Positions 1-33,903 of a stretch of DNA of 33,903 nt are shown here, one piece after another. The stretch is from Bacteroidales bacterium (GTDB lineage Bacteria > Bacteroidota > Bacteroidia > Bacteroidales > Prolixibacteraceae). The stretch lies in NCBI GenBank assembly GCA_015654795.1, contig JAATGF010000102.1, positions 1 to 33,903 on the forward strand, written 5' to 3'. Position 1 is the stretch's first letter. The number at the start of each line of letters is the position of its first letter. Made by a program: the position numbers and the translations under genes. Under the pieces are notes generated by a model that ran no database searches, was not told where the DNA came from, and saw only the letters and a list, made by a program, of their open reading frames with translations.

Positions 1-220
1 TAAAACGATCACCGGAAAAAGGAACCCGATTCTGATATGACGAAGGTATGAAGTTGGTATGAACCAAATATGACGGAAACGGGGCGCCTTAATCGATACG
101 ATAAAGGTACTCAGGATTGGGATAAGAACTATTGAATCAATGTGAGAGAAGGCCAGAGAAGACGGGAGAAATCGAAAGGTTTAACCGAAATAATCAGACA
201 ATTGACGTTTAATGATAAAT
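1..220. other. non-coding segment at left edge, weakly repeat-like
   Basis: I see no convincing reading frame here. The stretch contains small direct repeats (GGTATGAA twice near 46-64, ATATGACG twice near 36-75) and a piece, 'tatgaaccaaatatgac', that resembles the reverse complement of the dispersed repeat near 33800-33830. It is probably degenerate intergenic repeat, perhaps the edge of a larger copy outside the window. Confidence 0.35.
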
Positions 221-221
221 T

Positions 222-256
222 AACAGCCTTCTCTTTTCCTCTAAGAGAAGGTTGTT
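222..256 (+). terminator. Rho-independent terminator-like hairpin upstream of guaB
   Basis: Positions 222-235 and 243-256 form a 14-bp stem with one G-U pair and a 7-nt loop, followed by the T-rich run tgtttgtttc. It fits a terminator for a gene to the left of the window. It could work for either strand, since A-rich sequence lies on the other side. Confidence 0.6.
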
Positions 257-285
257 TGTTTCAATTTACCGGAGAAATGCGATAA

Positions 286-1860
<1,575 letters not shown>

Positions 1861-2004
1861 AAAAAGTGAATTGTAAAAGGATTATCTTTTTCTCAGGAAT
1901 TTAAGGTAAATTTGACGCCTGTGACAACCATGGGACGACATATCGCATCTAACGAGAAAGTTGGTCTGGTAATTGTGTTAGGGGAGAAAACGATTTAATT
2001 TTAA

Positions 2005-2862
2005 ATGAAAAGAGATTTCTATCTTATTATATTGATATTTTGCCTTTTATCTGGATGCTCTTATTTCTCCAAACCATCGCAGGGAGATAGTGTTGTTGCC
2101 AAAGTCGGAGATAAACAGCTGCTTCGGCGCGAACTTGCTGTTGAACTCCGGGGAGGTATAACCAAAGCAGACAGCATAAATCAGGCAAAAGATTACATTC
2201 AGCGTTGGGTCAAACGAGAATTGATGCTCCTAATGGCGGAAGAAAACCTTGCTGCCGATCAAAAAGATGTTCAGCGCGAATTGGACGAATACCGGACTTC
2301 TCTTATTATACATCGGTACCAGCAACAATTGATCAGTCAAAAACTCGACACCGTAATTACTGCTTCTGATATTCGCCGGTTTTATGATTCGCATTCCGAA
2401 CAGTTTATTCTTGAGCAGCATATTGTGAAAGCAATTTATATTGAAGTGCCTAAAAACCTGGCAAAGGTAGATCAGCTTAAAAGATGGATGAGCGCTCTGG
2501 ACGATAAATCGCGCACTGAACTTGAGAAATACAGTTTCCAGTACGCCACAAAGTTTGACTATTTCAATGAACATTGGATTGATTTCAGCCAGATAAGATC
2601 CAGAATGCCAGCAAGTATAACAAATTCTGATGCTGCACTTAAACGAAATGGCTTTATCGAAACTTATGAAGGCAACAAATATTATCTTGCAACCATTAAA
2701 GATCACAGGTTGAAAGGTGAAAAAGCGCCGTTCGAATTTGTAAAAGACGGTATCGCCAATTTAATCCTGAACAATAGAAAGATGGAGTTAATTGAAGAAC
2801 TTCAAAAGAATATTTACCAAAAAGGGGAAAAAGAGAATCTATTTAAAATTTCAGACCGATAA
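2005..2862 (+). CDS. SurA-like peptidyl-prolyl isomerase/chaperone lipoprotein
   Basis: The 285-residue protein opens with a lipoprotein signal (MKRDFYLIILIFCLLSGC) whose lipobox LLSGC predicts acylation of Cys18. The next part resembles the N-terminal chaperone region of SurA/PrsA proteins: VVAKVGDKQLLRRELA, then long helices to about residue 120. The central segment (about 125-250) sits where a parvulin domain would be but lacks a clear catalytic signature, so isomerase activity is doubtful. It lies 14 bp before the second SurA-like gene and probably shares its transcript. In Bacteroidota such genes commonly come in groups beside guaB and ostA. The likely role is periplasmic folding or delivery of outer-membrane proteins. 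Confidence 0.75.
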   Translation: MKRDFYLIILIFCLLSGCSYFSKPSQGDSVVAKVGDKQLLRRELAVELRGGITKADSINQAKDYIQRWVKRELMLLMAEENLAADQKDVQRELDEYRTSLIIHRYQQQLISQKLDTVITASDIRRFYDSHSEQFILEQHIVKAIYIEVPKNLAKVDQLKRWMSALDDKSRTELEKYSFQYATKFDYFNEHWIDFSQIRSRMPASITNSDAALKRNGFIETYEGNKYYLATIKDHRLKGEKAPFEFVKDGIANLILNNRKMELIEELQKNIYQKGEKENLFKISDR

Positions 2863-2876
2863 TATAGATATAAGAC

Positions 2877-4232
2877 ATGTTCAAAAACGTAATCAAAAGT
2901 GTCCTTGTGCTGGGGACTATCATTTCTGCACAACAGATCTCAAATGCTCAGGATAAGGTCATTGATCAGATTGTGGCGGTTGTTGGAAGCAACCCAATCC
3001 TCAAATCGGATATCGAAACGGGGGTCATTTCGAACTTAGCTTCGGGAATAAACATCCCGGGTGACGCGAAATGTGTAGTACTTGAGCAATTACTCGAACA
3101 AAAACTGCTTCTGGCTGAAGCAGATCTTGACACATTGATTATTGTAACCGACAATCAAATCAATCAGCAAATGGATCGGCGGATGAATTATTTCATCGAA
3201 AACATCGGTTCTGAAAAAGAAGTTGAAAAGTATTTCAATAAGCCGATCAATCAACTCAAAGCCGAAATGAGCGAAACAATCAAAGAGTCGTTGAAAACAG
3301 AACAGATGCAAACCAAGATCGTTTCGAAAGTTACAGCAACTCCTTCTGAAGTGAGACTATTCTTCAGACAATTACCATCAAAAGATATTCCTGAAATCCC
3401 CTCACAAATGGAATATGCTCAAATCACAGTACTTCCGGCCATTACAGAAAAGGAAGATCTTGAAGTAAAAGCTAAACTGCGCGATTTCAAGAGACGCGTT
3501 GAAAACGGCGATAATTTTGCGACACTTGCTATTATGTACTCCGAAGATCCCGGATCGGCCAGAAATGGCGGTGAAATGGACTATGTGGGAAGAGCAATGC
3601 TCGATCCGGCTTTTGCCACCGAAGCGTTTAACCTCAAGCCTAATCAGGTTTCGAAAGTGGTGAAAAGTGAATATGGGTATCATATTATCCAGCTAATCGA
3701 TCGTAAAGGGCAAAAAATCAAATGTCGCCATATTCTGCTCATGCCTAAGGTTGACCCAAAAGAACTTGAACTGGCAAAAAACCGGATTGACAGTATCGCT
3801 GATTTTGTCCGTAAAGGGAAGATGACATGGGAACAAGCCTCTTTTCTCTATTCATCAGACAAAAACACACGAAATAATGGTGGATTGGTGACATCGCAGC
3901 ATAGTGGTTCATCAAAATTTGCAATCTCAGAACTCGATCCCGACGTGAGCAAAGTGATCACCACAATGAATATCGGCGAAACCTCCAGTCCGTTTGTAAC
4001 TGTTGATGACAAGCAAAGGCAAGTTTATAAAGTCATCAAGCTGATTAATAAAACAGCGGCGCATAAGGCCAATCTTCAGGAGGATTATCAAAGTCTGAGT
4101 GAAATGTTTCTTGCAAAGAAAAAAGAAGACGTTTATCGGGCATGGATCGCCAAACAGCAGGCAAAGACGTATATCCATATTGATGACACATTTGCCAATT
4201 GTAACTTTAAACTGAAATCGTGGAAAAAATAA
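2877..4232 (+). CDS. surA: periplasmic peptidyl-prolyl isomerase, SurA family
   Basis: The 451-residue protein has a cleavable signal peptide (MFKNVIKSVLVLGTIISAQQ, cleavage after NAQ near residue 25). The SurA N-domain follows (VIDQIVAVVGSNPILKSDIE) with a helical chaperone part to about residue 155. Two parvulin-type domains come next, at about 175-280 (ATLAIMYSEDPGSARNGGEM and YGYHIIQLIDRKGQKIKCRH) and about 280-385. The first keeps the classic SxDPGSxxxGG and GYHII motifs; the second is more degenerate (SSDKNTRNNGG). SurA escorts nascent beta-barrel proteins to the BAM complex. The gene follows the related lipoprotein gene by 14 bp and is closed by a strong terminator at 4335. Confidence 0.88.
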   Translation: MFKNVIKSVLVLGTIISAQQISNAQDKVIDQIVAVVGSNPILKSDIETGVISNLASGINIPGDAKCVVLEQLLEQKLLLAEADLDTLIIVTDNQINQQMDRRMNYFIENIGSEKEVEKYFNKPINQLKAEMSETIKESLKTEQMQTKIVSKVTATPSEVRLFFRQLPSKDIPEIPSQMEYAQITVLPAITEKEDLEVKAKLRDFKRRVENGDNFATLAIMYSEDPGSARNGGEMDYVGRAMLDPAFATEAFNLKPNQVSKVVKSEYGYHIIQLIDRKGQKIKCRHILLMPKVDPKELELAKNRIDSIADFVRKGKMTWEQASFLYSSDKNTRNNGGLVTSQHSGSSKFAISELDPDVSKVITTMNIGETSSPFVTVDDKQRQVYKVIKLINKTAAHKANLQEDYQSLSEMFLAKKKEDVYRAWIAKQQAKTYIHIDDTFANCNFKLKSWKK

Positions 4233-4334
4233 AACATTTTGAATCTAAGAAATAACTTATCCGAACCTTTTAAAGGTTCTGTTATAAATACGACTTTCAC
4301 CTCTGATTTGCCACAGAGGTTATTCAAATCAAAC

Positions 4335-4378
4335 CCGATCTTGTCGCACCTGTGCGTGACGAGATCGGACTTTTTTCT
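4335..4378 (+). terminator. Rho-independent terminator after surA
   Basis: CCGATCT (4335-4341) pairs with AGATCGG (4362-4368), and an inner GTC-GCAC/GTGC-GAC helix extends the stem. The run acttttttcttt follows directly. It separates the guaB/surA group from the OstA-like gene. Two smaller palindromes lie just upstream: GAACCTTTTAAAGGTTC near 4263-4279, and a CCTCTG/CAGAGG hairpin near 4301-4319. Confidence 0.8.
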
Positions 4379-4424
4379 TTACAAAAATCCTAAAAGGGTT
4401 TCTTGAACTATATCACTCAGTAGT

Positions 4425-6032
4425 ATGAGCCATTCAAAAAAATCGTCCCTGCTCCCTTTACTCTTTCTTGTTGCGATTGTTTCAGTCTTTATTCAGGCAG
4501 CAATTCAACCACAAGATAAAAAAAAGAAGCAACGCATTGATATTGACAATGCTGATTTAATTGTACACGATGAAAAAATAATAGCCAACGCTGATCGGTT
4601 ACTTGGAAATGTAAGTTTCAGACGTGACGGCGCTTTAATGTTTTGTGACAGTGCCTATTCATATACCGACAGTAAAAAATTCGACACTTTTGGACATGTC
4701 CATATTATACAGGGCGACACCCTGCACTTGTATGGTGATAAAATGTTTTATGATGGGGATACAAAATTAGCCCGGTTTATCAGCAATGTGAAACTGGTTG
4801 ACAAATCAATCATTCTTACGACAGAAGCACTTGAATTTGACCTCAATACAAATATCGGTTACTATAACAACGGAGGAAAAATTGTAGATACAGCAAACGT
4901 TTTGACGAGCATAATTGGCAGGTATTATTCGAATGATAACATGTTATTCTTCAAAGATTCTGTGGTACTTACCAACAAAGATTTCGTTTTACGCGCCGAC
5001 ACGTTGAAATACAACAGCAAAACTGAAAGAGCATTCATTGTTGGACCGACAACAATCACAGGTACTGATAAAGGTGGTGTTCTCTATTCCGAAAATGGCT
5101 GGTACGATACAAAAATGAATGTTGCAGAACTTTACAGATCGTCGAAGATCACCAATAAATCGCAGGTACTTGAAGCAGATACCCTTTTTTACGACAGGGC
5201 AAGTGGAAATGGCCGCGGGAAACACAGTGTAACGCTTACCGACACCGCGAACAAAGTAGTTATTAAAGGCAAAATTGGCGTCTACAATGAGAATACAAAA
5301 ATAGCTTTTGTAACCGATTCGGCCATGTTTATTCAATACGGGAAGACAGATACGATGTATATGCATGCCGATACGCTTCGGACCAAACCCGACACGTCAG
5401 ACATCAATCGAAAAGATGATAAATATTTCATGGCCTATAGAAAAGTCAGGTTTCACAAGCCCGATTTACAAGGACAATGTGATTCGCTTGGATACCGAAT
5501 GAAAGATTCAACCCTGCTGATGTTCTACGATCCAATTCTTTGGTCTCAGGAAAATCAGATGACAGCCGAGAAAATTCAGTATGTCGCCAAAAATCCTGAT
5601 CCCGATATTGCACGTCTCGATAACAATGCTTTCATGATAATGGTGGAGGACTCGGTGAAATTCAATCAGATTTCGGGGAAGAGCATTATTGGTCAGATTT
5701 TTGACAGCAAGCTTCGGATTGCTGATGTGAACGGAAATGCACAAACGCTCTACTACCTAAAAGACAAGAACAAATACTCGGGTATGAATCGTTTGCTTAG
5801 CAGCAAAATCAAACTTCACCTAACTGAAAATAAGATTGACAGTATCAGGTTTTATCCCAAGCCTGAAGGAAAAACAATTCCCATAAAAGAACTCACACCC
5901 GAAGACACCAAATTAGACGGATTTAGCTGGAGGGAAAGTGAAAGGCCAATCAACCGATACGACCTTTATCCAATTGATGAAAAACGCAAAAAAAATGCAG
6001 GCCCACAAAAGAAACCTGCATCTGTTAAATAA
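4425..6032 (+). CDS. OstA-like (LptA/LptD-type) envelope protein
   Basis: The 535-residue protein begins with a signal sequence or membrane anchor (SLLPLLFLVAIVSVFIQAAI). It continues with OstA-type repeats in which short beta-strands recur: IDIDNADLIVHDEKIIANAD, LMFCDSAYSY, LHLYGDKMFYDGDTKLARF. LptA/OstA domains form beta-jellyroll bridges carrying lipopolysaccharide from inner to outer membrane. This length and N-terminal OstA-like domain match the Bacteroidota form usually found between surA-type genes and mutL. The C-terminus is Lys-rich and carries a TGCAGG/CCTGCA inverted repeat at DNA level. Whether it replaces LptA or does another envelope job cannot be read from sequence. Confidence 0.8.
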   Translation: MSHSKKSSLLPLLFLVAIVSVFIQAAIQPQDKKKKQRIDIDNADLIVHDEKIIANADRLLGNVSFRRDGALMFCDSAYSYTDSKKFDTFGHVHIIQGDTLHLYGDKMFYDGDTKLARFISNVKLVDKSIILTTEALEFDLNTNIGYYNNGGKIVDTANVLTSIIGRYYSNDNMLFFKDSVVLTNKDFVLRADTLKYNSKTERAFIVGPTTITGTDKGGVLYSENGWYDTKMNVAELYRSSKITNKSQVLEADTLFYDRASGNGRGKHSVTLTDTANKVVIKGKIGVYNENTKIAFVTDSAMFIQYGKTDTMYMHADTLRTKPDTSDINRKDDKYFMAYRKVRFHKPDLQGQCDSLGYRMKDSTLLMFYDPILWSQENQMTAEKIQYVAKNPDPDIARLDNNAFMIMVEDSVKFNQISGKSIIGQIFDSKLRIADVNGNAQTLYYLKDKNKYSGMNRLLSSKIKLHLTENKIDSIRFYPKPEGKTIPIKELTPEDTKLDGFSWRESERPINRYDLYPIDEKRKKNAGPQKKPASVK

Positions 6033-6200
6033 GGTTCTATAGCAAACCTGTATAAATCAAATTGAGATGGCAGACCAGAAGATTAAGCAAGATAATATAA
6101 GTGCGGACACACTTTCAAATTCAACGATTATCCTTTAACCAATTCAACAGGGCGTTACTCAACTTTTGACATTACCACACAAAGCGCCGTTTACCTCTAA

Positions 6201-6422
6201 TTAATATTCATCTTCGTTGAAAAAGAAATCATCCTTGCTGGGATAATCGGGCCAAATGTCCTCAATCGATTCATAAATCTCGCCTTCATCTTCCATCTCC
6301 TGAAGATTCTCAATTACTTCGAGCGGCGCTCCTGATCGAATGGCAAAATCGATCAATTCATCTTTCGTTGCAGGCCAAGGTGCATCTTCGAGTTTTGAAG
6401 CCAATTCTAATGTCCAGTACAT
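6201..6422 (-). CDS. DUF2795 family small acidic protein
   Basis: The 73-residue protein (MYWTLELASKLEDAPWPATK) resembles DUF2795 proteins: an N-terminal LASKLEDAPWPATKDELIDF helix pair, the APLEVIENLQEM helix, and a strongly acidic tail ending DDFFFNEDEY. The fold is thought to be small and helical; the function is unknown. The gene begins 85 bp after the adenosyltransferase gene on the same strand and may be its distal partner, though a weak hairpin lies between. The ATG at 6422 is the only sensible start. Confidence 0.8.
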   Translation of the reverse strand: MYWTLELASKLEDAPWPATKDELIDFAIRSGAPLEVIENLQEMEDEGEIYESIEDIWPDYPSKDDFFFNEDEY

Positions 6423-6481
6423 ATTATTTCTTTGATATTAATTATTTTTGCTCAGAGCGCGATTTTAATACTTATTTTTCA

Positions 6482-6508
6482 GAAATAAAAGTCCAAACTG
6501 ACTTTTTT
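6482..6508 (-). terminator. weak terminator after the adenosyltransferase gene
   Basis: On the minus strand AAAGTC and GACTTT (about 6488-6505) can pair around a 6-nt loop, followed by TTATTTC. The stem is short and A/T-rich, so this is only a possible terminator between the pduO-type gene and the DUF2795 gene. Confidence 0.3.
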
Positions 6509-7053
6509 TATGATTTCCATGGAATTTCTTCAATCCCATTATCAATAGCCACTTTCCTCGACAATACATACAAGTAATCCGACAAACGATTAAGGTACTT
6601 CAGCACCTCCGGAGGAACGTGAGTATCAGCCGAAAGCTGATAAGCCCTGCGTTCGGCACGTCGGCAAACTGTCCGGGCCAGATGGCAATACGACACTGCA
6701 TTATTTCCACCTGGAAGCAGAAAACTGGTCAATGGTGGTAAACTGTCAAGTATCTGATCCATTCTTTGTTCGAGGAGCGAAATATCTTCCGCACAACAAG
6801 TTAATTGAGCTGAGCTTTCAACTTTCGCAGTATCGGTCGCCAGAAGAGCACCGATAACAAACAATTTGTTTTGGATTTCAATCAAATCATGAATATCAGC
6901 CGGTTTAATTTCCTGCGAACGAATCAGTCCAATCCATGAATTTAATTCATCAACAGTTCCATAAGCCTCGAGCCGTAAATCATATTTCTTAACTCGGGTG
7001 CCACCGATCAATCCGGTCGTGCCATCATCACCTGTTCGGGTATAAACTCGCAT
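6508..7053 (-). CDS. pduO: PduO-type cob(I)alamin adenosyltransferase
   Basis: This enzyme transfers the adenosyl group of ATP to cob(I)alamin to make coenzyme B12, which methylmalonyl-CoA mutase and similar enzymes need. The N-terminal ATP-binding motif VYTRTGDDGTTGLIGGTR is present, as are VDELNSWIGL and the C-terminal helix signature CRRAERRAY. At 181 residues it has the family's normal length. I chose the ATG at 7053; an in-frame TTG two codons upstream (7059) is less likely. The gene starts 17 bp after the ABC ATPase stop and probably shares its transcript. A gene of the unrelated CobO/BtuR type survives only as a fragment at 20090-20215, so this may be the working adenosyltransferase. 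Confidence 0.93.
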   Translation of the reverse strand: MRVYTRTGDDGTTGLIGGTRVKKYDLRLEAYGTVDELNSWIGLIRSQEIKPADIHDLIEIQNKLFVIGALLATDTAKVESSAQLTCCAEDISLLEQRMDQILDSLPPLTSFLLPGGNNAVSYCHLARTVCRRAERRAYQLSADTHVPPEVLKYLNRLSDYLYVLSRKVAIDNGIEEIPWKS

Positions 7054-7070
7054 TATCAAAAAATTATAGA

Positions 7071-7769
7071 TTAATAAATTGGTTTTTCATTTTTATGGTC
7101 TGATTCAACCTGTCCATCCTTGAGTTTAATTATTCGATGCGCATGTAAAGCAATCTCCTCTTCATGAGTAACCAGAATAATCGTATTACCTGCCGCATGA
7201 ATAGCAGCAAAAAGTTTCATAATCTCTTCTGAAGTTTTCGAATCAAGATTACCGGTTGGCTCATCCGCTAAAAGAATCGAAGGAGTATTGATAAGCGCAC
7301 GCGCAACTGCAACACGCTGACGTTGACCACCTGACATTTCGTTTGGGCGGTGTTCCATCCTGTCCGTTAATCCCACACTGCTTAATTTCTCAGTCGCAAG
7401 TTCTATTCTTTTTTCCTTGCGGACTCCCGCATAAATCAACGGAAGCATCACATTTTCGAGCGCAGTATAACGAGGTAAAAGATTGAATGTCTGAAAGACA
7501 AATCCAATCTCCGTATTCCTGATTTCAGCAAGCCGATCATCATCGAGACTGCTTACATCCTTATTGTTGAGGTGGTAATTCCCTGAAGTAGGCGTATCAA
7601 GACAGCCAATAATATTCATCAGCGTTGATTTTCCCGAACCGGATGCACCCATAATTGCAACATACTCACCCTTATAAATATCGAGCGAGACCGAACGCAA
7701 TGCCAAAACGGCCTGAGTTCCCACCTGATAATTTTTGACAATATCCTGCAGTATGATTAATTTTTCCAT
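7071..7769 (-). CDS. ABC transporter ATP-binding protein (LolD/MacB type)
   Basis: The 232-residue nucleotide-binding domain is complete: Walker [13 protein letters not shown]-loop [17 protein letters not shown], signature [15 protein letters not shown], Walker [13 protein letters not shown], and H-loop ILVTHEEE. The [11 protein letters not shown] and [12 protein letters not shown] segments place it with LolD/MacB/FtsE-like ATPases, which drive lipoprotein release, efflux or cell-division permeases. No permease gene lies next to it, so the partner must be elsewhere. I prefer the second Met (7769, MEKLIIL) because a -7 element at 7789-7796 puts the transcript start near 7783. The upstream Met at 7778 would leave almost no leader. 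Confidence 0.88.
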
Positions 7770-7788
7770 CCCTTCCATTTTTCAATTA

Positions 7789-7796
7789 CAAACTTA
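7789..7796 (-). promoter_or_regulatory. -7 promoter element for the ABC ATPase / adenosyltransferase genes
   Basis: The minus strand reads TAAGTTTG here, an exact TAnnTTTG match. A TTGAC lies about 26 bp upstream, longer than the usual 19-21 bp, so the distal element is uncertain. Predicted transcript start is near 7783. Confidence 0.5.
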
Positions 7797-7845
7797 CATA
7801 AATTGATTCTGAAAATCACTGTCAATTAAAAATATAGGTGATGGT

Positions 7846-7980
7846 TTAGCTATCGACATTTTCGGGCTTGTTCAGCAGTATTTTAATCACCTCTTTCAAC
7901 ACCTGATCGTAAAGATAAGAATAGAAATGGCTAAAAAACACCCTTGTAAATAATTTCAAAAAATAAATGCCACGTTTCAT
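7846..7980 (-). CDS. candidate 44-residue basic small protein
   Basis: An open frame from ATG (7980) to TAA (7846) encodes 44 residues beginning MKRGIYFLKLFTRVFFSHFY and ending NKPENVDS. The first half is rich in aromatics and Arg/Lys; the second half (VLKEVIKILL) looks like an amphipathic helix. A purine-rich AAAGAAAGAAG tract precedes the ATG. It lies in a 550-bp gap upstream of the ABC ATPase in the same direction. No family is recognised and coding status is unproven. It may be a small membrane-associated protein or chance. Confidence 0.35.
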   Translation of the reverse strand: MKRGIYFLKLFTRVFFSHFYSYLYDQVLKEVIKILLNKPENVDS

Positions 7981-8090
7981 TTTCTTCTTTCTTTAGCAAT
8001 ACAAGGACCGTGTCTGAATGTGACCTTTGTAATTGGAAACTATGAGATTGGTCATTCTATTTAAGTAGTGCGAATCAATAGATGTCTTAT

Positions 8091-8290
8091 TTTGCCAATG
8101 CAGGATTTATGGACTCCCGAAGCACAATGCATTAGCCCGGATGGATTTGCTCCATATTTTCTTCGTATTTGTTCTATGTTTGGTTCTTGTTTGGGCCATA
8201 CTTCGTTTATCAAAGATTCTTTGCAAAATAAGTAATTGAGAATTGGAATCTGATTCGCCCTTTCTCCCCTTCGCCTTATCTCCTTATCTT
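8091..8290 (+). repeat. dispersed degenerate repeat, copy 1
   Basis: This stretch starts with ttttgccaat and aligns over roughly 200 bp with 33541-33760, including near-identical blocks such as gtttggttcttgtttgg, cctcgtttat-like ctcgtttat/ttcgtttat and aaagaytctttgcaaaa. Both copies end in a pyrimidine-rich tail (ccctttctccccttcgcctt). There is no frame conservation, so it is not coding. Nothing else is visible between 7981 and 8321. Confidence 0.75.
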
Positions 8291-8321
8291 TATTTTACTC
8301 CCGGCACTTATAATAAATGAA

Positions 8322-9083
8322 TCAGAATCTTTGAATAAAATTCTCTTTCTGCAATCCTTGACGAAATAGAGCAATTCCAATCTCAAAAAGATCAAGCGAA
8401 ACACGCACACTTTCACTGGTAATCATCTCCTGCCAGATTGCTTCCATCTCTTTCGATTCATGTATTCCACGAATGATCAAAACATCATCATCACCATGCA
8501 ACTTAAGATATTGCAGAACAACGTTTTGCGATACTGCAGGATTACCCGGGTAATTGATCAATATAAATTCGGATTTAACTGACGGTGCTGTATTTTCATT
8601 AAAAAACCGAACATTTGAGATAGCTAAACCGTTGAGCAATTCTTTACTGGCAAACTCGTAGATAGGATCATTGATATATTGATAAACAATACCATCCTTA
8701 CAAGCCATTGCGATAAGTGCGAGATTAGCCCCAAAGGTCGTACCATAACTGACGACCGACGACGGTTTAAATTCGCGTATAAGCCGAAACGTGACCTTGC
8801 CATACCGGCGCGGCAATTCTACTTTTCGGTAAAGTCGGCGCGGATTCGAAGGAGCTAAATTAAACTCATGATAAACTGCTGACAATGATGGTTCAGAAAA
8901 ATTGTGTAACGAATTCAGGACATCATTCTTCAGACTTTTAAAAATTTTATATTCGCGAAGCCTGGTTTTATTCTCTATAACCTCCGAGATCAGATGAAAC
9001 AAAAACGGGGAGTGAATGCCATGTCCGCGACGATGACGCGCTTTTTTCAAATAGACGATCCGGCTAATAGTTCGATACTTCAT
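8322..9083 (-). CDS. class I SAM-dependent methyltransferase-like protein
   Basis: The 253-residue protein starts with the Bacteroidota-typical segment ARHRRGHGIHSPFLFHLI. Its Rossmann-like core follows, VVSYGTTFGANLALIAMACK (about residues 115-134), where O-methyltransferases have their SAM-binding glycine loop. The later acidic strand and DGxH-type motif seen in related enzymes are replaced by FILINYPGN. It may therefore be a divergent or catalytically impaired member. The tail VSLDLFEIGIALFRQGLQKE fits the terminal strands of the fold. It lies divergent to recG, 91 bp apart. Substrate is unknown. Confidence 0.65.
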   Translation of the reverse strand: MKYRTISRIVYLKKARHRRGHGIHSPFLFHLISEVIENKTRLREYKIFKSLKNDVLNSLHNFSEPSLSAVYHEFNLAPSNPRRLYRKVELPRRYGKVTFRLIREFKPSSVVSYGTTFGANLALIAMACKDGIVYQYINDPIYEFASKELLNGLAISNVRFFNENTAPSVKSEFILINYPGNPAVSQNVVLQYLKLHGDDDVLIIRGIHESKEMEAIWQEMITSESVRVSLDLFEIGIALFRQGLQKENFIQRF

Positions 9084-9102
9084 TTTTAATGGTTTGTCGC
9101 GG

Positions 9103-9110
9103 CAAAACTA
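9103..9110 (-). promoter_or_regulatory. -7 element for the methyltransferase-like gene
   Basis: The minus strand reads TAGTTTTG, an exact TAnnTTTG match, 19 bp before the ATG at 9083. No good distal element is seen at the right spacing. Confidence 0.4.
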
Positions 9111-9139
9111 ATAAAGAATCGCGAAACATAAATTAAGAG

Positions 9140-9170
9140 TTTGCAAAAACGCTTTTTTCATGTAAGTTTG
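9140..9170 (+). promoter_or_regulatory. consensus Bacteroidota promoter of recG
   Basis: TTTG at 9140-9143, a 19-bp spacer and TAAGTTTG at 9163-9170 match the Bacteroidota housekeeping promoter in both elements. The ATG of recG is at 9175, only 4 nt after the -7 element, so the transcript probably starts at or within a base or two of the start codon. Confidence 0.75.
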
Positions 9171-9174
9171 CTTT

Positions 9175-11280
9175 ATGTCGGAAATATTATCACAGGATAT
9201 TAAATTTCTTACGGGTGTCGGGCCCCGAAAATCTGTAATACTCAATCAGGAACTGAAGGTATTTACCATCGGTGACCTGATTTACTATTTCCCTTACAAA
9301 TATGTCGACCGAACAAAATTCTATACCATCCGCGAGATTAACAGCAGTTTACCCTATATCCAGGTAAAAGGGCGAATCACGGGACTGGAAATGATTGGCA
9401 CAGGTCGCAATCAACGTTTAGTGGCTTACCTGACAGACGGTACCGGACTTCTGGAACTAATCTGGTTCCAGGGTATAAAATTCGTAAAGCAGACGTTGAA
9501 AACCAATGTTGAATACATCGTTTTTGGCAAACCAGCTGAATTCAACGGGCAATTTAGCATTGTTCATCCCGAATTGGATGAGAACAAACCTGAATCAACA
9601 AAAAAAGAGGGCTACATACAGGCATTTTACAACACGTCGGAGAAGCTAAAGACTAATTTCCTGCATTCGAAGGTTATTCTCAAACTTCAATATACGGCGC
9701 TTCAACTTGCGAAAGGCCATATTTACGAATCAATGCCGGCATGGCTTGTTCAAAAGCTGGGATTATTAGGACTTGAATCGGCACTGGTAAATATTCATTT
9801 CCCCGAAAATCCTCAGCTATTGCGAAAAGCCGAATATCGGCTGAAGTTTGAGGAGTTATTCTATATTCAGCTTAAATTACTTCACCTTAAAGAGGATCGC
9901 CATAAAAAATTCAAGGGACATATATTTGCCAGCGTTGGCAATTACTTTAACGACTTCTTTTACAAACACCTCCCATTCGAACTGACAGGTGCACAAAAAC
10001 GAGTGGTTAAAGAGATTCGTAAAGATATGGGTTCCGGACGGCAAATGAACAGGCTCCTTCAGGGTGATGTTGGAAGTGGAAAAACAATGGTTGCCCTTAT
10101 GTCGATGCTCATAGCCTTAGACAATGAATTTCAATGTTGTATGATGGCGCCTACAGAAATACTTGCCAATCAGCATTTGATTTCAATTCAGAAATTTCTG
10201 GGTGATATGCCCGTCAATGTCAGACTATTAACCGGATCGACCAAGAAGAAGGACCGGGCAATTATTCATGAAGAATCGCTGAATGGAAAACTCCATATCT
10301 TAATTGGAACGCATGCGTTGCTTGAAGATATTGTGCAGTTTAAATCTCTTGGACTTGTGATCATCGACGAACAGCACCGCTTTGGCGTTGGTCAGCGGGC
10401 AAAGATGTGGCGAAAAAACTTTATTCCACCTCATATACTTGTGATGACGGCCACTCCTATTCCGCGAACTTTGGCGATGACAGTCTACGGCGATCTCGAT
10501 GTTTCGGTAATCGATGAACTGCCACCGGGAAGAAAACCAATAAGAACGATGCATTATTTTGAGAATAAACGGGCACAGCTTTGCGATTTTATTCGGAAAG
10601 AAATTGCGAACGGACGTCAGATTTATATTGTCTATCCGCTCATCTCGGAATCGGAGAAACTTGATTACAAATATCTCGAAGAGGGATTCGAGCACATTCG
10701 GAAACTCTTTCCTTCGCCCGATTATGAGATTGGTATGGTTCATGGTAAAATGAAACCTGCAGCCAAAGAAGCGGAAATGTTGCGGTTCAAACGAGGAGAA
10801 ACACAAATTCTGGTGGCAACTACTGTTATTGAAGTCGGGGTCGATGTGCCAAATGCTTCGGTAATGATTATTGAAAGCTCCGAAAGATTTGGGTTGTCGC
10901 AGCTCCACCAGTTGCGTGGTCGTGTTGGGCGTGGCGCTGAACAGTCCTTCTGTATTTTATTAAGTGGATTCAAATTGGGAGTTGATAGCCGTAAGCGCAT
11001 CGAAACGATGGTAGCTACAAATGACGGATTCGAGATTGCCGAAGCAGACATGCGACTCCGGGGACCCGGTGATATTGAAGGAACACAACAAAGCGGAATT
11101 GCTTTTGATTTAAAGATAAGCAACCTTGCAAAAGATGGTCAGATTCTTCAATATGCCCGCGACATTGCCTCAACCATCATTGCCGAAGATCCCATGCTCG
11201 GGCAACCCCAAAACGACATCCTTAAAAAACAGCTAATTGCTTTGAAAAAGAACCATTTAAACTGGGGATCTATAAGTTAG
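9175..11280 (+). CDS. recG: ATP-dependent DNA helicase RecG
   Basis: RecG reverses stalled replication forks and branch-migrates Holliday junctions. The 701-residue protein is full length. The N-terminal wedge/OB domain includes FLTGVGPRKSVILNQEL and VKGRITGLEMIG. The helicase core has Walker A LLQGDVGSGKTMVAL, motif II DEQHRFGVGQR, motif III MTATPIPRTLA, and GRVGRGAEQSF as motif VI. The tail MRLRGPGDIEGTQQSG is also typical. No later Met precedes the conserved N-terminus, so 9175 must be the start. Leaderless translation is then likely given the promoter position. Confidence 0.97.
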   Translation: MSEILSQDIKFLTGVGPRKSVILNQELKVFTIGDLIYYFPYKYVDRTKFYTIREINSSLPYIQVKGRITGLEMIGTGRNQRLVAYLTDGTGLLELIWFQGIKFVKQTLKTNVEYIVFGKPAEFNGQFSIVHPELDENKPESTKKEGYIQAFYNTSEKLKTNFLHSKVILKLQYTALQLAKGHIYESMPAWLVQKLGLLGLESALVNIHFPENPQLLRKAEYRLKFEELFYIQLKLLHLKEDRHKKFKGHIFASVGNYFNDFFYKHLPFELTGAQKRVVKEIRKDMGSGRQMNRLLQGDVGSGKTMVALMSMLIALDNEFQCCMMAPTEILANQHLISIQKFLGDMPVNVRLLTGSTKKKDRAIIHEESLNGKLHILIGTHALLEDIVQFKSLGLVIIDEQHRFGVGQRAKMWRKNFIPPHILVMTATPIPRTLAMTVYGDLDVSVIDELPPGRKPIRTMHYFENKRAQLCDFIRKEIANGRQIYIVYPLISESEKLDYKYLEEGFEHIRKLFPSPDYEIGMVHGKMKPAAKEAEMLRFKRGETQILVATTVIEVGVDVPNASVMIIESSERFGLSQLHQLRGRVGRGAEQSFCILLSGFKLGVDSRKRIETMVATNDGFEIAEADMRLRGPGDIEGTQQSGIAFDLKISNLAKDGQILQYARDIASTIIAEDPMLGQPQNDILKKQLIALKKNHLNWGSIS

Positions 11281-11385
11281 GGGGAGTAATAAAAAGAAAA
11301 TGTGACAGCGATGAAAGTGAGAAAATGTGATGGTAAAATTAAGAGATAGAATCTTAACCTTAAGTTAGCAATTAATATTAGCGGA

Positions 11386-11419
11386 TTGTTTTTTTCTTAA
11401 CACAAAAAACATACTTTTG
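11386..11419 (+). promoter_or_regulatory. promoter of the MgtE_N/CBS-NRAMP operon
   Basis: TACTTTTG at 11412-11419 matches TAnnTTTG exactly, and TTG at 11386-11388 lies 23 bp upstream. It predicts a transcript start near 11426 and a leader of about 125 nt before the ATG at 11551. Confidence 0.6.
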
Positions 11420-11450
11420 CGCCGCAAACCAATATCATTAAAAACAATGG

Positions 11451-11550
11451 ACGAGGGGCCTGCGAGTACATTTATTAATAACCTGATATAGCAGGAAAGC
11501 CAACTCATTTGTTTGCGCTCTTTGCTATATCAAAAAGCAAGGAGGTGTTT
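11451..11550 (+). promoter_or_regulatory. structured 5' leader with competing hairpins, riboswitch candidate
   Basis: Three helices can be drawn. A: CCTGC 11459-11463 with GCAGG 11491-11495. B: TGATATAGC 11484-11492 with GCTATATCA 11524-11532, a perfect 9-bp stem. C: CTTTGC 11520-11525 with GCAAGG 11537-11542, which covers the start of the Shine-Dalgarno AAGGAGG. B excludes both A and C. B therefore exposes the ribosome site, while A would free the strand for C and hide it. I do not recognise a known riboswitch class. The neighbouring genes suggest a divalent metal as ligand, which is inference. Confidence 0.5.
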
Positions 11551-12819
11551 ATGAATTCAATAACCACATTTTTTTTAAGTCGTGTCATTGGTCAAAAAGT
11601 ATTTGACACCAAGAGTAACTATATTGGTACCGTTAAGGATTTATTAGTTGATTCTGACTCTTCAACGCATTCTTCGGGACATCCGGTTGTTAATGGCATA
11701 AAGATTAAGTTTAAAAAACAGGACGCGTTCTATTCTTTTCAGAATTTCCATATTGAAAAGACAAATGGAAAAATAAAAATCATTTGCAGCCAGTTAATCG
11801 AATTATCATCCGATCAAATAAGTAGCAGTCTGTATCTTGCGTTAACGGTCCTTGACAACCAAATTGTGGATATCAATGGTCGCAAACTTGTCAGGGTTAA
11901 CGACATAAGGTTGGTAACGATCGGCAACGACACTTTTGCTGTTGCAGTTGACATCGGCATTGAAGGATTGCTGCGCAGAATTGGCATAGCCAAACCCCTG
12001 AAATATATTGTATCGCTTTTCAACGGAAGTATTCCTGCCAAGTTTATACTCTGGGAAGATGTTGAAACGATTGATTCTTCGAGTTCAAACATCAAACTCT
12101 CCAAGAGTTATAAGAAGCTTCAAACATTGCACCCTTCCGATTTGGCTGACATTATCGAAGATTTAGGACGGAAAGCAAGCGCTGAGGTATTCTCAGCACT
12201 CGATGACGAAAGAGCCGCTGATGTAATGGAAGAACTCGAAACGGAGACGCAGGTTCATATCCTCGAAAGCCTTTCGATCGAAAAAGCGGCCGATGTATTG
12301 GACAAGATGCCTGCGGATGAGGTTGCCGATATACTCGATGCGCTCGAAGACGAAAGAGCAGAACAACTGCTTAACGAAATGGAAAAAGACACCTCTCAGG
12401 AGGTCAGGGAGTTACTCGTTTATCCCGATCATACTGTGGGGAGTATCATGTCGTCTGATGTATTGTCATTTAACCAGAACATGACCATCGAGGAAGTTCT
12501 TATTGAGCTTAGAGCTAAAAAGCCGGAGTTCGAAACACTCTACAACCTTTTTGTAATAGATGAGAACGAAATATTATTAGCGACATTTTCTATACGTGAT
12601 GTAGTAATTTCTCCCCCTGATGCACGGATTAATCAGATTATGAAACCTTCGCCGGTTCATTTACGCGATTATCAAAAGATCAATGAAGTAGCCGAAATAG
12701 TCTCGAAATATAACCTGTTGGCAATACCTGTTGTCGACAAGAAGAATGTTCTGAAAGGAATGGTTGTCATTGACGATGTAATCGAAGACTTAATTCGTAA
12801 ACGTAGAACTAATAAATAG
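11551..12819 (+). CDS. soluble PRC-barrel / MgtE_N / CBS-domain protein, probable metal-sensing partner of NRAMP carrier
   Basis: The 422-residue protein has no membrane segments. The N-terminal part (about 1-175) looks like two PRC-barrel-type domains (VIGQKVFDTKSNYIGTVKDL; VDINGRKLVRVNDIRLV). The MgtE N domain of amphipathic repeats follows (about 190-285; LHPSDLADIIEDLG, KAADVLDKMPADEVADILDA). A CBS pair (about 293-415) ends with LLAIPVVDKKNVLKGMVVID. In MgtE channels the N and CBS domains bind Mg2+ and gate the pore; here the pore is missing. The next gene, 12 bp on, encodes an NRAMP-family carrier, so this is probably its regulator. I chose ATG 11551 because AAGGAGGTG lies 7 bp before it; an upstream in-frame start at 11509 falls inside the structured leader. 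Confidence 0.82.
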   Translation: MNSITTFFLSRVIGQKVFDTKSNYIGTVKDLLVDSDSSTHSSGHPVVNGIKIKFKKQDAFYSFQNFHIEKTNGKIKIICSQLIELSSDQISSSLYLALTVLDNQIVDINGRKLVRVNDIRLVTIGNDTFAVAVDIGIEGLLRRIGIAKPLKYIVSLFNGSIPAKFILWEDVETIDSSSSNIKLSKSYKKLQTLHPSDLADIIEDLGRKASAEVFSALDDERAADVMEELETETQVHILESLSIEKAADVLDKMPADEVADILDALEDERAEQLLNEMEKDTSQEVRELLVYPDHTVGSIMSSDVLSFNQNMTIEEVLIELRAKKPEFETLYNLFVIDENEILLATFSIRDVVISPPDARINQIMKPSPVHLRDYQKINEVAEIVSKYNLLAIPVVDKKNVLKGMVVIDDVIEDLIRKRRTNK

Positions 12820-12831
12820 AGGCTTTTGGTA

Positions 12832-14082
12832 ATGTTCAAAAATAAAAAGACTTTGTTTAGCCAGATTGGCTTGTTTTTAGCTATTCTGGGCCCTGGAATT
12901 ATTACCGGGAGTGTTGATAATGATGCCGGCGGGATTACAACTTATTCTGTTGCAGCCGCTGTTTACGGCTATAACTTAATCTGGACACTCATACCTTCAT
13001 TCATCGTACTTATTGTTATCCAGGAGATGAATGCCCGTATGGGAATTGTCACAGGTAAAGGTCTTGCGGACCTTATCCGCGAGAATGCCGGTGTTAAGAT
13101 TACCTTTTTTATATTTGTCGGTTTGCTGATTGCCGATATTGGCAATACCACAACCGAATTTGCCGGAGTTGCAGGTAGTATGGAAGTTTTCGGAGTCAGC
13201 AAATATATTTCTGTGCCTATTGTTGGCTTTCTGATATGGTTTCTCGTTGTTAAAGGAACCTACAAAATTGCTGAACGCATCTTTCTGCTTTTCAGTGTAT
13301 CTTTACTTATGTATGTCGTTTCGGCATTGATGGGCAAACCGCATTGGGGCGAAATCGGCCATGCGATTATTCATCCGGAAATGGAACTGAATACGCACAG
13401 CATTTCGATGATAATCGGTATTATTGGTACAACCATTGCGCCGTGGATGCAATTCTATATGCAATCGTCAGTTATCGAAAAAGGCCTGAAAATGAAGCAA
13501 TATAAATACACGCTCATCGATATTGTTGTGGGCTGTGTAGCAACAGTAGTTGTAGCCTTCTTTATCATGGTCGCCTGTGCCTCAACCTTACACGAAAACG
13601 GGGTTCAGATCAACGAAGCTAAAGATGCTGCCTTAGCCTTGAAACCGCTTGCCGGTGAATTTGCATCACAGCTATTTGCTTTTGGTCTCTTTATTGCTTC
13701 TGTTTTTTCGGCTACCATCTTACCATTGGCAACGGCCTTCTATGTATGCGAAGCCTTCGGATTCGAAGCCGGAATAGATAAAAAGTGGGACGAAGCCAAA
13801 GAGTTCTACGTCCTTTACACCGGTATCCTAATCATTGGAGCAGTCATCATCCTGGTTCCCAATGCGCCGCTTATAGCAATTTCTTTATGGACCCAGGTAA
13901 TCAATGGAATGCTTTTGCCCGTTGTTCTTGTTTGTATGATATTACTGGTCAATAATAAGAAGATCATGGGAGAGTATGTCAATAAACCAATCAACAATAT
14001 TATCGGTTGGGGAGCCATAACTGTTCTTGTGGTTTTATCACTGGTACTTCTTCTGCTGCCAATCTTTACAAATGCAAACTAA
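12832..14082 (+). CDS. NRAMP-family divalent metal transporter, atypical metal site
   Basis: The 416-residue protein has about eleven membrane segments. The first helix carries GPGIITGSVDNDAGG and the sixth GIIGTTIAPWMQFYMQSS, recognisable as NRAMP TM1 and TM6. The classic TM1 motif DPGN reads D31-A-G-G, and the TM6 Met that normally ligates Mn2+/Fe2+ is replaced by Ala203 (IAPW instead of the usual MPH). Known NRAMP-related Mg2+ transporters also lack that Met. With the adjacent MgtE_N/CBS gene, Mg2+ or another hard cation is a better guess than Mn2+/Fe2+. I use ATG 12832; a TTG at 12826 is an alternative. Confidence 0.85.
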   Translation: MFKNKKTLFSQIGLFLAILGPGIITGSVDNDAGGITTYSVAAAVYGYNLIWTLIPSFIVLIVIQEMNARMGIVTGKGLADLIRENAGVKITFFIFVGLLIADIGNTTTEFAGVAGSMEVFGVSKYISVPIVGFLIWFLVVKGTYKIAERIFLLFSVSLLMYVVSALMGKPHWGEIGHAIIHPEMELNTHSISMIIGIIGTTIAPWMQFYMQSSVIEKGLKMKQYKYTLIDIVVGCVATVVVAFFIMVACASTLHENGVQINEAKDAALALKPLAGEFASQLFAFGLFIASVFSATILPLATAFYVCEAFGFEAGIDKKWDEAKEFYVLYTGILIIGAVIILVPNAPLIAISLWTQVINGMLLPVVLVCMILLVNNKKIMGEYVNKPINNIIGWGAITVLVVLSLVLLLLPIFTNAN

Positions 14083-14140
14083 GTAATGCAAATCAATGGA
14101 TATAATATTTTCTATATTTAATATAACGGAAGCACAACTT

Positions 14141-14320
14141 GGCATAGAGCAGGGAAATAGAATGATGGGGCGATAAAGCGATGGGGAGAAAAGGCGCAAG
14201 GGCGATAGGGAGAAGGAGAGACTGAGGGAGTGTCATTAAAATAGTCATTGAAAAGGTCATTGGCTTCGCCGTCATTAAAAGGTCATTGAAAAAGTTCATT
14301 GGCTTCGCCGTAATTAAAAG
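14141..14320 (-). repeat. modular composite repeat (purine-rich module plus GTCATT units)
   Basis: Plus-strand 14152-14232 is purine-rich (gatggggcgataaagcgatg and similar). 14232-14320 contains 11-16-bp units starting GTCATT, arranged as two roughly 38-bp copies, each with a central GGCTTCGCC. The reverse complement of 33718-33903 holds the same two modules in reversed order. No coding frame is supported. This fills the 200-bp gap after the NRAMP gene and runs into the end of the restriction-enzyme fragment. Confidence 0.8.
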
Positions 14321-14567
14321 GTCGTATAATTTCTGCACTTTTCGGATCCTGTTCAATTAACTCTTTTCTCTTTTCACCAGTGATTATAAAGGCATCATTA
14401 AACCCTGTTTTTATACCATAATTGATACGAATATTCCAGTCTTTTAATGGGGTTCCTATCCGTTCAATTTTTTCCTTGATTTGTTTCTCGATCGGAGATA
14501 ATACTACCCAACTATCCAAACCGGAAAAATTTAAGATATTCACGTTTTGTCTAAAATAAACGCTCAT
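14311..14567 (-). pseudogene. fragment of an Eco57I-like type IIG restriction-modification enzyme
   Basis: About 86 codons from the ATG at 14567 resemble the start of the TaqI-like specificity domain at the C-terminus of Eco57I/PglX-type enzymes: LSPIEKQIKEKIERIGTPLK, WNIRINYGIKTGFNDAFII, then DPKSAEIIRP. In intact proteins that IIRP stretch continues into the target-recognition region. Here the frame runs straight into the GTCATT repeat and stops at 14283. The methyltransferase and nuclease parts are absent. The family normally has 500-1,300 residues, so this is a non-functional remnant. Confidence 0.72.
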
Positions 14568-14603
14568 TTAGCTGTATATAATAATAGTATATTTTAATTA
14601 GGC

Positions 14604-14611
14604 TACTTTTG
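14604..14611 (+). promoter_or_regulatory. -7 promoter element of the serine recombinase gene
   Basis: TACTTTTG matches TAnnTTTG exactly, 41 bp before the ATG at 14653. No clear distal element is visible. Confidence 0.45.
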
Positions 14612-14652
14612 CATTTTATGTACTAATATTAATTTAAACAAGTGAACTCATT

Positions 14653-15255
14653 ATGATTTACGGATACATCCGCGTAAGCACAGACAAACAGACAGTAGAA
14701 AATCAAAGATTTGAGATTAATCAATTTTGTGAAAAGAAAGAATTTATCGTCAACAAGTGGATTGAAGAGACTATTTCAGGCTCGAAAAGTGTAGAAGATC
14801 GGAAGCTTGGAAAACTACTCAAGAAAATGAAAAAAGAAGATATTCTAATATGTTCTGAATTGTCACGGTTGGGCAGAAATTTGTTAATGATTATGGGTAT
14901 TCTCAATGAATGCATGAACAGAGATATAGAAGTTTGGACAATAAAAGACAATTATCGTTTGGGAAGTGATATCAATTCCAAAGTATTAGCTTTTGCTTTT
15001 GGGCTTTCAGCTGAAATAGAAAGGAATCTTATTTCTCAAAGGACAAAAGAGGCCCTTGCCCGCAAACGAGCCGAAGGAGTTATACTTGGTCGCCCTAAAG
15101 GGAGTAAATCGAAAATCAAAAAACTGACAGGAAAAGAAACTGAGATCAAAGTGCTACTTGATAAAAATGTTTCAAAAAGTGCAATTGCAAGGATATTAGG
15201 AGTACACAGATTAACTGTGACTGAGTTTGTGAAACAACAAGTACTTACAAAATAA
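14653..15255 (+). CDS. serine recombinase, resolvase/invertase family (Mpi-like)
   Basis: The 200-residue site-specific recombinase has the full small-serine-recombinase layout. The catalytic Ser9 is in YIRVSTDKQ, followed by ELSRLGRNLLMIM, the AEIERNLISQRTKEALARKR long helix, GRPKGSKSK, and a C-terminal helix-turn-helix (SKSAIARILGVHRLTVTEFV). Such enzymes resolve cointegrates or invert promoters; Bacteroides Mpi, which flips capsule promoters, is of this type. No pair of short inverted sites flanking a promoter was found beside it. It lies amid gene fragments and repeats and is probably part of a mobile or once-mobile island. Confidence 0.9.
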   Translation: MIYGYIRVSTDKQTVENQRFEINQFCEKKEFIVNKWIEETISGSKSVEDRKLGKLLKKMKKEDILICSELSRLGRNLLMIMGILNECMNRDIEVWTIKDNYRLGSDINSKVLAFAFGLSAEIERNLISQRTKEALARKRAEGVILGRPKGSKSKIKKLTGKETEIKVLLDKNVSKSAIARILGVHRLTVTEFVKQQVLTK

Positions 15256-15329
15256 AATCAATGTTTTATGTTTCTCCAGAAACAGCAAATACGGAACGGA
15301 AGATATTAAAACAAATTTAAAAGCGGTCA

Positions 15330-15715
15330 AGCGTTGCCTGTAAGTTTATTACGGGCAGCTCCGACGAGCTAATCACCAGCCGCCAAAAATCCCCGCCCTT
15401 CGTATCTCTGGGCTTGCAGGTTTTCTTTGTCGGTTTCCGCGCAATCAACCCTGCTGTTGTTTTTTTCTGTTACATTTTTTCAAAAGGCAAAAAAGACGTT
15501 TGCACTCCAATCGTCACCACCGTGCTACACTTGCGCCAGAAAAGACAACCCGCAGATACTATACATAACATGCAGTTATGGTCGTTCCCTTGCCCGAAAG
15601 CAAAGCAGTAGAGAAGACCATAACCAAATTATGTATAGCTGCACCAAATCAACGCTTTTGCCCCGCTGCCCGAAAACCTTAAGATTTCCCCACCACTCAT
15701 TAGTTGTGCAGAAAA
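15330..15715 (-). repeat. hairpin-rich non-coding element of unknown type (about 380 bp)
   Basis: The stretch between the recombinase and the truncated gene folds strongly. An 11-bp stem with two G-U pairs spans 15333-15359 (loop gttta). A nested palindrome spans 15552-15642: GCAG/CTGC, CTATACATAA 15559-15568 with TTATGTATAG 15629-15638, and GTTATGGTC 15575-15583 with GACCATAAC 15616-15624, around a 32-nt loop with uneven internal loops. Nested arms with extra unpaired bases recall integron attC sites, but the expected GTTRRRY/RYYYAAC core sites are not evident. Base composition is richer in G+C than the surroundings. Strand is arbitrary. Confidence 0.5.
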
Positions 15716-15955
15716 TAAATACATGTCGGGTTGCCCGAGTTCCCAGTCGAGGTAAGCACCTGCACGGATGGTGTCGGGAATCAAATGCCCCGGCCCATAA
15801 GCATCCTGAAAATAATTTTTATAAAGATCTGTCAACCGGGCTTCAGGGTAATATTTCAGTTCCTCTTCCACAAACCGTCTGATTTGTTTTTCACGGTCGG
15901 AAGCAAACGAACCCAGCCCTATGACCAAAAACATGATGCTAAAAAGTTCTTTCAT
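15629..15955 (-). pseudogene. truncated gene for a secreted conserved Bacteroidota protein
   Basis: From ATG 15955 the product starts with a signal peptide (MKELFSIMFLVIGLGSFAS). It continues with EEELKYYPEARLTDLYKNYF and DAYGPGHLIPDTIRAGAYLD, which looks like a conserved N-terminal part. At about 15715 the reading frame enters the hairpin-rich element and ends in SYT-stop inside its palindrome. The last 20-25 residues are therefore foreign. The intact protein is presumably longer; its function is unknown to me. An upstream TTG start (15988) is unlikely. It lies 80 bp downstream of nrdA on the same strand. Confidence 0.6.
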
Positions 15956-16035
15956 GCGATTGTATTTTTTCAGGATGAAAATTAGCAATTTTTTTAGCTT
16001 TTCAGAGATAAATTTGAAACCATCACCGATATTTA

Positions 16036-18414
16036 TTATGCACTACAAGTAATACACCCTTCTTCCATATTACAACTTGGAGCAACAATTGTTTCCGTGT
16101 TCGCTTCACTAAGTAATTGTTTGTCAACAATCGTTTCTCCCATTTTACTGCCCTGCTTTTCAACTGTGAATTGTACAGCTTGTGCAGCTGATTTTGTACG
16201 AAGGTAATACATCCCAGTTTTTAAACCACTCTTCCATGCATAAAAGTGCATCGAAGTGAGTTTACTTGTATTTGGTGTTTCAATAAATAAGTTGAGCGAT
16301 TGAGATTGACAAATGAATGCGCCACGGTCGGCGGCCATATCAATAATAGTACGTTGTTTAATTTCCCATACGGTTTTATAGATTGCTTTCAGGCTCTCAG
16401 GTATTTCCGGTATATTTTGAATAGAGCCATTATTGGTAATTATTTTATTTTTCATCTCGTCAGTCCATAAATTCAATTCTATTAAATCTTTCAACAAGTG
16501 TTTGTTGACTACCACAAACTCTCCGCTTAAGACCCTCCGTACATAAATATTTGAAGTATAAGGCTCAAAACACTCGTTATTTCCCAGTATTTGCGATGTT
16601 GAAGCAGTTGGCATTGGTGCTAACAAAAGAGAATTCCGTATTCCAATTCTAATTACACCCTCCTTTAGTTTGTTCCAATCCCATCGATTAGTTGGTTCAA
16701 CATTCCACATATCGAATTGAAAAATACCCTTAGAAACAGGCGAATCGGGAAATGTTTCGTAAGGACCATCTTTTTGCGCCAGGTCTTTACTTGCTGTCAT
16801 AGCTGCGAAATACAGGGTTTCAAAAATTTCTTTGTTCAAAAGTCGGGCTTCATCACTTTCAAAAGGCAAACGCAGTAAAATAAAAGCATCAGCCAGTCCC
16901 TGCACGCCAATTCCAATTGGTCGATGGCGCAAATTGGAAACTCTGGCTTCTTCCACCGGGTAGTAATTGTTGTCAATGATCCGGTTCAGATTTTTTGTTA
17001 CTTCATAGGTTACTTCATATAATTTGTCGTGGTCGAATCTGCCATTGTTACAAAATCTTGGCAACGCCAAGGATGCCAGGTTACAAACGGCTACTTCTCC
17101 CGGTGAGGTATATTCTATAATTTCAGTACATAGGTTTGAGCTTTGAATGGTACCCAGGTTTTGCTGATTCGATTTTCGGTTGGCAGCATCTTTATAAAGC
17201 ATATAAGGTGTGCCGGTTTCAATTTGTGCTTCCAGTATGGCAAACCAAAGCTCTTGCGCTTTGATGGTTTTACGGGCTTTCCCTTCGGATTCGTAACGTT
17301 GGTATAGTTGTACAAATTGTTCTCCCCAGCATTCGTGAAGTCCGGGAGCTTCGTTTGGACAGAACAGACTCCATTCGCCGTTGTCTTCTACGCGTTCCAT
17401 AAAAAGATCTGGTATCCACAGAGCATAAAATAAGTCACGTGCCCGCATTTCTTCCTTGCCATGATTTTTCTTTAAATTCAGGAAATCGAAAATGTCAGAG
17501 TGCCAAGGTTCAAGGTAAATAGCAAATGAACCTTTACGCTTGCCTCCACCTTGATCGACATATCGTGCTGTGTCGTTAAATACTTTGAGCATAGGGATAA
17601 TCCCATTGCTTGTGCCGTTGGTTCCGCCAATATAACTTCCCGTAGCACGTATATTGTGCATGGACAGTCCAATGCCTCCTGCACTTTGTGATATTTTGGC
17701 CGTTTGCTTTAGTGTATCGTAAATACCGTCAATACTATCTTCTTTCATTGTAAGCAAGAAGCAACTGCTCATCTGAGGTTTGGGTGTTCCTGCATTGAAC
17801 AAAGTAGGTGTAGCATGAATAAACCACCTTTCGCTCATCAAATGATAGGTTTTTATAGCGCCTTCGATATCGTTTTTGTGAATTCCTACCGACACCCTCA
17901 TAAACATATGTTGCGGCCGTTCAACCACCTTATTGTCAATTTTCAAAAGGTAGGATTTCTCCAATGTTTTAAACCCAAAATAATCGAAGCTGTAATCGCG
18001 GTCGTAAATAATGGTGCTATCCAGGAGTTCCGAATGTTCATGAATTATTTCCCATACATCCTGAGCAATTAAAGGTGCCAACCTGCCAGTTTTATGATCT
18101 TTGTATTCGTAAAGCATCTGCATGGTTTCAGAAAAACTTTTAATCGTATTTTTATGGAGATTGCTAACTGCAATTCGGCTGGCAAGCAAAGCATAATCGG
18201 GATGTTTAACGGTGAGCGAAGCTGCTGTTTCGGCTGCAAGGTTATCTAATACCGTTGTGGCGACCCCGTCAAAAATACCTTCAATTACCTTACGCGCTAC
18301 TTCAACAGAATCAACAAACCTTCTGTCCAGGCCATAACAGAGTTTTTCGATACGCGCTGTAATCTTATCAAATTTTACAGACTCTTTTTTCCCGTTTCTT
18401 TTAATTACTTCCAT
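16036..18414 (-). CDS. nrdA: class I ribonucleoside-diphosphate reductase, alpha (catalytic) subunit
   Basis: NrdA reduces ribonucleoside diphosphates to deoxyribonucleotides using a radical generated in NrdB. The 792-residue protein begins with an ATP-cone ([20 protein letters not shown]) for allosteric control. Catalytic residues are visible: Cys218 in PKPQMSSCF, the Asn427/Cys429/Glu431 triad in SNLCTEI, and Cys444 in VAVCNLASL. The redox-shuttle cysteines sit at the extreme C-terminus (EEGCITCSA). I use ATG 18414; an upstream TTG (18444) overlapping nrdB is less likely. It is 26 bp downstream of nrdB and the last reductase gene of the locus. Confidence 0.96.
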
Positions 18415-18440
18415 AAGGTTCTTTTGTAGGATTATTCGAT

Positions 18441-19412
18441 TCAAAAGTCTTCATTAAGCGTGAATTTTTGAGCTTCTTTTCCTGTCATTACTCCTGCTTT
18501 TTGGTAGTCGCCCACACGTTTTTCGAAAAAATTAGTTTTGCCTTCCAGCGAGATCATCTCCATAAAATCGAAAGGATTGGTACTGTTGAACATTTTGGGA
18601 CAACCGAGTTCCAGCAGCCAACGATCTGCAACAAATTCAATGTATTGTTGCATTAAGGTTGCATTCATGCCGATTAGCCCAATTGGCAGTGCATCGGTAA
18701 TAAATTCTTTTTCAATTTTCACGGCATCGCCAATAATTGATTGTACCTGCTCCTGAGGCAATTTGTTTGCGAGCATGTTATATAACAAACAAGCAAATTC
18801 GCAATGCAATCCTTCATCGCGGCTTATCAACTCGTTGCTAAAGGTGAGACCGGGCAAAAGGCCTCTTTTCTTCATCCAAAAGATTGAACAAAAGCTTCCG
18901 CTAAAGAATATACCCTCTACAGCCGCAAAAGCGACTAATCGTTCGGCAAAGCTGCCTTTCCCAATCCAACGTAATGCCCATTCTGCTTTTTTCTTTACCA
19001 CAGGAACAGTGTCGATAGCATGGAACAAACGGTCTTTTTCGTCAGTATCGGCCACATAAGTATCTATCAGCAACGCATAGGTTTCGGAATGGATGTTTTC
19101 CATCATTATCTGGAACCCATAAAAGCATCGGGCTTCGGGCAATTGCACTTCGCTCATGAAATTTACCGCCAGATTCTCGTTTACAATACCATCGCTGGCC
19201 GCAAAGAAAGCCAGAACATGCGATATAAAATGGCGCTCTCCGTCATTAAGAGCAGTCCAGTCTTTAAGGTCGCTGCTTAAATCAATTTCTTCGGCAGTCC
19301 AGAAACTGGCTTCATGTTTTTTGTACATTTCCCACACTTTGGGGTAATTGATGGGCAGGATAACAAACCTGTCCTTATTTTCTTTCAGAAGTAATTCATT
19401 CGTGTTTTTCAT
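18441..19412 (-). CDS. nrdB: class I ribonucleoside-diphosphate reductase, beta (radical) subunit
   Basis: NrdB houses a di-iron or related metal centre and, in classical enzymes, a tyrosyl radical. The 323-residue ferritin-like protein keeps likely ligands in [10 protein letters not shown] (Asp74) and MENIHSETY (Glu105, His108), with Tyr112 at the position of the E. coli radical Tyr122. That argues for a standard oxygen-dependent class Ia-type enzyme. The start overlaps the end of the upstream activase gene by 17 bp, so the two are translationally linked. It precedes nrdA. Confidence 0.95.
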
Positions 19413-20058
19413 ATTGTATTATTCTTTCAATATAATTATAAGAGCTTATAGTTTCGCTGTCGCGAAAATCATTTAGTATATATCGTGAATTCTTTCCCAG
19501 GTATTCTGCGACGGAATTAAGGATATTGGAAGTATGTATGCCTGGTATTTTTGTAGTACGGAACTCAGTTTCGATATTGGAATTTTTTAGCAAATCAATA
19601 GAACGGATAACCTTTTCAATAATACTACCAGACTCACCTATGTCAATTATTTCAGAATAATAAGTTGCATTCAAAATTGTTTTAATATCCATGGCCACAA
19701 AATCAGCCAGGTTTTCTTTGATAATATGTTCCAGCATCGAAGGATTTGACCCGTTTGTATCAAGTTTTATCCAATAGCCCAGTTGTTTAATTTTTTTCAG
19801 GAACTCCGGCAAATCTTTATGGATAGTTGGTTCGCCTCCGGTGACCACTACTCCATCGAGCCAGTTTTTTCGTTCCCGTAAATACCCAAGAACCTCATTT
19901 ACCGAAATTGCCTGGTTCTGATGAAACAACTCAGGCAAAACCAATCCGGGGTTGTGGCAATAGCCACAGCAAAAATTACAACCTTGTGTAAACACTACGG
20001 CTGCAATTTTACCAGGATAATCAATTAAACTCTGTTTTACAAAACCACCTATTTGCAT
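19396..20058 (-). CDS. radical SAM anaerobic ribonucleotide reductase activating protein, long type
   Basis: The 220-residue radical SAM protein has the cluster motif CNFCCGYC (Cys27, Cys31, Cys34) after [18 protein letters not shown], then the SAM-contacting [16 protein letters not shown]. These features match the NrdG2/PflA-like activating proteins. It probably generates the glycyl radical of NrdD or a related enzyme. It is the second activase in the locus; a shorter NrdG lies upstream. Its 3' end overlaps nrdB by 17 bp, tying the anaerobic and aerobic reductase genes into one transcript. Its exact partner is not certain. Confidence 0.85.
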
Positions 20059-20089
20059 TTTTTTGTATTGCCTTTACTTCAGAATAAAC

Positions 20090-20215
20090 CTATCCTTTTA
20101 CAAATTGGGCAAAGAAAACTTTCTTCCCTGCACCTACGACACGAACCGACAAGCCTATCGCAGCGGTTGTTTTTCCTTTGCCGTTACCCGTATAAATTTG
20201 GATATATCCTTTCAT
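20090..20215 (-). pseudogene. cobO: remnant of a CobO/BtuR cobalamin adenosyltransferase gene
   Basis: An ATG at 20215 opens 41 codons that are a clear N-terminus of CobO/BtuR: MKGYIQIYTGNGKGKTTAAI, with the Walker A GNGKGKTT, then KKVFFAQFVKG. A TAG follows at 20090-20092. The remaining roughly 130 residues of the family are missing, since the next gene begins 31 bp later. It lies 13 bp downstream of nrdG inside the B12-controlled locus. CobO adenosylates corrinoids; this copy cannot. The PduO-type enzyme at 6508-7053 could supply the activity. Confidence 0.85.
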
Positions 20216-20228
20216 AGCTTAAATTTCA

Positions 20229-20696
20229 TCAAAACGTTTTAAACAAATAACTAATATCTTTCATACATCCATCTTGCTGTATTTGGAATAAATGCTGATT
20301 ACTGGTCTCGCTTTTCAGGCTTCCCAATTTTTCATCGTAACTTCCCAGTTTGATGTACTGAAAATACCTGGTGTCAAATCTTTCGGGCAAACTGGCGCAA
20401 CCTGAGTACCAGGCTACTTTTATTTCAGGATAATGAACACGCACAAAGTTGGCCAAAACGGATAACTGTTGGGGTTCTGCATCGCCACCCATAAAGCAAA
20501 AGCAGGTAATTGCTGAAGCGTATTTATCCATAAACGATGTGATTCGCTCTTCATTCAGCTCTTCTCCAATATCCTTTTGCAGGTGCGGACTGTGACACCC
20601 TTTACAACGATTTGGGCAGTTCGTGATATTAACCGCCAACGTAACTTCATTTGGAATCTCCTGAAAAACAATATCGTAGTTATAATATTTAAGCAT
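20229..20696 (-). CDS. nrdG: anaerobic ribonucleoside-triphosphate reductase activating protein (short NrdG)
   Basis: The 155-residue radical SAM activase carries CPNRCKGC (Cys27, Cys31, Cys34), followed by HSPHLQKDIG and the glycine-rich CFMGGDAEPQQL. These are typical of NrdG, which uses SAM and a [4Fe-4S] cluster to install the glycyl radical on NrdD. I use ATG 20696 (MLKYYNYDIV); a TTG at 20705 is in frame but unlikely. The start overlaps the nrdD stop by 8 bp, so translation is coupled. Confidence 0.92.
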   Translation of the reverse strand: MLKYYNYDIVFQEIPNEVTLAVNITNCPNRCKGCHSPHLQKDIGEELNEERITSFMDKYASAITCFCFMGGDAEPQQLSVLANFVRVHYPEIKVAWYSGCASLPERFDTRYFQYIKLGSYDEKLGSLKSETSNQHLFQIQQDGCMKDISYLFKTF

Positions 20697-22821
20697 ATTC
20701 TTCAAACCGCTTTTCTTCTTTTTGCTCTATATTGTTTTTTGCGTAGTACCTTTTGGCTGCTTCCTTTTGGCGTGCATCAGAGAAACTGCTTATTCGCTTC
20801 ATATACCCGATGATACGTGTCAGGTAGTCGATATTTTCACTTTTACAATGCGGGCATTCTTTTAAATAGCGCTTGTCGATATGCCCGCAATCGTTACAAA
20901 CTGTATTCGGAATATTGAATGTGAAATAATTACAGCCTTCTGTAGCAGCCACCCGGAGCAACTGGCGATACTGGGCTTCACTTAAATGTTCTTCCATGTT
21001 CATGTGTAAGGCAGAACCTCCGGTTAAATGCTCGATATACTTTTTCCCGTGAACCCGAAATTTATCAACAACATTTAGCGACTCATCTTCAACAATATAA
21101 AAATAGCTGTTATAGCAATCGCGCGGGACGAAATAGCCATCTTCACGGTCCCATTTGGCATGTTTTACGCCCACATTTTCAGCAGGGATCATTTCGCAGT
21201 TGAACAAGATATCTTTCGAACGGTACTTTTTATTGTAAGTTTCAATCAAGCCAAGGACTTCCCCGGTGAATGCTGCATATTCAGGATTATCATTGATTTC
21301 AATTCCCAAAAATTCAGCAGCTTCGACCAACCCGTTCACGCCAATGGTAAGGTACTGGCGACCCATATTTATATATCCGGCATCGAACAACGGAAGCATT
21401 CCTTTTTGTTGCAATTCCTTCAGATTTTCGTTGTAGCCGAGTTGTACTTTATGTACCAGATCAACAACCTCCTCCAGAAAATTGATGTATGGTATCCGTT
21501 CTTTTCTGGCTTGCTGTACACAGCGGTTCAGGTTGATGGTTAAAACACTCTTGGAACCGGTAGAAACCCCTCCAGCGCCCAGAGTATAGCTAAATCCGTT
21601 ATCCTGAATTTCGTTGCGCAAACGACAACACGAACTTAAACTGTCGGCATTATCACTCAGGTAAGTAAAGAATGAATGTCCTTCCGCATAGATTTTTGCG
21701 GTGAAGTCGCCATATTCTTTATCCTTCACATCCCCATTTTCGGACAGCAGAGCCATTGTTTCCACAGGGAATGTCAGAACAGTTTTTGTACGTTCTTTGT
21801 TGAACCATGCCATAAACCGTTTTTGCAACCAGCTCAACGATTCCCATTCAGGTTTGCTGCCATCGGGGAATACAAATTCACCGAATAAACTTTCAAAATA
21901 ATATTTGTCGTAATAAGCAATGTTCCAGAATACTGCCTGAAAATTACGCGCTCCGGTCGGCTGGTTCAACGAATAAACAATCTGTTCGAAACAGTCGGTA
22001 ATTACTTTATCGATTGAGCGTTTTCTCTTTGATAAGTCAACAATTTCATTGCTGCATTTATAATATTCATTGCCATATTCTTTGCTGATGAAATAATTCA
22101 GGTACATCAAAAATTCGGGCGTGGCACAAGCTCCGCTCAACATGCTTGAAACGATGAAAACCATATTGATAAACCCTCCGCAGAACGATTTTAAGTTGGT
22201 TGGTTCGGTGGAGTTTCCTCCGATTTTCGACGTTCCATCCAGTAACCACGGATACATGGTGATGCTGGCGCAATATGGAGCCAGGCTTGTTTCATCATTC
22301 TTGTAAATAAAATGCTGATTTAAAAAGCTGATGTATTTATCCGAAAGCTCTTTCCCGAACATATCCGACAGCCGGTCAGTTAACAACCGCCGGTTTAACC
22401 GGATGAAATTTTCTTTAGGGAGTTCACCGATAAGCGTTGCAATGTTTTTCTTATCAACATTGGCATTTGAATCGAATTTACTTCCAGTTGCAGCATTTCC
22501 GGCAGCACAGTAATCAATCAGGAATTTTACACGGTCTCTCGTTTCCCGGTCCTCAGAATGCTTCTGGCGATAAAGCAGATACGATTTTGCCACCGAAAAA
22601 TAGCTTTCCGCCATAAGTGAATGTTCCACCTGGTTTTGGATATCTTCCACGCTCATCTCGTTACGAATATTTAAACGATGCAAAATATTTGTAAGGTCAT
22701 CTTCGCTGGCAAAGCTTCCAACCGAAAGAAAGGCTTTTTTAATGGCATTTCTGATTTTATCGATAGAGAACGATACTCTCTTCCCGTCTCTTTTAACAAT
22801 GATTAATTCTGCGCCTCTCAT
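20689..22821 (-). CDS. nrdD: class III anaerobic ribonucleoside-triphosphate reductase
   Basis: NrdD makes deoxyribonucleotides without oxygen through an oxygen-sensitive glycyl radical. The 710-residue protein has an N-terminal ATP-cone (IIVKRDGKRVSFSIDKIRNA). Near the C-terminus are a four-cysteine zinc site (VCNDCGHID and KECPHCKS) and the glycyl-radical segment RIIGYMKRI. The body contains FTFNIPNTVCNDC and TGGSALHMNM, typical of the family. The gene is first in the locus, with a long leader of about 440 nt holding a cobalamin riboswitch. A run of short frames on the opposite strand is shadow. Confidence 0.95.
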   Translation of the reverse strand: MRGAELIIVKRDGKRVSFSIDKIRNAIKKAFLSVGSFASEDDLTNILHRLNIRNEMSVEDIQNQVEHSLMAESYFSVAKSYLLYRQKHSEDRETRDRVKFLIDYCAAGNAATGSKFDSNANVDKKNIATLIGELPKENFIRLNRRLLTDRLSDMFGKELSDKYISFLNQHFIYKNDETSLAPYCASITMYPWLLDGTSKIGGNSTEPTNLKSFCGGFINMVFIVSSMLSGACATPEFLMYLNYFISKEYGNEYYKCSNEIVDLSKRKRSIDKVITDCFEQIVYSLNQPTGARNFQAVFWNIAYYDKYYFESLFGEFVFPDGSKPEWESLSWLQKRFMAWFNKERTKTVLTFPVETMALLSENGDVKDKEYGDFTAKIYAEGHSFFTYLSDNADSLSSCCRLRNEIQDNGFSYTLGAGGVSTGSKSVLTINLNRCVQQARKERIPYINFLEEVVDLVHKVQLGYNENLKELQQKGMLPLFDAGYINMGRQYLTIGVNGLVEAAEFLGIEINDNPEYAAFTGEVLGLIETYNKKYRSKDILFNCEMIPAENVGVKHAKWDREDGYFVPRDCYNSYFYIVEDESLNVVDKFRVHGKKYIEHLTGGSALHMNMEEHLSEAQYRQLLRVAATEGCNYFTFNIPNTVCNDCGHIDKRYLKECPHCKSENIDYLTRIIGYMKRISSFSDARQKEAAKRYYAKNNIEQKEEKRFEEYA

Positions 22822-23057
22822 AACTTTTAATTTTATTTATCTGGATTTTAATTGTCCGTTTTTATTCCCCGCCTGTGTCTGGTTTTACCAACAACGATAC
22901 AGGTTTACACCATCTCGATTCATTTATTAGTTGCCTATTTTTCAGGAAATAAAAAGGTGCGATGACAGAATGAGTCGATAACTTTATAAAAAAGAGAAGC
23001 GGATTCGATCTCAAACCTGACTTTTATTCCCGAAAGTCTTCTTGATTAAATATTTGG

Positions 23058-23258
23058 ATTGTGGCAGGTCTTCTGGCTTGTCCTGTCCAGACGGCCTTCC
23101 CATTCGTCATCTGACGGACAGTGGCAAGAGGGTGTCTGAACATTTTTTACGGACTTACAGCTGCGGGGACAGCTCCGGATTCTCCTGTTTAACGGCCATG
23201 GCCAAACAAAAACACCGGATTCCCTTTTAATTCCGGCCCTGAAAGACAGGGTCCGGAA
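23058..23258 (-). promoter_or_regulatory. cobalamin (B12) riboswitch upstream of nrdD
   Basis: Reading the minus strand from 23258: a CCGGACCCTG/CAGGGCCGG hairpin, then AAAAGGGAATCCGGTG, GAGCTGTCCCCGCAGCTGTA, GCCACTGTCCG, ATGGGAAGGC, and the B12 box AAGCCAGAAGACCTGCC (about 23064-23080). These are the conserved blocks of the cobalamin riboswitch in order. The class normally switches genes off when adenosyl- or other cobalamins are abundant. It is oriented toward nrdD, 237 bp from the ATG. No obvious intrinsic terminator follows; a GACTTT/AAAGTC hairpin at 23019-23038 is a possible part of the expression platform. Confidence 0.93.
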
Positions 23259-23274
23259 ACCAGTAATCGTGATA

Positions 23275-23307
23275 CAATTATAATCTAAATATCTGTTAAG
23301 GAACCAA
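23275..23307 (-). promoter_or_regulatory. possible promoter of the ribonucleotide reductase locus
   Basis: The minus strand reads TTGG (23307-23304), a 21-bp spacer and TATAATTG (23282-23275), one base off TAnnTTTG. The predicted start near 23268 lies just before the first riboswitch hairpin. Confidence 0.4.
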
Positions 23308-23449
23308 TCAAGTTATTAACACGCCTGCCGGTAAAAACACACAAGGTGCAAATTATAAGCGGATTGTATCTGTTGATAATAAAAGAAGAGCCTGTAAATC
23401 GTAAGCATTCTCGTTAAAGTACAAACAAAAATTTGACTTTCTCGCCAGA

Positions 23450-23485
23450 TTTTAAGTCAATGGTTTTTATATCTTTGACTTAAAA
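23450..23485 (+). promoter_or_regulatory. perfect inverted repeat, likely autoregulatory operator/promoter of the toxin-antitoxin pair
   Basis: TTTTAAGTCAA (23450-23460) and TTGACTTAAAA (23475-23485) are exact 11-bp inverted arms 14 bp apart. The right arm overlaps TATCTTTG at 23470-23477, an exact -7 element. It lies 12 bp before the antitoxin ATG, where antitoxins usually bind their own operator. Confidence 0.6.
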
Positions 23486-23496
23486 TTGAGAAAACC

Positions 23497-23717
23497 ATGG
23501 AATTAAGAATAGACTTGGATTACAATCAAATACTTGGGTTGATTCGTCAACTTCCTAAAAAGGAGATTGAAAGATTGACGAATACATTGCAATCAGAAAT
23601 TTCATTGAAAAAATCATCCATAGATCTGCTGGAAATGATTTTGGAAGCGCGACTGATTTAGACCTTGATGATTACAATAAGGCAAGGCTTCATATTAATA
23701 AATCAAGGATTGCATGA
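23497..23717 (+). pseudogene. frameshifted antitoxin gene of a PIN-toxin pair
   Basis: From ATG 23497 the frame encodes 54 residues (MELRIDLDYNQILGLIRQLP, KKEIERLTNTLQSEISLKKS) and stops at 23661. In another frame the expected C-terminus continues as DLDLDDYNKARLHINKSRIA and ends in TGA at 23715-23717, overlapping the toxin ATG as ATGA. A single base lost near 23647-23652 explains it (GCGCGACT, perhaps once GCGCCGACT). The shape, a short helical antitoxin ending in HINKS just before a PIN toxin, is common in Bacteroidota. The truncated product keeps the N-terminal part and might still bind DNA. Confidence 0.65.
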
Positions 23718-23868
23718 TACTCGATTCTTCAATATTGATTTAGCAGATATTTTGATTGGAGCTACTGCCGTTTCATATAATATTCCAGCCGTTTCATATA
23801 ATATTCCAATTGCTACCCTAAATACTAAACACTTTGACAGGATCGAAGGTCTTGAAATAATTAAGTAA
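23714..23868 (+). pseudogene. internally deleted PIN-domain (VapC-like) toxin gene
   Basis: ATG 23714 gives MILDSSILI, the first strand of a PIN nuclease, then TAG at 23741. In the next frame, about 40 C-terminal residues survive: ADILIGATAVSYNIP, then IATLNTKHFDRIEGLEIIK. The roughly 80 residues between, with most catalytic acids, are gone. A 21-bp tandem duplication (23767-23787 and 23788-23808) doubles AVSYNIP in frame. Intact VapC proteins have about 130 residues and cut RNA; this one cannot. Confidence 0.7.
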
Positions 23869-23903
23869 TGTATTTGCCGCTGATTAAGGATATATAATTA
23901 AAG

Positions 23904-24122
23904 TTATCCAAGGCGGTTTCCCCTAAAATCTTTCCCCTTCAGCAGTTCATTAATACATTCAGGACAAAGACAACCTTCATAAAAGCCGGCAATATAGTCA
24001 CGGGTAGTTTCAGGTATTGTTATTTCAAAACACCAGCAATCGATATTACCGGTGCATACCAGTAAACGACCACAACGGGGACATTCTTTCGGCGCATATT
24101 TGGATGAAGCAATATGATCCAT
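23904..24122 (-). CDS. cysteine-rich CWC family protein
   Basis: The 72-residue protein has paired metal-binding motifs: CPRCGRLLVC, then CWCFEI, then CLCPECINELL. The CWC triplet and overall spacing match the Cys-rich CWC family, presumably a zinc-binding module of unknown function. I use ATG 24122 (MDHIASSKY); a TTG at 24131 is in frame. It lies 13 bp after the biotin carrier gene and is probably the last gene of the carboxylase operon. Whether it serves the carboxylase is not known. Confidence 0.75.
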   Translation of the reverse strand: MDHIASSKYAPKECPRCGRLLVCTGNIDCWCFEITIPETTRDYIAGFYEGCLCPECINELLKGKDFRGNRLG

Positions 24123-24135
24123 AATGGTCAATCTG

Positions 24136-24645
24136 CTATTTTATTCTTTCAAGTTCAATCAGCAACTGGTCTCCCAGTACATTATCGTTCTTTTTTACAT
24201 GAATGGTCACCACACGCGCATTTTCGGAAGCAAGAATTTGATTATGCATTTTCATGGCTTCCAGTATCAGGATTGGTTCTCCCTCTTTTACTTCCAATCC
24301 TTTTGAAACAAAGATTTCGCATATTTTGCCGGGCATGGGTGCTTTCAGTGTATAGGTTTTATTTTCTTCGGTTTTCCTTCCGCCCGCTTTTTTCCGTCTC
24401 GCCGATTCTTCGCGGTCTATTTGAAAATGATAGGTATTGCCATTGATTAATACAGAACAACGGTTTTGTTTTTTCTGAATAATTTCACCGGTAAACGATT
24501 CATTGTTGAGTTCAACCCGATACACGTTCTGCCCGGTTTTTTCAATTTGCTGTCTTTGCGTTTGCCTTACCGAGAATGTTTGGGTTACAAATGCAAATTC
24601 TCGTATGCCGCTAACCCTGTATTTTTGCCTTTTATCTTTTGCCAT
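24136..24645 (-). CDS. biotin carboxyl carrier protein of an acyl-CoA carboxylase
   Basis: The 169-residue protein ends in a biotinyl domain: APMPGKICEIFVSKGLEVKE, then ILEAMKMHNQ with Lys132 as the biotinylation site. The N-terminal half (about 1-95) is a divergent linker/interaction region rich in Lys, Arg and Gln, with VLINGNTYHFQI as in acyl-CoA carboxylase carriers. It shuttles carboxybiotin between the biotin carboxylase (6 bp upstream) and the carboxyltransferase. Confidence 0.92.
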   Translation of the reverse strand: MAKDKRQKYRVSGIREFAFVTQTFSVRQTQRQQIEKTGQNVYRVELNNESFTGEIIQKKQNRCSVLINGNTYHFQIDREESARRKKAGGRKTEENKTYTLKAPMPGKICEIFVSKGLEVKEGEPILILEAMKMHNQILASENARVVTIHVKKNDNVLGDQLLIELERIK

Positions 24646-24651
24646 AGTTGC

Positions 24652-26145
24652 TTATATTATTTTGTTCCACATCCGTGTAATCCATGGAGTTACCCCTGAG
24701 CTTTCAATGCAGTTGCTCTCAATTTTTTCCATGTCTTCCAGATAAGCCTGCAATGCAATCATGGATGCAGCCCGTTCTTCGTTTTTTTCCTGATAATAAA
24801 GCTGTTTCATGTTGCCTACGAACGAGGTATCGAAGATTCCTGCAACAAAATCCGGATCATTCAGTGTTGCCTTAATAAACGGGATGGTAGTTTTGATGCC
24901 GCTAATCCGGGCTTTCTTCAACACAGCCAATGCATGCAGGATCGCTTCATCGCGGGTTTTCCCGGTAACAATCAGTTTGGCAACCAGGGAATCGTATAAG
25001 GCTGGCATCACAGAACCCGCAGTAAACCCTGCATCCACCCGCAAATGGGGTGAAACCGGGAAGATCATCTCATCGATAATTCCAAAATTTGGGGCAAAGT
25101 TGGCCTGAACATCTTCCGCATTCACCCGAAATTCAAAAGCCCAGCCTTTGATCTGAATGTCGTCCTGTTCTAACGAAAGTTTTTCACCTGAGGCGGTGCA
25201 TATTTGAAGTTCCACCAGGTCGAGGCCGGTGATTGCTTCTGTTACCGGGTGTTCTACCTGGATGCGGGTATTCATTTCGAGGAAATAAAAATTATCCTGC
25301 TTGTCAAGCAGGAATTCCACAGTACCCAATGTGTAATAGTTTGCAGCTTTGCACAATTTCAATGCACAATCGGTCATCGCAGTACGAAGTGAATCTGTTA
25401 GTGCAACTGACGGCGCTTCCTCCAGTAATTTCTGGTGGTTACGCTGTACCGAACATTCCCGTTCAAACAGATGAACTGCATTTCCGTAACGATCGGCTAA
25501 AATCTGAACCTCAATATGGCGTGGACATTCAATATATTTTTCGATCAGCATTGCTCCGTTATTAAAGGCATTTATAGCCTCGTTCACGGTCATGTTATAC
25601 GATTGTTCCAGTTCACGGGCATCTCGTACTACACGCATTCCTTTTCCACCGCCACCAGCCAGTGCTTTCAACATCACCGGATAACCGGTTTCGAAAGCCT
25701 GGCGTGTTGCTTCGATGAGCGAAGTAACCGGCGCATCACTCCCCTTAATAACAGGAAGACCAACTGCAACGGCCAATTTTTTGGCTTCGTTTTTATCGCC
25801 CATTTGCCGGATCGATTCTTCGGAGGGACCAATAAACAGGATACCTTCTTCGTCACAACGACGCGCCAGATCGGGATTTTCAGCTAAAAAACCATACCCC
25901 GGATGAATGGAATCGATTTGATTCACTTTAGCATACCGGATGATAGCTTCAAGATCAAGAAAAATCAGCGTTGCAGAACTTTCTTCAGGAATACGGATGA
26001 CCTCATCTGCAAATGAGATGTAACAGGCATTGGCCTCTTGCGGCGTTTGAAAACACCAGGTTTTTAGCCCCATGCGACGAGCTGTTTTCATCACCCTGAT
26101 GGCTATTTCGCCGCGATTGGCAATTAATATTGATTTGATGTCCAT
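24652..26145 (-). CDS. biotin carboxylase subunit of an acyl-CoA carboxylase
   Basis: The 497-residue ATP-grasp enzyme carboxylates biotin using ATP and bicarbonate. Visible features are the N-terminal ILIANRGEIAIRVM, the glycine-rich ATP loop ALAGGGGKGMRVV, the ATP-grasp segment HIEVQILADRYGN, RECSVQRNHQKLLEEAPS, and the catalytic EMNTRIQVEHPVTE. The C-terminus lacks an attached biotinyl domain, which is supplied by the next gene. Length suits an AccC/PccA-type subunit. The gene sits 15 bp after the carboxyltransferase gene in the same operon. Confidence 0.94.
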   Translation of the reverse strand: MDIKSILIANRGEIAIRVMKTARRMGLKTWCFQTPQEANACYISFADEVIRIPEESSATLIFLDLEAIIRYAKVNQIDSIHPGYGFLAENPDLARRCDEEGILFIGPSEESIRQMGDKNEAKKLAVAVGLPVIKGSDAPVTSLIEATRQAFETGYPVMLKALAGGGGKGMRVVRDARELEQSYNMTVNEAINAFNNGAMLIEKYIECPRHIEVQILADRYGNAVHLFERECSVQRNHQKLLEEAPSVALTDSLRTAMTDCALKLCKAANYYTLGTVEFLLDKQDNFYFLEMNTRIQVEHPVTEAITGLDLVELQICTASGEKLSLEQDDIQIKGWAFEFRVNAEDVQANFAPNFGIIDEMIFPVSPHLRVDAGFTAGSVMPALYDSLVAKLIVTGKTRDEAILHALAVLKKARISGIKTTIPFIKATLNDPDFVAGIFDTSFVGNMKQLYYQEKNEERAASMIALQAYLEDMEKIESNCIESSGVTPWITRMWNKII

Positions 26146-26160
26146 GATAGATATACTTGG

Positions 26161-27705
26161 TTATAACGGAACGTTGCCATGTTTGCGGGGCATCTTCTCC
26201 ATATATTTGTTTCGTAACAGATCGAATGCAGTAATCAATTTTTTTCGGGTAGTGGCGGGATCAATCACTTCGTCGATATAACCCAGTTCGTCAGCTATGT
26301 AGGGATTGGCAACCTGTTCGCGATATTCGGTAATCAACTGTTGTTTCAACTGATCGGGATTTTCGGAAGCCTCAAGTGTCCGGCGATGCAAAATTTTCAC
26401 AGCACTTTCAGGGCCCATAACGGCCACTTCAGCGGTTGGCCAGGCAAAATTAAAATCGCCGCCCATGTTTTTGCTGTTCATTACAATATAGGCACCACCA
26501 TATGCTTTGCGCACAATCACTGTAATTTTCGGAACAGAAGCTTCACCAAAGGCATAGAGCAGTTTGGCTCCATGGCGGATCAATCCGATGTGTTCCTGTT
26601 CCGAGCCGGGTAAAAAGCCGGGTACGTCTTCCAAAACCAGCAGCGGAATGTTGAATGCGTCGCAAAAACGTACAAAGCGTGCAGCTTTCACCGACGAATT
26701 TGCATCAAGCGTTCCGGCCAGTACTTTCGGCTGGTTGGCCACGATGCCAATCACCCGATTATTCAGACGGGCAAAAGCGGTGATGATGTTGGACGCAAAT
26801 AGTTCGGCCACTTCAAACAAACTATCCTGATCGATGATGTTGCTGATAATGTCGAGCATATCGTATGGACGGAACGACTCATCGGGAATAATCAACCGGA
26901 GCCGTTCCGGTTTATCTGGTTCAACTACAGGTTCGTTGCCCAAAGGTGCCAGTTCAATATTGTTCGAAGGAAGATATTGCAGCAATTTGCGGACGCCCAA
27001 CAAGGTGTGTTCCTCGTCGTCATAAACAAACTGGGTAACGCCGCTTTTGGTCGAATGAACATCGGCTCCGCCCAGTTGTTCGGCAGAAATATCTTCGTTC
27101 AATACTTCTTTCACTACATTCGGCCCTGTAACGAACATTTGAGCCGTGTGGCGGATCATAAAAATGAAGTCAGTAAGTGCAGGCGAATAAACGGCTCCAC
27201 CTGCAGCAGGCCCCAGGATAACGGAAATCTGGGGAATAATACCAGATGACTGAATATTTCGCAGAAAAATTCCTGCATATCCGGCCAGACTGGCAATTCC
27301 TTCCTGAATGCGGGCACCTCCGGAATCAATCAGCCCGATGATGGGATGCCCCATTTTACGAGCCATGTCCTGTACTTTGACAATTTTGGCTGCATGGGCG
27401 GAGCCCAGCGAACCGCCCATAAAATTAAAGTCTTGCGCATACGCAAATACTTTACGCCCGTTGATTCTCCCGTGACCACAGATCAGTCCGTCGCCATACG
27501 CACCGGGCAAATTCTCCCCACCACGCGGACGAACAAAAGCATCCAGTTCTTCAAAACTATCTTTATCGAAAAGAATGTCAATTCGCTCGCGGGCTGTTAA
27601 CTTGCCTTTGGCATGCTGACGTTCGTAGTACTCCTGATTGTATTGTTCTGCAAACTTTTCGTTTCGTTCATTGAAACGAATAAACGCGGGCCGGTTGTCA
27701 TGCAT
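26161..27705 (-). CDS. acyl-CoA carboxylase carboxyltransferase (beta) subunit, propionyl-CoA carboxylase type
   Basis: The 514-residue protein has two crotonase-like halves: the N-terminal oxyanion-hole segment LIDSGGARIQEG with ILGPAAGGAVYSP, and the C-terminal VPGFLPGSEQEHIGLIRHGA with RKAYGGAYIVMNSK and FAWPTAEVAVMGPESA. It transfers CO2 from carboxybiotin to an acyl-CoA. Related enzymes carboxylate propionyl-CoA to methylmalonyl-CoA. At the position known in Streptomyces enzymes to decide substrate (Asp for propionyl-specific), this protein has Ile407. Acetyl-CoA or mixed specificity must therefore be considered. Confidence 0.9.
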   Translation of the reverse strand: MHDNRPAFIRFNERNEKFAEQYNQEYYERQHAKGKLTARERIDILFDKDSFEELDAFVRPRGGENLPGAYGDGLICGHGRINGRKVFAYAQDFNFMGGSLGSAHAAKIVKVQDMARKMGHPIIGLIDSGGARIQEGIASLAGYAGIFLRNIQSSGIIPQISVILGPAAGGAVYSPALTDFIFMIRHTAQMFVTGPNVVKEVLNEDISAEQLGGADVHSTKSGVTQFVYDDEEHTLLGVRKLLQYLPSNNIELAPLGNEPVVEPDKPERLRLIIPDESFRPYDMLDIISNIIDQDSLFEVAELFASNIITAFARLNNRVIGIVANQPKVLAGTLDANSSVKAARFVRFCDAFNIPLLVLEDVPGFLPGSEQEHIGLIRHGAKLLYAFGEASVPKITVIVRKAYGGAYIVMNSKNMGGDFNFAWPTAEVAVMGPESAVKILHRRTLEASENPDQLKQQLITEYREQVANPYIADELGYIDEVIDPATTRKKLITAFDLLRNKYMEKMPRKHGNVPL

Positions 27706-27723
27706 GATGTCTCTTTTAGTTTT

Positions 27724-29025
27724 TTAGATAACCAGTTGAACCTGTAAAATAGCAGTTGGAAGATATTGTGTGATGTGGTTCATCTGCTGATTTAGAATTG
27801 GCCGGAGCGAATACTGAAAGCTGAATTTCAGTTTTTGCCCGGCGACATAATAATTGGTGCCTAAATCATGATTAGGCAATTTGCTTGCAAGGGCTTCGAA
27901 ATTCTTACTGGTAAAGGCATAGAAAAGCTGAAGCCTTCCGGGTAATTTCAGAAATTGTTCCGGAAATAAATACCCTGCAGTGGTGTACCAGATGGTTCCC
28001 GTACCTATTTTGAATTCGTTGTTACCTGCACTTTCTGCTCCTGTTCCTCCGTTCCAGTTGTTCATTACGCCAGACAAACGCAAATAATTCCGCCCGAAGT
28101 CGTACGAATAAAAAACTGAATACAGCGAGATAGTTTGGTTGTTTTTCATCGGAAGTTCGAGCATAAAATCGGTGGCTAACAGGTTCCTGTTTTTGAGTTC
28201 GCGGCCTCCCATGCCATTAAATTCGGCAATCGACTGTGGGTAAATATCAAATCCGGCCCCGAGGTTGCAAATTCTCTTTGTTCCTAAATAAGTCATATCA
28301 AGATAAGGCGTGTTGAAATATTCTTTATCCAGAAAATGAAAAGCAAAATAGCCTTTGTATTCAAGCTTTTCCGAAGGATATTCATAGCCCGTTTCAGTCA
28401 GAGGTGTAGTAGGCAGTCCACTGTAAACAAATGGTTTTGTCAGCACTGCCCGGTACGAAAACCGTCCGGCTGTACCTTTTACAAAAATACCCAATTGCCT
28501 GTTTTCAATGTCTGTACGATTAATGTTGGGGTAATTCACTCCGGGATTGTCCAAAGTCAGTGTTTTCTGATAACTGGTATTACTCAACCGTGAAATTCCG
28601 TTCCACCCATTTAGCCCAAATCCGATATAACACGACTTAGGCATTACCCGAAACATTCCCCACACATCATGAAAATAGATTTGAGGTTTTGAACTGGTTG
28701 CATTCATGCTGTTAAATCCCAGTTGGGTGTAAATCACCAACTGGTCATTCAGGTTACTGGTCACAACCAGCCTCGTGCGGCGAAGGGCAAAGTCAGTTTC
28801 TGAACCAATCAAGTCTCCTGATTTTGTAGTACTTCCGTCATTCAGCTTAGTAGTCCGAACCCAGAATTGTGTGGCAAATGAAAGTTTGGTTGTGGCCGAA
28901 CCACTTTCGTTGAGTTTCCATTTGATTTCGTTCTTCAGTAAGTCCCGGACCTTTTCCGGAGCATCTGCAAGGCTTACCCCTGGAAGTATCCAAAGAAATG
29001 CTGTTATGAAAAAAAGATGTTTCAT
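27724..29025 (-). CDS. outer-membrane porin-like beta-barrel protein
   Basis: The 433-residue protein has a signal peptide (MKHLFFITAFLWILPGVSLA). Alternating amphipathic strands follow, for example TTKLSFATQFWVRT, DFALRRTRLVVTSNLND, LVIYTQLGFN and a terminal YLPTAILQVQLVI. This is the layout of a porin barrel of roughly 16 strands, close to phosphate-selective or short-chain-acid porins in style. The specific family is not certain. It is sandwiched between a carboxylate-type antiporter (5 bp upstream) and the carboxyltransferase gene (18 bp downstream), so it may pass a substrate of that pathway. Confidence 0.75.
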   Translation of the reverse strand: MKHLFFITAFLWILPGVSLADAPEKVRDLLKNEIKWKLNESGSATTKLSFATQFWVRTTKLNDGSTTKSGDLIGSETDFALRRTRLVVTSNLNDQLVIYTQLGFNSMNATSSKPQIYFHDVWGMFRVMPKSCYIGFGLNGWNGISRLSNTSYQKTLTLDNPGVNYPNINRTDIENRQLGIFVKGTAGRFSYRAVLTKPFVYSGLPTTPLTETGYEYPSEKLEYKGYFAFHFLDKEYFNTPYLDMTYLGTKRICNLGAGFDIYPQSIAEFNGMGGRELKNRNLLATDFMLELPMKNNQTISLYSVFYSYDFGRNYLRLSGVMNNWNGGTGAESAGNNEFKIGTGTIWYTTAGYLFPEQFLKLPGRLQLFYAFTSKNFEALASKLPNHDLGTNYYVAGQKLKFSFQYSLRPILNQQMNHITQYLPTAILQVQLVI

Positions 29026-29030
29026 TAATG

Positions 29031-30689
29031 TTATAAAAATAGGAGTACCAGAATTTGAGCTAATAATACACGTAAAAACATCACTAACGGATAAACTGTA
29101 GCGTAAGCAGTTGACTGAGCTTGTCCCGGAGCGATTGAATTGGCAAATTCGAGTGCAGGCGGATCAGTCATGGATCCGGCCAGCAATCCACAAATTGACA
29201 GGTAATTTATTTTCATCAGACGGGCAATCACCCCGATAATCAGGATGGGAAACAGGGTAATCACCACCCCGTAAATCATCCATACATAACCTCCTCCGGC
29301 AATCGTGCTCACAAAATTTTCACCAGCCGATAACCCGACACAGGCAAGGAATAAAACGATTCCCAACTCACGAATGAACAAATTAGCTCCCGGGGTCATA
29401 TAAAAATCCAATTTACCAATGCGCCCTTTGTGTCCCAGAAACAGCGCCACCAGCAACGGCCCGCCAGCCAGTCCGAGCTTTGCAGGAGCAGGCAGGCCGG
29501 GAATTGCGAACGAAATACTTCCAATCAGCACACCTGCCAGTATTCCGATCAGGATAGGGATAATGTTAGGATGAGCCAGTTCTTTCATCGAATTTCCCAA
29601 CAAGGCAGCTACTTCTCCAAGCGCTTGCCGTTCGCCGACAATACGCAGGGTGTCGCCAAATTCGATGCTGTCCTCTTCGTCGGGCATAATCTCCATTCCT
29701 GCCCTGAAAATACGGGTAATGTTTACCGGAAACCCACGCGAAATACCAATTTGAGAAATAGTTTTTCCAGCCATGCTTTTATTAGTAAATACCACATGGC
29801 GCATACCAAGTTTACCTGTTATTTCCAGATCTCCGGTTTTATTCAGCGGGCCGATTTTTAGCTCCAGAATATCGAAATAAGCTTCAGATGAGACACCGTA
29901 AAGCATATCACCTTCTTCTAGTAAAGTATCTTCTTCAGGCATAAAGAATTCGCCTTTACGCCACAATCGCGAGAGCACAAACTCACCCCGCAACGCGGTA
30001 CGCATAAAGGCAATGGTTTTTCCTACCAGTGCCTGATTGACAATCCTCATATTTACCGCTTCCAACTTTCCGGATAAGCCTGAAACTTCTTCGTGGTACT
30101 TGTCAATTTCTGACCTGACCGAAATTTTAAAGAAGGCACGCAGCAACAACATGGTTATGATAATGCCAAGGATTCCTAACGGATAGGCCACTGCATAACC
30201 CATACTGGTTAACTGCGCAAGGTCTCCCGAACTTCCCATTTGTTCCGTGATTACCTGCTGAGCTGCGCCCAGGCTCGGCGTATTGGTAACCGCACCGCAT
30301 AAGACACCGACAATAACCGGAACCGGAATATCGAAGGCAATTTTCAGAGCTACCGCAATCAGCACACCCAGCACTACGATTCCTGCTGCAAGCAGGTTTA
30401 TTTTTAACCCATTGTTCCGCAACGAAGATAAAAATCTCGGACCGACTTCAAGTCCGATGGAATACACGAACAAAATCAGACCAAATTCTTTAACAAAATG
30501 AAGTACTTCATGATCGGTCCTGGCTCCTAAATGGCCGAGAAACAAACCCGCAAAGAGTACTCCGGCAATGCCTAACTTAATACGAAACGCTTTTACTTTT
30601 CCAATCAGTATTCCGGCAATGCCAACAAGACTTAAAAAAATGAGCGTCGATGCCGTTCCGCTCTGTGTAAATAATTTCAGTAGTTCCAT
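29031..30689 (-). CDS. AAE-family transporter (AspT/YidE/YbjL type) with two TrkA-C domains
   Basis: The 552-residue membrane protein has the duplicated layout of the aspartate:alanine exchanger family. Membrane helices at about 15-195 contain SIGLEVGPRFLSSLRNNGLK and GAVTNTPSLGAAQQV. Two RCK-C/TrkA-C domains at about 205-370 follow, then a second helix set with LGIVLFLACVGLSAG and AGSMTDPPALEFANS. Characterised relatives exchange aspartate for alanine or export succinate. It is probably the first gene of the carboxylase operon; no clear promoter lies in the 78 bp upstream, which instead hold the metE terminator. Confidence 0.85.
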   Translation of the reverse strand: MELLKLFTQSGTASTLIFLSLVGIAGILIGKVKAFRIKLGIAGVLFAGLFLGHLGARTDHEVLHFVKEFGLILFVYSIGLEVGPRFLSSLRNNGLKINLLAAGIVVLGVLIAVALKIAFDIPVPVIVGVLCGAVTNTPSLGAAQQVITEQMGSSGDLAQLTSMGYAVAYPLGILGIIITMLLLRAFFKISVRSEIDKYHEEVSGLSGKLEAVNMRIVNQALVGKTIAFMRTALRGEFVLSRLWRKGEFFMPEEDTLLEEGDMLYGVSSEAYFDILELKIGPLNKTGDLEITGKLGMRHVVFTNKSMAGKTISQIGISRGFPVNITRIFRAGMEIMPDEEDSIEFGDTLRIVGERQALGEVAALLGNSMKELAHPNIIPILIGILAGVLIGSISFAIPGLPAPAKLGLAGGPLLVALFLGHKGRIGKLDFYMTPGANLFIRELGIVLFLACVGLSAGENFVSTIAGGGYVWMIYGVVITLFPILIIGVIARLMKINYLSICGLLAGSMTDPPALEFANSIAPGQAQSTAYATVYPLVMFLRVLLAQILVLLFL

Positions 30690-30700
30690 TTAATTTCGTT

Positions 30701-30747
30701 TAGTAGAAAAAAAGGAAGAGGGCGGAAAATTCTAAAATCGCCCCCTC
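30701..30747 (-). terminator. Rho-independent terminator after metE
   Basis: On the minus strand GAGGGGGCG (30747-30739) pairs with CGCCCTC (about 30724-30718), allowing for a bulge, and the run CCTTTTTTTC follows. It lies 20 bp past the metE stop and would limit read-through into the transporter operon. Confidence 0.75.
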
Positions 30748-30767
30748 CCAAACAAACAACAAAAAAA

Positions 30768-33086
30768 TCATGACGAAAGAGGTATTGACTTCCTCAATAT
30801 TTTTGCCGCTTCAATCATATTTTCGAGTGACTGAACGGTTTCTGGCCAGTCTCTTGTCTTCAGGCCGCAATCGGGATTTACCCAAAGGTTCTCAACCGGA
30901 ATATAATGGGAGGCGGCATAAATCAGATCACACATTTCGCTTACCGATGGTACCCGCGGCGAATGAATATCATAAACCCCGGGGCCAACATGGTTGGGAT
31001 ATTGCACCTTTGCGAATGCTTTCAAAAGTTCCATCTGCGAGCGTGAGGTTTCAATGCTGATCACGTCGGCATCCATCCCGACGATAGATAGAAGGATATC
31101 GTTAAACTCGGCATAACACATGTGGGTATGGATTTGCGTTTCATCACGTACGCCCAGATGACTTAATTTGAATGACCTGACGGCCCATTCGAGATATGCC
31201 GGTTTTTCATCTTTTCGTAGCGGCAATCCTTCGCGCAAAGCCGGTTCATCAATCTGAATAATGCGTATCCCGGCCTTTTCAAGGTCAAGCACCTCATCTT
31301 GAATGGCGAGCGCAATCTGAGTCGCTGTTGTCTCACGCGGCTGGTCGTCGCGAACGAACGACCATTGCAGGATGGTGACAGGTCCGGTCAACATGCCTTT
31401 TACTGGTTTGTCGGTTAACGACTGTGCATAAACTGCCATGTCAACAGTCATTGGGTTTTTACGCGAAATATCACCATAAATCACCGGTGGTTTCACCCCA
31501 CGAGACCCGTAGCTTTGTACCCATCCGTTTTGGGTGAAGGCAAATCCGTTGAGTTGTTCTCCGAAAAATTCAACCATGTCGTTTCGCTCAAACTCGCCGT
31601 GAACCAGCACATCAAGCCCGATTTTTTCCTGCAAACGGATGACCGCTTCGGTTTCTTTTCTGATAAACTGATTGTATTCTTCATGGCTGACTTCGCCGTT
31701 CAGAAACCGACGACGGGTTTTACGTACTTCGGTTGTTTGTGGAAACGAACCGATAGTGGTGGTTGGGAACGAGGGAAGATGTAGACGTTCCTGTTGCTTT
31801 TTGATCCGTTCAGCGAAAACTGTTTTCCGCCTTGTCTTTTCTAATTCACGGGAAACACAGTTAGTACGCTTTCTCACCTGCTCATTTCTGGCCCATAATG
31901 AATTGGCCCATTCTGCAAGCATTTTTTCATTTTCGCTGAATTGGTGAAGTGAATCGACTGATGAAAAATTCTCAGCCAGATCAGCCAGGGTTTTGAGTTC
32001 ATCCAATTTCTGAACAGCAAAAGCCATCCTGTTTTTCACTTCGGGAGGAAGTCCGCGAGGATCAGTTTCATTCTCCAAATCATAGGGAACATGCAGCAAT
32101 GCACAGGATGGAGCGACTAAAACCCTGTCGGAACCCAATGTCTCCACAGCTTTATTTATCAGCTCAAGCGATGACTTTAGGTTGTTCTTCCATATATTAC
32201 GACCATCAACCACCCCAAGAGAGATGGACATCGATGACGGAATCCGTCTGAGCAGTCCATCCAGCTGATTAGCTGCCCGAACCAGATCGACATGAAGCAC
32301 TTCGAGCGGAAGACGGGAAATGACATCGAAATTGTGACTGATGCTTCCGAAATAAGTAGCCAGTATAAACCGGATTCCGGGGAATGAGCCAAACAGTTCA
32401 GTCAAGGTAGTGCGGTAAAGCTGCCGTTCGTAATCAGTCAGATCGGTTACAAGGAATGGTTCATCAATCTGGATACAATCGACACCGGCAATTTCAAGCT
32501 TGCCAATAATTTCGATGTAAACAGGGAGTAAAGAATAAAGCAACTGAAGAGGATCAAAATCATCGTGCTTTGCTTTTCCAAGCTTCAGGAATGTTATGGG
32601 TCCTAAAAGCACCGGTTTGGTTTTTATTCCCAATAAAAGGGCTTCACTGAATTCGTCAACCACTTTGGAGTCGGAAAATGTAAATTGCTGGTCTTTTTCG
32701 AATTCGGGTACCAGGTAATGATAGTTGGTATCGAACCATTTGGTCATTTCGAGCGGAGTGACATCATACCCATCTTTCTGATAACCACGGCACATTGCAA
32801 AATACAGGTCGCGCGGCGAAAGTTTGTTTTTCAGGGCTGAAAACCGGGAGGGAATAGCGCCCAGGGCAAAACTCAAGTCGGCAACCTGGTCGTAAAACGA
32901 AAAATCGTTGGATGGGATCAGGCCTATGTCCGCTTTTTGTTGGATTTGCCAGTTCTTACGGCGTTCGGTTTTTCCGGTTTCTTCCAGTTGACTGAGCGAA
33001 ATTTTCCCAGCCCAGTAAGCTTCACAAGCTTTTTTTAATTCGCGGTTGGCCCCAATACGCGGAAAGCCAAGGTTGTGTGTAAGCAT
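30768..33086 (-). CDS. metE: cobalamin-independent methionine synthase
   Basis: MetE transfers a methyl group from 5-methyltetrahydrofolate-triglutamate to homocysteine without B12. The 772-residue protein has both TIM-barrel halves. It begins LGFPRIGANRELKKACEAYW, and the catalytic half starts near FPTTTIGSFPQTTEVRKTRR. Zinc ligands are visible in QIHTHMCYAEF (His and Cys), a downstream Glu, and WVNPDCGLKTRDW. The leader carries a cobalamin riboswitch, the classic arrangement for metE. A strong terminator follows the stop. Confidence 0.97.
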   Translation of the reverse strand: MLTHNLGFPRIGANRELKKACEAYWAGKISLSQLEETGKTERRKNWQIQQKADIGLIPSNDFSFYDQVADLSFALGAIPSRFSALKNKLSPRDLYFAMCRGYQKDGYDVTPLEMTKWFDTNYHYLVPEFEKDQQFTFSDSKVVDEFSEALLLGIKTKPVLLGPITFLKLGKAKHDDFDPLQLLYSLLPVYIEIIGKLEIAGVDCIQIDEPFLVTDLTDYERQLYRTTLTELFGSFPGIRFILATYFGSISHNFDVISRLPLEVLHVDLVRAANQLDGLLRRIPSSMSISLGVVDGRNIWKNNLKSSLELINKAVETLGSDRVLVAPSCALLHVPYDLENETDPRGLPPEVKNRMAFAVQKLDELKTLADLAENFSSVDSLHQFSENEKMLAEWANSLWARNEQVRKRTNCVSRELEKTRRKTVFAERIKKQQERLHLPSFPTTTIGSFPQTTEVRKTRRRFLNGEVSHEEYNQFIRKETEAVIRLQEKIGLDVLVHGEFERNDMVEFFGEQLNGFAFTQNGWVQSYGSRGVKPPVIYGDISRKNPMTVDMAVYAQSLTDKPVKGMLTGPVTILQWSFVRDDQPRETTATQIALAIQDEVLDLEKAGIRIIQIDEPALREGLPLRKDEKPAYLEWAVRSFKLSHLGVRDETQIHTHMCYAEFNDILLSIVGMDADVISIETSRSQMELLKAFAKVQYPNHVGPGVYDIHSPRVPSVSEMCDLIYAASHYIPVENLWVNPDCGLKTRDWPETVQSLENMIEAAKILRKSIPLSS

Positions 33087-33237
33087 AAGTCAACATTTAA
33101 ATGGTTTGACATTAAATTTTGATATGCTTAAGCGGGATGAAAAACAGAAAGGCGCGCGAAAAAAACAAAGAGAAGAACAATCTTTTTCGCTCCTGACCAT
33201 TGCTCTATACCGCGAAAGCAATTGTCGTTCATGAATT

Positions 33238-33405
33238 AAGACAGGTCTCCTGGCTCGTCCGTTTTGTAACGCCTTCCCATTCCGATTGGTATCAGAGCAG
33301 TGGCAATAAGTTACAAAACTGTTGGTGGACTTTACAGTTGCGCGACAGCTCACGATTTACACGTGATTCCCTATTAAACCCGTTTTACGGGGTATCCTAT
33401 TCCTA
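33238..33405 (-). promoter_or_regulatory. cobalamin (B12) riboswitch upstream of metE
   Basis: Minus-strand blocks in order: a CCCCGTAAAACGGG hairpin, TAATAGGGAATCACGTG, GAGCTGTCGCGCAACTGTAA, TTGCCACTG, ATGGGAAGGCGTT, and the B12 box GAGCCAGGAGACCTGTC (about 33240-33257). The peripheral P6-like helix is formed by GTTTTGTAAC and GTTACAAAAC. It should repress metE when B12 is plentiful, allowing MetH to take over. The 3' end is about 150 nt before the metE ATG. Confidence 0.93.
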
Positions 33406-33426
33406 AAATTGTTATGAACGCCGGGA

Positions 33427-33456
33427 CAAAAGTATAACAAAAGGAGTATAAAACAA
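33427..33456 (-). promoter_or_regulatory. consensus Bacteroidota promoter of metE
   Basis: Minus strand: TTG at 33456-33454, a 19-bp spacer and TACTTTTG at 33434-33427, an exact TAnnTTTG. Predicted start is near 33421, just upstream of the riboswitch. Confidence 0.65.
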
Positions 33457-33540
33457 GATTATTTATGAAATTAAGGTTTCGCGGCACAGAATTTCAGACA
33501 AAATCCTGATGTAAGTAAATGGAAACAAATTAATATCGTT

Positions 33541-33760
33541 TTTTGCCAATACGGGATCTGTGGACTTTCGAAATACAGTGCACTTTAATAAATGTCCATC
33601 ATAATTGAAATAAATAGTCAGGATGGGTTTGCTCCATGTTTGGTTCTTGTTTGGTCCACACCTCGTTTATTAAAGACTCTTTGCAAAAAATAATTGTGGA
33701 ATCCATTGACTCGTCTTCCCACTCCGTCACCCCTCTCCTTCTCCCCCTCACCTTATCGCC
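33541..33760 (+). repeat. dispersed degenerate repeat, copy 2
   Basis: Homologous over its length to 8091-8290 in the same orientation, starting with the same ttttgccaat and ending in a pyrimidine-rich tail. This copy has a short extra stretch near 33589-33620 and lacks another found in copy 1. The 'ttggttcttgtttggtcca' block recurs once more, slightly changed, at about 33800-33825. No coding capacity is supported. Confidence 0.75.
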
Positions 33761-33903
33761 CTCGCGCCCCATCATCCCATTTTCCTGCTCTATGTTTGAT
33801 TCTTGTTTGGTCCATGTTTGGTTCATATCGAGTCTGTAATTTTTAATGACGGCGAAGCCTAATGACCTTTTTAATGACCTTTTAATGACGGCGAAGCCAA
33901 TGA
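33718..33903 (+). repeat. modular composite repeat, second copy, running off the window
   Basis: Contains a pyrimidine-rich module (ctccttctccccctcacctt, complement of the purine-rich module at 14152-14232) and at 33843-33903 the TAATGAC units with two GGCGAAGCC cores (complement of GGCTTCGCC at 14262-14320). The units lie in the opposite orientation to the copy after the NRAMP gene. The array reaches the window's end and probably continues. Confidence 0.75.

Follow-up and report, generated by a model that had tools for sequence, protein, structure and literature searches.

A candidate Mg2+-sensing leader ahead of Bacteroidota operons that pair an NRMT carrier with a soluble MgtE-like protein

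The DNA analysed here, a contig of 33,903 nucleotides (the window) from a fragmented, 69% complete Bacteroidales genome (3.68 Mb in 180 contigs), carries two genes head to tail on the forward strand, one for a soluble accessory protein and one for an NRAMP carrier of the NRMT type. We read this locus as a Mg2+-uptake operon controlled at two levels, by an attenuator in the mRNA leader and by the accessory protein acting on the carrier, and give this reading a probability of roughly two thirds. The accessory gene (422 aa) extends from the ATG at 11551 to 12819 and the carrier gene (416 aa) from 12832 to 14082, where ATG 12832 is preferred as the start over TTG 12826. An earlier note on this DNA had placed the system at 11551-14082, a span that holds both genes and leaves out the leader with its upstream open reading frame (uORF; about 11412-11550). 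The nearest named relative at the operon is a Mariniphaga sp. MAG (L090), whose carrier is 96% identical.

The carrier matches the Nramp family (PF01566, E 5.9e-96). Its best match in the PDB is EleNRMT (7qia; E 2e-109, 44% identity), followed by a canonical Nramp at 5e-24. TM1 reads N30-D31-A32-G33-G34 and TM6 reads G199-T200-T201-I202-A203-P204-W205, with Ala203 at the position of the canonical NRAMP Met, so that the NRAMP fold, the DAGG for DPGN and the Ala203 for Met described in the earlier note are all read as claimed. The signature DxxG-TxxA/T replaces the DxxN and A/CxxM of canonical NRAMPs in NRMTs (PMC8806188), and the DAGG and TTIA of the window carrier fit it. DPGN and AVVM are retained in the sole other Nramp of the genome (L001). 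In a FastTree phylogeny, which has long branches and in which deep placement is uncertain, the window carrier and EleNRMT share a clade (90 rows) from which L001 and DraNramp are separate. Judged by its sequence, the carrier thus belongs to the NRMT clade of the SLC11/NRAMP branch. Given the 7qia match, the NRMT motifs and the separate canonical Nramp in the genome, the missing TM6 Met can be taken as a mark of the known Mg2+ branch and not as an oddity. The locus resembles known NrmT/NRMT systems (C. acetobutylicum Ca_c0685; EleNRMT) in the NRAMP fold, the DxxG-TxxA/T site and the adjacent MgtE-N-like gene found in most members, and differs from them in having a leader uORF instead of an M-box.

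Pfam searches of the accessory protein returned a PRC domain at residues 5-36 (E 2.3e-6), MgtE_N at 193-293 (4e-25) and two CBS stretches, with no match to the MgtE channel domain PF01769. A second PRC-like copy is present, the Pfam match being limited to the first. The AlphaFold model (mean pLDDT 84) begins with a pair of barrels rich in beta structure (about 4-79 and 93-173) and continues with a loose linker, a helical N domain, a CBS pair (about 296-421) and a last helix at 407-421. This agrees with the earlier description of the first gene as PRC-barrel-like, MgtE_N and CBS domains lacking a membrane part. The N and CBS parts superimpose on MgtE cytosolic-domain structures with TM-scores of 0.83-0.84 (2yvy, 5x9g). 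The likeness to the T. thermophilus MgtE cytosolic domain (2YVY/2ZY9; TM-score 0.83) thus covers the N domain and the CBS pair, whereas the channel domain is missing, tandem PRC-like barrels are added, and the ATP pocket and some acidic sites are lost.

The residues were compared across 120 accessory sequences aligned to T. thermophilus MgtE, with a list of Mg2+-site residues that we in part take as given. Most residues at the positions of E59, D91, D95 and D247 are acidic; at those of D214 and D226 most are not. The residues of the ATP pocket in that MgtE are Y170, N203 and F227 (PMC5529423); their equivalents are not retained in the window accessory. Most invariant residues of the family sit in the barrel region (G26, D30, D102, Q104, R115, N117, D118, D134, R142 and R143), which suggests that the barrels and not the CBS part make a family-specific contact. 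The protein does not serve an MgtE channel in the genus, since the channel domain was found above the cut-off in none of 13 genomes of the genus (one weak match lay below it). CorA is present in 10 of these genomes and MgtA, above the cut-off, in two. In a relative, a divergent CorA gene (G007:C92:3546-4394) lies next to the NRMT operon, placing two Mg2+ importers side by side.

How regularly the two genes occur together was surveyed across 296 evenly sampled Bacteroidota genomes, with carrier matches accepted at E ≤ 1e-70. Forty carrier genes were found in 39 genomes, and all those fetched bear the NRMT motifs. The accessory gene adjoins the NRMT gene in 39 of the 40 cases, the fortieth lying near a contig end; one of 39 Bacteroidota accessories (G087) has an in-frame stop. 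No such neighbour was seen beside the other Nramps of this survey (24-34% identity). Among the 80 best-matching named loci, which come from about 10 phyla and are not an unbiased sample, 73 have the accessory (L168 being counted as a partial match on the opposite strand), three lack it within the flank (L147, L148 and L163) and in the other four a contig end intervenes or the case is unclear. Since the two genes co-occur almost invariably, the pairing proposed in the earlier note does not fail for rarity. The accessory gene comes first in most of the window's lineage. One Bacteroidota lineage has the NRMT gene first, and this swap speaks for a functional connection between the genes over simple inheritance. 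No natural fusion of accessory and carrier was seen in about 120 loci. A Bacteroidales MAG (L113, 7561-10154) has a second, inverted accessory-NRMT pair beside the first. L147 and L148, both Peptococcaceae NRMT genes with no accessory within 6 kb, offer a natural control for an NRMT that stands alone; the L147 gene is immediately preceded by an M-box.

Neither the pair nor the idea that a borrowed MgtE sensor gates the carrier is new. Shin and co-workers (Shin et al., 2014; PMC4072509) reported that, for most members of the NrmT group, a neighbouring gene encodes a homologue of the N-terminal cytoplasmic domain of MgtE, and proposed feedback regulation. In their work Mg2+ rescue did not depend on the accessory gene, and co-expression of the partner from Acidobacterium capsulatum, the sole co-expression tested, brought no gain; the carrier of that species appeared to be directed at Mn2+. 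No later paper testing the NrmT accessory was found in the open-access literature. Our survey of the pair confirms the published work and widens its range.

Going by its domain homology, the accessory protein most likely binds Mg2+ and damps or tunes the carrier. That it is instead a Mg2+ buffer, a chaperone or a membrane scaffold expressed with the carrier, and not its gate, is less probable, though it deserves serious attention and would be compatible with the leader model set out below. Such a role would suit the concentration of invariant residues in the barrels rather than in the MgtE part, the loss of the D214 and D226 equivalents and the activity of the transporter alone (PMC4072509). 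It sits less well with the mostly acidic equivalents of E59, D91, D95 and D247, and with the inhibition of the MgtE channel by its own N/CBS domains once Mg2+ is bound (PMC8104411). Of the two-protein system put forward in the earlier note, the Mg2+ reading stands, on the NRMT clade, the M-box-driven kin and the co-occurrence, whereas the word "gates" goes beyond the evidence, given that NrmT works alone, that co-expression brought no gain and that in some operons no partner lies close by. The pair is best understood as a Mg2+ uptake system that includes a soluble, MgtE-like regulatory protein.

Related NRMT operons are governed by the M-box (ykoK, RF00380). It lies ahead of the closest Bacillota relatives in 10 of 12 loci and in 5 of 12 loci of a further set, and M-box-controlled NRMT operons occur in Bacillota and Geobacteraceae. 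Close kin of the window carrier in Clostridium, Desulfosporosinus and others (about 66-75% identical) have such Mg2+ riboswitches, and from these M-box-controlled kin we infer that the window carrier, too, imports Mg2+. In the window leader, neither an M-box nor any other Rfam element was found above threshold, and the weak Rfam matches there were put down to chance. The M-box was likewise not found in the 14 Bacteroidota and Ignavibacteria loci scanned.

Elsewhere in the window, two cobalamin riboswitches (RF00174) lie on the reverse strand. One (33223-33414, 92.4 bits) is located ahead of a B12-independent methionine synthase gene (30768-33086), and the other (23046-23279, 103.5 bits) upstream of an NrdD-type anaerobic ribonucleotide reductase (20689-22821), beyond which lie class I-like reductase genes (16036-19412); this looks like a B12-dependent choice among isozymes. 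Downstream of the NRMT gene, at 14236-14312, a short repeat beginning GGTCATTGGCTTCGCCGTCATTAAAA is probably a dispersed intergenic repeat, because a second contig of this genome (L190, about 1640-1760) carries it too. An ORF of 94 aa on the reverse strand (14283-14567) adjoins a resolvase gene (14653-15255); it is a fragment with no Pfam match, which we take to resemble the tail of a restriction-modification enzyme.

The new part of the locus appears to be its leader, which combines a uORF with a candidate RNA switch; we found no earlier report of such a leader for this lineage or this transporter, and a non-exhaustive search of the open-access literature returned nothing on a uORF at nrmT operons. 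The uORF MDEGPASTFINNLI (11447-11491, forward strand) has 14 codons and lies about 100 nt upstream of the accessory gene. It stands behind a putative promoter -7 box, TACTTTTG (11412-11419, forward strand), so designated by the TAnnTTTG motif that we take to be the Bacteroidetes -7 consensus. A similar box is located about 30 nt upstream of the uORF in most of the relatives' leaders. The opening ATGGAYGANNNNCC is kept in 26 of 26 aligned Bacteroidota leaders, with a variable peptide tail, and the amino-acid motif M-D-x-x-P is conserved while the codons change. Across 18 genomes of the genus, ATGGAYGANGRNCCNRCN was matched 16 times, 15 of them at the NRMT operon, and this pattern is present in all 11 good-quality genomes of the genus. 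An M-D-x-x-P-type uORF was found within 150 nt in 49 of 89 accessory-first loci, compared with 0.5 in shuffles, in locus sets that contain near-duplicates; the leaders are related by descent, so these counts are not independent. None was found at the 30 NRMT-first or partnerless loci, and no convincing uORF was seen upstream of 20 ordinary mgtE genes of the same phylum, a long GC-rich ORF ahead of mgtE in L186 being judged a chance occurrence. Versions of the motif also precede related operons in other phyla, among them MDGDPY in Clostridium manihotivorum, MDTDPD in Desulfosporosinus, MDPYP in a spirochaete and MDPDS in Kapabacteria. In Clostridium these uORFs sit between the M-box and the gene.

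Within the uORF and between it and the accessory gene, four segments of the forward strand can form alternative helices. Segment 1 (11459-11464; CCTGCG in uORF codons 5-6) can pair with GCAGG downstream of the stop codon. Segment 2 (11484-11495) overlaps the uORF stop codon and forms the 5′ arm of the anti-sequester helix A. Segment 3 (11515-11532), the anti-Shine-Dalgarno (anti-SD) region, pairs either with segment 2 through 11523-11532 (helix A) or with the SD through 11515-11526 (helix B), and the two helices are mutually exclusive. The accessory gene's Shine-Dalgarno, AGGAGG (11540-11545), lies in segment 4, AGCAAGGAGGTGT (11536-11548). In 36 of 38 leaders both pairings draw on overlapping parts of segment 3, and in all 38 helix B takes in the SD. 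Misplaced gaps in the class-specific leader alignments make per-column pair counts unreliable, and a register-free test was therefore used. Among 23 dereplicated leaders, pairing between segments of the same leader was better than pairing across leaders for both helices, also after correction for composition, with p about 5e-5, which is the floor of this permutation test. For the helix between the early uORF codons (segment 1) and segment 2, the covariation is weak and suggestive (p 0.02-0.03). Taken alone, 11484-11551 adopts the open form, helix A (-21.1 kcal/mol, z -3.5); for 11510-11553 the fold is the closed form, the SD sequesterer (-12.4 kcal/mol, z -2.7). Minimum free energy folding of the full leaders left the SD base-paired whether the stop region was blocked or free, and showed no clear difference between the two. 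Because the closed form is favoured either way, the switch, if the model holds, would have to be kinetic or co-transcriptional and to depend on when transcription and the ribosome proceed.

Two enterobacterial leaders offer a precedent. On the EPDP of MgtL, ribosomes fall off when Mg2+ is low (PMC11282234; PMC11552253), and in Salmonella mgtQ Asp2 and Glu5, together with the stem-loops 1:2, 2:3 and 3:4, control the mgtB ribosome binding site (PMC8092293). Like MgtL of the E. coli and Salmonella mgtA leader, the window uORF is short, opens with acidic and proline residues, precedes a Mg2+ importer and would be broken off in low Mg2+, with higher expression as the result. MgtL works by way of Rho termination, whereas the helices of the window bear on the SD; no homology was seen between the leaders, and MDEGP has fewer acidic and proline residues than MEPDP. 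The mgtQ leader (Salmonella mgtC-mgtB) is similar in its 8-codon uORF with Asp2, Pro4 and Glu5 and in its alternative stem-loops at the ribosome binding site; it is intergenic and serves a P-type ATPase in another phylum, whereas the window leader stands at the 5′ end of an NRMT operon.

By this analogy, the leader is most likely a translational attenuator of the MgtL/MgtQ kind, in which low Mg2+ aborts translation of the uORF and frees the SD. In low Mg2+, ribosomes would falter at the acidic, proline-containing start MDEGP, segment 2 at the uORF stop would pair with the anti-SD segment 3, and with the SD free both genes would be translated. In high Mg2+, a ribosome at the uORF stop would cover segment 2, the anti-SD would pair with the SD, and translation would be switched off; it is in this way that the alternative helices would be linked to the position of the ribosome. 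The accessory protein would bind cytosolic Mg2+ and damp or tune the carrier, as a second brake at the protein level. The leader part of this model is drawn from sequence and covariation, and we infer Mg2+ as the signal, the drop-off of ribosomes, the direction of control and the action of the accessory protein.

It is unlikely that the locus is just an ordinary NRMT-accessory operon of the kind described by Shin et al. (2014), with a small coupled ORF that senses no Mg2+ and, for example, aids translation initiation. The pair has indeed been published, SD-sequestering hairpins and short uORFs are common, and full-leader folding changes little with a ribosome at the stop. An ordinary operon would however leave unexplained why M-D-x-x-P is kept while the codons and the peptide tail change, why two alternative helices co-vary, why a similar uORF follows M-boxes in Clostridium and why genomes of the genus have essentially a single match to the uORF pattern. 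It is improbable that Mn2+, or some other divalent ion, is the main substrate of the carrier and the signal for the accessory protein: EleNRMT moves Mn2+ as well as Mg2+ (PMC8806188), and A. capsulatum NrmT, which has an adjacent partner, rescued a Mn2+ defect fully but the Mg2+ defect at low-millimolar Mg2+ only (PMC4072509), but the window carrier nests with M-box-controlled relatives, the genome has a separate canonical Nramp (DPGN/AVVM), and acidic, proline-containing leader peptides are tied to Mg2+ importers.

Beyond the window, we favour, with some reserve, the view that an undescribed Mg2+-sensing leader, made up of an M-D-x-x-P uORF and a translational attenuator, is widespread ahead of Bacteroidota NRMT operons, is stacked behind the M-box in some Bacillota and is convergent with enterobacterial MgtL and MgtQ. 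If this is true, one mRNA of some Bacillota would read Mg2+ twice by different means, and ribosomes on acidic, proline-rich starts would be Mg2+ sensors outside the enterobacteria, a test case for the conservation of this property. The natural uORF variants MDEGP, MDDDP, MDDYP, MDGDP and MDPYP provide a panel of starts that may destabilise the ribosome. Such a leader would also explain how Bacteroidota, at whose NRMT loci the M-box was not found, could switch the importer on.
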